Shown here: positions 1 through 64,000 of the stretch, piece after piece
Layout of the letters: the number at the start of each line of letters is the position of its first letter
Numbering within the stretch: the first letter of the stretch is position 1
From: an uncultured Eubacterium sp.
GTDB taxonomy: Bacteria; Bacillota; Clostridia; Oscillospirales; Acutalibacteraceae
Length of the DNA: 64,000 bases
Direction: 5' to 3'
Assembly: GCA_905233545.1 (NCBI GenBank)
Contig: CAJOEV010000010.1
Coordinates: 1 to 64,000, forward strand
Position numbers and translations under genes: made by a program
The notes under the pieces: generated by a model
The model's database searches: none
What the model was told of the DNA's origin: nothing
What the model saw: only the letters and a program-made list of their open reading frames with translations

Positions 1-35
1 CGTTCGTCCTGAGCCAGGATCAAACTCTTAAAACT
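1..35 (-). rRNA. rrs: 16S rRNA gene, 5' end only (partial)
   Basis: The reverse complement of the first bases reads AGAGTTTGATCCTGGCTCAG, the universal 27F primer site, followed by GACGAACG, which is normal for Firmicutes. Only the first 35 or so bases of the gene are inside the window; the rest continues off the left edge on the minus strand. The exact mature 5' end is uncertain by a few bases. A leader and a strong promoter sit immediately upstream, so this is the promoter-proximal end of an rrn operon. Confidence 0.95.
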
Positions 36-222
36 TTGTATCTAAACACCTCATCAGAGGCGCTCAAATCATTTCAAAAGCGATCAGCTCTTCGCTGTCG
101 TCTTCATTACTGCTTTGCTCTTTTCAGAGCAGGAGTTATTTAAACTCAATTTAATTAAATCGGGTTCCTTTTCATCGTTGTTTAATTTTCAAGGTCCTTG
201 CTGTTGCCGCTCAACAAACAGC
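36..222 (-). other. rRNA operon leader
   Basis: This stretch lies between the predicted rrn transcription start and the mature 16S end. Read on the minus strand it contains GACCTTGAAAATTAAACAAC, a phrase typical of clostridial pre-16S leaders. It also holds a 6-bp hairpin closed by a GAAA tetraloop (TGCTCT-GAAA-AGAGCA, 116-131) and a small CCTC-TGAT-GAGG hairpin close to the 16S end. These are probably processing or antitermination (boxA-like) elements. No protein-coding frame is credible here. Confidence 0.7.
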
Positions 223-228
223 TTGACT

Positions 229-257
229 ATAATAGCAGATTGAATTTCATTTGTCAA
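229..257 (-). promoter_or_regulatory. rrn operon promoter (sigma-A)
   Basis: On the minus strand there is a consensus TTGACA -35 box (252-257), an exact 17-nt spacer and a TATTAT -10 box (229-234) preceded by TGC, an extended -10. Transcription should start near 222 and run leftwards into the 16S gene. The AT-rich stretch 258-401 between this promoter and the divergent metA promoter shows no gene or structured RNA that I can recognise. Confidence 0.88.
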
Positions 258-401
258 CAACTTTTTTCAAAAAATACCCATTTTTTTATATTGTAATATT
301 TGTTACAATTTTCTCATAATGTTATGGGAAAAATAAGTGCATAATATTGCAAAGTTTTCAACAATTATTTGCCATATATAATATGATTATAATTAATATA
401 C

Positions 402-430
402 TTGATTTAATTAATAACATTTGATATAAT
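402..430 (+). promoter_or_regulatory. metA promoter (sigma-A, extended -10)
   Basis: TTGATT (402-407), a 17-nt spacer ending in TGA, and a perfect TATAAT (425-430). The predicted start near 437 leaves a leader of only about 25 nt before the TTG start of metA. There is therefore no room for a SAM riboswitch or T-box. The ATG proposed by the ORF track (429-431) overlaps the -10 box and cannot be in the transcript. Confidence 0.75.
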
Positions 431-461
431 GTCAATCAATATGATAAAGGAGGTGGATATT

Positions 462-1376
462 TTGCCTATCAGAATAGATAATGAACTCCCTGCTAAACAG
501 AGTCTTGAAATAGAGAATATATTTGTTATGAGCAATTTGCGCGCTGATACGCAGGATATCAGACCGCTTAAAATTATCATACTTAATTTAATGCCCACAA
601 AGCTCGTAACCGAAACACAGCTTTTAAGGCTGCTTTCAAACTCGCCTCTTCAGGTTGATATAGAATTTTTACAGGTTATTACTCACGAATCAAAGAATGT
701 TTCAAAAAGTCATATGGAAAAATTCTATCAGACCTTTGACGAGATAAAGAATAACAGGTATGACGGAATGATTGTTACAGGCGCACCTGTTGAACATCTT
801 GAATATGAAGAGGTTGACTACTGGGAAGAGCTTTGCGAAATTATGGAGTGGAGCAAAACAAATGTTTACTCAACGGTATACATATGCTGGGGTGCTCAGG
901 CAGGGCTTTATTATCACTATGGAATAAAAAAATACCCGACAGAGAAAAAGGTTTTCGGTGTTTTCCCCCACTACTCCCTTGATGAAACACATCCGCTTAT
1001 GAGAGGACTTGATGATTTATTCTATGTTCCCCATTCACGCCATACGGAAATAAGAATGAGTGACATAGCACAGGTTAAAGACTTACAGATTATCTCATAC
1101 AGCGAATATTCGGGTGTTCATATAATTTCGGATATGGACTGCAGAAAGTTCTTTATAACGGGTCACAGCGAATATGACAGGGACACTCTTGCTAAAGAGT
1201 ATTTCAGGGATATTGAAAAAGGTCTTGATATTGAAATGCCCTATAATTATTTTCCCAATAATGATATCAAGCGAGTTCCTCAGATGAACTGGAAGGGCGC
1301 AGCAAACATTATTTTTAACAACTGGCTTAATTATTTTGTATACCAGAAAACACCTTATGATTTAAGCACATTATAA
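462..1376 (+). CDS. metA: Homoserine O-acetyltransferase (MetA family)
   Basis: Acylates homoserine in the first committed step of methionine synthesis. The product matches the MetA family over its full length (304 aa against about 305 usual). Starting at TTG 462 gives MPIRIDNELPA, the normal family N-terminus, placed 8 nt after a strong AAAGGAGGT. The track's ATG at 429 lies in the -10 box. With this start the catalytic residues take the standard family numbers: Cys142 (YICWGAQ), His235 and Glu237 (TGHSE). Position 111 is Glu (TGAPVE), the residue reported to select acetyl-CoA in Bacillus MetA, whereas succinyl-CoA enzymes have Gly. I therefore predict acetyl rather than succinyl transfer. 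The gene stands alone with its own promoter and terminator. Confidence 0.94.
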   Translation: MPIRIDNELPAKQSLEIENIFVMSNLRADTQDIRPLKIIILNLMPTKLVTETQLLRLLSNSPLQVDIEFLQVITHESKNVSKSHMEKFYQTFDEIKNNRYDGMIVTGAPVEHLEYEEVDYWEELCEIMEWSKTNVYSTVYICWGAQAGLYYHYGIKKYPTEKKVFGVFPHYSLDETHPLMRGLDDLFYVPHSRHTEIRMSDIAQVKDLQIISYSEYSGVHIISDMDCRKFFITGHSEYDRDTLAKEYFRDIEKGLDIEMPYNYFPNNDIKRVPQMNWKGAANIIFNNWLNYFVYQKTPYDLSTL

Positions 1377-1379
1377 TAA

Positions 1380-1411
1380 AAATGCTCTCGGTTTCCCGAG
1401 AGCATTTCTTT
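1380..1411. terminator. Bidirectional terminator between metA and the lipoprotein gene
   Basis: A perfect 10-bp stem ATGCTCTCGG/CCGAGAGCAT (1382-1405) with a TTTC loop. Thymine-rich sequence follows it on the plus strand (TTTCTTTT), and a U-rich tract follows on the minus strand (TTTTTATTATAAT). It separates two convergent genes and probably ends both transcripts. Confidence 0.88.
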
Positions 1412-2325
1412 TATGCAAATGTTACTGTGCATTCTTTTCTGATTTTACCTTTAGCAGTTGGCTGCCATTTAGTTCCAAGCTTGATTTCAGATTCTTTTTT
1501 ATTAATCTTGATATCATTGAGTCTGGTGCAGTTGAAGAATGCATATTCACAAATCTCATTGATATTCTCACCAATATTCACTGCAGTTATCTTATCATCA
1601 TATGCAAAAGCGTCTTTGCCGATATACTCAATGGTTGCAGGCATTTCGAAATCCAACTGATCGTATGCCTGGAAGAAAGCTTTTTCTCCTATTGTTTTCA
1701 ATGTATTCGGAAAATGAGTTACATTGAGAAAATAGCACTTATAGAATGCTTTGGGAGCAATTGTTTCAACTCCGTCGGGTATATCATATGTAGGAACATC
1801 TTTATAATGTTCAATTTCTTCCTGATTCTTACCAATTTTGATTTTTTCCGTATCAAGAAGAACCTGACCGTATTTATCAAACTTAACGCCCTTTGCAGGA
1901 GGATAATAAACAATAGTTTTCATATCCTTTGAGAACAGCACACCATCAACTGAAGTAAAATACTCGTTTGCAGGGTCAACAATAAATTCAGTTAATCTCT
2001 GGTTATTTGTCATTGCCCATGTGCCAATTTCTTTTACATTTTTGCCAATGGTAATTTTGGTCAATGTTTCTGCATTACAAAGTCCGAAATCAGCGATTTT
2101 TGTAACAGGATAAGTTTTTCCGTCAATTTCGTATTCATCGGGAACAACATATTCGCTGATTGTTGTTCTGTCGGTATAACCGCTTATAGCAATTTCACCG
2201 TTTTCAACCTTAAACTTAGTACTGTCGAGCGGGTTAGTTGAAGTAAAACTGAGCTTACAGCCTGAAAAGCATGCAGCGATAAATGAGAAAGCAAGCAATA
2301 AAGTTATAGTTCTTTTAATTTTCAT
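1411..2325 (-). CDS. Lipoprotein with BspA-type leucine-rich repeats
   Basis: A 304-aa secreted lipoprotein. The N-terminus is a basic start, a hydrophobic stretch and a lipobox ending FSGC with Cys23. The body holds LRR_5/TpLRR (BspA-like) repeats, for example LTKITIGKNVKEIG and LKTIGEKAFF, and a VDGVLFSKDMKTIVYYPP insert common in clostridial surface proteins. Such proteins often bind host or matrix components, but the ligand is unknown. Its ATG overlaps the stop of the upstream transporter (TAATG), so the two are translationally coupled, with GGAGG at suitable distance. It may be the surface partner of that transporter, which is inference only. Confidence 0.8.
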   Translation of the reverse strand: MKIKRTITLLLAFSFIAACFSGCKLSFTSTNPLDSTKFKVENGEIAISGYTDRTTISEYVVPDEYEIDGKTYPVTKIADFGLCNAETLTKITIGKNVKEIGTWAMTNNQRLTEFIVDPANEYFTSVDGVLFSKDMKTIVYYPPAKGVKFDKYGQVLLDTEKIKIGKNQEEIEHYKDVPTYDIPDGVETIAPKAFYKCYFLNVTHFPNTLKTIGEKAFFQAYDQLDFEMPATIEYIGKDAFAYDDKITAVNIGENINEICEYAFFNCTRLNDIKINKKESEIKLGTKWQPTAKGKIRKECTVTFA

Positions 2326-4040
2326 TATGCTGTTACCTCCTCTGTTACTTCTTCTTCAACTACTTCGCCGTTTTCAAGCGCAGCCTTCTGTGCTGCTTCG
2401 CGCTCTGCAATTTCAGCAACGCATTTATCATGCATTTCTGCAGTAAGGTCGTAGAACAGGAACGGAAGTGTTGAAAGAATCAATCCGACAACGCCAAGAA
2501 TTACATATGTTTCCATAACGCTTGTGAATACAGTATTATCAAAGAGAACATCCCAGTCTGATGTGAATCCGCTAAGCTTGAAGAGAGCGGGAGCAACCAA
2601 TCCGAGAAGCGTTGCAACAGGTGTTGTAAACCATCCGAAAATGTTAATCATATTGTCGGCACGCTCACCTGTTTTCCACTGATGATAGTCAAGAATGTCC
2701 GCATTAAGACCATCGGTGATACCGTTACAAGCAGCAGACATACCGCTTCTGAGGAATATCATTAATGCAAGCAGCGGAACACTGTTACCGTTATGAAGTC
2801 CGAGAAGATATCCTGCAGTAATTATCATCCAAACTGTACGCAGGAAGATAATGGATTTCTTCTTATCAAATTTTTTAACCATAAGAGGAGTTAAAAGGTT
2901 ACCAGCAACCGAAGAAATACCAAGCAGGCTGATAATACCTGTAAACCACTCAATACGAAGTGAATAGATTAAGCAGTAGTTAATAACACCGTCTGCGATA
3001 GCATTCCACAAACCGAAGGTCGCAGCAATGTTAACAATCCAGAAATACTTGTTTTTAAGAAGCGTTTTAGCACTCTTCTTAAAGCTGATTTTCGGGGTTG
3101 CCTCTCTGTTTTCAGCAACTCTTTCCTTAACGCCGATAATAACAAAGCCCATAAGAACGCTTGCTATTGAAAGAATCGGAACAAATACCTGATATGATCT
3201 TACGCTAAGGTATCCACCTGTCTGCTGAATCATAATCGGGAATACGATTCTGAAAATTGAACGGAAGAAGCCAAGGAAAATAGCTCCGATTGAATAGTAC
3301 TTCTGACGCTCTACTGTGTTAGGAGTAATAAGAGCAATGATAGCCTTCGGGTTATCCTGATAAAGCATTGAGAATCTTGTTCTTAATGTAAACAGGAAGT
3401 GAAGAATAACAAGCTTTGTTGTGTACTCAAGTGTTGTAGGTACGAACGGAATAATACATGTAATTACTGCTACAGGTACTCCGTACATAACAAGGAATGG
3501 CTTATATCTTCCATACTTTTGACAGAACTTAGCTCTCAGGAACCAGTTCACAAGACCGCCCACACCTGTGATTACAAGGATATTTGCAACAATCTGAGGT
3601 AAACCTTTGATTATTGCTTCAAACGGTGCAGAAGGAATGAAATAGAATCCAACACCAACAATCGCGCACGCAATATATGAAATAGCAGCAACTTTTGCCT
3701 GACTCTTTGAAAGCTTACCTAAGTTTTCAAAAATCGTCATACCGATTGACTCAAGATAGAGCGTTGCATATTTAACAATGAGCGCAATAACGGTTATGAT
3801 GGTGAAATCCATCAGTTTGATTTCAAAAATCGATCCGCAAAGATATGTAGCTGAGAATACAACCGTATCATTACAGATAAATGTGAAACCGCAAATACCC
3901 ATCATACCAAAGCAGTACTGCAGGAACTCTTTGATATTTGTGTATTCGCCCGGTTTCGGAGTTTTCCAGTTAGTCTTCAAGGCTTGAAATAAATTGTCGA
4001 CTATCTGTTTTAGTGACTTTTTTTCTTTAGTTTCTCCCAT
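2325..4040 (-). CDS. MFS transporter, GPH (glycoside-pentoside-hexuronide)-like
   Basis: A 571-aa polytopic membrane protein with about 12 hydrophobic segments, a hydrophilic N-terminus and a Glu/Ala/Val-rich acidic tail (EEEVTEEVTA). The spacing of segments, the central loop and motifs such as DGLNADILDYHQWKTGERAD resemble GPH cation:sugar symporters of the MelB type. The substrate cannot be read from the sequence. It starts at ATG after GGGGAG and has its own promoter at 4072-4100. A BspA-like lipoprotein follows with a 1-nt overlap. The family assignment is fairly safe; the sugar specificity is not. Confidence 0.78.
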   Translation of the reverse strand: MGETKEKKSLKQIVDNLFQALKTNWKTPKPGEYTNIKEFLQYCFGMMGICGFTFICNDTVVFSATYLCGSIFEIKLMDFTIITVIALIVKYATLYLESIGMTIFENLGKLSKSQAKVAAISYIACAIVGVGFYFIPSAPFEAIIKGLPQIVANILVITGVGGLVNWFLRAKFCQKYGRYKPFLVMYGVPVAVITCIIPFVPTTLEYTTKLVILHFLFTLRTRFSMLYQDNPKAIIALITPNTVERQKYYSIGAIFLGFFRSIFRIVFPIMIQQTGGYLSVRSYQVFVPILSIASVLMGFVIIGVKERVAENREATPKISFKKSAKTLLKNKYFWIVNIAATFGLWNAIADGVINYCLIYSLRIEWFTGIISLLGISSVAGNLLTPLMVKKFDKKKSIIFLRTVWMIITAGYLLGLHNGNSVPLLALMIFLRSGMSAACNGITDGLNADILDYHQWKTGERADNMINIFGWFTTPVATLLGLVAPALFKLSGFTSDWDVLFDNTVFTSVMETYVILGVVGLILSTLPFLFYDLTAEMHDKCVAEIAEREAAQKAALENGEVVEEEVTEEVTA

Positions 4041-4071
4041 AGGGACTCCCCTTTCTTACTTAGTCCATTAT

Positions 4072-4100
4072 ATTATATATAATAATATACAATTTTTCAA
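4072..4100 (-). promoter_or_regulatory. Promoter of the GPH-like transporter
   Basis: Minus strand: TTGAAA (4095-4100), 17-nt spacer, TATAAT (4072-4077). It lies between the terminator of the WYL gene and the transporter start and gives a leader of about 25 nt. The surrounding sequence is almost pure A/T, which slightly lowers the weight of the match. Confidence 0.65.
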
Positions 4101-4131
4101 GATAAAATAATGCCTTTTTGTTAAAAACATC

Positions 4132-4170
4132 AAAAAAAGCGTTTTCAAAGAAAGATTTCCTTGAAAACGC
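4132..4170 (-). terminator. Terminator of the WYL regulator gene
   Basis: GCGTTTTCAA/TTGAAAACGC stem (4139-4148 with 4161-4170) with further pairing in the loop. On the minus strand it is followed directly by seven thymines. It lies just after the stop of the WYL gene. Confidence 0.9.
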
Positions 4171-4176
4171 ATTAGA

Positions 4177-5166
4177 TTATTTATAAAGGTTTGAAATTCT
4201 TGTTGCTCTGTCTTTTACAGAATCTGCAAGCGATTTTGGCTGAAGTACTTTTATCTTATCGCCGAAATTCATTATCCACGAAACAAGTCCGTCTGAAACA
4301 GCTGCATCAATTTCAGTTTTGAAATGTTCTGTATCCACAGCTGTGAGCGGAACTTTTGCACCGAATCTATCCATAATCTCTTCTCTGAGTTCTAAATCAC
4401 AGAGCAGCTCAACCTTCGTATTAACGCCGGTAAACATATTAAACATCTTTGCAGAATAATCTGCAACATCAAATGTGTTTTTATATTCACTGACCTCTTC
4501 AAAAGGTCTTGCCTTGTCTTCAAGAAGAGAAACCTTTTTCATTCGGTCGAGTCTTAAATTCATAAGGTTGTCGTATTTTTCATTATTGCATACAAGATAG
4601 TAGTGGTCATCCTGCCAAATCAGAGCATAGGGAGAAACAGTAAATGTCTTTTCTGTATAAGATTTCTTATTCTCTTTATCAATGTTTCTTCTCTTATATT
4701 TGAACGAAACCTTTACTTTTTTAATAATTGCATCATTAAGTGCATCAATAACATAGTATATTTCTTCATTATCGCACTTAGTATCGGCATCAATATAAAC
4801 CTGAGAAACCAATTCATCTGCCTGATTCTTTGAAACAAGAGTTTCAAGCTTTTCAACAAGACTCTGTGTTTTGTTCGGAGTAATAAATCCTGCAGAAGTT
4901 ACTGCATCAATAAGAAGGCGAACTTCGGGAAGTTCAAACTTTCTCGAAGCAAGGAAAAAACCTTTTTTCGGAGAATATGTTCTTACAATGTCAAATCCAA
5001 CGCTTTTTAAAACCGCAATATCAGCGTATATTGATTTTCTTTCGCAGAACATTCCGTCCTTCATTAATAAATCGATTAAATCGGTTGTTGAAAGCGGATT
5101 ATTTTCATCCGAGAATTCAACTAAATATTTATAAATTAACAGTGTTTTTGTTTTGGAACTAGCCAT
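4177..5166 (-). CDS. WYL-domain transcriptional regulator
   Basis: A 329-aa DNA-binding regulator. Residues 1-70 form a winged helix-turn-helix (HTH_11-like; LSTTDLIDLLM and RKSIYADIAVLKSVGF). Residues about 140-230 form a WYL domain (FTVSPYALIWQDDHYYLVC, followed by NLRLDRM), and a WCX-like C-terminal extension follows. WYL proteins usually sense a nucleic-acid or nucleotide ligand and act in stress or defence regulation, but no defence genes are adjacent here. The gene has its own promoter (5187-5215) inside the end of the PBP gene, an SD GAGGTGATG and a strong terminator, so it is monocistronic. Confidence 0.88.
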   Translation of the reverse strand: MASSKTKTLLIYKYLVEFSDENNPLSTTDLIDLLMKDGMFCERKSIYADIAVLKSVGFDIVRTYSPKKGFFLASRKFELPEVRLLIDAVTSAGFITPNKTQSLVEKLETLVSKNQADELVSQVYIDADTKCDNEEIYYVIDALNDAIIKKVKVSFKYKRRNIDKENKKSYTEKTFTVSPYALIWQDDHYYLVCNNEKYDNLMNLRLDRMKKVSLLEDKARPFEEVSEYKNTFDVADYSAKMFNMFTGVNTKVELLCDLELREEIMDRFGAKVPLTAVDTEHFKTEIDAAVSDGLVSWIMNFGDKIKVLQPKSLADSVKDRATRISNLYK

Positions 5167-5186
5167 TTATCATCACCTCGAAAGGC

Positions 5187-5215
5187 ATTATATCATAAGT
5201 TATTTAACATTTCAA
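5187..5215 (-). promoter_or_regulatory. Promoter of the WYL regulator
   Basis: Minus strand: TTGAAA (5210-5215), 17-nt spacer ending TGA, TATAAT (5187-5192). The -35 box and spacer lie inside the last codons of the PBP gene. The predicted start is about 15-20 nt before the ATG. Confidence 0.8.
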
Positions 5216-6692
5216 CAATATGTCGAAAAACGGGTGCACAATCTTTACTTCCGCTGTTTGCATCTTCACACATAACAACAATTGCATATTTTGGATTGTC
5301 ATATGGATATACACCTGCAAACCATGCATTTAACAGTTCTCTGTTATTTTTATACTGACCTGTTTGTGCTGTTGCTGTTTTGCCTGCTGATTTTTCATTT
5401 ATATCCTCAGCATTCTTTCCCGTTCCGTTTGTTACAACATATCTTAGATATTCAATTAACATTTTGCAGTTTTCCTTTTTAAAAAGCTCTTTTTCTTTAG
5501 AATATTCTATTTCTTTCGATTCACCGCTGTCATATTTTTCATTTAAAGCAAATTTAACCTGATTTTTTCTACCCTCGTTTGCAATAGTACAAAGCGCATA
5601 GCACATATGAAGCGGTGAAACCGTCAGTTTACCCTGACCGAAACCGAATAGAGCAAGCTGACCGTTTAAACTCAGTTCTTCTTCACTTGGAAGATTAGAA
5701 TGTTCAACACACCAACTATTATATAATACTATATCCTCATTAAATCCGAGTTTTATTGCTGTATTCAATATTTTTTCTTTACCCAGCTTTAACGCGAGAT
5801 TCACGAAATAGCAATTACAAGAATTAGCAAGTGCAGCACTCAGTCCCTGAAAAGAATGAGCATTATTATTCTGGCAAGAAAACTCAGTATCTCCAACTGT
5901 TGTTTTACCGTTGCAGGAATAGTAAAAGTCAATATTGTTTTCAAGCGCACACAAGGCAACAATGATTTTAAATACAGAACCTGCGCTGTACTGTTCAAAA
6001 CATTTGTTTACATAACTTGAATCGGGTTTAGTTATACATGAGAGAATTGATGATGAATTAACATCCATAATTACTATACAACCGCTGTTAATTGACTTTG
6101 ATGCTTCTGCTGCGCATTTTTCTACATCCTTATTTATTGTAGTTTTCAATCCCTTTAAAGAACTCTTCTTTTCTTCAAAAATTTCTCCCTCTGAGCCCTG
6201 AAGCATTCTGCCCAACGCATCTGTTGAATAGCGAATCTTTTTAACTTTATACGAATCGAGATAATTAAAAAGTCCTGATGATGAACTCAACAAAAGCTGA
6301 TTTGAAATTAGTTTATTGCCATATGTTTTATATACTTTTATATACTTTGCATTTGATATTTTTTGCTTGTTTACTTCTTTAATTATCGGATATCCCTGTT
6401 TTAATTCATTAGTTATTTTGCTAATTTCTGAGGAAGAAAACAAATTATGCAAATCTGTAATAGTTCTTGTATTCGGTTTAAGCACTGCAATGTATTTTTC
6501 AGTATTATTGGTCATTTTCTCACCGCCGCTATAAAATACGGTTGGATATTGTTTTTCAATGGTTAAAACATAACTGTTATTAACACTTGAAACCGAAAAG
6601 TTTCTGCTGAAAATAATATATCCAACTCTTCCGAGCAACGAGCTTATCAAGAACACAATAACAAAACTAAGACAAGAAATCCTCTTTTTCAT
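5193..6692 (-). CDS. Class B penicillin-binding protein, divergent
   Basis: A 499-aa wall-crosslinking transpeptidase (D,D-transpeptidase fold) with one N-terminal membrane anchor (residues 8-28). Active-site motifs are present: S239-V-F-K242 (SxxK), S291-C-N293 (SxN) and GQG at 352-354. The third motif, however, is K438-T-A440-T instead of KTGT. The pedestal domain is short, and the usual RGxIyDRnG phrase after the anchor is replaced by KQYPTVFYSGGEKMTNN, so it is not canonical FtsI, PbpA or SpoVD. It could be a sporulation- or stage-specific PBP. The SD GGGAGG is embedded in a hairpin (6698-6728) right behind the U32 gene. Confidence 0.85.
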   Translation of the reverse strand: MKKRISCLSFVIVFLISSLLGRVGYIIFSRNFSVSSVNNSYVLTIEKQYPTVFYSGGEKMTNNTEKYIAVLKPNTRTITDLHNLFSSSEISKITNELKQGYPIIKEVNKQKISNAKYIKVYKTYGNKLISNQLLLSSSSGLFNYLDSYKVKKIRYSTDALGRMLQGSEGEIFEEKKSSLKGLKTTINKDVEKCAAEASKSINSGCIVIMDVNSSSILSCITKPDSSYVNKCFEQYSAGSVFKIIVALCALENNIDFYYSCNGKTTVGDTEFSCQNNNAHSFQGLSAALANSCNCYFVNLALKLGKEKILNTAIKLGFNEDIVLYNSWCVEHSNLPSEEELSLNGQLALFGFGQGKLTVSPLHMCYALCTIANEGRKNQVKFALNEKYDSGESKEIEYSKEKELFKKENCKMLIEYLRYVVTNGTGKNAEDINEKSAGKTATAQTGQYKNNRELLNAWFAGVYPYDNPKYAIVVMCEDANSGSKDCAPVFRHIVEMLNNL

Positions 6693-6697
6693 AACAA

Positions 6698-6728
6698 AAC
6701 CCTCCCGTATATTATTTACAGGAGGGTT
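6698..6728 (-). promoter_or_regulatory. Hairpin covering the PBP ribosome binding site
   Basis: An 8-bp perfect stem AACCCTCC/GGAGGGTT (6698-6705 with 6721-6728) encloses a 15-nt loop. In the minus-strand mRNA the 3' arm is GGGAGGG, the only SD for the PBP start at 6692, and it runs straight into UUUUGUU. It may therefore be a weak terminator of the U32 gene, a structure that hides the PBP ribosome binding site, or both. Confidence 0.6.
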
Positions 6729-6736
6729 GTTATTTA

Positions 6737-7969
6737 TTATTTTCGTTCAACTCTTAAAATAGCATCAGGTGAAATTTCAACATCGCATTTGAACGAATAA
6801 ACATCAGTTGCCTTATTTGCAACCTCACAGAATTCACCGTCATTTTCATTATATAGTTCTTCAACTATAATTCTGTATGGTTTTTTACCGGGCTCGACGA
6901 CTTCAAGAGTATCGCCCTGATAGAATCTGTTTCTCTGGTCAACAATAAGTCTTCCGTTTTCATACGACCTATACAAAGCGCAAACATCCCAGTTTCTTAT
7001 ATATCCGCCCGAGTTTAATACCTGTCCGTTTTTGAGCTCTCCGAAATTAAATCCGCTTGTGTATTCCCTGTGGCTCATTTTTTCCATTTCATCAAGAATC
7101 CACTGTGATGGAATGAACTCAGCCTTCCTTCCGGATTTCAAGTATTCATCCAGAGCGTTTCTATATGCATATGTGACAATTGCGGTATAGTATTCACTTT
7201 TAGCTCTGCCTTCAATTTTAAAGGAATCAATTCCGGCTCTGTCAAGCTCGGGTATATGATTAATCATACATAAATCCCTGGAATTGAAGATATATGTTCC
7301 GCTTTCATCCTGGTTAATCGGAAAGTATTCGCCCGGCCTTTTCTCTTCAACAAGTGAATACTTCCATCTGCATGGCTGAGCACAGTCCCCTCTGTTCGGG
7401 TCTCTTCCCACCATATAGTCGGATAGTATGCATCTTCCGCTGAAGGACATACACATTGCACCGTGAATAAAAACTTCTATTTCAAGGTTCGGATTTGTTT
7501 TATCCCTGATTTCTTTGATTTCATCAAGCGACAGTTCTCTTGCAGTTACAATTCTTTTTGCACCGAGCTCATATAGAGCATTTGCGCTTTCGTAATTTAC
7601 AATACCAACCTGGGTTGACATATGTATATCAACATCAGGAGCATATTTCTTTGCAAGTGAAAGAACGCCCATATCGGCAATTATCAGTGCATCCGCTTTG
7701 ATTGAAGCGATATATTTTAAATATTCGGGGAGAAAAGGAAGTTCCTTGTTTCTTGGAAGCGTGTTACAGGTAATATAGATTTTTTTACCCATTGAATGTG
7801 CTAATTCAACAGCTTCCTTCAGCTTTTCATAGCTGAAATTTGAAGGATTTGTTCTCATTCCGAACATCTCACCGCCGAGGTAGACAGCGTCTGCACCGAA
7901 TTTTAAAGCCAGTTTAAGTCTTTCAAAATCGCCTGCAGGAGATAATAATTCAAGGTTCTGATTTGCCAT
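6737..7969 (-). CDS. Peptidase U32 family protein (TrhP/YegQ-like, tRNA U34 hydroxylation)
   Basis: 410 aa, the usual length for the YegQ/TrhP branch. It has an N-terminal TIM-barrel-like domain starting LELLSPAGDFERLKLAL, the U32 signature EVFIHGAMCMSFSGRC at about 165-180, then DCAQPCRW and a further DLC. These cysteines probably hold an iron-sulphur cluster. A C-terminal beta domain begins around residue 330. In E. coli and B. subtilis, members of this branch hydroxylate uridine 34 of tRNA using prephenate; despite the family name, peptidase activity is doubtful. It starts with TTGGAGTT-AAT-ATG, 14 nt after mltG, in the same transcript. Confidence 0.88.
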   Translation of the reverse strand: MANQNLELLSPAGDFERLKLALKFGADAVYLGGEMFGMRTNPSNFSYEKLKEAVELAHSMGKKIYITCNTLPRNKELPFLPEYLKYIASIKADALIIADMGVLSLAKKYAPDVDIHMSTQVGIVNYESANALYELGAKRIVTARELSLDEIKEIRDKTNPNLEIEVFIHGAMCMSFSGRCILSDYMVGRDPNRGDCAQPCRWKYSLVEEKRPGEYFPINQDESGTYIFNSRDLCMINHIPELDRAGIDSFKIEGRAKSEYYTAIVTYAYRNALDEYLKSGRKAEFIPSQWILDEMEKMSHREYTSGFNFGELKNGQVLNSGGYIRNWDVCALYRSYENGRLIVDQRNRFYQGDTLEVVEPGKKPYRIIVEELYNENDGEFCEVANKATDVYSFKCDVEISPDAILRVERK

Positions 7970-7983
7970 ATTAACTCCAATAA

Positions 7984-9216
7984 TTAGTACTCAAGATACG
8001 GAGCATACTGCTGTACCTTAGACTTGAACTCGGCAGGTGTTGTTGCGGTATACATCTTGCCCTTTGTATCGTGGAAGAAGAATTTTGCATTCGTGTCACT
8101 CGGATAGAGTGCAGCTTCAATTGCCTTCTGACCAGGATTACTGATGGGACCTGCGGGCAATCCGACAACAGTTGACTTGTTATTAGTGTTATAGTATGCC
8201 ATATAGTACTCAGAGGTATGAGCAGAAGTTGATGAAAGAGCGGGCGCAACCTTGTTAGTAATGTAGTCAGCAGTTGACTGACATCCGAGTGTCGGGAAGC
8301 TTGCCTTGTCATCAAGTCTGTTATGAATGATTGCAGAGATAGTTTTCATCTGCTCATCATTTGCAGCTTCCTTCTGAATGATGGAAGCAATAATTATAAC
8401 CTCATGATATGAAAGTCCCATTTCTTCTGCACGGTTTCTGTATTTCTTAGTAAACTTATCCTCTCCGTTTTTGAGGAATTTTCTTACAACGGCAGCAGGA
8501 TTTTCATCAAGATAGAATTCATAGGTATCCGGGAATAGATAACCCTCAAGTCTGTATGGAACAGAATCCTTAGACTTCAAATCACTTACAAGTGAATATG
8601 TGTAATCGGTTGACTCAATAGCTTTAATAAGAGCCTGTTTATCGCACACATCATTATCACTCAGTTTGGTAACAATTTCAGGTACGGTATAGCCTTCTGG
8701 AAATGTCAGTGTTACAGTTTCACCTGTAAGGTTTTCACCCTGCAGAGCAATAAGCATTCCTTCAAGTCCCATTTTACCGTTTAAGTAATATATTCCTGCG
8801 TCATAGGGACCGCCTATTGAAGATGAGCTTATTACCTTATCACGAAGTGCAACAAAGAGTTTGCAGAAATTCTTGCACTTAATGAGTCCGCTGTCGCTAA
8901 GCACATCAATTGCATCGTTACTTGATTTAACCTGCTGGTCAAACGAAATGGTAACAGAAGATTTTGTTTTGGTGATTGCAAGAATGTCATTCATGCAGAA
9001 AATTGCATAAATCGAAAGTACCATTGACGTAACAATAACAGCAATGAAGAATACATATGTTGAGCCAACACCGCTGCTTCTTTTCTTCTTTTTCCTCTTT
9101 CCTTTTTCACTTCTTTTCGAATTGGCATTTGAATTCTCTGCGGAATCAGCCTGATTCGAAAAATACACATCATTATTCTGTGTTTTGTTATTACCGTTAA
9201 ATGCAAAATTATCCAT
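7984..9216 (-). CDS. mltG: Endolytic peptidoglycan transglycosylase MltG
   Basis: Cleaves nascent glycan strands at the membrane and so sets their length. 410 aa from the start chosen here: a hydrophilic Asn/Lys/Arg-rich cytoplasmic tail, one membrane segment (YVFFIAVIVTSMVLSIYAIF), then the YceG domain with EGYLFPDTYEF, the catalytic-region IASIIQKEA and a C-terminal LPAGPISNPGQKAIEAAL. ATG 9216 follows GGAGGT. The track start at 9228 would place that SD inside the gene. Its start overlaps the stop of the cyclo-ligase gene by 8 nt. Confidence 0.93.
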   Translation of the reverse strand: MDNFAFNGNNKTQNNDVYFSNQADSAENSNANSKRSEKGKRKKKKRSSGVGSTYVFFIAVIVTSMVLSIYAIFCMNDILAITKTKSSVTISFDQQVKSSNDAIDVLSDSGLIKCKNFCKLFVALRDKVISSSSIGGPYDAGIYYLNGKMGLEGMLIALQGENLTGETVTLTFPEGYTVPEIVTKLSDNDVCDKQALIKAIESTDYTYSLVSDLKSKDSVPYRLEGYLFPDTYEFYLDENPAAVVRKFLKNGEDKFTKKYRNRAEEMGLSYHEVIIIASIIQKEAANDEQMKTISAIIHNRLDDKASFPTLGCQSTADYITNKVAPALSSTSAHTSEYYMAYYNTNNKSTVVGLPAGPISNPGQKAIEAALYPSDTNAKFFFHDTKGKMYTATTPAEFKSKVQQYAPYLEY

Positions 9217-9790
9217 GTCTACCTCCATTACTGCATTTAATTATTCTGCTTTGTGTAATAATTATATCAACGCTTTTATCATATTCATCACGCGGAACAC
9301 TATCAACAAGCATTTCATCATAACATAGTCCCGCTGAAATTGAATTAAATCTGCTCAGAAATCTGTCGTAATATCCTTTGCCGTAACCAAGTCTGAAACC
9401 CTGTTCATCAAACATCATTCCGGGAACAATAAGAAATGAATCTGAAAAATCACTCAGCATTTCACATTCATCAGTTTTAGGCTCTCTTACATTAAAGCTG
9501 CCCGTCTCAAGCTGAGTTAATGAATTAATCAGATAGAAATCCATATTTCCGTTGCTATCCTTACAATACGGAACAGCAACTTTTTTGCCGAGATTTAAAG
9601 CATTGGTAATTATTTCATAGGTTTCAATTTCATTTCTTAAAGAAACATAAATCAAAACTTTTTTTGCGTTTTTATACATTTCAAGATTGAAAAGACTCTC
9701 TGCAATATTTGCATTTTTTGTTTCTTTATCGGAAATCTTCTCTCTTTTCTCTCTTGCATTTTTTCTTAATTCACTTTTTAATTCTTGCAT
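9209..9790 (-). CDS. 5-formyltetrahydrofolate cyclo-ligase
   Basis: 193 aa, full length for the family. It converts 5-formyl-THF to 5,10-methenyl-THF with ATP and so salvages folate in the cytoplasm. The signature LGYGKGYYDRFL (about residues 137-148) and an N-terminal KSELRKNAREKRE helix with basic residues for ATP are both present. It overlaps the DJ-1 gene by 13 nt upstream and mltG downstream, so it is part of a tightly packed operon. Confidence 0.93.
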   Translation of the reverse strand: MQELKSELRKNAREKREKISDKETKNANIAESLFNLEMYKNAKKVLIYVSLRNEIETYEIITNALNLGKKVAVPYCKDSNGNMDFYLINSLTQLETGSFNVREPKTDECEMLSDFSDSFLIVPGMMFDEQGFRLGYGKGYYDRFLSRFNSISAGLCYDEMLVDSVPRDEYDKSVDIIITQSRIIKCSNGGRHG

Positions 9791-10320
9791 TGAATCTGAT
9801 TCTTAATTCTGTTTGCAGTTTCTTCGTCAACTAATTTCTTAACAATTTCCAATCCGAAGTCAATGCATACACCTGCTCCCTTTGCAGTGATTATGTTACC
9901 GTCGCAAACAACATAATCGGAAGAAATTTCTGCACCTTCAAGTGCTTCTTCAAATCCCGGGAAGCAAATTGCCTGTTTGCCGTTTAGCAATCCTTTATGA
10001 CCGAGTATTGAAGGAGCAGCACAAATTGCACAAACAGGAACATTAATATTCATTGCATTATCGATTGCTTTCTGAACAACTTCGCTGTTTTCAAGGTTCA
10101 GCGTTCCGGGCATTCCTCCCGGAAGAACAATTGCTTCAACATTGTAAAAATCGAATTCATCAATGTCCATATCACAGCAGACCTGGACACCGCAGGAAGC
10201 TGTTACAGCTTTTGAAGTAACACCAACGGTTTTTACTTCGATTCCTGCTCTTGTCAAAACATCAACAGGCGCAAGCGCCTCAATAATTTCAAAACCGTCT
10301 GCTAAAAACACATAAACCAT
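9778..10320 (-). CDS. DJ-1/PfpI family protein
   Basis: 180 aa with the Rossmann-like DJ-1 fold. The reactive cysteine is Cys100 in AICAAPS and its partner acid is Glu11 in ADGFE, matching Cys106 and Glu18 of human DJ-1. Bacterial relatives such as YajL act as oxidative-stress proteins or have proposed deglycase activity, which is disputed. I place the start at ATG 10320 (MVYVFLADGFE), 8 nt after AAAGGAG. The track's GTG at 10329 abuts the SD itself and cannot be used. It follows a GNAT gene closely. Confidence 0.88.
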   Translation of the reverse strand: MVYVFLADGFEIIEALAPVDVLTRAGIEVKTVGVTSKAVTASCGVQVCCDMDIDEFDFYNVEAIVLPGGMPGTLNLENSEVVQKAIDNAMNINVPVCAICAAPSILGHKGLLNGKQAICFPGFEEALEGAEISSDYVVCDGNIITAKGAGVCIDFGLEIVKKLVDEETANRIKNQIQCKN

Positions 10321-10325
10321 ATGTT

Positions 10326-10778
10326 TCACTCCTTTATCATCACAATGGGTTTATCAAGCTCAAAACCTTCAAACAGGTACTCTTTAATTTCATCAGTTTC
10401 ATCAAATTCAAGCAAGTCAATACTTTCGGTATGATTAAAACCTCTTTGTCCGTAAAAATCAATTAAGCTTTCATTGGCAGGAATAAGGCACAGGCAAGTA
10501 CTGTCAATCTCAGAAGCATAGTTAATTAATTCCGTTATAAATCCCCTGCCCTCAAAATCCTTTGAAGTGCAGGCAGCATATATGTATCTTGATACTCTGT
10601 TATTAATTCTACAGTCAACAAGATAGAGCATTGAAACAACTTTATCATCAAGATAATATGCAATACATTTGCCGTGCTGCAGATTATCAATGAAAAACAG
10701 GATTTCCTCTTCTGTGTCTTTAAACACTTCTGACCAGACAGAAACAATATCTTCCTTTTTATTGCAATAATTAATCAT
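10326..10778 (-). CDS. GNAT-family N-acetyltransferase
   Basis: About 150 aa with the acetyl-CoA loop region FEGRGFITELINYA and the C-terminal IDFYGQRGF typical of GNAT enzymes. The substrate is unknown. The likely start is ATG 10778, which overlaps the stop of the DUF2156 gene by 8 nt. The TTG at 10802 used by the track has no better SD, and no strong SD precedes either one, so translation is probably coupled to the upstream gene. Confidence 0.8.
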   Translation of the reverse strand: MINYCNKKEDIVSVWSEVFKDTEEEILFFIDNLQHGKCIAYYLDDKVVSMLYLVDCRINNRVSRYIYAACTSKDFEGRGFITELINYASEIDSTCLCLIPANESLIDFYGQRGFNHTESIDLLEFDETDEIKEYLFEGFELDKPIVMIKE

Positions 10779-11667
10779 TGTAATGCGCCACACATTTTTC
10801 AAGAATTATTTCGGGATAATAGGACTGCTTTGCTCTTCTTAAACCTTCAAGACCTAAGTCCTCTTCCCTATTTACATATTCATATTCCGAAAGGCAGTTT
10901 TTAGAAAACTCCTGATTGATAATCGGATAAGCGCCCTGAACTGTTGAAAATGCCTTTTCAAAGTGAGTAACAAAACATTTACCGTTCATCTGAGGCTCAC
11001 CGAGACAATATGCTACTACTTTAGAGTTTGTCCGAATTAAGCCGCCGACAAAACCGAGCTCATCGAAATGATTAAAAGCTATTTTTACAGCATTAAATTC
11101 TTCGATAAAGTCTTCATCGTTTTCACTGCCGTTTTCTTTGAGCCATTCCTCATGCATTTTCAGGCAATCGGAAATATTGTTTTCATCAATCTTTTCAAAA
11201 CACCAGTCAGGATTGTTTTTCTTGAAATTACTTATGTGATTTCTTTTTCCGTGATACTTTTTGCCGCTTAGAGAAATCATCTTTGGTACGGAATAAATAT
11301 AGTCATTAATTCCCATATCAAATTCATATGTAAACTTTCCGAGAAATGCCTCCTGGAGCATTAACATATAGCCCTCGGTAATTCCGTAGATTCTGGGCTT
11401 TGCTCCTAAGTTTTTTGCATCTTCAATAATCTGATTCACAGCATCGGTGAAATCGCCCTCACCAAGCGGAACAGAGTATGCAACTTCGGGAGTAATATCC
11501 CATCTGCATATGAAGAAATCTTTATAATGTGCTATTTGAATTGAATACGAATCTACCCAACAGAAAACATTTCCGAAGGTGTATTCGCAATTAAGGGAAT
11601 TTGCGTGAGATAAGCATGAATTTACCCAACTCATATCGCTGAGCTCGGGCTTTTTGAAATCAAGCAT
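10771..11667 (-). CDS. DUF2156 (aminoacyl-phosphatidylglycerol synthase-like) protein
   Basis: A 298-aa soluble protein matching the DUF2156/LPG_synthase C-terminal fold, a double GNAT-like domain. Visible landmarks are YTFGNVFCWVDSY near residue 30, ISLSGKKYHGKRNHISNFKKN near 135-155, and a final YVNREEDLGLEGLRRAKQSYYP. It lacks the membrane half of MprF, so it is a stand-alone cytoplasmic form whose amino-acyl acceptor is unknown. Its ATG overlaps the stop of tmk by 1 nt (TAATG). Confidence 0.85.
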   Translation of the reverse strand: MLDFKKPELSDMSWVNSCLSHANSLNCEYTFGNVFCWVDSYSIQIAHYKDFFICRWDITPEVAYSVPLGEGDFTDAVNQIIEDAKNLGAKPRIYGITEGYMLMLQEAFLGKFTYEFDMGINDYIYSVPKMISLSGKKYHGKRNHISNFKKNNPDWCFEKIDENNISDCLKMHEEWLKENGSENDEDFIEEFNAVKIAFNHFDELGFVGGLIRTNSKVVAYCLGEPQMNGKCFVTHFEKAFSTVQGAYPIINQEFSKNCLSEYEYVNREEDLGLEGLRRAKQSYYPEIILEKCVAHYND

Positions 11668-12335
11668 TATTTCTTTAACTCCTCATCAACAATTTCAGCT
11701 ATTTTGTTATGTATTTCATCAATCGAAAGCGGAACTTCACCGTTTGAACATTCAATAACCTTCCAGCCCTGCTTTTTTGCGGCATATAAAGCCGATGTTC
11801 TGCATTTTTTCAAAAATTCAACATTTGCCTCATGGACATCCTTTTTGCCCTCATTGCCGTCATAGCGCTTTGTCATAAGCTTCTGAGAAATCTCAATCGG
11901 CATATCAAGAAAAATTACCAGGTCGGGCTTTGGAATTCCGATTTTATTATACTCAAAATCCTCGCTCCAATCAAGATATGAATCCCACTCGCATTTATCA
12001 AGCTTTTCCATCTGATAAATCGAATTAGAAGTTGCATATCTGTCAGCAAGAATCAGAACGGAATTATCATAATCATCTTTCCACTTGAGTTTGAATGAAG
12101 CAAATCTGTCAACCGCATAGAATGCACCTGCAGCGTATGGATTTACAGAATCGGCATCCTTGCCGAATTCACCGCCGAGATACATATTAACAAGTGTGCT
12201 TGACTTTGATTCATAATCGGGAAGTTTTATTTTCTTAAATGCAATTCCTTTGTTGGCAAGGTGTTCTTCAAGAAGGGCTGTCTGAGTGGACTTACCGCTT
12301 CCGTCGAGACCTTCCATAATAATTAGTTTTCCCAT
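11667..12335 (-). CDS. tmk: Thymidylate kinase
   Basis: Phosphorylates dTMP to dTDP for DNA synthesis. 222 aa, with P-loop G9LDGSGKS16, a DRF at about residue 76, the DRY-type motif ILADRYATSNSI and a LID region with MTKRYDGNEGKKD. The last belongs to the clostridial sub-branch of tmk, not the E. coli type. It overlaps DUF896 by 13 nt and DUF2156 by 1 nt, so it belongs to the rpoD-dnaG transcription run. Confidence 0.9.
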   Translation of the reverse strand: MGKLIIMEGLDGSGKSTQTALLEEHLANKGIAFKKIKLPDYESKSSTLVNMYLGGEFGKDADSVNPYAAGAFYAVDRFASFKLKWKDDYDNSVLILADRYATSNSIYQMEKLDKCEWDSYLDWSEDFEYNKIGIPKPDLVIFLDMPIEISQKLMTKRYDGNEGKKDVHEANVEFLKKCRTSALYAAKKQGWKVIECSNGEVPLSIDEIHNKIAEIVDEELKK

Positions 12336-12541
12336 TTATTTTTTCTTTCCACTCTTTTTTTATTTCCCTTATCATCAACTATATATGTGTTTTCAAGCTG
12401 ACTGATAAGGTTTGCTTTTACAGAGTTTATATATTCGTTTCTCAGAATTGCCTGCTCGTCCTTTTCTTCCTGAGTTAGCCCCTCGGGAGTTTTGGATTTT
12501 CTTGCAAGCTCATTAATTCTGTCTATTTTTTCCTGTGTCAT
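12323..12541 (-). CDS. DUF896 protein (YnzC-like)
   Basis: A 72-aa charged protein with the family core INELARKSKTPEGLTQEEKDEQAILRNEYI. It is predicted to form a two-helix bundle, as in the solved B. subtilis YnzC. The function is unknown; related B. subtilis proteins sit in the SOS-linked yneA operon. It begins 1 nt after the rpoD stop and overlaps tmk by 13 nt. Confidence 0.9.
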   Translation of the reverse strand: MTQEKIDRINELARKSKTPEGLTQEEKDEQAILRNEYINSVKANLISQLENTYIVDDKGNKKRVERKNKWEN

Positions 12542-12542
12542 A

Positions 12543-13667
12543 TTAGTCTAAAAAGTCCTTTAATTTTTTACTTCTGCTCGGATGACGGAGTTTACGAAGC
12601 GCTTTTGCCTCAATCTGACGAATACGCTCACGGGTTACATTAAACTCTTTTCCGACCTCCTCAAGAGTTTTCGGGTTTCCGTCATCAAGACCGAATCTGA
12701 GTGATAAAACCTTTTCCTCTCTTGGTGTCAGTGTTTTAAGAACCTCGGCAAGCTGTTCTTTGAGAAGGCTCATTGAAGCAGCATCTGCAGGAGCAAGAGC
12801 GTCGTCATCGGGAATAAAGTCGCCGAGATGTGAATCTTCCTCTTCGCCGATAGGTGTTTCAAGAGAAACGGGGTCCTGAGCAACTCTTAAAATCTCTCTT
12901 ACCTTGTCAACAGGCATTTCGAGATATTCGCTGATTTCCTCGGGAGTCGGCTCGTGTCCGCTCATATGAAGGAGCTGGGACTTAGCTTTTTTAACCTTGT
13001 TGATTGTCTCAACCATATGAACAGGAATTCTTATAGTTCTTGCCTGGTCGGCAATAGCTCTTGTTATAGCCTGTCTTATCCACCAGGTTGCATAGGTTGA
13101 AAATTTGAATCCCTTTGTGTAGTCGAACTTTTCAACTGCTTTAATAAGACCGAGGTTACCCTCCTGAATTAAATCAAGGAACTGCATTCCTCTTCCGAGA
13201 TATCTTTTTGCTATGCTGACAACAAGACGGAGATTTGCCTCGGCAAGTCTTTTCTTTGCCTTTTCATCATCATCCGAAATCTTGATAGCAAGCTCGATTT
13301 CTTCTTCTGCGGTTAAAAGAGGAATTCTTCCTATTTCCTTAAGATAAACCTTAACGGGGTCATCCATTGCCGCATTATCATTTACTGCAACGGAATCAGC
13401 GCCGTCTGTTTCCTTCGGAAGGTCGACCTCAAGGGTAATTCCTTCAAGAGTTTCGGCAGAAAAGTCATCAATGATATTGATGTTTGCGGCTTCAATTTTC
13501 TCATTGAGTTTTTCAAGCTCATCAACATCCATGTCAAGCTCAACTATGAGATTATCAATCTCCTGAGCAGTAAGATGACCTGCAGCCTTACCTTTTTCGA
13601 TAAGTCTTTTAAATGCCGCTTGTTTTCTTTCTTCAGCCTGAGCTGCGGTGCTGTTGTTTTTTTCCAT
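12543..13667 (-). CDS. rpoD: RNA polymerase primary sigma factor SigA/RpoD
   Basis: 374 aa, the size of Gram-positive SigA. Region 1.1 occupies residues 1-95. Region 1.2 is at about 102-135 ([17 protein letters not shown]). Region 2 is at about 137-207 with [20 protein letters not shown] and [15 protein letters not shown] for -10 recognition and melting. Region 3 spans about 217-293. Region 4 is at about 306-360 with [24 protein letters not shown] for -35 binding. It follows dnaG by 20 nt with SD GAGGAGA. The promoters in this window fit its expected specificity. Confidence 0.98.
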
Positions 13668-13687
13668 TTAGTATCTCCTCTGTTTTG

Positions 13688-15430
13688 TTATTTATCAGAT
13701 TTTTTAAAAAGGTTTCTGAAATCATCGTCGTTCATTGACGATGTGTTTTTACTGTTCTTTTTATCAAATTCCTCATTAAGAATTTTTAAGCAGTCGCTAA
13801 ACTCTTTTTTAGGGTCAAGACTATTGTTGCTTCTTGCGATTATTCCGGAAAGCAATCCCATCTCGCTGTCGGAAAGAGAGGAAGAATAATCAGTCAAGTC
13901 AGTAGTTAAACCGTTATTAATCTTATCGACGGTCAAATTAAATGTGTTTCTGACAAAGCCTGCACTAAGTTCTTCCGTATTGAAATTGCCGCAAAGCTTT
14001 ATGCAGTCAGGATACAGCATCAGTATTCCGAGAAGCCGCTGCTCCGCCTTAATCTGTCTTGTTGTAGCGGAAGAAGTTACTTCCTGCCTTCTGGTTTCTC
14101 TTATGCTGTCATTAACAATTGTTTTATATTCATTGAAGCTGTTTTTTCGCCTGAGTTTTTTCTTATAGTCATCAAGCTGAATTTTAATACTTCGTTTTTC
14201 AACTCCGAGTTCTTCGGAAATACGCGAAATATATAAATCCTGTTCAACAGGCGAAGCATTAACAAGAAGTTTAATACATTCGTTTATGAAATCAATCTTT
14301 CCCTGAGTTGAATTCAAGTCATATTTATTCTTAGCACTGAGAATTGCAAACTCAACTTCATTCGAAGCACCGAGAAGCATCCCCTTAAACCGTTCTTTGC
14401 CAAGATTCTTTATTATCTCATCAGGATCCTTGCCGCCGCTTAAAACGGGTATTTTGATTTTTATATCAGTCTGACTGAAGAGATTAACAGCCTTGTCCCG
14501 AGCTTTCTGCCCTGCCTCGTCGGCATCATAGGCAAGAATAACCTCTTTGGCATATCTGCTTATCAATCTGACCTGTTCGCTTGTCAGCGCTGTTCCGCAT
14601 CCTGCAACGGCATTTGTAAATCCGGCCTGGTGCATTGCGATAACGTCCATATAACCCTCGCAGAGAATTATTGTTTCACTTCCCGAGTCCTTTGCAAGAT
14701 TAAGTGCAAAAAGCTCATTGGTTTTCTTGTAAACAAGCGTGTCGCCAGTGTTTATATATTTCGGCTTTGAATCATCAAGAACTCTTCCGCCGAATGCAAT
14801 AACATTACCGCGAACATCAATAATCGGAGTCATAACGCGGTTTCTGAAATTATCATAATAGCCTTTCTGACCTTTTTTGATAACTCCTGCATCAGCCATA
14901 TCCGATATAGAAAAACCAAGCTCTTTTAAGTGCTTAAGAAGCTTGTCCCAAGAATCAGGAGCATAGCCCAATCCAAAGCGCTTTATTGTGTTTTCGCTTA
15001 GTCCTCTGTTCAGAAAATAATTGTGTCCCGCACGTCCTTCATCGCTCATCATATATGAATTGAAAAACTTTGCAGTTTCTCTGTTTATTTCAAGAATCTT
15101 CCTTCTTTTCTTTGCAAGAGAATCATCATAGGTGCTTTCATCGGGCATCTGCAGTCCTGCACGCTGTGCAAGTGCCTTAACAGCGTCTATATAATCAAGA
15201 TTTTCAATTCTCTTCATAAAGCCGACTGCATCACCGCCGGCTCCGCATCCGAAGCAATAAAACGATTCAGTATCGGGATAAACAGTAAACGAAGGTGTTT
15301 TTTCATTGTGGAAAGGACAGAGACCGACATATGTTCTGCCCCTCTTTTTAAGAGTTACATAAGTTGAGACTATGTCATATATGTCTGTTTTCATCTTCAA
15401 ATCCTGTATGAAATTTTCATTTAAAGGCAT
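13688..15430 (-). CDS. dnaG: DNA primase
   Basis: Makes RNA primers at the replication fork. 580 aa from ATG 15430: the CHC2 zinc finger (C38, H41, C59, C62), the catalytic core, the TOPRIM domain with ILCEGYMDVIAMHQAG and LAYDADEAGQ for metal binding, and a C-terminal helicase-binding part. ATG 15430 lies 8 nt after AAAGGAG. The track's start at 15448 is upstream of that SD. It is the middle of the dgt-dnaG-rpoD cluster common in Clostridia. Confidence 0.97.
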   Translation of the reverse strand: MPLNENFIQDLKMKTDIYDIVSTYVTLKKRGRTYVGLCPFHNEKTPSFTVYPDTESFYCFGCGAGGDAVGFMKRIENLDYIDAVKALAQRAGLQMPDESTYDDSLAKKRRKILEINRETAKFFNSYMMSDEGRAGHNYFLNRGLSENTIKRFGLGYAPDSWDKLLKHLKELGFSISDMADAGVIKKGQKGYYDNFRNRVMTPIIDVRGNVIAFGGRVLDDSKPKYINTGDTLVYKKTNELFALNLAKDSGSETIILCEGYMDVIAMHQAGFTNAVAGCGTALTSEQVRLISRYAKEVILAYDADEAGQKARDKAVNLFSQTDIKIKIPVLSGGKDPDEIIKNLGKERFKGMLLGASNEVEFAILSAKNKYDLNSTQGKIDFINECIKLLVNASPVEQDLYISRISEELGVEKRSIKIQLDDYKKKLRRKNSFNEYKTIVNDSIRETRRQEVTSSATTRQIKAEQRLLGILMLYPDCIKLCGNFNTEELSAGFVRNTFNLTVDKINNGLTTDLTDYSSSLSDSEMGLLSGIIARSNNSLDPKKEFSDCLKILNEEFDKKNSKNTSSMNDDDFRNLFKKSDK

Positions 15431-15493
15431 AATCTCAACTCCTTTCATTATTATAGTTTCAAGTTGCGAGCTCTTAGTTGAAAAATCAGCTCA

Positions 15494-16495
15494 CTATTCA
15501 ATCCAGAATTTCGGAATAAACAGCTGATTGAATATTTTTACGCAATAAGTGTCACTCATTCCTGCTATGTAGTCGCAAACCGCTCTTTCAGTACCCTCAG
15601 TTTCATAAATATTATAATATTCACCGGGAAGCTCAAAAGGATTATTCATGTAATAATCAAAGAGCTTTTCTATCATTGCAACGGCTTTAACTTCTTCGCT
15701 TTTGCAAATTGGATTTGTATATACGGCATGGAACATAAATGTGTGAAGTTCCATAAAGAGTTTATAGAATTCATCGTCCATACGGATTTTATCAACGCTG
15801 TTTTCAACAACATTTATTACCATATTGTTGATTCTTTCACCCCTGCTCATACCGAGGGAAAGTCTTAAATCAAGCGGAATTGTATCTTCAGTTAAAACTC
15901 CTGCTCTTATAGCGTCGTCGATATCGTGGTTGATATATGCAATTCTATCGGCAATGCGAACTATCTGACCTTCAAGCGTATACGCTTCTTCACCTTTTGT
16001 GTGGCAGAGAATTCCGTTTTTAACTTCTTCGGTAAGATTAAGTCCTTCGCCGTCTTTTTCTATTCTTTCAACAACACGAACGCTTTGCTCATAGTGTTTG
16101 AAATCGAATGAAGCAAGTGAATTAATTGCTCTTTCGCCCGCATGTCCGAAAGGAGTGTGTCCCAAATCATGACCGAGCGCAATAGCTTCGGTTAGGTCCT
16201 CATTCAAATTGAGGGCTCTTGCAATTGTTCGAGCAATCTGTGCAACCTCAAGAGTATGGGTTAATCTTGTTCTGTAGTGGTCACCGGAAGGTGCAAGAAA
16301 AACCTGGGTTTTATGTTTTAGCCTTCTGAAAGACTGGGAATGAATAATTCTGTCCCTATCCCTCTGGAAACAGGTTCTTATTTCGCATTCCTCTTCTTCC
16401 CTGCTTCTTCCCCTTGACTGCGAAGAAAGGCATGCCCTTGGAGACAATATCTTTTTTTCGTTTTCTTCTATCGTTTTTCTGATGCAATTCTCCAA
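15494..16495 (-). CDS. dgt: Deoxyguanosinetriphosphate triphosphohydrolase-like protein (HD domain)
   Basis: 333 aa of the dGTPase/HD family, which removes tripolyphosphate from dNTPs. Metal-binding HD motifs are visible: the conserved FRRLKHKTQVF, TRLTHTLEVAQIAR and LGHDLGHTPFGHAGE. It starts at TTG (16493-16495) after AAGGAGGG with 7-nt spacing; no better ATG fits. It is first in the dnaG-rpoD run, 63 nt before dnaG. The dNTP preference of this short bacterial type is not predictable. Confidence 0.92.
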   Translation of the reverse strand: MENCIRKTIEENEKKILSPRACLSSQSRGRSREEEECEIRTCFQRDRDRIIHSQSFRRLKHKTQVFLAPSGDHYRTRLTHTLEVAQIARTIARALNLNEDLTEAIALGHDLGHTPFGHAGERAINSLASFDFKHYEQSVRVVERIEKDGEGLNLTEEVKNGILCHTKGEEAYTLEGQIVRIADRIAYINHDIDDAIRAGVLTEDTIPLDLRLSLGMSRGERINNMVINVVENSVDKIRMDDEFYKLFMELHTFMFHAVYTNPICKSEEVKAVAMIEKLFDYYMNNPFELPGEYYNIYETEGTERAVCDYIAGMSDTYCVKIFNQLFIPKFWIE

Positions 16496-16565
16496 AGAAA
16501 TCCCTCCTTAGTTCTTTTACTCAGTATTATGTACTCAAAATTACAAAAAATTCCTTTTTTTATTA

Positions 16566-16593
16566 TTGACTAATTTTAAATATTTATTATTAT
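16566..16593 (+). promoter_or_regulatory. Promoter of the metallophosphatase gene
   Basis: TTGACT (16566-16571), 16-nt spacer, TATTAT (16588-16593). The start would fall around 16600, giving a very short leader before ATG 16612, which weakens the call. No other promoter is apparent between the divergent dgt and this gene. Confidence 0.5.
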
Positions 16594-16611
16594 AGAAAAG
16601 AGGTGACAAAA

Positions 16612-17457
16612 ATGGAACTCTTTTTCATAATTCTTGCAGTGCTTATTGTAATATTTACTTTCCTATACTATCAAAATAACAAAATCGATATAACAAGCTA
16701 CAATATTAAAAGTGATGTCATAAATGATGGTGTAATAGTCGCACATCTCAGCGACCTTCATTCAAAACCGTTTAATAAAGTTTTAGATAAACTAAATGAA
16801 ATTAAGCCCGATATTATCTGTATTACAGGCGATTATATCAACGACCACGCAAGGAAGAAAGATAAAATGCTGTCTTTCGGCAAGGAACTTGTTAAGATTG
16901 CTCCCGTTTACTATATCACGGGAAACCACGAAAGAAGGCTTGAAAGCTTTGAGGAATTAATGCAGGAAATTCGTGAAACAGGCTTCAATGTTCTTCTTGA
17001 TGAAATTGCAGTATCAGAAATTAAAGGAAATGAAATAGACATTCTCGGTCTTGATGAGAATATGGCTGACCATTCCGACTACAGAGCAAGAAAGGCAGGA
17101 ACCTTTGAATACAGGGATATGAAGCCGTATTTTGATGAACTTGATAAGCTAAGCGGTTTTAAAATCGTTTTATCCCACTGCCCCGAAAACTTTGAAGGAC
17201 AAAAGGAAATGAACTATTCTCAATATGATTTTGACATTCAGCTTTCGGGTCACGCCCACGGAGGACAATTTATTCTTCCGTTTATCGGACCAGTTTTTGC
17301 ACCCGGTCAGGGACTGTTTCCAAAATATGCGCGCGGTTCATTCGGAGAAAGACCGAAGCTGATTATTTCACGCGGTCTCGGAAATTCAGAATTCCCGTTC
17401 AGGCTATTTAATCATCCTGAAATTAATGTTATCAACCTAAGCCATAATAATAAATAA
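16612..17457 (+). CDS. Membrane-anchored metallophosphatase (YkuE-like)
   Basis: 281 aa. An N-terminal membrane segment (residues 2-20) is followed by a calcineurin-like phosphoesterase domain with all metal motifs: HLSDLHS, ITGDYIND, ITGNHE, LSHCPE and SGHAHGGQ. Relatives act on phospholipids or undecaprenyl/UDP-linked substrates at the membrane, but the substrate is unknown here. ATG 16612 follows GAGGTG with 6-nt spacing. The track's GTG at 16603 is part of the SD. It is monocistronic and ends at the paired-hairpin repeat. Confidence 0.88.
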   Translation: MELFFIILAVLIVIFTFLYYQNNKIDITSYNIKSDVINDGVIVAHLSDLHSKPFNKVLDKLNEIKPDIICITGDYINDHARKKDKMLSFGKELVKIAPVYYITGNHERRLESFEELMQEIRETGFNVLLDEIAVSEIKGNEIDILGLDENMADHSDYRARKAGTFEYRDMKPYFDELDKLSGFKIVLSHCPENFEGQKEMNYSQYDFDIQLSGHAHGGQFILPFIGPVFAPGQGLFPKYARGSFGERPKLIISRGLGNSEFPFRLFNHPEINVINLSHNNK

Positions 17458-17471
17458 TACTGCATTACAAT

Positions 17472-17544
17472 GGAGCGTCGAGGTCGCCGCTCCCTACAAA
17501 TACGCCACAGCGTGAAACGTAGGGAATGGCGACCTCGACATTCC
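17472..17544. repeat. Paired CTAC-tailed hairpin repeats in inverted orientation
   Basis: Two units face each other. Unit A (17472-17497, +) is GGAGCG, loop TCGAGGTCGC, CGCTCC, then CTAC. Unit B (17519-17544, -) is GGAATG, the same loop, CATTCC, then CTAC. The loop is identical while the stems differ in a compensating way. A third small hairpin (ACGC-CACA-GCGT) lies between. Together they can also fold into one long cruciform. A related unit is at 35652-35677. Thymine runs after 17544 make the plus-strand fold a likely terminator for the metallophosphatase gene. Confidence 0.8.
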
Positions 17545-17570
17545 TTTTTTTGATTTTTTACTTTTTAGTT
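17545..17570 (+). terminator. T-rich tail completing a terminator with the hairpin repeat
   Basis: Seven thymines at 17545-17551 follow the 3' arm of the inverted hairpin pair, with more T runs to 17570. The plus-strand transcript of the metallophosphatase would end here. The minus-strand BspA pseudogene also ends here, its stop codon being at 17558-17560. Confidence 0.65.
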
Positions 17571-18773
17571 GTAACGGTTTTCTTTGAACTCCACGGAGAA
17601 TAATTCTTTACACCATTGTTATATTTATACCCTCTGATACGAACATAGTATTTTTGCTTTGCCTTTAACTTTTTAACCGCTTTCTTTGTAGATTTATATC
17701 CGCTGATTGTTACTGTTTTATTATATTTACTGAAGCTCTTGCTTTTGGAATACTGAATCTGATAACCGTCTATACCGGAAACGCTCTTCCACTTTGCAAC
17801 AAATGATTTCTTGCCTTTTGTAACTGAACTGAGAGAAGGATTTTTTAGCTTGGCAGTTGTTATTGTGTAATTATAATTACAATTATTGCATTTGTAAAAT
17901 TCAGTTCCGCCTTGTTTAAACGTTGCTTCTTTTATTGAAGCCGTTAATTTATGATTACCTGAAATATATCCATCCTTACATTTTATTACGACATCTAAAA
18001 GTTTTCTATTTCCATATTGATATTGATAACGCCAATTACAACTTGTCTTATCGAATTTGTATAGTTCTTCATCAAGATCTTCTGACTCATAAAACACTCT
18101 TGTTTTAGCCCACTCTGAAACATTAGCGTTATAATTAATTATCTTTATTGAATTATTGTCACCAATCCCAAATAATTCAATCTGTTTAACGCTTTTTGGT
18201 ATAGTTAATTCTTTTAAATTCTGACAATCGTTAAATGCATACCTGCTAATTACTGTTACGGTTTTAAATAAAGTATATTTTTCTGCAGGGGCTGATGCAG
18301 GATACGCATAAACAATTGTTTTGTCCTTGTTATATAATACGCCTTTATCTGAACAATAAAATGACTTATTCTTAGAATTTATTGTAATCTTTTTTAACGA
18401 GGTGCAACCTTTAAAAGCCGGACTAATACTTTTTAAAGTTTCAGGCAAAGATACATATTCAAGATTTTTACATGCATAAAACAAACTTCCGCTGATATCA
18501 GTGATTCCGGATTTGATTATTACTTTTTTAAGAGATGGATATATTTTTTGAAATATGCGTATATATTGGTTCGTCAGCATTGTCATCAATATTTTGATTA
18601 ACAAGTGTACCTTTTCCGCTGAATGTAAGTACATCGGTATTATAGTCATAATAGTGATAAACAGTATCACCAAAACTATAATTACCGCGTATTGCAAAAG
18701 CATTAATTGGTAAAGCACCAATTGTTGTTAAAATCATAATCAATGCAAAAACAATTGATAAAATCTTTTTCAT
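17558..18773 (-). pseudogene. Secreted BspA-type LRR/FN3 protein, frameshifted
   Basis: The first frame (18528-18773) begins MKKILSIVFAL with a signal peptide ending at about NAFA, then a BspA-style DVLTFSGKGTL segment, and stops at 18528. The second frame (from 17558) carries the LRR_5 repeats (KKVIIKSGITDIS, LEYVSLPETLKSIS), a zinc-ribbon-like YKCNNCNY and a C-terminal fibronectin type III domain (VAKWKSVSGIDGYQIQYSKS). Removing one A from the A6 run at 18544-18549 joins the frames as THISKIYPSLKKV. So it is a recent one-base disruption, a slippage switch or a sequencing error. The SD is AAGGAGAG. Confidence 0.82.
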
Positions 18774-18840
18774 AAATAACTCTCCTTAATAAATAGAATT
18801 TATTTTACATATATAAGACGATTGAGAAGGCGTTTTGGTT

Positions 18841-18896
18841 CGTTTTTTATAAAAGAAGCGGATAAATTGTCTTTTTGCTTGACAATTTGTCCGCTT
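18841..18896 (-). terminator. Terminator of yigZ
   Basis: A 16-bp stem with one G-U pair: AAGCGGATAAATTGTC (18856-18871) pairs with GACAATTTGTCCGCTT (18881-18896). On the minus strand it is followed by CTTTTATAAAAAAC. It sits directly after the yigZ stop. Confidence 0.85.
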
Positions 18897-18898
18897 TG

Positions 18899-19519
18899 TT
18901 ATGCTTTTGCAAATTCAGATTTGATGAAGTTAATACTATACATACCGCCGCTGATATCGGTTAGTTTATCTTCAAGTGCTTCCTGATATGCTTCTTTGAC
19001 TGAAAAAGTTATTTTAACATTGTCTGCAAATTCTGTATTGAAAATATTAGCATTGAATTCCGACAGCATTGTATTCATTCTTTCATAGAAGCTGTAATCA
19101 ACAGTTGTTTCAAGAATGCTGCACTGAGCCATTGTTATGATATTGCCCGATTCAAGCGCAATCTTTGAAGTGTGGGAATAAGCGCGAACGAGTCCGCCTG
19201 CACCGAGAAGCGTTCCGCCGAAATATCTTGTTGCAACAACGCATACGTCAACAATTCCCGCTTTCAGAATTACATCAAGAACGGGAACACCCGCTGTTCC
19301 GCTCGGTTCTCCGTCATCACTGCAGCGCTGAATATTGTTTTCCCTTAAAACAAAGGCAGAAACATTATGGGTTGCATCCCAATGCTTTGATTTAATTTTA
19401 TTTATAAAAGCCTGAGCCTCTTCCTGAGTTTTAACGGGACAAACATATCCGATAAATCTTGATTTCTTTTCAATAAAAAAATCAGAAGCTTCATTTTCAA
19501 CTGTTTTATATTCCAACAT
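18899..19519 (-). CDS. yigZ: YigZ/IMPACT (UPF0029) family protein
   Basis: 206 aa. The IMPACT N-terminal domain has the signature RCSDDGEPSGTAGVP near residue 65-80 and ATRYFGGTLLGAGGLVRAY. A C-terminal DUF1949-like ferredoxin fold follows. The human relative modulates GCN2; the bacterial role is not established, though binding to ribosomes or nucleic acid is proposed. SD GAGGAATT-ATG. It follows rpmE past a terminator and has no obvious own promoter, so it may depend on read-through. Confidence 0.9.
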   Translation of the reverse strand: MLEYKTVENEASDFFIEKKSRFIGYVCPVKTQEEAQAFINKIKSKHWDATHNVSAFVLRENNIQRCSDDGEPSGTAGVPVLDVILKAGIVDVCVVATRYFGGTLLGAGGLVRAYSHTSKIALESGNIITMAQCSILETTVDYSFYERMNTMLSEFNANIFNTEFADNVKITFSVKEAYQEALEDKLTDISGGMYSINFIKSEFAKA

Positions 19520-19529
19520 AATTCCTCAC

Positions 19530-19565
19530 AACGAAAAACAAAGGCAACAGAATTACTCTGCTGCC
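19530..19565 (-). terminator. Terminator of rpmE
   Basis: In the minus-strand RNA GGCAGCAG pairs with CUGUUGCC (19543-19550 with 19558-19565, one G-U), followed by TTTGTTTTTCG. It lies between rpmE and yigZ. Confidence 0.75.
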
Positions 19566-19581
19566 TATTTTACTGCATATC

Positions 19582-19785
19582 TTACGCCTTCTTAGCGATT
19601 CTCTTGTTGAATCTGTCTACACGTCCGCCTGTGTCAACAAGCTTCTGCTTACCTGTGAAGAAAGGATGGCATTTAGAACAAATATCAACTCTCATATCGC
19701 CCTTAGTGCTCTTAGTTTCATATGTTGCACCGCAAGCGCATCTAACAGTACATGTTTCGTATTTAGGATGAATTCCGTCTCTCAT
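19582..19785 (-). CDS. rpmE: 50S ribosomal protein L31 (zinc-binding form)
   Basis: 67 aa, typical length. It carries the four zinc cysteines of the C+ form (C16, C18, C36, C39), so it is the zinc-storing L31 rather than the YtiA type. [10 protein letters not shown] is a standard start, after SD GAGGTGAAATTTT. It has its own strong promoter and terminator and forms a short transcript between addA and yigZ. Confidence 0.97.
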
Positions 19786-19820
19786 AAAATTTCACCTCGC
19801 TTATTGTCTTAACGCAAAAC

Positions 19821-19849
19821 ATTATAACAAAGAGTATTATAAAATGCAA
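19821..19849 (-). promoter_or_regulatory. rpmE promoter
   Basis: Minus strand: TTGCAT (19844-19849), 17-nt spacer ending TGT, TATAAT (19821-19826). It begins just after the addA stop and gives a leader of about 30 nt containing the SD. Confidence 0.82.
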
Positions 19850-19862
19850 GACTTTTTTTAAA

Positions 19863-22800
19863 TTATTTGTAAATGCACTCTTTACCGAGCGAAAATGAAT
19901 ACAACATTGCCTCTTTAACGGGCTTTTTCAGCGTTTTTGAAATGGCTGATTTATAAAATGCAATCTGTTTTTTATAAAGTTCAAGAAGCTCCTCTTCACT
20001 TTTAACATAATCGGTTTTATAATCAACCAAAACGAGTTCGCCGTTTTCTTCAAAAACGCAGTCCGCAATTCCCTGAATGAGAATTTTATCATCATAGGAA
20101 GTGTTTTCAATTTCGTTTGCAGGAACAAATGAAGCAACCTTGATTTCACGGTATATTCTGTCGCTTTCAAACATTCTTCTTGCAAATTCACCGTCAAAGA
20201 AAGCAGTAAGCTTTTCCCTGCTAAGAGATTCAGCCTGAATATCGCTGAGATACGATAAATCAACAAGTCTTCTTATTTCATTTTCCAAATCGTTCTTAGC
20301 ATTTTCATAGTCACAGTACTGCATAAAGGTGTGCATTGCTGTTCCCTTTTGTGCAGCAGTCAGAGAAGAATCCGAAAGAAATGCAGGCTTAGACTTTGCA
20401 AAATACTTGTATCCCCTGTCTCTTTCATCAAGCTCGGAAGCAGAACGCTTTGAACTGAATGCCGAAAGTTCGCTTCTTTCATAACTGAATGAGAGCTTTT
20501 CACTGATTGCTTCAACTGTTTCGCGGTTACTCTCAGCTGCTGTTTCTTCAACAGTTTCAGGCTGAGATTCATCATTGGCGAATTCAATGCTTAAATCAAA
20601 ATTGGTTGAATTATTGAATTCAACATTGCTCTCGCAGAGCTCTCTGAGCTTTTCACCGTCTTTATGTATTAAAGCCGTCATCAAAAGCAAATCCGCGTCA
20701 CAGCTTGTATGTTTAACAACTATCGGTGAAATATATCCTCCTGCGATTTTCTTAGATAAATTATTTATTCTTGTTGCAGGATTTGAAAGAGATACAAAGC
20801 TTATGAACTGCTCTTTAGCACGAGTTACAGCTACATATAGAAGCCTGAGATTTTCACTCATTGAAGCGCATGAATTAATATTCTTTATGCATTCATACTG
20901 GAGTGAATTATATCTTATCAGTTGTTCTTCATCATTGATTTTTAATCCGATTCCTTTTAGATAATTCATAAGAACCAAATCTTTTAAATCGTCGTTGTTA
21001 TATCTGTGAGCAGTTGAAGCAAAAATAACAATGGGGTATTCAAGTCCCTTTGATTGGTGAACAGACATAATTGAAACGCAGTTTTCTTCACTGTGAACAA
21101 CGCTTGCGCTGTCAACATTCATCTTTGATGAGATAATCGAATCAATATAACGCATAAACGCTGTTATCCCGACATTGTCGCCGCTGTCAAAGCGATTTGC
21201 AATTTCAAGAAGCTTTAAAACATTGAGTTTTCTTTGTTCTGCATTGCCCATAGCACTTATCACTGAAAGATAAGAAGTGCTGCTAATTATCAGTCTTAAA
21301 AAACTTTCAACACTCATAGACGCAGCATATTTTCTGTACTTTTCAAGGTCATCAAGAAATGTTTTAAAATTATCCTTACATCTGCTTATTGAAGCAAAAA
21401 GGTTTTCGTTTGAATGCTCAACTCTCGCTTTAGCAATTTCGTCGGCGGAATAACCGTAGAAAACGGACATAAGAGTTGCAAGAAGCGAAACATCCCTTGT
21501 GGGATTATCAATTGTTCTGAGCAGATTAACAAGAACGGAAACTTCGTTATTTTCAAAAAGATTTGTTCTGTTATTTGCAACAACGGGAATTGAATACTCG
21601 CTGAACACCTTTGTAAAAACAGGCATTCTGTTTTTAGGTGAGCGAAGAAGAACGGCAAAATCAGAAAATTGAATATCCCTGTATTCATTATCTCCGCATT
21701 TTATCTGTTCTTTTGCTTCAATTTTCTGTAGTATCAATCTTGCAATCGCGCGTGCTTCAAATTCATCTGTATCCTCTTTTTCAGGAGTCTGAACAATGTT
21801 GAGCTGTGCACTTGGGACACCGTTTTCGGCATAATCTGCACCGCAATTCAGATATTCATCAGAATTATATTCAAGCTCGCCAATTCTTCTGCTCATAAGA
21901 TTGGAGAAAAGAAAATTTGTATAGTCGCAAATGCCCTTTCTTGAGCGGAAGTTTTTATCAAGAATTATCTTCTGATTTATGCTGCTTGAATAGTTCTGAT
22001 ATTCATTAAATGAATCTTTTTTATCATTGAAAATTGACGGCATTGCAAGTCTGAAACGGTATATGCTCTGCTTTATATCGCCAACCATAAATCTGTTTTT
22101 GCCGTTTGAAAGCATTTTGAAAAGAGTATCCTGTGCCGAATTGGTGTCCTGATACTCATCAACAAGAATCTCATAAAAGCTGTTTTTATATTCTTTCGCA
22201 AGGTCGGTGCTTATAATTTCGCCGTCCTTCTTATAAAACAGCAAATCAATTGCAAAATGCTCTATATCCGAAAAAGAATACGCATTGATTTCATTTTTCA
22301 TCTCAAGCATTTTTTGATTGTATTCATTAACTATATTGCAAAGATATTTAAGCTTTGGATAGAGGTATTCATTGTCTTTTTTATACTCATCTGCGGTGCA
22401 GAGAAGAAGCTTTTTGATATCACCGAAAACATCTTTGTACTGAGCTCTGCGGTTGCTTACAAGCTGTTTAGCGCATCCGCAATAGCCTTTTGGTGAGCGA
22501 GGCATATTGTGAAATTTAACGCTTTCAATACATGCCTTCATTTCATCCCAAGATGAATCACCAAGCTTTTCAACATCCTCCAAAATCTGAAAATCGGTTT
22601 CAAGAAGTTCAGTGTATTTGTCTGCCATCTCATCGGTTGAATCAATTGAACTCAGGCAATCGTCAATTAAGCCTTTTAAGTATGATACCCCGTATTCAAT
22701 TTCAGAAAACACATAGTCTTTTAATGTGCTGTTCTCAATGGATATTTCGGGATTGTAAAGCTCACACATCTCATCAAGCCAATCAAAAGGAAACGCCTGA

Positions 22801-23348
22801 GCTGAAATGTAATTCTGGATTTTCTTTACGGTTTTGATTAAATCATCATCGTTCTTCGCTGCCGAAAGAAGCTCAACAAGAGCTTTGAATTCATCATTCT
22901 CACTCTGATAATGGCTTTCAATTATTTCATTAATTGCATTATCCTCAATCAACATTTGCTGGGATTCATCAAGAATTGAAAAATCCTGGGAAATATTTAG
23001 TTTAAAAAAATTTTCGCGGACAAGATTTATGCAAAATGAGTCAATAGTGCATATCTTTGCTGTCGGCAAAAGATTAAGCTGATTAATTGCCCGTGAATTA
23101 TTCGGTTCTTTTTTTATGATTTTATAGAGTGCTGCGGATATTCTGTTTTTCATTTCTGCAGCTGCGGCGTTTGTGAACGTAACAACCAAAAGCCTATCAA
23201 TTCCCGCGTCAAGCGTTTCATCCATGATAAGCTTTATAACACGTTCAACAAGAACAGCGGTCTTGCCCGAGCCTGCGGCAGCGGAAACAAGAATATTGCT
23301 GTTTCTTGCGTCTATTGCATTTTGCTGCTGCGCGGTCCAATCAGGCAT
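19863..23348 (-). CDS. addA: ATP-dependent helicase/nuclease subunit A
   Basis: 1161 aa of the AddAB double-strand-break resection complex. A UvrD-type helicase with Walker A AAAGSGKT at 23-30, a helicase II motif LVDEYQDTNSAQ, a motif VI region RLLYVAVTRAKEQ, and a C-terminal RecB-type nuclease with D1109-Y-K1111 (VLVDYKTDY). This is the 3' strand translocase of the pair. ATG overlaps the addB stop by 8 nt (ATGCCTGA), so the two subunits are translationally coupled. Confidence 0.96.
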   Translation of the reverse strand: MPDWTAQQQNAIDARNSNILVSAAAGSGKTAVLVERVIKLIMDETLDAGIDRLLVVTFTNAAAAEMKNRISAALYKIIKKEPNNSRAINQLNLLPTAKICTIDSFCINLVRENFFKLNISQDFSILDESQQMLIEDNAINEIIESHYQSENDEFKALVELLSAAKNDDDLIKTVKKIQNYISAQAFPFDWLDEMCELYNPEISIENSTLKDYVFSEIEYGVSYLKGLIDDCLSSIDSTDEMADKYTELLETDFQILEDVEKLGDSSWDEMKACIESVKFHNMPRSPKGYCGCAKQLVSNRRAQYKDVFGDIKKLLLCTADEYKKDNEYLYPKLKYLCNIVNEYNQKMLEMKNEINAYSFSDIEHFAIDLLFYKKDGEIISTDLAKEYKNSFYEILVDEYQDTNSAQDTLFKMLSNGKNRFMVGDIKQSIYRFRLAMPSIFNDKKDSFNEYQNYSSSINQKIILDKNFRSRKGICDYTNFLFSNLMSRRIGELEYNSDEYLNCGADYAENGVPSAQLNIVQTPEKEDTDEFEARAIARLILQKIEAKEQIKCGDNEYRDIQFSDFAVLLRSPKNRMPVFTKVFSEYSIPVVANNRTNLFENNEVSVLVNLLRTIDNPTRDVSLLATLMSVFYGYSADEIAKARVEHSNENLFASISRCKDNFKTFLDDLEKYRKYAASMSVESFLRLIISSTSYLSVISAMGNAEQRKLNVLKLLEIANRFDSGDNVGITAFMRYIDSIISSKMNVDSASVVHSEENCVSIMSVHQSKGLEYPIVIFASTAHRYNNDDLKDLVLMNYLKGIGLKINDEEQLIRYNSLQYECIKNINSCASMSENLRLLYVAVTRAKEQFISFVSLSNPATRINNLSKKIAGGYISPIVVKHTSCDADLLLMTALIHKDGEKLRELCESNVEFNNSTNFDLSIEFANDESQPETVEETAAESNRETVEAISEKLSFSYERSELSAFSSKRSASELDERDRGYKYFAKSKPAFLSDSSLTAAQKGTAMHTFMQYCDYENAKNDLENEIRRLVDLSYLSDIQAESLSREKLTAFFDGEFARRMFESDRIYREIKVASFVPANEIENTSYDDKILIQGIADCVFEENGELVLVDYKTDYVKSEEELLELYKKQIAFYKSAISKTLKKPVKEAMLYSFSLGKECIYK

Positions 23349-26300
23349 TTTCGCTCTCCTTTTCGATTATTTCAAGTGCTTCGGTATTTTTTATATCCTC
23401 AAGCTCTTTCATAGTTATTTCTTTTCTGTTTTTGCAGATATCACTGTAGTCGCAGTATTCACAGGTGTGATTATGGTTTTTTCCGTCTATCGGATTCTGA
23501 GCTATGAAACCGCTGTGAAGCTGAGCGCCCATTTGCTTAATTAACAAATCAATTTTCTTTGAAATGGCGCCGAGCTGTGCTGCTGAAACAATATTACCGC
23601 TGTATCCGTCTTTTTCGGAATACTTAACAGGAATGTATTTGCCCTTAAGTTCCCTTTCCATATGGGGAGCAATTTCATTTTCTTCATCATTAAGAACAAC
23701 ACCCTTCATTTTGAAGTCAGTGTTTTCTTTTTTAGCGATTTCAGATGTGCTGTTTCTGTCAAGACTGTATACGCTTCTTGCAGAGTGCATATATAATACA
23801 CCGCTCGAAACGCCGCTGTATTCTCCGTTACTCTGTGCAAGGGTGAAAAGATAAATAAACATCTGAAGATTGAGTCCGTTTATAATATCAGAAATCTGAA
23901 ATTCCTTGCTTCCGGATTTATAATCAACAACCCTTATGTATTTTCTGCCGTTCTTTTCAAAAGTGTCAACCCTGTCAACAGCGCCTTTAATTCTTATGCT
24001 TCCGCCGTCATCAAGATTGATAATCCTGGACTCAACCTCTTCACCGTCACCGATTTTCAGTTCAAATGCTTTTGCTTCAAAGTCGGACTGAGAGAATTCC
24101 TCTTTAAGTCTTTCAACAACAAAAACAATCATTTTTGAAAGGCGCATAAATTGATATCTGAATCGAGGAGTAAATTCATCGGAATTGCCCATTTTACCTG
24201 TCATATATTCTTCAAGAGCACTGTTTACAAGAAGAACAATCTCGTCTTTTGACAATTCGGAAAGTCCCCTGCTTCCCTTTTGTTTTATTATTGTTTCAAG
24301 AACGAAGTGAATAACCGTTCCCGTCTGCATCGGGTCCATCTGAGCCTTCATAAGCGGTCTTGCATTCAAACCGAATTTGCAGAAATATCTGAATGCACAG
24401 TTAAAGTAATCCTCTATTCTTGAAGCAGAAAGATACATATCATTTTTAAACAGCTTCTTTGCAAGCTCTTTATCACTCAAATTTATTTCTTTATTATCAA
24501 CAAGTCTTTCAACTGCACTGAGTCTTGAGGAATAGTCATAATTATTTGAAAAATATTCCTTAAGAGAAGCTATGAACTCGCTGTTTTCGTTATAATGCGA
24601 AGCAAGAATTTCAAATGCGTTTTCCCTGCTCTGAATATCATCAAGAGTTTTTTCAACACTTGAAGTTTTAACTGTTAAATTAACAAAAACACTCTGAAGT
24701 CCTCTGACTATTATTGATTCATTGCTCTTTTCTCCGCCTGAAATATACGAAACAAATAGCTTATCCTTTGCAGAAGAGAGCGCCATATATGCAAAATAAA
24801 GTTCCTGTGCATTGAGCGCCGCCCCATAGGAATAGAGCTTGAAATCATTATTAATGAGCGACACTCTGTCGCTTTCACTGAGAAGGCCTGCAGAAGTAAC
24901 GCTCTGCGGGAATTCGCCCTCATTAGCGCCTAAAATGAAAATTATCTTTGGATTATCGCATCTGATTCTATCAGCGCTGCCTATCTGAACATTATCAAGC
25001 CCTGCGGGAATTGTTCCCAAATCCTCATTTGAAATCATCAGTGAAAAGAGCTTGTAATAATCTTTAAGGCTGATTGTTTCGTCTTTGCCTGTTAATGCAA
25101 GTTTATCAAGGATTTCCATAAGCAAATCCCAGATTCTTTCCTGTTGAAGTGAAAGATGGGATTTTCCGTTTTCTTCAAGTGAGATTGCAAGTTCCTTTAG
25201 CTTTTCATCGGCTGATAAATCTATTAGTGCATAGTATAACGCTTTGCAGATTTTTTCTGTATCTGCCATTGAACATCTCTTTTTGAATTTAAGAATTACA
25301 TCAATTATGTACTTTCTGCTTTTATTCAGCTTTTCAAGCTCAAACTTATCTTTTTCGCTTAGTTCCTCGGCAAATCCTCGGGGAGATTCCGTGAACTCAT
25401 TTTTCCACTTGCTACCGCTAATGTTCCAGACAAAAGCATAGTTCTCAAGCTTATTAATTTCGTCATCACCGAGCTTTGTAAGCCCTGTTTTAAGCATTGA
25501 AAAAATGTCTTCACTCCTGAGAGAATAGATAACCGACCTCATAAGGAAGTTAACAAGCATGATTAAAGGCTGAGATGATATACTCTGTCTGTCATCATTG
25601 AAATACGGAACATTATATTTGTCAAATGAAAACTGCAGTTCGCTCTGATATTTATTCAAATCCCTGCAAATAACTGTTATATCCTTTGCACGGTATCCTA
25701 TTCTTAAAAGCTTTGAAATCTCTTTTGCAGTGTTATCACATTCGTCACTGATGTTTTTTGCACTGAACAGAGAAATGTTATCAGGAATTTTTTCAATTTC
25801 ACAGCTAATACTTGAAAGTGCGAATTCCTCAACCGCCTTCAGTTCATCGTTCTGAGCTCTTTTATTACCCGATAAAACAATCTCTTTTCCTATGTCACAT
25901 CCGATTTTTTCAGCTACACCCCTGAGTATGCCAATATTCGTGTTGACATATGAAAACAGACTGTTATCTTCACTGAAATCATTATCCGTGCAAAAAGATA
26001 TATAAACCTCATTTGCCTGTTTTAGTATTACTTCAATTATCTTATATTCCTGAGCAACAAAGCCCGAAAAGCCGTCAATAAAGACGGTTTTATTTTCAAA
26101 ATAATCAATACCAATTAACTTATTGTAAAGTCTTGTTAATTCATTTTCGCTGTCGAAGTATTCGCCTTCAATAAGCGAATCATATGCGTCAATGATAAGA
26201 GCGATATCCTTCAGCTTCAAAGAGAGCATTTCTCTGTCAACCTTTTCACTTGCCTGAAGAATATCATCAACAAAAACCCTGCACGATTTCATTTCATCAT

Positions 26301-26670
26301 AAATCTTCAGGGCATTATTAATAAATGAATTACTATCGCAGTTTTTGTCAAACAAAACAAGGCTGTCCGAAACAGTTTGGATAGCCTTTTTCATCATAAC
26401 GGCACGAGCTCCCTTTGTTAAAACCGGGAGCTTGTCACCGCCGTATATTCTTGATATTTCATTTGAAAGGCGCGAAAACGAAAGGTTTGAAACACGGTTA
26501 ATTCTGCTCTCGCCCAAATCTGATAAAAGTCTTCTTTCGGATATGAAAGAAAACTGTTCCGGTGTTAAAAGAATAACATCTTCATTGCCATTTTCAACAA
26601 TATTCTTGATTTTTGAAAAAACAAACTCGGTCTTACCGCTGCCCGCTCTTCCAAGAACAAGATTAAGCAT
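23341..26670 (-). CDS. addB: ATP-dependent nuclease subunit B
   Basis: 1109 aa partner of AddA. It has an intact Walker A (GRAGSGKT 7-14), a degenerate helicase body, and a C-terminal nuclease with VVDYKSGSKEF. The iron-sulphur cysteines are a first one in the AFRYFCKFG region and then C1070-x2-C1073-x5-C1079, the same spacing as in B. subtilis AddB. The SD is GGAGGAG and the start is 2 nt after the DUF2461 gene. Together with RecN, LigA and XseAB in this window it covers much of the cell's break repair. Confidence 0.95.
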   Translation of the reverse strand: MLNLVLGRAGSGKTEFVFSKIKNIVENGNEDVILLTPEQFSFISERRLLSDLGESRINRVSNLSFSRLSNEISRIYGGDKLPVLTKGARAVMMKKAIQTVSDSLVLFDKNCDSNSFINNALKIYDEMKSCRVFVDDILQASEKVDREMLSLKLKDIALIIDAYDSLIEGEYFDSENELTRLYNKLIGIDYFENKTVFIDGFSGFVAQEYKIIEVILKQANEVYISFCTDNDFSEDNSLFSYVNTNIGILRGVAEKIGCDIGKEIVLSGNKRAQNDELKAVEEFALSSISCEIEKIPDNISLFSAKNISDECDNTAKEISKLLRIGYRAKDITVICRDLNKYQSELQFSFDKYNVPYFNDDRQSISSQPLIMLVNFLMRSVIYSLRSEDIFSMLKTGLTKLGDDEINKLENYAFVWNISGSKWKNEFTESPRGFAEELSEKDKFELEKLNKSRKYIIDVILKFKKRCSMADTEKICKALYYALIDLSADEKLKELAISLEENGKSHLSLQQERIWDLLMEILDKLALTGKDETISLKDYYKLFSLMISNEDLGTIPAGLDNVQIGSADRIRCDNPKIIFILGANEGEFPQSVTSAGLLSESDRVSLINNDFKLYSYGAALNAQELYFAYMALSSAKDKLFVSYISGGEKSNESIIVRGLQSVFVNLTVKTSSVEKTLDDIQSRENAFEILASHYNENSEFIASLKEYFSNNYDYSSRLSAVERLVDNKEINLSDKELAKKLFKNDMYLSASRIEDYFNCAFRYFCKFGLNARPLMKAQMDPMQTGTVIHFVLETIIKQKGSRGLSELSKDEIVLLVNSALEEYMTGKMGNSDEFTPRFRYQFMRLSKMIVFVVERLKEEFSQSDFEAKAFELKIGDGEEVESRIINLDDGGSIRIKGAVDRVDTFEKNGRKYIRVVDYKSGSKEFQISDIINGLNLQMFIYLFTLAQSNGEYSGVSSGVLYMHSARSVYSLDRNSTSEIAKKENTDFKMKGVVLNDEENEIAPHMERELKGKYIPVKYSEKDGYSGNIVSAAQLGAISKKIDLLIKQMGAQLHSGFIAQNPIDGKNHNHTCEYCDYSDICKNRKEITMKELEDIKNTEALEIIEKESENA

Positions 26671-26672
26671 AT

Positions 26673-27383
26673 TTACTCCTCCGGTTTGATTAATCCTTCA
26701 TTCATCATCCTTGTATGTGCTTCAAGCATAAATTCATACATCGGTCTTGCAATATCAAATGCAAGTTTCATTTCGTTGATTAGCTCGGGTGAATTAATGC
26801 GCTGCATATCAAAACCGTTATAGTAAAACTGAAAGTTTTTTGCTAGCAAAAACGGTTTTAATTCTTCAGGCGCATCGGGATAGGTTTCTTTTTTATAATA
26901 GTCACTGCATGAAAATGAAAAGCCAGCGTCCGAGCACGCTTTAACAGCTTCTATAAATCTTTTCGGCTGTTCCATAATCATTTTATGAAGAACTCTGATA
27001 TTAGCCGCTCTCCAGGTCCAGAGAACAAGGCCGTAGCCGTATGAATCAGGATAAAACTCAAAATAATAAAACGGAGCTTCGGGGTACTGCTTTTTATACC
27101 TTCTGAAGAAAACCCACATATTCTCCCTGTATTTCATTTTAGAGCGATGACCTCTTGTGTCCCTTGCAACTCTTGAAACAGCACGCACCGGGTCGAGATA
27201 CATCTTATCATCAATATCATAAAGCAAATCGGATAAATCAAGAACCATTTGCCTTAAAGGAATGGTTATACCCTGTTTTATCTCTTCCTTATGTTCCTCA
27301 TAAAACGGCTTTGAATCGTTAAATCGGTTAATACAAAGCAGTTCAATACTTTGCGGGGATATTCCTTTATAATTAATCTCCAT
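26673..27383 (-). CDS. DUF2461 family protein
   Basis: 236 aa matching the DUF2461/TIGR02453 family over its length. Landmarks are NRFNDSKPFYEEHKEEI at the start, DPVRAVSRVARDTRGHRSKMKYRENMWVFF at about 62-92, and YYFEFYPDSYGYGLVLW. The biochemical role of the family is unknown. It overlaps the stop of the methionine gamma-lyase-like gene by 1 nt and leads directly into addB. Confidence 0.85.
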   Translation of the reverse strand: MEINYKGISPQSIELLCINRFNDSKPFYEEHKEEIKQGITIPLRQMVLDLSDLLYDIDDKMYLDPVRAVSRVARDTRGHRSKMKYRENMWVFFRRYKKQYPEAPFYYFEFYPDSYGYGLVLWTWRAANIRVLHKMIMEQPKRFIEAVKACSDAGFSFSCSDYYKKETYPDAPEELKPFLLAKNFQFYYNGFDMQRINSPELINEMKLAFDIARPMYEFMLEAHTRMMNEGLIKPEE

Positions 27384-28651
27384 TATATTCCCTTCAATAA
27401 TCCTTTATTTAACATCTGCTGTGCCGCAAGAAGCGCACAGGTTTTTGCGCTGTGAAAGTTCAAACCGCCCTGAATCCATGCATAAAACGGTTCCCTGATT
27501 GGTGCATCGGCAGAAAGCTCAATTGATGAGCCGAGTGTAAATGCACCAGCAGCCATAACAACCTTGCTGTCGTAACCCGGCATATCCCATGGCTCAGGAA
27601 GCAAAAAGCTGTCAACAGCACTTCCGCTTTGAACTCCCTGACAGAAAGCAACAAGACTTTCTTCGTTTTCAAGTCCGAGTGACTGAACAATATCGGCTCT
27701 TTTTTCATTGTATTTCGGTGTTACATTGTAGCCAAAATTTTCATATAAAGCGGAGATAAAAACAGCAGCTTTGAGCGCTTCACCAACTGTATGCGGTGCA
27801 TAGAATAGCCCCATATAAAGCTCTCTGTTCATTCCAAGAGTTGCACCGACCTCTTTTCCGAGACCCGGAGTTGTCAATCTGTATGAACACTTTTCAACAA
27901 GGTCGTGTCTGCCCGCAATATAACCGCCCGTTCTTGCAATTCCGCCGCCTGCATTTTTTATAAGCGACCCTGCAATTAAATCTGCACCGACTTCGCAGGG
28001 CTCTTTTTTCTGCACAAATTCACCGTAGCAGTTATCAACCATTACAATAACATCGGGATTTTGCTCTTTTGACAATTTAACTATCTTTTCAATTTCTTCA
28101 ACAGTGAGCGAAGGTCTTAATTCATAGCCTCTGCTTCGCTGAATATAAACCATAGTTGTGTCATTATTAACTGCAGCTTCTATAGCGTCATAATCAGGCT
28201 TTTCATCCTTTAACGGCACTTCGCTGTAGTTAACTCCGAACTCCTTTAAAGAGCCCATTTCAGAGCCCTTTATTCCTATAACATTATGAATTGTATCATA
28301 TGGAGTTCCTGTTACGCTAAGCATATTGTCACCGGGACGCAGAACACCGAATAATGCAACGGCAAGGGTATGTGTTCCGCAGGTGAAATTATGGCGTACA
28401 AGTGCGTCCTCAGCTCCGAAAACCTGCGCCCAAACTTTGTCGAGCGTTTCTCTTCCGCTATCACCATAGCCATAACCTGTTGAAGATGCAAAATTCATTT
28501 CACTGATTCTGTTATCAATAAAAGCTTTTTGCACCTTATTCTGATTATATTCTGTTATATCGTCAATAATTGAAAACTGCTCACTGCACATTTTCAATGC
28601 GTTATTTGAAGCATTTTCAATTCTTTCATCAATTTCGAAAAAAGGATTCAT
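27383..28651 (-). CDS. PLP-dependent methionine gamma-lyase-like (YnbB/aluminum resistance) protein
   Basis: About 422 aa, PLP fold type I. The cofactor lysine is in AGSLIKNAGGGIA; cofactor-contact regions HNFTCGTHTLAVALFG and VMVDNCYGEFVQ are clear. The family is annotated as aluminum resistance protein or methionine gamma-lyase; the real substrate is uncertain. I choose ATG 28651 (MNPFFEIDERI), which forms an ATGA overlap with the GNAT stop and has GGAG 9 nt upstream. The track start at 28666 has poor SD spacing. Confidence 0.87.
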   Translation of the reverse strand: MNPFFEIDERIENASNNALKMCSEQFSIIDDITEYNQNKVQKAFIDNRISEMNFASSTGYGYGDSGRETLDKVWAQVFGAEDALVRHNFTCGTHTLAVALFGVLRPGDNMLSVTGTPYDTIHNVIGIKGSEMGSLKEFGVNYSEVPLKDEKPDYDAIEAAVNNDTTMVYIQRSRGYELRPSLTVEEIEKIVKLSKEQNPDVIVMVDNCYGEFVQKKEPCEVGADLIAGSLIKNAGGGIARTGGYIAGRHDLVEKCSYRLTTPGLGKEVGATLGMNRELYMGLFYAPHTVGEALKAAVFISALYENFGYNVTPKYNEKRADIVQSLGLENEESLVAFCQGVQSGSAVDSFLLPEPWDMPGYDSKVVMAAGAFTLGSSIELSADAPIREPFYAWIQGGLNFHSAKTCALLAAQQMLNKGLLKGI

Positions 28652-29367
28652 CTGAACATTCTCCATTTTCCTGTATCTTTAAATCCAAGTCTTTTATAAA
28701 AGCTTTCGTTCATTCCGTCATCACGCATCAAATATATTGTTCCCTTAACATCATTCATTATATATGAAACAAGAATTGAGCCGAAGCCGTTATTTCTGTA
28801 TTCATTTTCAGTTCTGACAGCGCTGAGTATAGAATAACCGTCAGCAATGGAAGATAATATACCTGAGGAAACAATATTATCATCTTTAATCAGCGTGTAT
28901 GCTTTTGCTGTGCCATGGCGAATTCTGTGGCTTATATCAACATACCATGCTTTGAAATCCTGGGAGTTATAATCAATGAAATTATATAAATCCATAAGCT
29001 TCGGATATTCGTCCACAACAGTATCGCCAAGAGAAAGCTCAATCTTTTTTTCACTTTGCATAATTATTCCCTCATCAAATTTCGGGAAGAGTTCTGCCTC
29101 ATCACTGCAAAGTATGCTTGAATAACCTGAAAGCAAAAGAAACTGAGCAATTTCCTCTTCATCAAATCCGTCATCAACACTGAGAGTGTAGTCTCCGTCA
29201 AGCTTACTCATTATGGCAGTGGTCTTGCCGTCGAATCTCTGTGCATAAAAAACTGCAAAAGGATATGAGCAGCCGTAAGCTTTAATAAGAGCAAGTATTC
29301 TTATTGTGAAAATATCCCTTTTATCCCAGGACAAAAGCTCGCTGATATCGTTAATTCTTTCAATCAT
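28648..29367 (-). CDS. GNAT-family acetyltransferase with N-terminal extension
   Basis: 239 aa. Residues about 130-239 form a GNAT domain with EYRNNGFGSILVSYIMN, an acetyl-CoA-binding R-x-x-G-x-G/A-type motif, and a final NESFYKRLGFKDTGKWRMF. The N-terminal 120 residues do not match anything I recognise, but this two-part layout is common in clostridial proteins. It overlaps the M42 peptidase gene upstream by 8 nt and the PLP enzyme downstream by an ATGA. Confidence 0.8.
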   Translation of the reverse strand: MIERINDISELLSWDKRDIFTIRILALIKAYGCSYPFAVFYAQRFDGKTTAIMSKLDGDYTLSVDDGFDEEEIAQFLLLSGYSSILCSDEAELFPKFDEGIIMQSEKKIELSLGDTVVDEYPKLMDLYNFIDYNSQDFKAWYVDISHRIRHGTAKAYTLIKDDNIVSSGILSSIADGYSILSAVRTENEYRNNGFGSILVSYIMNDVKGTIYLMRDDGMNESFYKRLGFKDTGKWRMFR

Positions 29368-30361
29368 AAATTTTTTCCATAATTTTCAAAAGAAGTTTTT
29401 CTGTGTTATCAATATCCTCTTTTTTTACAACACTTGAAGCACTGTGAATATATCTGCAAGGAAGTGAAATCGCACAAACTCTGCTACCTTTTCCGCTTGT
29501 CTGAATAGAGCCCGCATCATTTCCGCCTGCAATTGCAGTTTTTGTCTGAACGGGAATGCCGTTTTCTTGTGCAGTGTTCATCGCAAGATTGTATAATTCT
29601 CTGTCATATATAGTTCTTCTGTCCATATATGAAACGACCGGTCCGTCGCCTGCACAGCAAACCCTGTCGCCGCCTTTTACCCCGTCAAGGTCTGATGCGG
29701 TTGTTGCTTCAACAATTATTGAAATATCGCTCTGAACCTGATATGAAGTGCATTTTGCGCCTCTTAAACCAACCTCTTCCTGAACATTGAAACAAAACTG
29801 AGTATCGTATTCAAGCTCGCTTTGAATCATTCTTATTAAGAGCATACAGCCGATTCTGTCATCAAGTGCTTTTGATTTAATAAAACCGTCACCGAATTCA
29901 TAGTAATCGCTTTCAAAATAAGCAAAATCGCCAACACTGATAGCTTCTTCAGCCTCAGCTTTTGATGTTGCGCCGATATCGATTAACAGCTTATTAATTG
30001 CAGGTGCAGTTTTTGCTTCTTCATCACTGAGAAGATGAAGCGCTTTGTCGCCAATTACGCCTTTAACTCCGTTGATATCAACAACTTTGTCAAGACAGAC
30101 ACGCCGGTCAATTCCGCCTACTGCAGAAAACTTGAGATATCCCTCATCCGTTATCTCGGTAATAATGAATCCGACTTCATCCATATGTGCATTAAAGCAC
30201 ACTTTCTTATTCGGAGATTTTCTGCCCTTTTTATACGCAATTATTGAGCCGAGAGCGTCAACCTGATAATCACAGTAATCCTTAATTTGCTCAATAATAT
30301 ATTCTCTTACTCTGCTTTCGTCACCCGATGTTCCGTTTATTAAACACAAATCCTTAAGCAT
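29360..30361 (-). CDS. M42 family metallo-aminopeptidase (first of a pair)
   Basis: 333 aa, cytoplasmic and probably a multimeric shell-type aminopeptidase. Metal ligands are visible: H59-x-D61 (NAHMDEVGF), the bridging Asp in KALDDRIGC, catalytic EE in VQEEVGLRGA and a His in CRYIHS. It shares the layout of the next gene but little direct sequence, so the pair is an old duplication. It overlaps the second M42 gene by 8 nt. M42 enzymes trim peptides from proteasome-like proteases; glutamyl or broad specificity cannot be told apart here. Confidence 0.9.
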   Translation of the reverse strand: MLKDLCLINGTSGDESRVREYIIEQIKDYCDYQVDALGSIIAYKKGRKSPNKKVCFNAHMDEVGFIITEITDEGYLKFSAVGGIDRRVCLDKVVDINGVKGVIGDKALHLLSDEEAKTAPAINKLLIDIGATSKAEAEEAISVGDFAYFESDYYEFGDGFIKSKALDDRIGCMLLIRMIQSELEYDTQFCFNVQEEVGLRGAKCTSYQVQSDISIIVEATTASDLDGVKGGDRVCCAGDGPVVSYMDRRTIYDRELYNLAMNTAQENGIPVQTKTAIAGGNDAGSIQTSGKGSRVCAISLPCRYIHSASSVVKKEDIDNTEKLLLKIMEKIYD

Positions 30362-31388
30362 TTACTTCACCCACTCTCTTTTTGATATAAGCTGAAATGA
30401 GTTTAGCAACACTTTCAACATCCTTTGTGTCGACAATTTCAATCGGAGAATGCATATACTTTTCGGGAATAGAAATGAGTCCCGTTCTGATTCCGCTTTC
30501 ACTTATTGAAATTTCATCGGCGTTAGTTCCCGTGCGATTTCCGCCCATAACTTCAAGCTGATAAGGGATATTGTTTTCCTTTGCAGTTTCAATAAGGCTT
30601 TTTGACATTTCATTATCAAGAATCGGAGCAATGCCAATCATTGCGCCCTTGCCGAGTTCCTTGCATTCGCTTTTATCACATAAAGGAGAATAACCGAAAG
30701 AAACATCAACCGCAATAGCTTCATCAACATTTTTTGCAAATGGTCCTGTTTTTGACCCTGTCATTCCCGTTTCTTCCTGAGATGAGAACATTGCGGTTAT
30801 TTTAGCGTCAACATCTTTCAGTTCTTCAAGTGCAAGAATAATGGAGGCAATTCCGCATCTGTCATCAAGAACACTTGCTGAAATCTGCGTTCCGAGGAGC
30901 TGAGTAAAATTGCGCTTAAAGGTTACTCTGTCACCGAGTGAAACAAGCTTTTTGGCAACTTCTTTATTCAATCCGATATCAACTGAAACTTCTTCAATTT
31001 CAACAACCTTTTTCTCGTCACCGTCTTTTTGAAGATGTGGCGGAATTGTAGAAATAATGCCTTCAACTTCACCGCTTTCAGTCCAAATGCTGACTTCGCT
31101 TGAAAGCAGCATTCTTGAATCTATTCCGCCGCATTTTGCTATCTTAATAAAACCGTCGTCACTTATATCGGTAACAATCATACCGATTTCATCAAGATGA
31201 GCGTCAAGAAGAAAATGATATCCTTCACCAAATGTGCAGAATACATTGTTCATTTTATCGATGCTGACTTCTCCGTATTCTTTGAGCATATCAGCTAACA
31301 GCTCGGTTATACTTTCTTCTGCACCGCTTACGCCGACAGCCGAGGTCAGTTTATATAATAGTTCTTTTGTGTTTAAATCAGTCTTCAA
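30354..31388 (-). CDS. M42 family metallo-aminopeptidase (second of a pair)
   Basis: 344 aa. The ligands are H64-x-D66 (DAHLDEIGM), Asp in SVLDDRCGI, EE in SSQEETGMTGS and His in KYMHSPIE. It starts with an 11-nt overlap on murD and ends with an 8-nt overlap on the first M42 gene. Two divergent copies in one operon suggest different peptide specificities or a mixed oligomer, which is inference. Confidence 0.9.
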   Translation of the reverse strand: MKTDLNTKELLYKLTSAVGVSGAEESITELLADMLKEYGEVSIDKMNNVFCTFGEGYHFLLDAHLDEIGMIVTDISDDGFIKIAKCGGIDSRMLLSSEVSIWTESGEVEGIISTIPPHLQKDGDEKKVVEIEEVSVDIGLNKEVAKKLVSLGDRVTFKRNFTQLLGTQISASVLDDRCGIASIILALEELKDVDAKITAMFSSQEETGMTGSKTGPFAKNVDEAIAVDVSFGYSPLCDKSECKELGKGAMIGIAPILDNEMSKSLIETAKENNIPYQLEVMGGNRTGTNADEISISESGIRTGLISIPEKYMHSPIEIVDTKDVESVAKLISAYIKKRVGEVNA

Positions 31389-32808
31389 AATTATTTACCA
31401 GTTCCTTAAATTTTCTTCCTCTGTATTCGAATGTTTTAAATTGGTCAAACGCAGGACATGCAGGACAGAGAGAAACAATATCTCCGCTTTGCGCTTCTTC
31501 TTTTGCAATATTCAAAGCATTTTCAAGCTTATCTGTCATAACAACCTTAAGTCCGCTTTCTTCAAAGCGCGGATTGTTTCTTACAGCGTCATATATTCTG
31601 TTTGCTGTTGTTCCGTTTAAAACAAGAACCTTGCAGTATTTAAGAATATAGGGCACCATTTCTGTTAAATCATTGCCTTTATCCGAACCGCCCATAATAA
31701 CAATAATCTTCCTGCCAAAAGCCTTGAGCCCGCTTATTACTCGCGATGGTGAGGTTGCAATTGAATCGTTATAGTACTTAACGCCTTTAAATTCACGGAC
31801 AAATTCAATTCTGTGTTCAACACCGCCGAAAGTCTTGGCAATTGTTTTTATTGTTTCGGGCTTGACATAACCCCAGACAGCAGAAATTGCAGTACAGTAG
31901 TTTTCAATATTATGGTCGCCTGGGATTACAATGTCGTCTTTGTTCATTATCAGCGTTTTTTCACCATTTTCAGCATAGAAAATATCACCTGACTCAGTAT
32001 CCATAAATGCGCCGTTTTCAACGGAGTGCTTGATTGAGAATTCATAAAGCTTACCACGCACATCATATCTCATATCGTGATAAACTCTGTTTCCGATTGA
32101 ATAATCACAGTCAGCGTTTAAAACAGTTCTCTGCTGAGCATTCTGATAAATTAAAATATTTCTCTTTGCATCAACATATTCATCAAGCGAAATATGATGG
32201 TCCTGATGAGTGCACTCAATATTGGTTACAACTGCAACATCAGGCTTATTCTTAAGATTACCCATTGTTAAAAGCTGGAATGAGGAAAGCTCAACTACAG
32301 CAATATCATTTTCAGTGATTTCATCAAGCTCGGGCATAAGCGCTTTGCCGATATTACCGCCGAGGAATACTCTGTTACCCTCTGCTTCAAGCATTTTTGA
32401 AATGAGAGTTGTTGTGGTTGTTTTTCCGTTTGAGCCCGTTACAGCAAAAATCTTACAGGGACAGTATTCAAAGAAAACCTCCATCTCGGTTGTAACCTTC
32501 TGTCCCCTTTCAATACACTGACCAACCCAATCATTCTGAAACGGAAGAATACCGTGGGAGCGGAAAACAATATCCATTTCGGGCAGTATATCAAGATAGT
32601 TTTCACCTAAGGAAAATTTAACTCCGAGCGCTTCAAGCTCATCGCATACTTCTTTTCCTATATATTCCTTATCCCTCTTATCGCAGGCATAAACATCAAT
32701 GCCGTGCTGTGCTAAAAACTTTGCGCAAGGTGTGTTAGCAACGCCCATTCCGACAAGAGCGACCTTTTTGCCCCTTAATGTTTCAATATACTTTTCTGCT
32801 TGGTTCAT
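31378..32808 (-). CDS. murD: UDP-N-acetylmuramoylalanine--D-glutamate ligase
   Basis: 476 aa; adds D-Glu to UDP-MurNAc-L-Ala in the cytoplasm. The Mur ligase P-loop GSNGKTT is at 125-131. Further motifs are GGNIGKAL, an ELSSFQL region, and HNIENYCTAISAV with the C-terminal YNDSIATSPSRVISGL. The SD is AAAAGGAG. Neighbours are a two-TM protein of unknown function upstream and M42 peptidases downstream. Confidence 0.96.
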   Translation of the reverse strand: MNQAEKYIETLRGKKVALVGMGVANTPCAKFLAQHGIDVYACDKRDKEYIGKEVCDELEALGVKFSLGENYLDILPEMDIVFRSHGILPFQNDWVGQCIERGQKVTTEMEVFFEYCPCKIFAVTGSNGKTTTTTLISKMLEAEGNRVFLGGNIGKALMPELDEITENDIAVVELSSFQLLTMGNLKNKPDVAVVTNIECTHQDHHISLDEYVDAKRNILIYQNAQQRTVLNADCDYSIGNRVYHDMRYDVRGKLYEFSIKHSVENGAFMDTESGDIFYAENGEKTLIMNKDDIVIPGDHNIENYCTAISAVWGYVKPETIKTIAKTFGGVEHRIEFVREFKGVKYYNDSIATSPSRVISGLKAFGRKIIVIMGGSDKGNDLTEMVPYILKYCKVLVLNGTTANRIYDAVRNNPRFEESGLKVVMTDKLENALNIAKEEAQSGDIVSLCPACPAFDQFKTFEYRGRKFKELVNNFED

Positions 32809-32820
32809 AGTGTACTCCTT

Positions 32821-33647
32821 TTAATGCACTGAAAAAGTTCCATTTTTTAAATCATTTATATTAAAGCTTTTCATTTTTTCTTCGAGTTCATACTGAAATT
32901 TCAATTTTTCAAGTCCGATATATTCATCATTAATCGGAACTTCACAATTCAGAATATAATTTGCAGTCATCTGCTGACATTTAGTTGGATATAATCCCTG
33001 AAAATAAACTCTTCCTTTTGTAACGTCAACAATTGCAACAGTGAATTTCAATTGGTTTTTTCTTCCCATTGCGGTAACCGCTTTTGAAAGCGAAAGCGCG
33101 TCTTCTTCAACAGATGAACAGATAAAAGCAACAACGCAGTTCCCTTTTCTTCTGAGATTTCCGACTGTTACATCATAAATAGCCGAATCGAGGTAAGCTA
33201 CAACATCGCTTTTTTCAAGCTCATCAATGCAGACTAAATACATAAACTCCTTGCTTTTCAGCGCTCTTGCGTCAAAAGGAAGTTCAGAGAGCTCAAGATT
33301 TCTTTCAAAGCCGAAACCGTTTTTTATTAAATCTTCAGAAACCGCTTCAAAATATGAATCAACCTCGTTTTCATTCCTTGCTGTTAAATAGTAACCGAAG
33401 TCGTTTATCTCATGCCATACATCATTTAAAAACAGTTCAACTTTTGAGTATTTCGAATAAAAATATAAAACCAGTACGAGTGAAATAATAACAAGAATAT
33501 CACAGGTGTAATTCAAAACGGTTGCAACAGCTGAATTTGAAACCGCAGGTGCAATGCCTATATAAGCAAAGAGGAAAACTGCCGTTACGATAACGAATAT
33601 CCTCATTACACTTTTAACTTGTTGTAGTTTTTTTCTTACTTCATCCA

Positions 33648-33648
<1 letters not shown>
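32821..33648 (-). CDS. Hypothetical protein with two N-terminal membrane segments
   Basis: A 275-aa protein I do not recognise. Two hydrophobic segments lie at about 16-36 and 43-63, followed by a soluble domain of about 200 residues rich in Glu/Lys with no catalytic motif visible. A heptad-like start (VRKKLQQVKSV) precedes the first segment. Its ATG overlaps the ligA stop by 1 nt (TAATG) and murD follows after 12 nt, so it is a real, co-expressed gene. The membrane position next to murD allows a role in envelope growth, but nothing proves it. Confidence 0.75.
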
Positions 33649-35618
<1,970 letters not shown>

Positions 35619-35651
35619 TTAATCACCAATACAATATTATTTAAGTGCAAC

Positions 35652-35677
35652 GGGAGGGCACAGAGACCCTCCCCTAC
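35652..35677 (+). repeat. Single CTAC-tailed hairpin repeat
   Basis: GGGAGGG, loop CACAGAGA, CCCTCCC, then CTAC: a perfect 7-bp stem. The architecture (short GC stem, 8-10 nt loop, CTAC on the 3' side) is the same as in the two units at 17472-17544, with different stem and loop sequence. It lies between tyrS and ligA, both minus strand. No T-run follows on the minus strand, so it is not a normal terminator. Confidence 0.7.
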
Positions 35678-35681
35678 CTAA

Positions 35682-36902
35682 TTAATAAGTGAATTTATGG
35701 AAAACTTTCTTTCCTTTTTTAACAGTTACACCGTCCTTAAGTGCATCGGCGTCAACACTTGCAAACACATCTGTTATCTTTTCGCCGTTAACGGATACAC
35801 CGCCCTGCTGAATAAGCCTTCTGCCTTCGCCATTTGACTTAATAAGTCCTGCCTTAATCATCATTGATAGAACAGTGATTTTGCCGTCCTCAAGCTCAGA
35901 TTCATCAATCTGTGTTGATGGCATATTTGAATCATCAGCACCCTGTGAGAAAAGTGCTCTTGCAGCCTGCTGAGCCTTATTTGCCTCTTCTTCACCGTGA
36001 ACAAGATTTGTGAGCTCAAATGCAAGAATTTCTTTAGCTCTGTTAAGCTCGCTGCCTTCCCAGCTTTCCATCTTTCTGATTTCATCAAGAGGCAGGAATG
36101 TGAGCATTTTAATGCATTTCAAAACATCTGCATCATCAACATTACGCCAATACTGATAGAAATCATAGGGAGAAGTTTTCTCAGGGTCGAGCCATACAGC
36201 ATTACCTGCGGTTTTACCCATTTTTCTGCCCTGTGAGTCGGTCAAAAGAGTTATTGTCATTGCGTGAGCATCTTTGCCGAGCTTTCTTCTTATAAGCTCC
36301 GTTCCGCCGAGCATATTGCTCCACTGGTCATCTCCGCCGAACTGCATATTACAGCCGTAATTCTTGAAGAGATAATAAAAGTCATAGCTCTGCATTATCA
36401 TATAGTTAAACTCTAAGAAGGATAAGCCCTTTTCCATTCTCTGCTTATAGCATTCAGCTCTGAGCATATTATTAACGGAAAAGCATGCGCCGACCTCTCT
36501 TAACAGTTCAACATAATTGAGCTTGAGAAGCCAGTCGGCATTATTTATCATCTGAGCTTTGCCCTCACCGAATTCAATAAAGCGTTCCATCTGATTCTTG
36601 AAACATTCGGCATTGTGGTCGATATCCTCGCGGGTGAGCATTTTTCTCATATCTGTTCTGCCCGACGGGTCACCGATCATTGTTGTACCGCCGCCGATTA
36701 AAGCAATCGGCTGATTGCCCGCCATCTGCAAGCGCTTCATAAGAGTGAGCGCCATAAAATGACCTGCGGTAAGGCTGTCTGCGGTGCAGTCAAAGCCAAT
36801 ATAGAACTTGGCTTTACCGCTGTTTACCATAGTTCTGATTTCTTCTTCATTAGTTACCTGTGCTATAAGCCCTCTTTCAACTAATTCTTCATATACTCCC
36901 AT
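35682..36902 (-). CDS. tyrS: Tyrosyl-tRNA synthetase
   Basis: 406 aa class I synthetase. The nucleotide-binding HIGH motif appears as TAGHFMAL after YIGFDCTADS, the KMSKS loop as GRKMGKT, and a C-terminal S4 RNA-binding domain (RRLIQQGGVSVNGEKI) ends the protein. ATG follows GGAGGAC, 24 nt after recN. With so short a gap there is no T-box leader, unlike tyrS in many Firmicutes, so it is probably expressed from an upstream operon promoter. Confidence 0.96.
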   Translation of the reverse strand: MGVYEELVERGLIAQVTNEEEIRTMVNSGKAKFYIGFDCTADSLTAGHFMALTLMKRLQMAGNQPIALIGGGTTMIGDPSGRTDMRKMLTREDIDHNAECFKNQMERFIEFGEGKAQMINNADWLLKLNYVELLREVGACFSVNNMLRAECYKQRMEKGLSFLEFNYMIMQSYDFYYLFKNYGCNMQFGGDDQWSNMLGGTELIRRKLGKDAHAMTITLLTDSQGRKMGKTAGNAVWLDPEKTSPYDFYQYWRNVDDADVLKCIKMLTFLPLDEIRKMESWEGSELNRAKEILAFELTNLVHGEEEANKAQQAARALFSQGADDSNMPSTQIDESELEDGKITVLSMMIKAGLIKSNGEGRRLIQQGGVSVNGEKITDVFASVDADALKDGVTVKKGKKVFHKFTY

Positions 36903-36926
36903 ATTAAGTCCTCCGTATGTATGAGA

Positions 36927-38585
36927 TTAATTATTTAGCAATTCCTCTGCTGATTGCAGAAGGTTATCGGTTATTTCAAGTCCGCCCATAATTCGTGCAA
37001 GTTCCTGTTTTCTCTGCTCGAAATCAAGCTGACTTACCTGAGTGTATGTGCGCTCATTTTCAAACTTTTTGCTGATTAACATATGACAGTCTGCAAGTGA
37101 TGCAATCTGAGCTGAATGAGTAACGCATATTACCTGCGTATGATTGCTGACTTCTTTAAGCTTCAAGCCAATCTTTCTGCTTGCTCTTCCGCTGACTCCT
37201 GTATCGATTTCATCAAAGATTAATGTTCCGACACTGTCGTTTTTCGCAATAATATTTTTTATAGCAAGCATTATTCTTGAAAGCTCACCGCCCGACGCTA
37301 TTTTTGAAAGCGGTTTCGGCGGTTCTCCGGGGTTTGTTGAAATCAGAAATTCAATTTTATCGAAGCCGTTGGACGACAAATTGCCTTTTTCAAAATTAAC
37401 AACAAACTCTATTTTCGGCATGTCAAGAAATATGAGCTGTTCCTTAACATCATTTTCAAGCTTTTTTGCAAGTGCTTTTCTGTAATCAGAAAGCTCCGAG
37501 GCAAGGTTGGCTGTTTTTTCAAACAGTCCGTCGTATTCAAGATTAAGCTTTTCAAGCTCTTCTTCAGAATTATCAAAGAGGCGTTTTCTTTCCTTAGCCT
37601 CCTCAAGATAATTAATAACTTCCTGTTCACTGTTTCCGTATTTTGAACAGAGATTATAAAGAAGATTCAGCCTTTCCTCAATCATTTCAAGCTCGTTTTC
37701 ACTGAAATCAATTGATGAAAGCTTTCCTTCTGCAATATCCTTAAGCTGTTCTGAAATATCGTTAACAGAAAATAGCAGTTCATTAATTTTATTAAAATCG
37801 CCGTCAAATTCAACAAGCGATTTGATTTCATTTTCTGCAGATGAAGCAAGCCCCTGAATACCCTGGGCTTCCTCATCACCGTTAACAAAAAGTAAAACCT
37901 TATTGAGCGCAGTGATAATTTCCTGCGAATTCAGTATGGTTTTCTTTCTGTTTTGAAGGTTTTCTATTTCGCCGACTTTTATATCCGAGCCCTCAATTTC
38001 TTTAATCTGATATTCGAGAATTTCAAGCTCTCTGTCTTTAGTATCGGCATCCGCGGTTAAGGCTTTGAGTCTTTTTCGAACAGAAACAAGCTCTTTAAAG
38101 CATTCTTTGTATCTATTCAATATTTCGCCGTTGTTCCCCGTCATATCAAGGAATTTATAGTGATAATCGGCATTTAAAAGAGCCTGGGAATCATGCTGTC
38201 CGTGAATGTTAACAAGAAGCATTCCGACTTCTTTTAACATTGAAACGGTAACGCTTCTTCCGTTAATCTTGCAGGACGATTTACCCTGGGATGATACTTT
38301 TCTTGATATAATCAAAACATCATCTTCATTTGGAATATCAAAATCATCAAGCTTTTTGCAGACATCATTGCTGATTTCTTCAAAGCAGGCGCATACATAA
38401 GCACTGTTTGCACCGTTTCTTACAAGCTCCTTTGATGTTCTTTCACCGAGCACGGCGCTGATTGAATCAACAAGAATTGATTTTCCTGCACCGGTTTCAC
38501 CTGTCAAAGCATTAAATCCCGATGAAAAATCTATTTCAGCTTTTTCAATAACCGCAATATTTTCAATATTCAGGCTTTTAAGCAT
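36927..38585 (-). CDS. recN: DNA repair protein RecN
   Basis: 552-aa SMC-like ATPase acting early at double-strand breaks. Walker A GETGAGKS at 29-36; a coiled-coil middle (about 150-360) with Leu/Glu/Lys heptads; signature ASGGELSRIMLAIK; and Walker B LIFDEIDTGVSG near the C-terminus. It overlaps argR by 8 nt, the usual argR-recN pair of Firmicutes. Confidence 0.96.
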   Translation of the reverse strand: MLKSLNIENIAVIEKAEIDFSSGFNALTGETGAGKSILVDSISAVLGERTSKELVRNGANSAYVCACFEEISNDVCKKLDDFDIPNEDDVLIISRKVSSQGKSSCKINGRSVTVSMLKEVGMLLVNIHGQHDSQALLNADYHYKFLDMTGNNGEILNRYKECFKELVSVRKRLKALTADADTKDRELEILEYQIKEIEGSDIKVGEIENLQNRKKTILNSQEIITALNKVLLFVNGDEEAQGIQGLASSAENEIKSLVEFDGDFNKINELLFSVNDISEQLKDIAEGKLSSIDFSENELEMIEERLNLLYNLCSKYGNSEQEVINYLEEAKERKRLFDNSEEELEKLNLEYDGLFEKTANLASELSDYRKALAKKLENDVKEQLIFLDMPKIEFVVNFEKGNLSSNGFDKIEFLISTNPGEPPKPLSKIASGGELSRIMLAIKNIIAKNDSVGTLIFDEIDTGVSGRASRKIGLKLKEVSNHTQVICVTHSAQIASLADCHMLISKKFENERTYTQVSQLDFEQRKQELARIMGGLEITDNLLQSAEELLNN

Positions 38586-39030
38586 TTAACATCTTCCTCA
38601 ACTTATATGCAAAATTCATTGCAACATTTTCATTTATGCAGAGAATAAAAATAGTATCGTCACCCGCAATCGAGCCCAAAACCTCTTCAATGTTCATGGA
38701 GTCAATTGCAGCACAAACGGCATTTGCCATTCCCGAAAAGCATTTAATAACAACAATATTCATTGCATAATCAATGCTTATAATTGATTCGTTAAATATT
38801 CCGCCCGCGCGTCTCTGAGCATTTTCGTTGCTTCTTTTTCCGGTTGAATAATAGTATTTTCCCTTTGAGGATAATTCCTTTACAAGACGCAGTTCCTTTA
38901 TATCTCTTGATATTGTAGCCTGCGTTACTTCAAATCCGTATTCGCCGAGAAGTGCCTGAAGCTCTTCCTGAGTTTCAATTTCATTTGAAGATATTATTTC
39001 TATTATTTTCGCCTGTCTGCGCTTTTTCAT
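38578..39030 (-). CDS. argR: Arginine repressor ArgR
   Basis: 150 aa, standard size. An N-terminal winged HTH has TQEELQALLGEYGFEVTQATISRDI, and the C-terminal arginine-binding/hexamer domain has GSIAGDDTIFILC. It controls arginine metabolism, and in the neighbourhood typically sits between nadK and recN, as here. The gap to nadK is 4 nt. Confidence 0.95.
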   Translation of the reverse strand: MKKRRQAKIIEIISSNEIETQEELQALLGEYGFEVTQATISRDIKELRLVKELSSKGKYYYSTGKRSNENAQRRAGGIFNESIISIDYAMNIVVIKCFSGMANAVCAAIDSMNIEEVLGSIAGDDTIFILCINENVAMNFAYKLRKMLNA

Positions 39031-39034
39031 AATC

Positions 39035-39886
39035 TTATTGCCTTTCGATTATTTTCTTATTGAGTATTTCGTAAAAATTATCGGGTTTGATTTTTATAAG
39101 CTTAGCTTTATACTCCGATTTTGAAATGACAATTCTTGATTCATTATCTATCGGTATTGATTCTTTTCCGTCTATTGCAAGGAATGAGTTATTGTGAACA
39201 TCGCTTTCAATGAATACTTCAAGCTCTTTATCAGAAGAAAAAACAACGCTTCTGTTTAAAAGTGAATGAGGACAAATCGGAGTTACAACAAAGCACGAAT
39301 TATCAGGACTGACAACAGGACCGCCCGCAGCCATAGAATATGCAGTTGAACCTGTCGGGGTTGAAACAATCATACCGTCAGCTCTTATCTGAGTAACAAT
39401 TCTGCCTTCGCTGACTACATTAATATCAATCAGTCTTGCAAGCGAACCTCTTGTAATTACAGCATCATTAAGACAATGATGAACGGATACAAGCTCGTTA
39501 TTGCTGTAAACACAAGCTTTTAGCATCATTCTTTCGTCAACTTCAAACTCACCGCTTCCGAGATTATTAAGAAGTTCGAGTTCATCTTTTTCAAGACCGC
39601 TCATAAATCCGAGCCTGCCTGCGTTAATACCGAGAACCTTTTTACCGCTGAGTGACGCCAGTTTAGCAATACTGAGTGTTGTTCCGTCGCCGCCGATAGC
39701 TATTGCAAGGTCACACAGCTCCATCATTTTATTCTTTGGAACAAAGGTTACATCCGCGTCAAAAATGTCTTTAAATTTTTCGCTGATATATACTTCTTCA
39801 CAGAATTTAGAAAGGACGTCAACAGCTTGCTTGGCAATCTGATACACATCGTCTCTGCGTAAATTTGAAAAAACTGATATTTTCAT
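39035..39886 (-). CDS. nadK: NAD kinase
   Basis: 283 aa from ATG 39886 (MKISVFSN, the usual start); makes NADP from NAD. The GGDGT motif is at 65-69, with NDAVITRG and [16 protein letters not shown] for NAD binding. The track start (39907) adds seven residues that overlap tlyA and resemble nothing in the family. From 39886 the gap to tlyA is 4 nt. The SD is weak, so coupling to tlyA is likely. Confidence 0.93.
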
Positions 39887-39890
39887 AAAA

Positions 39891-40700
39891 TCACTTGTCC
39901 AATTCATTATGAGAGAGATTCACAATCTCACCTGCGTCAACCGATGATTCGATTTGCGCATCGTCGGATTTTTGAATAAATATTAAATATTCTATGTTGC
40001 CTTCAGGTCCTTTAATCGGTGAGAAGCTAAGTCCCTTAACCGAAAATCCGTTTGAAACACACATTTGGATAACGCTGCTTACTACATCAAGGTGAACACT
40101 TTTATCACGAACAACACCTTTTTTCCCAACCTTATCCTTTCCGGCTTCAAACTGTGGTTTAATAAGGCATACAGCCTCACCTTTATCACCTAAAAGAGTA
40201 TGCAAAACGGGAAGAATATGTTTGAGAGAAATAAAAGAAACGTCAACACTTGCAAAATCAACAGCATCTTTTACCTGTTCATTTGTTACGTATCTGAAAT
40301 TTGTTCTTTCAAGATTGACTACTCTTTCATCCGTACGAAGCTTCCATGCAAGCTGTCCGTAACCCACATCAATACTGTAGACCTTTTTTGCGCCGTTTTG
40401 AAGCATACAATCGGTAAATCCGCCCGTTGAGGCACCAACATCCATACATATCTTTTCTTCAAGCACAATCGGGAATTCCATCATTGCTTTTTCAAGCTTC
40501 AATCCTCCGCGAGAAACATATTTAAGTGAATTTCCGCGAACTTCAAGCTTATCATCGGAAGAAATGGTCATACCAGCTTTATCAGCTTTCTGGTTATTAA
40601 CATAAACCTGACCCGCCATTATTATTGCTTTTGCTTTTTCTCTTGAAGGAGCATAACCACCTTCAAAAACAGCAACATCAAGTCTGATTTTATCAGCCAT
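39891..40700 (-). CDS. tlyA: TlyA family rRNA (cytidine-2'-O)-methyltransferase
   Basis: 269 aa. An S4 RNA-binding domain ([21 protein letters not shown], residues 4-60) is followed by an FtsJ/RrmJ-like SAM domain with [14 protein letters not shown] and IDVGYGQL. Mycobacterial TlyA methylates 16S C1409 and 23S C1920; the clostridial version is usually assigned the same role. It overlaps dxs by 8 nt, the usual dxs-tlyA-nadK order. Confidence 0.93.
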
Positions 40701-42537
40701 TTAGTACCTCTTCAACAATAGAATCACAATCAAGACGGTATTTTTTAATCTGTGCGCCAACACTTGCCTGCTTAACAAATCCGTCGACAGCAACATGCTT
40801 AAATTCGGCATCAATACCGTTTTCTTTAAGCATTGAAGCAAAGCAATCGCCAACACCGCCGTCCTTAATTCCCTCTTCGGCAAAAATAATTTTCTTAGCC
40901 TTTTTTAGATGTTCCGTCACACTTTCATCAATTGGCTTTATCTTGTTTAGCTTAATAAGGCAAACACTTTCCTTATATTCCTGAGTAAGTTTATTATATG
41001 CTTTATAGCATTCACAAAATTCACGAGAATAAGTAATAATTGCCGTTTTGGCATGTTTATCATCACCGAAAACAATGTAATTTTCCTTGTTATATTCATA
41101 TCCTTCGGGTTTTTCACATTCTTTGCCCCTCGGATATCTGATTGCAACAGCATTCTTCTCTTTATATGCCGCCTGATACAACATTGATGAAAGCTCATCA
41201 TAGTATGCAGGCGCAAAAACAGTAAGATTCGGAACACTCATAAGATATGCAGTATCAAAAAGTCCCTGGTGACTCTCGCCGTCCTCACCAACAAAACCAG
41301 CTCTGTCGATAGCGAAAATAACTTTCAAATCCTGCATTGCAACATCGTGAATAAGCTGGTCATACGAGCGCTGAAGAAATGTTGAATAAACAGCAAAAAC
41401 AGGAAGCAAACCGTTTCTTGCAAGACCTGCAGAAAATGTTACTGCATGCTGTTCCGCAATACCGACATCAAAGAAACGCTTAGGGAATTTTTTTGAAAAC
41501 TCACTGAGACCCGTACCCGAAGCCATCGCAGCGGTAACAGCACAGAATCTGAAATCATTTTCCGCAAGATGAATAAGCGATTCACCAAATACGGAAGAAA
41601 AGTTGTCGCCCGAGCTTATTGGTTCGCCCGTGTTTATATCAAACTTTCCGATTCCATGGAATTTTGACGGATTCTGCTCGGCAAACTCATACCCCTTGCC
41701 TTTAACTGTGTTAATATGAAGCAAAACAGAATGGTTATGTGCCTTTGCAACATTTAGTGCGTCTATAAGCGCATCTAAATCGTGACCGTCAATAGGACCG
41801 TAATATCTGAAACCGAGATCTTCAAAGAATGTATTTTTATAAATTCTTTTTCTCAGCTTTTGGTTTACCAATGTGAAAAATGTGGTTATTTTCGAACCGA
41901 TTAACGGAATCTTTGCAATCAATCGGCTCATTTTTGACTTAAATCTGAAATACTTGGGTGAAGTTCTTATTGTTGTAAGATTTCTTGCGACTGAGCCCAC
42001 ATTTTTGCTTATAGACATTTCGTTGTCGTTGAGAATTACAATAAGATTGCTGCTTTGGTTGCCTGAATTATTCAGTGCTTCATATGCAAGACCGCCCGTA
42101 AGAGCACCGTCACCTATAACTGCAATAACCTTGCCCTTTTCGCCCTTAAGCGACTTAGCCTGGGCAAGACCGATTGCAGAAGAAATCGAAGTTGAAGAAT
42201 GACCCGACGAAAAAATATCGTGCTCACTTTCATTCCTTCTTGTGAATCCGCTTATGCCGTCCTCCTGGCGAAGCGATGAAAAATCATCTTTTCTGCCCGT
42301 AAGAATCTTATGAGTATAGCACTGGTGACCAACATCAAAAACAATCTGATCATTCGGCGAGTTGAACACCTTATGAAGTGCAACTGTAAGCTCAACAACA
42401 CCAAGATTTGAGGCTAAATGCCCGCCTGTTTTTGAAACAGAATCAATCATAAAACTTCGTATTTCAGAACACAAAATATCAAGCTCATCGATATTTAATG
42501 ATTTTATATCCTTTGGAGAATTAATATTTTCAAGCAT
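40693..42537 (-). CDS. dxs: 1-deoxy-D-xylulose-5-phosphate synthase
   Basis: 614 aa, first step of the MEP isoprenoid pathway; thiamine-diphosphate enzyme. Motifs are VIGDGALTGGLAYEALNNSG (TPP/Mg), FDVGIAEQHAVTFSAGLA, and DRAGFVGEDGESHQGLFD. ATG 42537 (MLENINS) is 4 nt after AGAGGTGG; the track's 42555 start is upstream of the SD. It works with ispA just upstream to supply prenyl chains, which also feed the wall lipid carrier. Confidence 0.96.
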   Translation of the reverse strand: MLENINSPKDIKSLNIDELDILCSEIRSFMIDSVSKTGGHLASNLGVVELTVALHKVFNSPNDQIVFDVGHQCYTHKILTGRKDDFSSLRQEDGISGFTRRNESEHDIFSSGHSSTSISSAIGLAQAKSLKGEKGKVIAVIGDGALTGGLAYEALNNSGNQSSNLIVILNDNEMSISKNVGSVARNLTTIRTSPKYFRFKSKMSRLIAKIPLIGSKITTFFTLVNQKLRKRIYKNTFFEDLGFRYYGPIDGHDLDALIDALNVAKAHNHSVLLHINTVKGKGYEFAEQNPSKFHGIGKFDINTGEPISSGDNFSSVFGESLIHLAENDFRFCAVTAAMASGTGLSEFSKKFPKRFFDVGIAEQHAVTFSAGLARNGLLPVFAVYSTFLQRSYDQLIHDVAMQDLKVIFAIDRAGFVGEDGESHQGLFDTAYLMSVPNLTVFAPAYYDELSSMLYQAAYKEKNAVAIRYPRGKECEKPEGYEYNKENYIVFGDDKHAKTAIITYSREFCECYKAYNKLTQEYKESVCLIKLNKIKPIDESVTEHLKKAKKIIFAEEGIKDGGVGDCFASMLKENGIDAEFKHVAVDGFVKQASVGAQIKKYRLDCDSIVEEVLNG

Positions 42538-42572
42538 CAGCCCACCTCTTTTCATTACATATTTTTACTAAA

Positions 42573-43457
42573 TCAGTTGTTTCTTGACATAAGATAATCC
42601 GAAAGAAGAAGCAAGAAATCCCTATTCGGGAAAACATCAAGCTGATTCTTTGCACAAGCTGTGAGTTTTCTTATATCTTTTTCAGCTTTCTTCTCACCAA
42701 CAAGAGTTACATAAGTTGTTTTATCATTTTTCTCGTCGGAGCCAACAGGTTTACCAAGCTCTTCCTCGTCTCCCTCGATATCAAGAAGGTCATCTTTAAT
42801 CTGAAACGCAATTCCGAGATAATATGCATATCTTGAAGCTGCTTCAATCATTTTTTCATCAGCACCTGCAGCAATACATCCAAGAATGCACGCTGCTGAA
42901 ATAAGAGCGCCTGTTTTAAGCTTATGTATTGTGAGAATATCAGTGACTGAAATATCTAAGTTTTCATACTTCAAATCAAGAGCCTGTCCGCCTATCATGC
43001 CGCCAACTCCTGCATTCTGAGCAAGAAGACTGATTGCCTTAGTCTTTTTATCATCGCTTAAATCACTGTCGGCAATAAGCTCAAACGCATGTGTTAAAAG
43101 GGCATCACCTGCAAGAAGAGCTGTAGCTTGTCCGAAAACAATATGGCAGGAAGGAGCGCCCCTTCTCATATCATCATCGTCCATACAAGGCATATCATCA
43201 TGAATGAGAGAATATGTGTGAATATATTCAATAGCACATGCAAGCGGAATTGCCTTTCTGTAGTCTCCGCCGCATATTCTGCAGAATTCAAGAACAAGAA
43301 CAGGACGGAGTCTTTTTCCGCCGTTTGCAAGTGAATAGCGCATTGCTCTGATAACATCCCTCTGACCCTCATCGGTATTCGGCAAGCTGTCTATTATTGC
43401 GTCATTAATGATATTAACATATTCATTCATTGTTTTTTTCATTTCAGGTGTGTACAT
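42573..43457 (-). CDS. ispA: Polyprenyl (farnesyl/geranyl) diphosphate synthase
   Basis: 294 aa. Allylic site GGKRLRP at 46-52, first aspartate motif D87DMPCMD93 (DDx4D, the bacterial FPP synthase form), and the second IKDDLLDIEGDEEELGKPVG. It makes FPP, or a slightly longer chain, from IPP and DMAPP. The residue before the first motif is small/aromatic-poor, so exact chain length is not certain. It lies between xseB and dxs, as is common. Confidence 0.94.
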   Translation of the reverse strand: MYTPEMKKTMNEYVNIINDAIIDSLPNTDEGQRDVIRAMRYSLANGGKRLRPVLVLEFCRICGGDYRKAIPLACAIEYIHTYSLIHDDMPCMDDDDMRRGAPSCHIVFGQATALLAGDALLTHAFELIADSDLSDDKKTKAISLLAQNAGVGGMIGGQALDLKYENLDISVTDILTIHKLKTGALISAACILGCIAAGADEKMIEAASRYAYYLGIAFQIKDDLLDIEGDEEELGKPVGSDEKNDKTTYVTLVGEKKAEKDIRKLTACAKNQLDVFPNRDFLLLLSDYLMSRNN

Positions 43458-43462
43458 ATCAA

Positions 43463-43648
43463 TCAGTCCTTTTCAATTTCCGTTATTTTTTGTTTTGCCT
43501 GTGTCAGCATTTTTGAACAAAGAGCAGTAAGCTTTGTTCCCTCTTCAAAAAGCGAAAGCGCCTCATCGAGTTCAATTTCGTTTTTTTCAAGAAGTGATAC
43601 TATTTCATCAAGCCTTTTTATAGCCTGTTCATAAGTCAAATCATTCAT
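43463..43648 (-). CDS. xseB: Exodeoxyribonuclease VII small subunit
   Basis: 61 aa with the family signature TYEQAIKRLDEIVSLLEKNEIELDEALSLFEEG. Two helices form the coiled subunit that binds XseA. It overlaps xseA by 8 nt (ATGAATGA), so stoichiometric expression is likely. Confidence 0.94.
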   Translation of the reverse strand: MNDLTYEQAIKRLDEIVSLLEKNEIELDEALSLFEEGTKLTALCSKMLTQAKQKITEIEKD

Positions 43649-44840
43649 TCTCTGTTACCTCGTTTACAACAGCGCTTATCTGTCCGCCGCTGATTATTAC
43701 ATTAATCTCGTCATTTATGCTTATATCTGAAATGCTTTTAATAACATTATCATTCTTTTTTGTAATTGAATAACCTCTTCCGAGAACTGCAAGCGGGCTT
43801 AGAGCGTTAAGTGAATTTGCCGCAACCTTAAGTTCATTTTCTTTTGATGACAAAATGTTCTTGTATAATCCCCGAAGCTTTTCAAAAGTTTCCATAACAT
43901 TTTTATCAAGACTCTCGAAAAAGGATTCAAAATCCGAAAGAACGGAATTATTCTTTATGTTCTGCAGCTTTTCTTCCTTAAGTTCGATTATATGACTTAC
44001 GGAAGCTTCAATTGCTGCACTCATGTTCTTTATCATAAGAGTTTCATTTTCAATATTCGGAACCGCAAGCTCGGCTGCTGCACTTGGAGTCGGTGCGCGC
44101 AAATCCGCAACAAAATCACATATTGTAAAATCTGTTTCATGTCCTACAGCAGAAATTATCGGCTTCTTGCAATTAAAGACTGCACGGGCAACTTTTTCAG
44201 TGTTAAACGCCCATAAATCTTCAATTGAGCCGCCGCCCCTGCCAACAATGATAGTGTCGATATCCTCTATCTTATCGAGAAATTCAATGGACTTAACTAT
44301 GTCCTCAGGAGCGCTGTCGCCCTGAACAACTGTCGGAACTATAATAACCTCGCAAAGCGGAAAGCGTCTTGAAAGAATGTTTTTGATATCTTCAACCGCA
44401 GCGCCCATATTTGAGGTTGCAACGCCGATTTTACTCGGATACTTTGGTATTGGTTTTTTGTACTCAGGTGAAAACAGCCCCTCTTTATCAAGTTTTTCCT
44501 TAAGCTGTTCAAAGGCAATAGTCAGTGAACCGATTCCTTCGACCTGCATATCGCGCACATAGAGCTGATAAACACCGTCACGCTCATAAACGCCTATCTG
44601 ACCAAAACAAATTACCTTCATTCCGTTTTCGGCACGGAATTTAAGCTTATAGTTATCAGATGAAAACATAACACATTTCAACTGTGATTTGCTGTCTTTA
44701 AGCGTGAAATACATATGTCCGCTCGGATAATGCTTGAAGTTTGAAATTTCCCCCGTAATATAGACATTCTTTATCGGAGGTATTTCATCAAGAAGCGCTT
44801 TAATATAGCTATTAACTTGTGAAACAGTTAAAACATTCAT
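43641..44840 (-). CDS. xseA: Exodeoxyribonuclease VII large subunit
   Basis: 399 aa. An N-terminal OB fold (GHMYFTLKDSKSQLKCVMF, residues 20-95) is followed by the catalytic domain with IIVGRGGGSIEDLWAFN and AVGHETDFTICDFVADLRAPTP, then a coiled coil. With XseB it degrades single-stranded DNA. It is 2 nt behind the TsaD-like gene. Confidence 0.96.
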   Translation of the reverse strand: MNVLTVSQVNSYIKALLDEIPPIKNVYITGEISNFKHYPSGHMYFTLKDSKSQLKCVMFSSDNYKLKFRAENGMKVICFGQIGVYERDGVYQLYVRDMQVEGIGSLTIAFEQLKEKLDKEGLFSPEYKKPIPKYPSKIGVATSNMGAAVEDIKNILSRRFPLCEVIIVPTVVQGDSAPEDIVKSIEFLDKIEDIDTIIVGRGGGSIEDLWAFNTEKVARAVFNCKKPIISAVGHETDFTICDFVADLRAPTPSAAAELAVPNIENETLMIKNMSAAIEASVSHIIELKEEKLQNIKNNSVLSDFESFFESLDKNVMETFEKLRGLYKNILSSKENELKVAANSLNALSPLAVLGRGYSITKKNDNVIKSISDISINDEINVIISGGQISAVVNEVTENE

Positions 44841-44842
44841 AA

Positions 44843-45754
44843 TTATTCCGATTTCAGACTTGCAAAAACTGCAAGTCCTGCCGCATTATCAAGTGAAAAC
44901 TCGGGCTCGGCAAAACCCGCTTCATATTTATTAAGGATTGTTTCTCTTAGGAGTGAGTTTGAAGCAACACCTCCCGAGAAAACAACCGGAAGATTTCCGT
45001 ATTTTAATGTAATTGAGTCAAGCATTGATAAAACGGTTTTGGCAACATAACTCAATGCAAATTTTGCAATATCTTGCTTTGCCTCTCCTCTGTTAACCAT
45101 CTGCTTAACTTTATTTTCAACACCGCTCATTGAGCAGTTGCCGTCAATTATTGTAGGCTTAATCTTAAATTCTGCGGTACTTGTTCTTGACAGCTCGTCA
45201 AGTTCTTTTCCGCAGGGAAAATCAATACCGAGCAAAACACCCGTTCTGTCAACAGCTTGTCCCGCTTTTAAATCAAGACTCTCAGAAATTATCTCTGCAG
45301 CAATTATTTCATCTTTATCGGGTTTTACCAGAAGCGCTTCAGTTGTTCCGCCGCTGAGATGAAATGCAACAAATTCTCTGTTTATCAATTCAAGCTTATC
45401 GCACGAATAAAGTGCAGCAAGAATATGACCGACCTGATGTGAGGTTTCAAACAGCGGTACTCCCGCGCCCTTAGCAAGAGCTAAAGCGGCATTTCTTCCA
45501 ACAAGAAAACAAGGCATATAGCTTCCTTCAATGTTTCTCGGTTTTGTGCTTACGCCTACAGCCTTCAGTGATTGAAAATCAATACTTTCAAGCAGATTCG
45601 GAAGATTTACTGTATGCTGAAATACTGCATCACTCTGACGAAGTCCTCTTTCACCGCTTCTAACGCTGAGCATAATCTTATGATTCTCAATATATCCGTT
45701 TGTATAAACGGCGGCGGAGGTTGTATAGTTGCTTGTATCAAAGCCCGCAAACAT
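44843..45754 (-). CDS. TsaD/Kae1-like (peptidase M22 family) paralogue
   Basis: 303 aa of the ASKHA fold. Phosphate-1 region GFDTSNYTTS (4-13), metal pair H106-Q-V-G-H110, nucleotide loops FHLSGGTTEALLV and VVFSGGVASNSLL, and terminal DNAAGLAVFA. It is shorter than true TsaD (about 340 aa) and its metal motif is SHQVGH, so it is likely the clostridial paralogue rather than the tRNA t6A enzyme. No TsaB, TsaE or RimI lies nearby. The function is unknown. ATG overlaps the nusB stop by 1 nt. Confidence 0.8.
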   Translation of the reverse strand: MFAGFDTSNYTTSAAVYTNGYIENHKIMLSVRSGERGLRQSDAVFQHTVNLPNLLESIDFQSLKAVGVSTKPRNIEGSYMPCFLVGRNAALALAKGAGVPLFETSHQVGHILAALYSCDKLELINREFVAFHLSGGTTEALLVKPDKDEIIAAEIISESLDLKAGQAVDRTGVLLGIDFPCGKELDELSRTSTAEFKIKPTIIDGNCSMSGVENKVKQMVNRGEAKQDIAKFALSYVAKTVLSMLDSITLKYGNLPVVFSGGVASNSLLRETILNKYEAGFAEPEFSLDNAAGLAVFASLKSE

Positions 45755-46146
45755 TAACTTCTGCTCCTCATATATGCTCCGAGAATGCCGTTAATGAAAC
45801 CTGCATCCTCCTGTGAAGAATACTTCTTGGCAAGTTCAACCGCTTCATTAATAGCAACTGAATCGGGAACATCGTCAATATAATTAATTTCATAAACCGC
45901 AAGCCTGAGAATTGAAATATTAACCTTCGATATTCTGTTAAGCTTCCAGCCCGTTGAATAATTCGATATTATTTCATCAAGAGCTTCCTTATTCTCACAA
46001 ACTCCAAAAAACAGCTGTTTTGAATAATCACCTATCTGCGTTTCTTCTTCAATTGCTGTTTCAAATATTTCCTCGGGTGTGCTGTCTGAAAATAAAGACT
46101 GAAAAATCAGGGCAAATGCCTGTTCTCTTTGTTTATATCTGTTCAT
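45754..46146 (-). CDS. nusB: Transcription antitermination factor NusB
   Basis: 130 aa, all-helical NusB fold with REQAFALIFQSLF at the N-terminus and DSVAINEAVELAKKYSSQEDAGFINGILG at the C-terminus. With NusE it binds boxA of rRNA. Its SD GGAGTA begins directly after the U-run of an intrinsic terminator (46157-46188), an unusual arrangement for this gene. Confidence 0.95.
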   Translation of the reverse strand: MNRYKQREQAFALIFQSLFSDSTPEEIFETAIEEETQIGDYSKQLFFGVCENKEALDEIISNYSTGWKLNRISKVNISILRLAVYEINYIDDVPDSVAINEAVELAKKYSSQEDAGFINGILGAYMRSRS

Positions 46147-46156
46147 TTATTACTCC

Positions 46157-46188
46157 AAAAAAGCCGACTGATAGTTATAGCAGCCGGC
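46157..46188 (-). terminator. Terminator/attenuator directly before nusB
   Basis: In the minus-strand RNA, GCCGGCUG pairs with CAGUCGGC (46181-46188 with 46163-46170, one G-U), with a 10-nt loop, then six uridines (46157-46162). The next bases, GGAGTA, are the SD of nusB. No promoter fits between this hairpin and nusB, so nusB and the genes after it need read-through or a promoter I could not see. Confidence 0.82.
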
Positions 46189-46196
46189 ATTAAAAA

Positions 46197-46589
46197 TCAG
46201 TTTTCAGTTTCTTTAGGTTCATTTGTGCCGGCGTTCTCATCAAATTCTATTCCTGCAATAATAACATTAACTTTTGAAACAAGTCTTCCCGTCATATTCT
46301 GAATAGATTCTTTAACATTCTGCTGAACATTCTGAGCAACAGTTTTTATCTTTTTATTTGGTTCAATATTAAGATAAATGCTGACATTAATATCGTCGCC
46401 GTTCTGAGATATTCTGACGGGGCTCATAACTTTAAGACTGCCCTTTTTGATTGTGCTGAACACATCAAACGGTCTGTTGGAAAATGAACCAACGCCCTCA
46501 ACATCCTTTGCCGCATTTATTGCAATAGAAGAAATTACTTCCTCGGAAATAACAAGATTACCTTTTTCGTTTGTTGATGTGACTTCCAT
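46197..46589 (-). CDS. Asp23/Gls24 family envelope stress protein
   Basis: 130 aa with the DUF322 core: NLVISEEVISSIAINAAKDVEGVGSF, then a middle of alternating beta strands and VQQNVKESIQNMTGRLVSKVNVIIAGIEF. Members bind the membrane or its anchors and take part in envelope stress. It has its own extended -10 promoter and a strong GGAGGCGG SD. It is the first gene of the nusB-xse-dxs block in most Clostridia. Confidence 0.93.
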   Translation of the reverse strand: MEVTSTNEKGNLVISEEVISSIAINAAKDVEGVGSFSNRPFDVFSTIKKGSLKVMSPVRISQNGDDINVSIYLNIEPNKKIKTVAQNVQQNVKESIQNMTGRLVSKVNVIIAGIEFDENAGTNEPKETEN

Positions 46590-46621
46590 AATATTTCCGC
46601 CTCCATTATTAATTCTTAGGT

Positions 46622-46650
46622 ATTATATCATAAGGCGAATAAATATACAA
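46622..46650 (-). promoter_or_regulatory. Promoter of the Asp23 family gene
   Basis: Minus strand: TTGTAT (46645-46650), 17-nt spacer ending TGA, TATAAT (46622-46627). It lies after the spoIIIAH stop and uncouples the housekeeping block from the sporulation operon. Confidence 0.8.
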
Positions 46651-46672
46651 TACTAAATTTATATTATTTAAA

Positions 46673-47308
46673 TTATTTGCTTTGAATAATTGATACATCT
46701 TCAAAGGAGCAATTAAGTTGCTGCATTGCAATCTCTTTTATCTGAACAATAACAGAATTAGAAAGCTCTTTACAATCAACAATTATATCAACTCTGTTTG
46801 AATCGTTGCTGACAACTGCAAGACAGTTTTCCACACCTTTTGAAGTAACCAGAGTTTCAATCTTATTTTCAGCCGAAATGTTCTCGGAAAGTCTTGATAT
46901 GCTTTCGACAGCATCATTTTTAGATTTAGCTCCGTCTTCCTGCGAATCAATAACTTTCTGAAGTTTGTCAAGCGCTTCATCACGAGCGTTCTGCCTTTCA
47001 ACGCGCGCTTTCGCGAAGTATTCATTTTCCTTGTTTTCATCGGTTTCAACAGTTGCACCGACGAGCTCAGCTTCACCAAGTGTTTTTGTTCCTGACGAAT
47101 CAATAAGAGGCTGTATATTGGCACTTAAATCTGTATTTTGGTAATACCAGTTTCCGAGTATTCCAACTGCTAAAATAAGAACAAAAGAAGCTGCCGCCAA
47201 TTTTGTTTTATTTGCCTTTTTCTTCTTGATTTGTTCTTCTGTCAGGATTGGCTTATTCTTAGATTTCTTTAGATTCTTTTTTTCTTTTGTTTTGAATTTT
47301 TCTTCCAT
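46673..47308 (-). CDS. spoIIIAH: Stage III sporulation protein AH
   Basis: 211 aa: a Lys-rich N-terminal tail, one membrane segment (LAAASFVLILAVGILGNWYY, about 37-56), and an extracellular YscJ/FliF-like domain (FAKARVERQNARDEALDKLQKVI, then SKGVENCLAVV). In B. subtilis it forms the mother-cell half of the feeding tube by binding SpoIIQ of the forespore. No SpoIIQ is in the window. Confidence 0.93.
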   Translation of the reverse strand: MEEKFKTKEKKNLKKSKNKPILTEEQIKKKKANKTKLAAASFVLILAVGILGNWYYQNTDLSANIQPLIDSSGTKTLGEAELVGATVETDENKENEYFAKARVERQNARDEALDKLQKVIDSQEDGAKSKNDAVESISRLSENISAENKIETLVTSKGVENCLAVVSNDSNRVDIIVDCKELSNSVIVQIKEIAMQQLNCSFEDVSIIQSK

Positions 47309-47317
47309 TGTATCACC

Positions 47318-47773
47318 TTATTGCTTAGATTTTGAGACACTGATTTTTGATGATGAAATATCAAAAACAGAACTTAACAAACTGATTATGCTTTCTCTGA
47401 CTGTGGCATTATCGGCACCGCTGCAAACAACTGCAACGCCCATAACCTGTGGATAATACTGCTTAATCATAGCCGGAGTTTCACCGTTTTCATCCTTATA
47501 TAATACATATTCATATGAACTTGAAAAAGAACCTTCATTTTGAGTTTCTTCACTATTTTTTGCATAAACATTTTCTTTTGAATTTTTCAGTGTAATCATG
47601 ACATCGCATTCGCCCGCTCCGTCAATTTTTTCTATCAGATTTTCGCATTTATTCTCAAGCTGTGCAACATAATTATCGTATGAATATTCATCCGTTTTTT
47701 CTTTTGAAACTGTATTAAAAATACTCATATCGCTGAGCATTATCAGAACAATTCCAATGAGTCCTGCAATCAC
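47318..47773 (-). CDS. spoIIIAG: Stage III sporulation protein AG
   Basis: A 151-aa ORF starting at GTG 47773: one membrane segment, then the soluble SpoIIIAG domain (VAQLENKCENLIEKIDGAGECDVMITLKNS, YYPQVMGVAVVCSGADNATV). The GTG has no SD. The same frame extends upstream as LKNSDKKIKFLV, a basic tail expected before the membrane segment, back to an AAAGGTGG SD at 47814-47821, but no ATG/GTG/TTG is in frame there. The true start is therefore uncertain. Confidence 0.82.
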   Translation of the reverse strand: MIAGLIGIVLIMLSDMSIFNTVSKEKTDEYSYDNYVAQLENKCENLIEKIDGAGECDVMITLKNSKENVYAKNSEETQNEGSFSSSYEYVLYKDENGETPAMIKQYYPQVMGVAVVCSGADNATVRESIISLLSSVFDISSSKISVSKSKQ

Positions 47774-47802
47774 AAGAAACTTGATTTTTTTATCTGAATT
47801 TT

Positions 47803-48243
47803 TTAGTTGTAAACCACCTTTGAATTAATCCCAAGCTCATCAAAAATCATTTTTTTAACTTCTTCCCTGCTGTATTCATCGGGTATTGAAACAATAACAT
47901 TCTTTATCTCAAGATCCGAACTTTCAATATCAAAATTCACCCTGCTTGAAACATTTGCAGATATCCCTTTCTTATTTAAAAATGATTTTATGCTTTTGTT
48001 AATTTGGTTTTCATAACCTGCATTGGAATTCTCGTTAATTTCAAATATCTTTGAATCGGATTTTATTGATAAATCAGAGGCATCAAAATCTTTTAACGGT
48101 ACAATAAATGATATGAAAATAAAAACAGAAATCGTTATTTTATAAAATCTTTTCATTTCTCCGTTTGGTGAAAGAATTGAAAAGATGACAGATATAATCA
48201 GTGTTAAACATACGCAAAAGCTCCACTGTTTTAAAAAATCCAT
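47803..48243 (-). CDS. spoIIIAF: Stage III sporulation protein AF
   Basis: 146 aa: two N-terminal membrane segments (8-25, 33-49), the conserved NGEMKRFYKITISVFIFISFIVPL, then a small ring-building-like domain ending SREEVKKMIFDELGI. Part of the spoIIIA export complex in the outer forespore membrane. ATG overlaps the spoIIIAE stop by 1 nt. Confidence 0.92.
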   Translation of the reverse strand: MDFLKQWSFCVCLTLIISVIFSILSPNGEMKRFYKITISVFIFISFIVPLKDFDASDLSIKSDSKIFEINENSNAGYENQINKSIKSFLNKKGISANVSSRVNFDIESSDLEIKNVIVSIPDEYSREEVKKMIFDELGINSKVVYN

Positions 48244-49361
48244 TATGAACTCCTTGCTGCAATCAATATTCCAAAAGAAATAATCGTTGTTACCATTGAA
48301 AGAATAAGAACAACATTGATTATCAGCATTGTTTCCTTGAAAGAGTTAAGAACGCCGGAAACATTGCTATCACCGAACACATCCGAAACAATAGAGCAAA
48401 TTGACAAAACTGCTCGCCACAAGGATATTTCGATAATCGACGGCATAAATACCAGAGCAATTGCAATTATTCCGACTATTCCTACGCTGCTTTTAATCAG
48501 CGATGAATAGCCTTGTATTGAAAGCAATCCCTCGCTTATTGAGCCTCCGATAACCGGAACTACGGAATTAATAACGAACCTGACCGACCTGATTCCGAGC
48601 ATATCGGCTCTTGCAGAAACACTTGTTTTTATAGACAAAATGCTGACAAACATAGCACTGATAACAGATATAAGTGTTGTTATCCACTTTTTAAAGGTGT
48701 TAATCAGATTTCCGAGATTCAATTCACTTCTCAGTGATGAGCATATTCCTATTGCAAGAAAACAGTTTGTCATGGGCATAAACACATTGGCCGATAAAAA
48801 TGATAACCCCTGGGAAAGAATTATCAGCAATGAATTAGTTGAAAAACTTGTTGTTATTCCTCCAGAAGCTGCAACTATCGCGCAAAAAACAGGAACGAAC
48901 GCAAAAATAAAGCTTCCCGCAAGCTTGATTGACGAGCATGCAAGCGACATTGCAGCGCTCATTTTTGCAATTAGAATAACCGAAATTATCAAAGCCGAGC
49001 AGGTTGAAAAAATACCGTTCAAATCCTCTGTTGAATCCGATTTTATGCTCTGAATGAGCGAAGAAAGCAATATCAGTGCAAGTATTGAGGCGGCACATTT
49101 CAGTGGAGATTTAATCTTTCCCGAAATGATTTTTTTAACAATATTCAAAGCATCTTCAAAAGAAAGCGATGTAATGCTGTTATAATCAAAATCCTCAACA
49201 CCGATATCCTCTAAAAGCTCGTAGGTTTCACCTCTTAGTTCTTCCTTAAAAAATGAAAAATCATAACTTTTAAGGTATTCGCTGTACTCATCACCTTCCT
49301 GAGCAAAAACACATACGGGAGTCAAAACAATTATTGCAAATACTATTATGAATCTTTTCAT
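48243..49361 (-). CDS. spoIIIAE: Stage III sporulation protein AE
   Basis: 372 aa polytopic membrane protein with a cleavable signal peptide (MKRFIIVFAIIVLTPVCVFAQ) and about eight membrane segments; typical family phrases are SLSFEDALNIVKKIISGK and PVIGGSISEGLLSIQGYSSLIKSSVGI. It is the likely channel-like core of the mother-cell complex. It overlaps spoIIIAD by 4 nt and spoIIIAF by 1 nt. Confidence 0.94.
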   Translation of the reverse strand: MKRFIIVFAIIVLTPVCVFAQEGDEYSEYLKSYDFSFFKEELRGETYELLEDIGVEDFDYNSITSLSFEDALNIVKKIISGKIKSPLKCAASILALILLSSLIQSIKSDSTEDLNGIFSTCSALIISVILIAKMSAAMSLACSSIKLAGSFIFAFVPVFCAIVAASGGITTSFSTNSLLIILSQGLSFLSANVFMPMTNCFLAIGICSSLRSELNLGNLINTFKKWITTLISVISAMFVSILSIKTSVSARADMLGIRSVRFVINSVVPVIGGSISEGLLSIQGYSSLIKSSVGIVGIIAIALVFMPSIIEISLWRAVLSICSIVSDVFGDSNVSGVLNSFKETMLIINVVLILSMVTTIISFGILIAARSS

Positions 49362-49738
49362 TTAACCAAACCGCCGACTATCTTTATCACCGTTTCAAAA
49401 AGAGGAAGAACTAACGAAACAATCAGGATTTTTGCAACAAGTCCTGTAACAGAGGCAAGTGCATTTTCTCCGTTATCACGACAAATATCGCATACAATCT
49501 GAGTTATAAGTGTTATACCCAGTATTTTAAGCATAAGCTTTGAATAATTAAGCACCGATGAGGATACCTCGGCAAAGGACATAACTGAATTAATTATTTC
49601 TGAAAGCTCACCGACAGCAGTAAGAAAGAGAATTGACAAACCTACAATTGAAAGAATCAGCGCAATCTGACGGTTTGCTTCTTTAAGTATCAATGAACAA
49701 AACAACACACAGATTGAAATACCAAGAAATTTTATCAT
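49358..49738 (-). CDS. spoIIIAD: Stage III sporulation protein AD
   Basis: 126 aa with about four membrane segments and the conserved ANRQIALILSIVGLSILFL and MLKILGITLITQIVCDICRDNGENALAS. Together with SpoIIIAC it is thought to be an export apparatus part. It starts at 49738, overlapping the spoIIIAC stop by 1 nt. Confidence 0.94.
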   Translation of the reverse strand: MIKFLGISICVLFCSLILKEANRQIALILSIVGLSILFLTAVGELSEIINSVMSFAEVSSSVLNYSKLMLKILGITLITQIVCDICRDNGENALASVTGLVAKILIVSLVLPLFETVIKIVGGLVK

Positions 49739-49932
49739 TATAAATCAAACAAGCTTCTTACTGAAGTAAACAGCTCGCTTATCTTCGGAATAATCATCAT
49801 AAGCACAACAACAACGCCTGCAAGCGTTGTCAGCATTGCCTGGTCCTCTCTTCCCGAACGAATCAGAAGTGTATTTAAAACGGCAACAATAATGCCGATT
49901 GCTCCGATTTTAAAAATGAATCCAACATCCAT
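49738..49932 (-). CDS. spoIIIAC: Stage III sporulation protein AC
   Basis: 64 aa with two membrane segments: MDVGFIFKIGAIGIIVAVLNTLLIRSGREDQAMLTTLAGVVVV, closely following the family. It starts 4 nt after spoIIIAB. Confidence 0.94.
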   Translation of the reverse strand: MDVGFIFKIGAIGIIVAVLNTLLIRSGREDQAMLTTLAGVVVVLMMIIPKISELFTSVRSLFDL

Positions 49933-49936
49933 ACTT

Positions 49937-50401
49937 TCAGCTCCATATCAATGAAAACACAATTCCGAAAAACAGTCCGAAGGAAACATACAGTTTTGAA
50001 TCCCTTTTGTGCTTTGCAGAATACTCATTCATTGAGTTATTTATATAATCCTTAAAGTTGCTTATCAGTCTTTTTTGCGAGTTTAAATCCGTTTTACCGA
50101 GAGAATAAATAAAGTTTGAAATTTCATCATTGTCTGTTTCTGACAAAATCGAGTTCAATCGCTTCTTTTCAATGATATTCTCGGAAGAAATAAATTTGAT
50201 ATGACGCAAATTTTTGTTTAATAACGCACTGTCTATCAGCTCTTTTGCAGGTGTAACTCTGTATTCAAGGTCAATAAGAAGGCACTCGCAAAATGAAACA
50301 AGCTCTTTGCAAATCATAACTCTTTTCTTTGATTTATCACACAAGTGAGCTCCGAGAGCAGTTGCAGAAATTATCAGAATTATCTCGCCTGCATATTTCA
50401 T
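49937..50401 (-). CDS. spoIIIAB: Stage III sporulation protein AB
   Basis: 154 aa: an N-terminal membrane segment, DKSKKRVMICKELVSFCECLLIDLEYRVTPAKELI, and a C-terminal membrane segment (YVSFGLFFGIVFSLIWS). ATG 50401 fits GGGAGA 9 nt upstream; the TTG at 50404 is less likely. The start lies inside spoIIIAA, giving a 65-nt overlap, longer than usual for this operon. Confidence 0.92.
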   Translation of the reverse strand: MKYAGEIILIISATALGAHLCDKSKKRVMICKELVSFCECLLIDLEYRVTPAKELIDSALLNKNLRHIKFISSENIIEKKRLNSILSETDNDEISNFIYSLGKTDLNSQKRLISNFKDYINNSMNEYSAKHKRDSKLYVSFGLFFGIVFSLIWS

Positions 50402-51350
50402 CAATTATCTCTCCCGCATCTACGATTTCAGCTTTATATGTATAGTTATCAAGAAGCACCAGATACGAAAACTCTCTTGTGTTCAGAAGTGTTCTTATAA
50501 TTGGCTTGTTTATTAAATCGTCTCGCGAACCAATATGAACAGAAAGCGCAAATCTGACGCCCGATGAAAACGCATAAAGAATTGATTTAACCTCTTTTTG
50601 AGTTGATATTTCATCGCATACAATCATCTCGGGCGAAAGTGTTCTCGTTGCAATTTCAATCCCCTTGTCTTTCGGGAACGAAGTTAAAACATCGGTATTC
50701 ACACCGATATCAAGTTCACTGCAATCCCCTGTTTTACCGCATATTTCCCCTCTTTCATCAACAACTGCAATCTTTGCATATTTATTGTTGAACCCCGATG
50801 AAAGCTGTCTTGCAATATCTCTTAATATAGTTGTTTTTCCGCTGTTGGGTTTTCCTGCAACAATAATACTCGGAAATGAATTTACATAAAGAAAGCTCAG
50901 AATGCTGTCCGCACAGTTCTTTACATCCTTTGATATTCGAATATTTATTGATGAAACATCATTAACGGACAAGAGTTCGTTTTTATCATAAACAGCGTTA
51001 CCTGCAATACCGATTCTCGAGCCGTTTTTCAGCGTTATAAAGCCGTTTTTTATATTTTCTGCGTTGCTGTATACAGAATAAATGCAAAATGAAAGATAAA
51101 GTTTATCAAAATCCGCTTTATTAACATAAACGCAATTGTTTGACGGATAATCATATATATCGCCGTTGTAATCAATGAAATAGGAGGTGTTTTTGATAAC
51201 AATGATTATGTAGCTGTCTTTTCTTATTCTTATCTCGTTAATACGGTTTTGAATATTTATATCAAGTAGAGAAAATACTTTTTTCAAATCATCATTCATA
51301 TATGAAAGAACGTATTCAAGTTCACGCAAACAATCACCTTCGATAATCAT
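50337..51350 (-). CDS. spoIIIAA: Stage III sporulation protein AA (secretion-type ATPase)
   Basis: 337 aa, related to type II/IV secretion ATPases. Walker A G166KPNSGKT173, the region VVDERGEICGKTGD, and a Walker B-like EMIVCDEISTQKEV. It powers or gates the A-Q channel between mother cell and forespore. SD GAGGTG. The operon should be sigma-E dependent: a CATATGAT box (51418-51425, minus) resembles a sigma-E -10, but I see no convincing matching -35. The last 20 residues overlap spoIIIAB. Confidence 0.94.
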   Translation of the reverse strand: MIIEGDCLRELEYVLSYMNDDLKKVFSLLDINIQNRINEIRIRKDSYIIIVIKNTSYFIDYNGDIYDYPSNNCVYVNKADFDKLYLSFCIYSVYSNAENIKNGFITLKNGSRIGIAGNAVYDKNELLSVNDVSSINIRISKDVKNCADSILSFLYVNSFPSIIVAGKPNSGKTTILRDIARQLSSGFNNKYAKIAVVDERGEICGKTGDCSELDIGVNTDVLTSFPKDKGIEIATRTLSPEMIVCDEISTQKEVKSILYAFSSGVRFALSVHIGSRDDLINKPIIRTLLNTREFSYLVLLDNYTYKAEIVDAGEIIDEICRRDNSDNFCNCSRSSLV

Positions 51351-51403
51351 TATGAAACACCTCGGACAAATATTACAAAGAGGTTAAAATTGAGCTAATA
51401 TAA

Positions 51404-51432
51404 TTGAAGTGTTAATTATCATATGTTATTAT
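51404..51432 (+). promoter_or_regulatory. Promoter of the YfhO-like gene
   Basis: TTGAAG (51404-51409), 17-nt spacer ending TGT, TATTAT (51427-51432), about 30 nt before ATG 51463. It overlaps, on the other strand, the region expected to hold the spoIIIAA promoter. Confidence 0.7.
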
Positions 51433-51462
51433 ATTTAAGATTTAAAAGTAATAGGTGCTATT

Positions 51463-54400
51463 ATGACTAAAATATTATCTGATAAAAAACCAACAAGCAG
51501 CAAATATATCAACGGAGAAACAGTTAACTATTCCTTCTGTTTTTTCGCTGTTTCTATGCTGTTTGTTATTTTGAAGCAGTTGTTGAAGATTGCATTTTCT
51601 CTGAATCCCGCAGTAAGCGTTGGGGTTTCATTTGCAGTCGGAGCAGCTGTTTTGTTTTTTCTTAATAAAAAATTTGTTTTCAACCACTCTCAGCACGGGA
51701 GCCTTTTAAAACAAATCATATTCTACATTATGAATATTGCCGTTGATATCGGATTTTTCAAAATATCCGATTTCGTGTTCACTTCGATTGATGATTGTGA
51801 TGAAGCTCTTTCATATTTCGTAAGTGCATTTGCAATATATTTCTTTAACTATTATTTCCAGAGGCTTGTTGTTTTCGATTGCAGAAACCATCCCGAAAAC
51901 AATAAAAACGGAAGACTGTATAAAAGATTCTTTGATAACAGGTTCATTATTCTTTCAATGATACTTGCAGTTATTTGCATATCCTTTGTTTTTCTTGTTT
52001 CAAAGATGTTCCCATTCGGCAATTTCACCGTTATGAGAATGGATTTATACCATCAGTACGGACCTCTTTTCTGCGAATTATATGACAGAGTTATTAACCG
52101 TGAAAGCTTTATCTATTCATGGGTTTCAGGCGGCGGTTCAAGCTTTTTAGGAAACTATTTCAACTATCTGTCCTCCCCTCTTTCTTTCATTATTTTCCTG
52201 TTTGACAGAAAGGAAATATCTTTTGCAATAACCACTCTTGTTGCTGTTAAAGGTATTCTCAGCGCGGGAACATTTGCTCTCTATCTCAAGCACTCGCAAA
52301 AGGGTCATTCCTACGTTTCTGCAGCATTCGGAGTATTCTATGCATTCTGCGGTTATTTTCTTGCTTACTACTGGAATGTTATGTGGATAGACGCGATGAT
52401 TCTCTTTCCGCTTATTATTCTCGGAATTGAAAAAATCATCAATGAGAAAAAGCCACTTTGCTATATTCTTTCACTTTCTATTCTTCTTTTCAGCAGCTAT
52501 TATATGGGCTATATGGCATGCATTTTCTCGATTTTCTACTTCATTGCATACTTTCTGCTCACTGCAAACCCGTATTCAAAAAAGCCTGTTTCAAAAGAAG
52601 AAAAGCCCTCAGCGGCAAGGAAATTCTTTGAAAACAGATTCGTTAACAGAGGAATGTATTTTGCGTTTTCATCGCTTCTTTGCGGAGCGCTTTGCGCATT
52701 TATGCTTATTCCCGTTTACTTCATTCTTCAGCAGTGTTCTGCAACAACGGACACCTTCCCGACTCAATTTGAATCATACTTTGATATTTTCAATTTCCTG
52801 ACATCACATCTTGCAGGACTTGAAACAACAATCAGGTCATCGGGAAATGATGTTCTTCCGAACATCTACTGCGGAACGCTCACAATCATCCTTCTTCCGC
52901 TTTACCTGCTTAACAAGGATATCCGATTGAAAGAAAAGGCAGTTTATATTCTGCTTTTAGTCTTCCTTCTGTTCAGTTTTGACACAAACTATACTAACTT
53001 TATCTGGCATGCTTTTCATTTTCCGAATGACTTACCGTACAGATTTTCATATATATATTCATTTATTCTTCTTGTTATCGCTTTCAGGGCTATTAAGAAG
53101 TTTAAATCACTTGAATACAGGGACATTGTTCTTTCAGGTATTCTCTGGGTTGCGGCACTTGTGCTGTTTGAAAAGTTCCCGACAGAAAAGTTCACCGATT
53201 CAACAGTTTATATCACTCTTGCATTTGTTATCATCTGGACGGGCGCATTGCTCCTTATTAAGAACAATAAGCTCAGCAAGGTTCTTATCGGCATTACAGT
53301 CATTGCAATTGCTTTCAGCGAGGTTATTATTGCCGATACCTCTTCGTATGTTTTCACACAAAAGCAGGACGATTATGTTGAAAACTACGACGGATACAGA
53401 GAAGCAATTGAATACACCGAAAAGAATGATGAATCCTTCTACCGCACAGAATTATGCTACCTTGACACTAGAATGGACCCCTGTCTTTACGGCTACCGCG
53501 GAATGAGCGAGTTCTCATCCATGGCTTATGAATCTTATTCAAGAAGCCAGTTCAATGTCGGTCTTGCAGGAAACAGAATTAATTCATATACCTATAACAC
53601 TCAGACACCCGTTTATAACATGATGTATAATCTCAAATACATCATTCAGAATGAGAATGAAATTGCTCCGACTGATGAATTTTACAAGAAACTTTACACA
53701 ACCAAGGACGGCTCAACAGCAGTTTTCGAAAACAAATATTATCTTCCCATTGCATTTGAAACCTCGTCAAACATATATGACTGGGTTAATGAGGAAGGAA
53801 ATCCCTTCGAAGTACAGGAGGATTTCATTGACAGAGCTGCAGGAGTCAGCGATATGTTTATTCCTGTTGATTATGAATCAACTAATTATGAGGGCGCTTC
53901 CGGTGATGAAGTAAACGAAAACGGAACATTCTTCTACACTGCAGATGATTCAGACGATCCCAACGGCTCCATTGATATAACCTTAACTCCAAAGGTTGAC
54001 GGCAATGTTTATGTTTATATAACTTCACCCGCTATTGAAAACATCAACTACGACTGGAATCACGGAGAGGACAGCGAGTATCAGAATGTTGATGAGCCTT
54101 ATATAATTGACCTTGGAAGTCATAAAAAAGGAGAAAAAATAATTGCTTCCCTTTCTCTTTCAGGAACAGATTCGGACAGCTCATATTTTGAGATATATTC
54201 ATACAGCGTTGACAAGGAAGTTCTTGATTCAGCATATGAACTTCTTAAGCTTGGTACAATTGATGTAACTTCCTTCAGCTCAACGGATATCCATGGTACA
54301 ATCAATGCTGGCTACGACGGATATATATATACTTCAATTCCATACGATGAAGGATGGAGCATTTATATTGACGGCGTTAAGGCAAAAGCTATCAAAGTCG

Positions 54401-54603
54401 GTGATTCACAGCTTTGTGCATACATCAAGCAAGGCAAGCACGAGGTACGCTTCAAGTATACCCCAAAGGGATTGAAGCTCGGATTTGCCGTATCAGCAGC
54501 AACATGGATTGCGCTTTTGCTGATATTCCTTTACAAGAAAACAAAGCTTAAATATTTGTTGAAAATCTCTAAAAACAAAGAGGATATCGCTGAAAACATT
54601 TAA
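51463..54603 (+). CDS. YfhO-family membrane protein with N-terminal GtrA-like segment
   Basis: 1046 aa. Residues about 20-140 look like a GtrA domain: four membrane segments with FLNKKFVF at 66-73 and YFQRLVVF at 131-138. From about 155 on it is a YfhO protein: many membrane segments, the ANYYRMDLYHQYGPL-type phrase TVMRMDLYHQYGPL, SWVSGGGSSFLGNYFNYLSSP, and a C-terminal soluble domain with PYDEGWSIYIDGVKAK before a final membrane segment. YfhO proteins use a lipid-linked sugar to glycosylate lipoteichoic acid; GtrA is a lipid-sugar flippase. The fusion is inference. Confidence 0.85.
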   Translation: MTKILSDKKPTSSKYINGETVNYSFCFFAVSMLFVILKQLLKIAFSLNPAVSVGVSFAVGAAVLFFLNKKFVFNHSQHGSLLKQIIFYIMNIAVDIGFFKISDFVFTSIDDCDEALSYFVSAFAIYFFNYYFQRLVVFDCRNHPENNKNGRLYKRFFDNRFIILSMILAVICISFVFLVSKMFPFGNFTVMRMDLYHQYGPLFCELYDRVINRESFIYSWVSGGGSSFLGNYFNYLSSPLSFIIFLFDRKEISFAITTLVAVKGILSAGTFALYLKHSQKGHSYVSAAFGVFYAFCGYFLAYYWNVMWIDAMILFPLIILGIEKIINEKKPLCYILSLSILLFSSYYMGYMACIFSIFYFIAYFLLTANPYSKKPVSKEEKPSAARKFFENRFVNRGMYFAFSSLLCGALCAFMLIPVYFILQQCSATTDTFPTQFESYFDIFNFLTSHLAGLETTIRSSGNDVLPNIYCGTLTIILLPLYLLNKDIRLKEKAVYILLLVFLLFSFDTNYTNFIWHAFHFPNDLPYRFSYIYSFILLVIAFRAIKKFKSLEYRDIVLSGILWVAALVLFEKFPTEKFTDSTVYITLAFVIIWTGALLLIKNNKLSKVLIGITVIAIAFSEVIIADTSSYVFTQKQDDYVENYDGYREAIEYTEKNDESFYRTELCYLDTRMDPCLYGYRGMSEFSSMAYESYSRSQFNVGLAGNRINSYTYNTQTPVYNMMYNLKYIIQNENEIAPTDEFYKKLYTTKDGSTAVFENKYYLPIAFETSSNIYDWVNEEGNPFEVQEDFIDRAAGVSDMFIPVDYESTNYEGASGDEVNENGTFFYTADDSDDPNGSIDITLTPKVDGNVYVYITSPAIENINYDWNHGEDSEYQNVDEPYIIDLGSHKKGEKIIASLSLSGTDSDSSYFEIYSYSVDKEVLDSAYELLKLGTIDVTSFSSTDIHGTINAGYDGYIYTSIPYDEGWSIYIDGVKAKAIKVGDSQLCAYIKQGKHEVRFKYTPKGLKLGFAVSAATWIALLLIFLYKKTKLKYLLKISKNKEDIAENI

Positions 54604-54628
54604 CTCCAAAATTGACTTTTATGTTTCA

Positions 54629-54657
54629 TTTTGTTGTTAATTGTAGTAATATATAAT
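54629..54657 (+). promoter_or_regulatory. Possible promoter of the PRPP synthetase gene
   Basis: A perfect TATAAT (54652-54657) with a weak TTTTGT at 17 nt (54629-54634), or TTGTTG at only 15 nt. It lies between the yfhO-like stop and the next ATG, with no terminator visible in that gap, so read-through is the alternative. Confidence 0.4.
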
Positions 54658-54683
54658 CCAAGGCAAAGAGAGGAGATTTAACT

Positions 54684-55859
54684 ATGCCAAGAATTACAGC
54701 ACTGGATGTTCAGACTATTCCTTACGGTCCGCTCGGAATAATTCCGCTTCCCGGATGCGAAAAGCTTGCCGAAAAGATTGACAACTATATTGTCAACTGG
54801 CGCAGGGAACAGGCTGATGACCACAAAAACACAATAGCTTTCTACGGCTATCAGCGCGACACCTATATCATTAACACAACTGTTGCTCGTTTTGGCAGCG
54901 GTGAAGGTAAAGCCGTTATCAATGAAAGCATAAGAGGATATGATTTATATATCATCTGCGACTGCTTTAACTATTCCGTTACTTATAATATGTACGGTAT
55001 GCAGGCTATGAAATCTCCCGACGACCATTTTTCAGATTTGAAAAGAGTTATTTCGGCTGCATCAAGCAAAGCAAAAAGAATTAACGTTATTATGCCGATG
55101 CTTTATGAAGGAAGACAGCATAAAAGAGCTTCAAGAGAATCTCTTGACTGCGCTATGGCACTTCAGGAGCTGACAAATCTCGGCGTTGAAAATATTATTA
55201 CTTTTGATGCTCACGACCAGCGTGTTCAGAACTCAATTCCTCATAAATCATTTGAGAATGTTATGCCGTCATATCAGCAGATTAAGGCTGTTGTCAACAC
55301 GGTTGAGGATTTGGTTATTGACCCCGACCATCTTATGATTATCTCCCCCGATGAGGGCGCGCTTCACAGATGTATTTATTTCGCAACAAAGCTTGGTGTT
55401 AACCTTGGTATGTTCTATAAGAGAAGGGACTACACAAGAGTTGTTAACGGAAGAAACCCGATTGTTGACCATCAGTATCTTGGTGAGAGCGTTGAGGGCA
55501 AGGATATTATTATTGTTGACGATATGATTTCTTCGGGCGAAAGCATGCTCGATGTTGCAAAAAAGCTCAAGGAACTCAAGGCAAAAAGAATATTTGTCTG
55601 CACCGCATTCGGACTTTTCTGCAACGGTCTTGAAATCTTTGACAAGGCACACGAAGAAGGCATATTTGAAAAGGTTTTCACAACCAATGGAATTTACCAG
55701 TCTCCCGAGCTTCTTTCAAGAGATTGGTATCAAAGCGTTGACCTTTCTAAGTATCTTGCTTATTTTCTCGACACAATTAACCACGACTTATCTGTTTCAA
55801 CTCTTCTTGATAACTCAGAAAAGATTGAAAAACTCTTAAAGAAAAAAGGACTGAAATAA
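54684..55859 (+). CDS. prs: Ribose-phosphate pyrophosphokinase, divergent long form
   Basis: Makes PRPP from ribose-5-phosphate and ATP. 391 aa against about 315 for the standard enzyme; the extra length is mostly an N-terminal extension of about 50 residues. The PRPP loop IIIVDDMISSGESML is intact, as are the catalytic KRR (FYKRRDY) and FDAHD in place of FDLHA, and ISPDEGALHR in place of SPDHGG. It is a divergent clostridial class, so regulation by ADP/phosphate may differ. SD AGGAG. Confidence 0.88.
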   Translation: MPRITALDVQTIPYGPLGIIPLPGCEKLAEKIDNYIVNWRREQADDHKNTIAFYGYQRDTYIINTTVARFGSGEGKAVINESIRGYDLYIICDCFNYSVTYNMYGMQAMKSPDDHFSDLKRVISAASSKAKRINVIMPMLYEGRQHKRASRESLDCAMALQELTNLGVENIITFDAHDQRVQNSIPHKSFENVMPSYQQIKAVVNTVEDLVIDPDHLMIISPDEGALHRCIYFATKLGVNLGMFYKRRDYTRVVNGRNPIVDHQYLGESVEGKDIIIVDDMISSGESMLDVAKKLKELKAKRIFVCTAFGLFCNGLEIFDKAHEEGIFEKVFTTNGIYQSPELLSRDWYQSVDLSKYLAYFLDTINHDLSVSTLLDNSEKIEKLLKKKGLK

Positions 55860-55860
55860 A

Positions 55861-56373
55861 TTGAAGATTAATTTTAAAAAGCTTAACAAAAAGCAAATAA
55901 TTATTATTGCTGTTGTTGCTGTTTTACTCATTGTTCTTATCCCCACAGCAATATACTGCGGAGTTAACAAGGAATCCCCTGCTCAGATGGTTGGCGATAT
56001 ATTCACATCCAATCAGGAGCAGTTAATCGGCAAATGGCAGGGCGATAAAAATCTTACCGCTTATGAGTTTAAAGAAGACGGCTCATATGATAGCTATATC
56101 TCCTCATTCAGCTATCAGGGCAACTATTTTGCAGATTCATCAAAGCTCACATTAACCAACCCTGCAACGACGGGAAGCGTTGTTTACAAGTATGCTGTTC
56201 ACGGCGATAACCTTACAATAACTCTTGTTGAAGAAAACGGCAAAGAGGTTGAAGTTAAGGAAAAATTCAAGTACAGAAGAGTTGAAAACATCCGCTCGCA
56301 AAGTTTTACTGATTTCCTTAAAGAATATGCAGACGCTCACAGCGACGAAACAACAACTAAAAAAGATAAGTAA
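55861..56373 (+). CDS. Small membrane-anchored protein with a lipocalin-like domain
   Basis: 170 aa starting at TTG 55861 after AAAAGGACTG, 1 nt behind the prs stop. A Lys-rich cytoplasmic start, one membrane segment (QIIIIAVVAVLLIVLIPTAIY, about 12-32), then an extracytoplasmic domain LIGKWQGDKNLTAYEFKEDGSYDSY..., typical of small beta-barrel domains in clostridial lipoproteins (DUF5640-like). The function is unknown. The Thr/Lys/Asp-rich tail is probably disordered. Confidence 0.78.
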   Translation: MKINFKKLNKKQIIIIAVVAVLLIVLIPTAIYCGVNKESPAQMVGDIFTSNQEQLIGKWQGDKNLTAYEFKEDGSYDSYISSFSYQGNYFADSSKLTLTNPATTGSVVYKYAVHGDNLTITLVEENGKEVEVKEKFKYRRVENIRSQSFTDFLKEYADAHSDETTTKKDK

Positions 56374-56376
56374 TAC

Positions 56377-56415
56377 AAAAAGCTCCCGAAGTCAAATGAC
56401 CTCGGGTGCTTTTTT
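56377..56415. terminator. Bidirectional terminator
   Basis: Stem AAAAAGC-T-CCCGA/TCGGG-T-GCTTTTTT around a small loop, with A-runs on one side and T-runs on the other. It ends the prs transcript on the plus strand and probably the secreted-protein gene on the minus strand. Confidence 0.85.
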
Positions 56416-56444
56416 CTATGAGCCTCAAATAATTTTTTATTTAG

Positions 56445-57323
56445 TTAATAATCGAACAAATCATTTGCCCAATCATCTGCAGCATCATCAACCGCTGCAT
56501 TATAGGACGCTGTTGCAATATCAACAATTGTCTTTGTCTTGCTTTTAATATACCACTTTTTACCTTTTTTAATAACAGTAAATTTGTAATCTTTTGTTTT
56601 TGTTTTCTTTTCAGAAGCTTTAATTTTTTTACTGTAGAGATTTGAAAAATGTTTTGCAGTTTTATTAATATACTTATCTTTGCCTAAATCAAATCCCCAT
56701 TTATTGAATCCCCAATCAAGACTGTCATACATTGCATTATAAGCCTGCATGTAAAAATTCGGTCTTGTAACCTTCGCAGTTACAGTATATTTCTTACCTT
56801 TTCCGGTAATATTAGTAAATTTCCAATCAATCTTTTTATTATACTTTTTATAAACCCAATCAATGCTTTTTGTTGGATATCCTGAACTTGACTTCTTTGA
56901 TGCAAAGCATTTATTCATTGCTTTTACATTGTATTTTTTTGCAGCTTTAAGGTAATTGCTAACAACTTGTTTAGCCTTTTTTTCGTTATTTGTCAGCTTT
57001 CTCTTAGGTAATTCCTTATACTGCAATTTCAAACATTCTTCACATTCACGGACTGCTTTGCCTTTTTTATATGCGGTTGATTTTTTTACGGTTTCCCATT
57101 TACCCCAGGTATGCCCTGTTTTTGGTATAACTTTTTCATCCTCATCAAAGCACAAATTGCAATATCTGGTTTTCAAACCCGTATGAGTACATGTTGGCGA
57201 CTCAAATATCTCCCATTTGCTCCAAACATGCTGACATTCATCAGCGAAAGCTGTTGCAGGAAGCCCCGCAATTCCACTGACAATCAGCACCGCAGATAAA
57301 AACAAACTAATTATTTTATTCAT
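56445..57323 (-). CDS. Secreted protein of unknown function with Cys-rich N-terminal part
   Basis: 292 aa. A signal peptide (MNKIISLFLSAVLIVSGIAGLPATAFA) is followed by a Cys/His-rich stretch (CQHVWSKWEI, CTHTGLKTRYCNLC, VRECEEC) like that seen in other BspA-type proteins, and then a Lys/Tyr-rich region from about residue 110 resembling secreted DUF4878/NTF2-like domains. No catalytic residues are visible. SD AGGAG. There is no clear promoter of its own; a weak terminator (57350-57378) sits between it and the upstream secreted gene. Confidence 0.78.
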   Translation of the reverse strand: MNKIISLFLSAVLIVSGIAGLPATAFADECQHVWSKWEIFESPTCTHTGLKTRYCNLCFDEDEKVIPKTGHTWGKWETVKKSTAYKKGKAVRECEECLKLQYKELPKRKLTNNEKKAKQVVSNYLKAAKKYNVKAMNKCFASKKSSSGYPTKSIDWVYKKYNKKIDWKFTNITGKGKKYTVTAKVTRPNFYMQAYNAMYDSLDWGFNKWGFDLGKDKYINKTAKHFSNLYSKKIKASEKKTKTKDYKFTVIKKGKKWYIKSKTKTIVDIATASYNAAVDDAADDWANDLFDY

Positions 57324-57349
57324 GATTTTTCTCCTATCAAAAGCACATT

Positions 57350-57378
57350 AAAGCCCTTGGAAGAACACCAGGGGCTTT
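57350..57378 (-). terminator. Weak terminator between two secreted-protein genes
   Basis: AAAGCCCTTGG (57350-57360) pairs with CCAGGGGCTTT (57368-57378) with one mismatch and a 7-nt loop. The minus strand then reads AATGTGCTTTTG, a poor U-tract, so partial read-through into the next gene is likely. Confidence 0.6.
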
Positions 57379-57389
57379 GTTTGTCTTTC

Positions 57390-58229
57390 TTATTTATCCC
57401 AATTTTTAAATCCAAGCTGTTTGAGAGTTACTCCTGCCTTCTTTTTCATCTTTGAATTGAACTTTGGAAGAACAACTTTCATTAAACCGTTAGGCATAGT
57501 TTTTGCTTTTGAGCCCGGGTATTCATCTTCATATTCAGTTAGCTTAAAGTTTAGACCTTCACTCTTTTTAAGAGAGCTCTTGTTGAAATAAACATTGGAA
57601 CAAAAGTAATCCTCCTCATCCCAGTCATATCCGAACTCGGCATATGCTCCGCCATTTGCATTGAATTTTATGAACATTGCCTTTTCAACATAGTCATAAC
57701 GGTATTTATAGACCTGAAGGTAGATTTTTCCCTCACTCGGGAAATAATAAAATGCATAATCTTTTCCGCCTTCATCCCACTCATAGTAGTAATTCCATCC
57801 GTTATCGCCTTCACCGTATTTACCATGCTTAATAATATAGTTTTTAAGCTTTTTAAAAGCATTTTTCTGTGAATTCGGGACGCTTTTAACAGTTACTGAG
57901 CATTTGTATTTTTTGCCCTCATATTCTGCTGTTATTGTTGTTTTTCCAACCTTTTTAGCAACAACAGTTCCGTATTCATTAACCTTGGCAATGCTTCTCT
58001 TTGAAGATTCCCAATAAACATAATACGACTCTGCATTCTTAAGCTTAAGCTTTGTTCTGCTTCCGACATAAAGGGTAATTTTTGTTTTATTAAGTGATTT
58101 CTTAGCTGCAGCTAAAGTTTGTGCGGTTTTCACTGTTTCACCTTTTTCTTCAGCGCTTACCGTTAAAACAGAAAATGCACTTAATATCATTAAAAGTGAT
58201 AATAATAAACATGTAATGCGTTTTATCAT
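57390..58229 (-). CDS. Secreted protein with a bacterial Ig-like (Big_2) domain
   Basis: 279 aa from ATG 58229. A signal peptide (MIKRITCLLLSLLMILSAFSVLTVSA); a Big_2-like domain at about 45-115 (LNKTKITLYVGSRTKLKLKN, VNEYGTVVAKKVGKTTITAEYEGKKYKCSVTV); then a Tyr/Glu-rich domain of about 150 residues with no recognisable motif. The SD is AAAGGAG, 8 nt before the ATG; the track's TTG start at 58253 lies upstream of it. Likely a surface adhesion or polymer-binding protein, by domain only. Confidence 0.8.
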   Translation of the reverse strand: MIKRITCLLLSLLMILSAFSVLTVSAEEKGETVKTAQTLAAAKKSLNKTKITLYVGSRTKLKLKNAESYYVYWESSKRSIAKVNEYGTVVAKKVGKTTITAEYEGKKYKCSVTVKSVPNSQKNAFKKLKNYIIKHGKYGEGDNGWNYYYEWDEGGKDYAFYYFPSEGKIYLQVYKYRYDYVEKAMFIKFNANGGAYAEFGYDWDEEDYFCSNVYFNKSSLKKSEGLNFKLTEYEDEYPGSKAKTMPNGLMKVVLPKFNSKMKKKAGVTLKQLGFKNWDK

Positions 58230-58253
58230 AAAAAACACTCCTTTCTTAATCAA

Positions 58254-58282
58254 ATAATATCATAATAGGACTGACAAATCAA
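58254..58282 (-). promoter_or_regulatory. Promoter of the Big-domain secreted protein
   Basis: Minus strand: TTGATT (58277-58282), 17-nt spacer ending TGA, TATTAT (58254-58259). It is divergent from the spoIIID region. Confidence 0.75.
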
Positions 58283-58296
58283 CACTTCACATTGTG

Positions 58297-58324
58297 TATT
58301 ATTCAAAAGGGTTAAACATATAAT
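58297..58324 (+). promoter_or_regulatory. Possible sigma-E-type promoter of spoIIID
   Basis: TATTATT (58297-58303) matches the sigma-E -35 consensus at 6 of 7 positions, and CATATAAT (58317-58324) its -10, with a 13-nt spacer. In B. subtilis spoIIID is sigma-E dependent. The predicted start (about 58331) falls inside the SD, which leaves too short a leader, so this is tentative. Confidence 0.35.
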
Positions 58325-58338
58325 TAATCGGTGATTAT

Positions 58339-58593
58339 ATGTTTAAAAACAATGAAATAAGATGTATTGAGCTTGGGGAGTATATTATTGAAACTAAAGC
58401 AACAGTAAGACAGACTGCCGAAGTTTTCAGCATAAGCAAATCAACGGTACATACCGATGTTACAAAAAGACTTTCAAAGATATCCCCTGCACTTGCTAAA
58501 GAGGTAGACAAAGTGCTCCAGGAAAACAAGGCACAGAGGCACATCAGAGGCGGACTCGCTACAAAAGAAAAGTACCTTAAACTAAAGTGTTGA
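58339..58593 (+). CDS. spoIIID: Sporulation transcriptional regulator SpoIIID
   Basis: 84 aa, matching the family end to end: RCIELGEYIIETKATVRQTAEVFSISKSTVHTDVTKRL is the helix-turn-helix and a basic tail follows (RHIRGGLATKEKYLK). It switches mother-cell genes after sigma-E. SD GGTGAT. The proC promoter begins inside its stop codon. Confidence 0.95.
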   Translation: MFKNNEIRCIELGEYIIETKATVRQTAEVFSISKSTVHTDVTKRLSKISPALAKEVDKVLQENKAQRHIRGGLATKEKYLKLKC

Positions 58594-58618
58594 TATGCGC
58601 GATTTAATGTGTTAAAAT
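58590..58618 (+). promoter_or_regulatory. proC promoter
   Basis: TTGATA (58590-58595), 17-nt spacer ending TGT, TAAAAT (58613-58618). The start would be about 58625, some 24 nt before the proC ATG. The -35 box overlaps the spoIIID stop codon. Confidence 0.75.
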
Positions 58619-58648
58619 ATTTCTATACTAAAAAAGGAAGTTAAAAAA

Positions 58649-59446
58649 ATGAAAATTGGTTTTATCGGATGCGGTAATATGGCATCGGCAATTATTGACG
58701 GAATAACAAAGAATAATATAACTGATGCAAAAGATATAAATGTTTTTGATGTTTTCTATCCTGCGCTTGAAGCGCTCACATCAAAATATGAGGTAAATCT
58801 ATGTGAAAGTGCTTCGGATATTGTTGAAAAGAGCGACGCGGTAATTCTTGCAATTAAACCGAATGTAATCGCTTCTGTTCTTGACGAGATTAATTATGCG
58901 TTTGAAGAAAAAAGCACACTGATTATTTCTATTGCGGCAGGCAAAACTATTGATTTCATAAGAAATTCTCTTTCACATGATAACAGAATAATTAGAGTAA
59001 TGCCAAACATCAACGCAAAGGTCGGCGAAGCAATCAGCGCATACACAGCTAATTCCTCTGCAACAAACGAGGACAAAGAGCTTTGCGAAAAGCTTTTCGG
59101 CGGTGTCGGCAAGGTTATGTGTCTTGACGAATCGCTCTTCCCTCTTTTTGGCGTTATCGGCGGTTGTTCTCCCGCATTTGCATATATGTTTATTGATTCG
59201 CTTGCAAGAGCAGCAGTTAAAAACGGTATGAAAAAAGAAACTGCGCTTCAAATTTCAGCTCAGGCAGTTTTGGGAAGCGCAAAGATGATTCTTGAGTCAA
59301 ACGAACACCCCTGGGAGCTTGTTGATAAGGTTTGCTCCCCGGGAGGAACGACTATTGAAGGCGTAACATCTCTTCAAAAGGACGGATTTGAAAAATCGGT
59401 TATTAATGCAGTCAACAAGGCTGTTGAAAAGGATAAAAAATTATAA
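58649..59446 (+). CDS. proC: Pyrroline-5-carboxylate reductase
   Basis: 265 aa; last step of proline synthesis (NAD(P)H). The Rossmann motif FIGCGNMASAII is at 5-16; the family phrases RVMPNINAKVGEAIS, GGCSPAFAYMFIDSLARAAVKNGM and VCSPGGTTIEGV are present. SD AAAGGAAG. It is followed after 18 nt by the AIM24-family gene. Confidence 0.96.
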   Translation: MKIGFIGCGNMASAIIDGITKNNITDAKDINVFDVFYPALEALTSKYEVNLCESASDIVEKSDAVILAIKPNVIASVLDEINYAFEEKSTLIISIAAGKTIDFIRNSLSHDNRIIRVMPNINAKVGEAISAYTANSSATNEDKELCEKLFGGVGKVMCLDESLFPLFGVIGGCSPAFAYMFIDSLARAAVKNGMKKETALQISAQAVLGSAKMILESNEHPWELVDKVCSPGGTTIEGVTSLQKDGFEKSVINAVNKAVEKDKKL

Positions 59447-59464
59447 AACAAAGGAGTAAAATTT

Positions 59465-60151
59465 ATGAAGTACGAAATTCAGGGTGGAAATTTCCCGGTT
59501 GTTGTTTGCACGGTTGAACCGAATGAAACAATAATTACCGAAGGCGGCGGAATGAGCTGGATGAGCCCGAATATGAAGATGGAAACAACTTCAAACGGAG
59601 GCATTGGCAAGATGTTTGGAAGAATGCTCACAAAAGAGAGCTTGTTCCAGAACAAATACACTGCTCAGGGCGGAGTTGGAACAATCGCATTTGCAAGTTC
59701 ACTTCCTGGCGATATTATGGCAATTGATATAGGCGCAGGAAGCGAATATGTTGCACAGAAAGCTTCTTTCCTTGCATCAACAAGCGATGTTCAGCTTTCA
59801 ACCTTCTTCCAGAAAAAACTTGGTGCAGGCATTTTTGGCGGCGAAGGCTTCATCATGCAGAAGCTTTCGGGCAGCGGAACCGCTTTCATTGAAATAGACG
59901 GAGCCGCAATCAGATATAATCTTGAAGCAGGTCAGCAAATAATCGTTGACACAGGGCATGTTGTACTTATGAGCGCAACATGCAGTATGGATGTTCAGAC
60001 CGTAAAAGGAGTTAAGAATGTTCTGTTCGGCGGTGAAGGTTTATTCAACACTGTTTTAACAGGTCCGGGTGAAGTTATTCTTCAGACAATGCCCGTTCCA
60101 AAGCTTGCAGGCGCAATTCAACCCTATATTCAGGTTTCAACAGGCTCATAA
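59465..60151 (+). CDS. TIGR00266/AIM24 family protein
   Basis: 228 aa beta-rich protein of the AIM24 family: FPVVVCTVEPNETIITEGGGMSWMSPNMKMET, a Gly-rich middle (KKLGAGIFGGEGFIMQKLSGSG) and VLTGPGEVILQTMPVPKLAGAI at the end. The mitochondrial relative helps inner-membrane organisation; the bacterial role is unknown. SD AAAGGAG. It shares a transcript with proC and ends at a strong terminator. Confidence 0.9.
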   Translation: MKYEIQGGNFPVVVCTVEPNETIITEGGGMSWMSPNMKMETTSNGGIGKMFGRMLTKESLFQNKYTAQGGVGTIAFASSLPGDIMAIDIGAGSEYVAQKASFLASTSDVQLSTFFQKKLGAGIFGGEGFIMQKLSGSGTAFIEIDGAAIRYNLEAGQQIIVDTGHVVLMSATCSMDVQTVKGVKNVLFGGEGLFNTVLTGPGEVILQTMPVPKLAGAIQPYIQVSTGS

Positions 60152-60156
60152 CAAAT

Positions 60157-60194
60157 AAAAAAACAGTTGACTCAATCGAGTCAACTGTTTTTTT
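60157..60194. terminator. Strong bidirectional terminator
   Basis: A perfect 17-bp stem AAAAAAACAGTTGACTC/GAGTCAACTGTTTTTTT (60157-60173 with 60178-60194) with an AATC loop. It serves the convergent AIM24 and metK genes, whose stop codons lie on either side. Confidence 0.95.
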
Positions 60195-61371
60195 ATAAGT
60201 ACTTCTTTATTTCGTCAACCTTATTAAGCTGTTCCCATGTGACATTCAGGTCTTCTCTGCCCATATGTCCGTATGCGGCAACATTCTTGTAAATCGGCTT
60301 TCTTAAATCAAGCTCTCTTATGATTGCTGAAGGTCTTAAATCAAATACCTTTGAAACAATCTCGCTGATTTCTTCATCGCTCTTTGTTCCTGTTCCGAAT
60401 GTATCAACAAGTACCGAAACGGGCTTTGCAACACCGATTGCATATGCGAGCTCGACTTCGCATTTATCAGCAAGTCCTGCAGCAACAATGTTCTTTGCAA
60501 CCCATCTTGCAGCATATGCAGCGCTGCGGTCAACCTTGGTCGGGTCCTTGCCCGAGAATGCTCCTCCGCCGTGGCGTGCATATCCGCCGTATGTATCAAC
60601 AATAATCTTTCTACCGGTTAAGCCGGAGTCGCCCATAGGTCCGCCGATAACAAATCTTCCAGTGGGGTTAACATAGAAAACTGTTTCTTCGTCCATAAGC
60701 TCAGCAGGAATTGTTGTTTTAATAACATTTTCAATAACCTCATTTCTGAGCTGTTCAAGTGAAACATCAGCGCTGTGCTGAGAAGAAATAACAACAGTTG
60801 TAACTCTTGAAGGAACACCGTCAACATATTCAACTGTTACCTGTGATTTGCCGTCGGAATAAAGGTAAGGAAGAGTTCCGTTTTCTCTGACCTCGGTGAG
60901 CTTTAAAGCAAGCTTGTGAGCAAGTGAAATCGGAAGGGGCATAAGCTCTTCGGTCTCTCTGCAGGCAAAGCCGAACATCATTCCCTGGTCGCCTGCTCCG
61001 TTGAGATTATCCTCATCATCTTCGTTATTCTTGAGCTCATATGATTTATCAACACCCATTGCGATATCATCCGACTGCTTGTCTATTGCAGTTAAAACAG
61101 CGCAAGTGTTGCCATTGAAACCTTTTTTATCGTCATCATATCCGATCTCATTAACGGTTTTTCTGACAATTGCAGGAATGTCAACCTGAGCCTTGGTTGT
61201 GATTTCTCCCATAACAAGAACCTGACCTGTTGTGCAGGTTGTTTCACACGCAACTCTCGACATCGGGTCCTGAGCAAGCATTTCATCAAGAATTGCATCG
61301 GAAATCTGGTCACAGATTTTATCGGGATGTCCCTTAGTTACGCTTTCACTTGTAAATAAAAACTTTGACAT
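60193..61371 (-). CDS. metK: S-adenosylmethionine synthetase
   Basis: 392 aa; makes SAM from methionine and ATP. Motifs are [16 protein letters not shown] (ATP site), [16 protein letters not shown], the P-loop-like [18 protein letters not shown] and [19 protein letters not shown] 61371 ([11 protein letters not shown]) is 5 nt after AGAGGAA; the track's 61389 start is too far upstream. The promoter is a consensus one and the leader about 38 nt, so there is no SAM riboswitch. Confidence 0.97.
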
Positions 61372-61415
61372 ATCTGTTCCTCTTTTCATAAAAGGTTATA
61401 TTTTAGTGCCATATA

Positions 61416-61444
61416 ATAATATAATAATTAATCTTCAGTGTCAA
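61416..61444 (-). promoter_or_regulatory. metK promoter
   Basis: Minus strand: TTGACA (61439-61444), 17-nt spacer, TATTAT (61416-61421). The -35 hexamer is consensus. The leader from about 61409 to the ATG at 61371 has no riboswitch-like folding that I can see. Confidence 0.85.
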
Positions 61445-61451
61445 CAAAAAA

Positions 61452-62633
61452 TTATTCTATGTCCTCAAACTCTTCAAGTTCTTCTTCCTCTTCATATTCC
61501 TCGAAGAAATCAAGATTCTCATCAATCATAAACTTTTCATTATTGAAAAGGATTAACATACTATCGATATCCCCTTCTTCATCAAGTAAATCATATAAAT
61601 CATCCTGATAATAACGAAGGTCAATAACGATTATCCTTGAATAATTATTAACAAGAAACGGAAGCATTGAATTTGCATATGAATCCTTTATCAAAAGCAG
61701 AGTTTTATCACTTTTTGAATTGGTTGTTATATCAAGCTGTGAATAGTTTCCGCCAATAAAATAATCATATTTATTCTTCGTTTTGAGCATATCTGAATCA
61801 TATAGCGTTTTCGATGTGCTTCCCTCTTCAAAATTATTCACTTCAAGCTCAACAATCGGTGAATATGAAGTAATTGTATCAGCAGTTGTGCTAATCTGAA
61901 TCTTATCATATGTTGAGCCTAAAAAGTCTTTTGAAACTTCTTCACTCTTTAAATCTTTTATATCAACACTTTCATAACCAAGCGAAGATGAAAGCGCGTC
62001 ATATGCATAATAAGCTCCGAGCGATGTCCAGTGGTGGTCAGTGCGATAATAAATATACTCGTCGCTGTGTTTACTGAGTTCATCTTCCAGTGAGATAACT
62101 TTTGCCTTATCGGCAAAATCCTTTACATCATCGCAAATATACTTTGTGCTGTACGGAATAACCTTGTTTGGCAACTTGGTTTTAAGCGCAGCATACTTTG
62201 AAGGAACGAAAGCACATACGCTGTTAATTCCTGAATCCTGGGTGTAATTCAGAAAACCACTCATAACCTCTTCGTTATATAAAACGAGCTCGCTATCGAA
62301 ATCAGACTCCTGATATTTTTCAATCAGATAGTCATCCTTTCCAAAGTAAACGCCGTTCAAATCTTTTCTTCCGAGAGCGCGCATAATTCCTGTTTTTGTC
62401 TTTACCCAGAAGCTTCTGAATTCAAACTGGTCGCTGAGATATTCCTCGTAATCATGCTGAAAAGAGCCGTCATAAAGAGTGTCAAGTGAATCCTTATCAA
62501 GCTCGGGCATGGTCATCAGAGCTCTGTTTTCATCAACTGAAAAATCACTTTTTTTACCGAATACCGAAAACGAGGTAAAAAACACTATAACAGCAAGAAA
62601 CGCACATAATATTGAAATACTGTATTTTTTCAA
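61452..62633 (-). CDS. DHHW-family protein (AlgX/SGNH-like)
   Basis: 393 aa. An N-terminal membrane or signal segment (residues 5-25) is followed by a DHHW domain, the family motif being YRTDHHWTSLGAYYAY at about 197-212, with DSYANSMLPFL later. The C-terminal tail is a run of Glu/Asp. Such proteins pair with MBOAT enzymes and act as the outer-face O-acetyl transferase part, as AlgJ/AlgX with AlgI. It starts 10 nt after the stop of the MBOAT gene, so the two form one unit. Confidence 0.88.
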   Translation of the reverse strand: MKKYSISILCAFLAVIVFFTSFSVFGKKSDFSVDENRALMTMPELDKDSLDTLYDGSFQHDYEEYLSDQFEFRSFWVKTKTGIMRALGRKDLNGVYFGKDDYLIEKYQESDFDSELVLYNEEVMSGFLNYTQDSGINSVCAFVPSKYAALKTKLPNKVIPYSTKYICDDVKDFADKAKVISLEDELSKHSDEYIYYRTDHHWTSLGAYYAYDALSSSLGYESVDIKDLKSEEVSKDFLGSTYDKIQISTTADTITSYSPIVELEVNNFEEGSTSKTLYDSDMLKTKNKYDYFIGGNYSQLDITTNSKSDKTLLLIKDSYANSMLPFLVNNYSRIIVIDLRYYQDDLYDLLDEEGDIDSMLILFNNEKFMIDENLDFFEEYEEEEELEEFEDIE

Positions 62634-62643
62634 ATCAATTACC

Positions 62644-64000
62644 TCAAAATCTGAAATACAAAAACGGATTATATGAATCCGATACTAAAAATGCAACCGA
62701 AAGCACCATAACAATTATGGTGAACAGCACCTGGCATACCGTGTCTGCACTCTTTGATTTAACAAGCTTTTTAAATAGCTTTTTAGGCGCAGATGTTGCA
62801 AAAATACCACCGATTATCAAAACTGAAATGTAGTTTGTTAAATAGTAAACGGTATTGCCGTCGGCAAATTTTCCTCCGTCGCATAAAACACTTACATAAT
62901 AGCCCCCGTCTGCGAAATCGGGATATGCAAAAATTGCCCATCCGATTACAAAAAGAACTATTGTATACAAGTGAGAAACAAATGTCGGCGCCTTATCAAG
63001 CCATTTTTTGAGAACGAATTTTTCGAGAATAAGAATAACGAAATAATACAGTCCCCAGATAACAAAATTCCACGAAGCGCCGTGCCAGAGTCCCGTAAGC
63101 GTCCATACGATAAAGAGATTGAGAATCTGTCTTTTGCTTCCCTTTCTGTTACCGCCAAGAGGAATATATAGATACTCCTTGAAGAATGAGCTTAAAGAAA
63201 TATGCCATCTGCGCCAGAATTCAGTTATGCTTTTTGATTCATAGGGATAGATAAAGTTTTCATCAAACCTGAATCCGAACATTCTTCCAAGACCGATTGC
63301 CATATCGGAATATCCCGAAAAATCAAAGTAAATCTGAAGAGTAAACGCAATAATTCCAAGCCACGCCGTTGATGTGGTCAATCCCTGAGTTGTTGCAGCT
63401 ATTTCACTGAACATCTCGCCAACCGTGTTTGCAATAAGAACTTTCTTTGCAAGTCCCGTCATAAAGCGCTTTATGCCGTATGCAAAATCATCCGTTGTAA
63501 CATTTCTTGAATTAAGCTGGGCTGCAACGGTTTTATAGCGCACAATCGGTCCTGCAATAAGCTGCGGGAACATTGAAACATACGCACCGAATGTTATAAT
63601 ATTATGCTGAGCCTCAACCCTTCCCCTGTATACATCAATTGTGTATGACAGCGTCTGGAAGGTATAAAAAGATATACCAATCGGAAGCATAACATCAAGC
63701 TCGGTTATTCCTGCACCGAAAATACTGTTGATATTTCCGATAACAAAATTTGAATACTTGAAAAATGCAAGCAGTCCGAGATTAACAACAACCGAACAAA
63801 CAAGAGCAAACTTTGCGCCCCCGGGCTTTCCTTTATTGCGTGAATATTCAATTATCCGTCCCATTGAATAATCAAGAACGGTTGAAAACAGCATAAGCAA
63901 TATATATGCAGGTCTGTCCCAACCGTAAAATACCAGCGAAACAACAAACAGAACAAGATTTCTTGTGTTTTTCGGTGATATGAAATATAGCAACAGGACT
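62644..64000 (-). CDS. MBOAT family O-acyltransferase (AlgI/DltB-like), 5' end outside window
   Basis: About 450 aa visible, with the N-terminus cut by the window edge: the frame reads on through 64000 (VLLLYFISPKNTRN), and family members have some 15-20 more residues. Polytopic membrane protein with SITEFWRRWHISLSSFF, EYLYIPLGGNRKGSKRQ and the catalytic His region LTGLWHGASWNF. It moves acyl groups from the cytoplasm to an extracellular glycan. The track's TTG start at 63993 is an artefact of the edge. Confidence 0.92.
   Translation of the reverse strand, partial: VLLLYFISPKNTRNLVLFVVSLVFYGWDRPAYILLMLFSTVLDYSMGRIIEYSRNKGKPGGAKFALVCSVVVNLGLLAFFKYSNFVIGNINSIFGAGITELDVMLPIGISFYTFQTLSYTIDVYRGRVEAQHNIITFGAYVSMFPQLIAGPIVRYKTVAAQLNSRNVTTDDFAYGIKRFMTGLAKKVLIANTVGEMFSEIAATTQGLTTSTAWLGIIAFTLQIYFDFSGYSDMAIGLGRMFGFRFDENFIYPYESKSITEFWRRWHISLSSFFKEYLYIPLGGNRKGSKRQILNLFIVWTLTGLWHGASWNFVIWGLYYFVILILEKFVLKKWLDKAPTFVSHLYTIVLFVIGWAIFAYPDFADGGYYVSVLCDGGKFADGNTVYYLTNYISVLIIGGIFATSAPKKLFKKLVKSKSADTVCQVLFTIIVMVLSVAFLVSDSYNPFLYFRF

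Follow-up and report, generated by a model that had tools for sequence, protein, structure and literature searches.

The question raised by this locus is how nusB is expressed from behind an intrinsic terminator that runs directly into its ribosome binding site. In the window, the whole 64,000-nucleotide stretch of DNA analysed here, a GC-rich hairpin with an 8-bp stem, a U6 tract and the nusB Shine-Dalgarno (SD) sequence follow one another without gaps on the minus strand (46188-46151). Read on that strand from the stop codon of the preceding asp23-like gene (46199-46197), the order is TTTTTAAT GCCGGCTG CTATAACTAT CAGTCGGC TTTTTT GGAGTAATAA ATG. The features of the region, from promoter to nusB, are:

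46622-46650, minus strand: unit promoter TTGTATATTTATTCGCCTTATGATATAAT with an extended -10, upstream of asp23 (pattern and conservation)
46197-46589, minus strand: asp23-like gene, 130 aa, an optional member of the unit (open reading frame; AmaP model at 3e-5, below cut-off)
46226-46232, minus strand: candidate antiterminator arm 1, GCCGGCA, within asp23 codons (nascent-RNA folding)
46201-46220, minus strand: boxA-like site GAACCTAAAGAAACTGAAAA in the final asp23 codons (conservation, likeness to rRNA boxA)
46183-46189, minus strand: candidate antiterminator arm 2, TGCCGGC, overlapping the 5' arm of the terminator (its pairing excludes the terminator hairpin)
46163-46188, minus strand: intrinsic terminator hairpin GCCGGCTG-CTATAACTAT-CAGTCGGC (sequence, folding, comparison)
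46157-46162, minus strand: U6 tract of the terminator (sequence)
46151-46156, minus strand: nusB SD, GGAGTA, abutting the U tract (sequence)
45754-46146, minus strand: nusB, 130 aa (NCBIfam TIGR01951, 129.1 bits against a cut-off of 88.35)

The gene preceding nusB is presumably asp23, a name given from knowledge of the family, the AmaP match being weak. The hairpin starts only 8 nt after the asp23 stop and folds at -13.3 kcal/mol (z -4.8; 0/200 shuffles as good), and the U tract comes directly after it, as in intrinsic terminators generally. The initial annotation, which had described a hairpin and U6 tract fused to the nusB SD, was therefore correct on this point. The loop is 10 nt, above the size limit of the terminator pattern scanner, hence the structure was unlisted there; an Rfam search of the window gave no match above the gathering threshold. 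The nusB ATG at 46146 lies 16 nt past the hairpin, so there is no room for a promoter in between. An extended -10-like string in the terminator loop, TGCTATAAC, was considered as a promoter and rejected, being absent from the nearest relative (L147).

The initial annotation had named comparison of the hairpin in relatives as a check, and the hairpin is conserved there. Across the window's genus 56 nusB loci were compared, and each has a hairpin trailed by a U-rich stretch ahead of the gene; the median energy is -15 kcal/mol, the median hairpin-to-ATG gap is 19 nt, and 25 distinct stem sequences occur. A loose terminator definition was positive in 23-32% of control windows, and a strict one was used instead. 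The strict test finds a terminator within 85 nt of nusB in 48/56 genus loci; the rates in control windows drawn from these loci and in shuffles are 38/2159 and 0.2%, respectively. Outside the genus but within the family, the strict figure is 10/24 against 29/840. The hairpins aligned with too many gaps (MAFFT) for pairs to be counted across loci, and each stem was judged by its own pairs.

Transcription of the unit appears to start upstream of asp23. The promoter pattern at 46622-46650 has its sole exact match in the 2.23-Mb genome at this site, and the same promoter stands before asp23 in most genus loci. A sigma-70 scan did not see it, its -35 fitting at 3/6 positions only. Because the unit has its own promoter before asp23, nusB need not rely on the upstream spoIIIA genes. 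Six relatives lack asp23 in the entire genome but retain the other parts of the unit (the asp23 search was positive in 5/5 control genomes), and in them the promoter lies directly before the nusB leader. The order at these six loci is promoter, leader, terminator, nusB, which places the terminator in the leader of the gene it would regulate, as in an attenuator. In a NusB tree, which is poorly resolved, there are about five changes between the asp23-linked and own-promoter states.

These observations bear on the earlier proposal that no promoter fits and that nusB and the xseA-ispA-dxs block are expressed only by reading through the terminator. The first part holds for the 16-nt terminator-nusB interval and fails upstream of asp23, where the conserved promoter was found. 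As to the second, nusB transcripts begun upstream must cross the terminator, but for the xseA-ispA-dxs block internal promoters are possible; the sigma-70 scan gave 13 internal promoter-like sites against 10.8 expected, i.e., chance level. The gene run is asp23-like, nusB, then tsaD-like, xseA, ispA, dxs, tlyA, nadK, argR and recN, names without a profile match having been assigned by reading translations. The TsaD-like protein directly after nusB (44843-45754, minus strand) scores 100 bits, far under the TsaD cut-off of 296, and may be a divergent paralogue.

Upstream of the terminator, the last codons of asp23 hold a sequence resembling rRNA boxA, the site that NusB-S10 binds in rRNA. The consensus is xACCTnnnGAAACTGA; in the window asp23 ends GAA CCT AAA GAA ACT GAA AAC TGA, and in many relatives GAACCTTGTGAAACTGAAGA. 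The motif occupies the same position in 46 of the 49 asp23-nusB loci of the genus. Nineteen of these loci were inspected once the motif had been defined; all have the terminator and 17 the motif. The pattern ACCTNNNGAAACTGA occurs once in the window genome, at this site. Since the window's own assembly lacks a 16S rRNA, the rRNA boxA sequences were taken from genus member L058 (GGACCTTGAAAATTGAACAA upstream of 16S, GTACCTTGAAAACTGAATAC upstream of 23S) and from other genomes. With a matrix built from rRNA boxA only, the top match in most leaders was the asp23-tail motif, and leaders outscored control windows (rank test 7e-26, the loci not being independent). The window site, ACCTAAAGAAACTGA, is weak alone, scoring 1.2 bits in this matrix, under the 95% level of the control windows (2.2), while matches in many relatives are strong, reaching 13 bits. 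Compared with rRNA boxA, the sites inside asp23 have one extra base. In further genera of the family (L203, L207, L216-L219, L225), nusB is preceded by its own promoter, a TTTGAAAA-type boxA and a terminator. A boxA-like site conserved across species ahead of a Nus-factor gene, as expected for boxA-mediated autoregulation, is found for nusB. From its sequence and position the asp23-tail site is likely the sensor for nusB control. NusB feedback, as the initial annotation had proposed, remains the best reading of the locus, but this likely sensor had been overlooked.

Autoregulation through boxA is known for suhB in E. coli; predictions extend it to rpsJ and, in Pseudomonas, to a nusB that follows ribH (PMC5725501). 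At suhB the outcome includes Rho-dependent termination. Among the 38 genus genomes examined that are 95% complete or better, none has a Rho above the family cut-off (best score 48 bits against 509), so the suhB-type Rho mechanism is inapplicable as such and the intrinsic terminator is the controllable step. Folding of the nascent RNA indicated how that step might be controlled. In the segment 46234-46174, before the 3' arm of the terminator is made, a 7-bp GCCGGCA/UGCCGGC helix forms with 46189-46183 (-11.5 kcal/mol, z -3.0), leaving boxA in an open loop; later the terminator prevails. With such an arrangement a protein bound at boxA could select one helix or the other, much as L10(L12)4 does at rplJL (PMC4538822). 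The folding values are for the window. Across the genus the signal is modest, with a mean z of about -1 and a helix in 80% of loci against 68% of shuffles, and an antiterminator helix in the nusB leader is put forward as a suggestion of the folding models.

We consider it probable that NusB-S10 regulates nusB here by autogenous transcription attenuation, and that the control is negative. Sequence and comparison establish the terminator, the boxA-like site and the promoter, their conservation together and their persistence where asp23 is lost; binding by NusB-S10, the sign of the control and the antiterminator are predicted. RNA polymerase would start upstream of asp23 (in the asp23-less relatives, immediately ahead of nusB) and would make the boxA-like RNA before reaching the terminator and its U tract, which leads straight into the nusB SD. 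We infer that NusB and ribosomal protein S10 bind this nascent RNA as they do in rRNA, and that the bound complex sets the share of polymerases reading through into nusB. When NusB-S10 exceeded the nascent rRNA boxA, the leader site would be occupied, the GCCGGCA/UGCCGGC helix would be disfavoured and the terminator would form; rRNA synthesis would titrate NusB-S10 and allow more read-through into nusB. The arrangement suggests a stop-or-go switch by which NusB sets its own production without Rho in these gut bacteria.

The possibility must be considered that the sign is opposite, i.e., that NusB-S10 at boxA lets polymerase pass the terminator by processive antitermination, so that nusB is on only where NusB is present. 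The boxA is directly 5' of the terminator, Nus factors are classically known for antitermination, and where Rho is lacking intrinsic terminators are the sole recognisable termination signals to antagonise. Self-activation, however, would give a latch rather than homeostasis, the characterised boxA autoregulation, that of suhB, represses (PMC5725501), and the mutually exclusive helix in the window would be superfluous. We regard positive feedback as unlikely, though the strongest of the alternatives, and negative control as the most likely sign, because the boxA precedent is one of repression and the obvious benefit would be homeostasis in which rRNA competes for the complex.

Control might instead be translational, with NusB-S10 at boxA denying ribosomes access to the nusB SD close by, and termination playing a secondary part. 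The suhB system offers a precedent (PMC5725501), and in some terminator-less relatives (L221, L224) a boxA is found near the SD. In the genus, however, the terminator lies between boxA and SD and is the most constant element (56/56), making this reading rather improbable as an account of the window. L221 and L224 themselves, with boxA-like GCACCTTAACA and GCACCTAAACA, respectively, near the nusB SD, have a suhB-like translational layout.

About as improbable, and if anything slightly more so, is a static, leaky terminator that fixes the ratio of asp23 to nusB expression, with the ACCT motif unrelated. Partial terminators within operons often tune stoichiometry, and a hairpin 8 nt past the asp23 stop is expected if polymerase outruns the ribosomes. 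But the hairpin stays with nusB in the asp23-less genomes, which have no upstream gene to balance, and the boxA-like motif is kept as RNA, shifting frame and leaving the gene.

The conservation of the motif as RNA is seen in several ways. The proline codon of the tail is CCT in 46/46 loci against a background of 38% (p 3e-20, a naive value that ignores kinship), preceded by GAA, GCA or GTA, always GNA, with the encoded residue varying among E, A and V. The motif stands just 3' of the asp23 stop codon in L023, is in a different frame in L208 (GCG AAC CTG GAG AAT TGA) and spans the stop codon in L210, and the six asp23-less genus genomes retain promoter, boxA-like site, terminator and nusB in order. 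On the strength of the codon bias, the motif's positions out of frame and over or past the stop, and its survival without asp23, the asp23-tail motif is judged to be conserved as RNA rather than as protein. The explanation that it is simply a conserved Asp23 C-terminus (E-P-x-E-T-E) with no RNA role, which draws on the motif being in frame and the peptide alike in most genus members, was dropped as highly improbable given that same codon bias, the constant G.A nucleotides, the frame shifts and the untranslated copies in L023 and the six asp23-less leaders.

Known boxA complexes of E. coli mainly affect Rho or translation, not intrinsic terminators. As a broader and more tentative proposal, somewhat short of an even chance in our estimate, NusB-S10 and boxA in Rho-less Bacillota may directly control an intrinsic terminator, with the sensor inside the last codons of the preceding gene and polymerase outrunning the ribosome. 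A boxA readable within translated asp23 would fit the runaway transcription described in Bacillota (PMC13323073). The role of NusB-S10-boxA in Rho-less bacteria is not obvious, given that its textbook job is to oppose Rho; if the proposal is true, the Nus complex would have a function independent of both Rho and λ N-type proteins. Nature has replicated such a case here: the complex's own gene carries boxA and an intrinsic terminator in genomes without Rho, which makes an effect on intrinsic termination directly testable. It also presents a regulatory RNA site inside a neighbour's coding sequence which in relatives lies outside the gene.

Several known systems resemble the nusB leader in part. 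The suhB type shares an rRNA-type boxA before a Nus-factor gene with inferred NusB-S10 feedback, but acts by translational repression and Rho-dependent termination in γ-proteobacteria (PMC5725501), whereas here boxA is followed by an intrinsic terminator in Rho-less Bacillota and, in the window's genus, lies within the last codons of the upstream gene. In B. subtilis rplJL, L10(L12)4 binds the leader as it does rRNA, and an intrinsic terminator is then favoured at the expense of an antiterminator; this too is autogenous transcription attenuation in a Firmicute, with another protein and RNA element, and with binding and in vitro termination shown (PMC4538822), whereas the evidence at nusB is comparative. 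The rimP-leader, a conserved premature terminator before rimP-nusA-infB for which Nus-factor feedback was suggested, likewise sets a conserved terminator ahead of a Nus-factor gene, but there the stem of the terminator itself carries the conserved motif (GGGc...gCCC), and no boxA is described (PMC2965389). That stem motif is absent here, the window stem being GCCGGCTG/CAGTCGGC and the genus having 25 different ones. The rpsJ motif of Peptostreptococcaceae (RLC-47-1), a leader candidate before rpsJ (S10/NusE), also precedes an antitermination-factor gene in Clostridia; it concerns a different gene, and the passage describing it mentions no boxA (PMC11109978). In the open-access literature we found no report of boxA plus an intrinsic terminator before nusB, of boxA in the preceding gene, of a nusB-boxA in Firmicutes, or of nusB together with asp23 or yqhY. 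The earlier remark that such feedback was not known to have been described for this family agrees with the literature found for this group and for an intrinsic terminator, though boxA autoregulation of Nus-factor genes is described in γ-proteobacteria (PMC5725501). The nusB leader would appear from its sequence to be a new arrangement of already known boxA autoregulation and attenuation.

Some loci depart from the common plan. In L022, L032, L033, L036, L159 and L165, 59-295 nt are inserted between terminator and nusB, and these gaps could hold a second promoter. L159 and L161 of the genus have the terminator and lack the boxA-like motif; in L159, with both the inserted stretch and no motif, nusB control may have been replaced. 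Ahead of nusB in L204, TAGGTGC stands 5' of a boxA-like GCACCTA and can base-pair with it; the pairing would mask the site. Finally, the asp23/nusB promoter (46622-46650, minus strand) overlaps an ArgR-box-like sequence, TGTATATTTATTC, L077 has a full TNTGNATWWWWATNCANA match close to its nusB promoter, and argR (38578-39030) is part of the same gene run as nusB; control of the asp23/nusB promoter by ArgR is possible on this sequence evidence.
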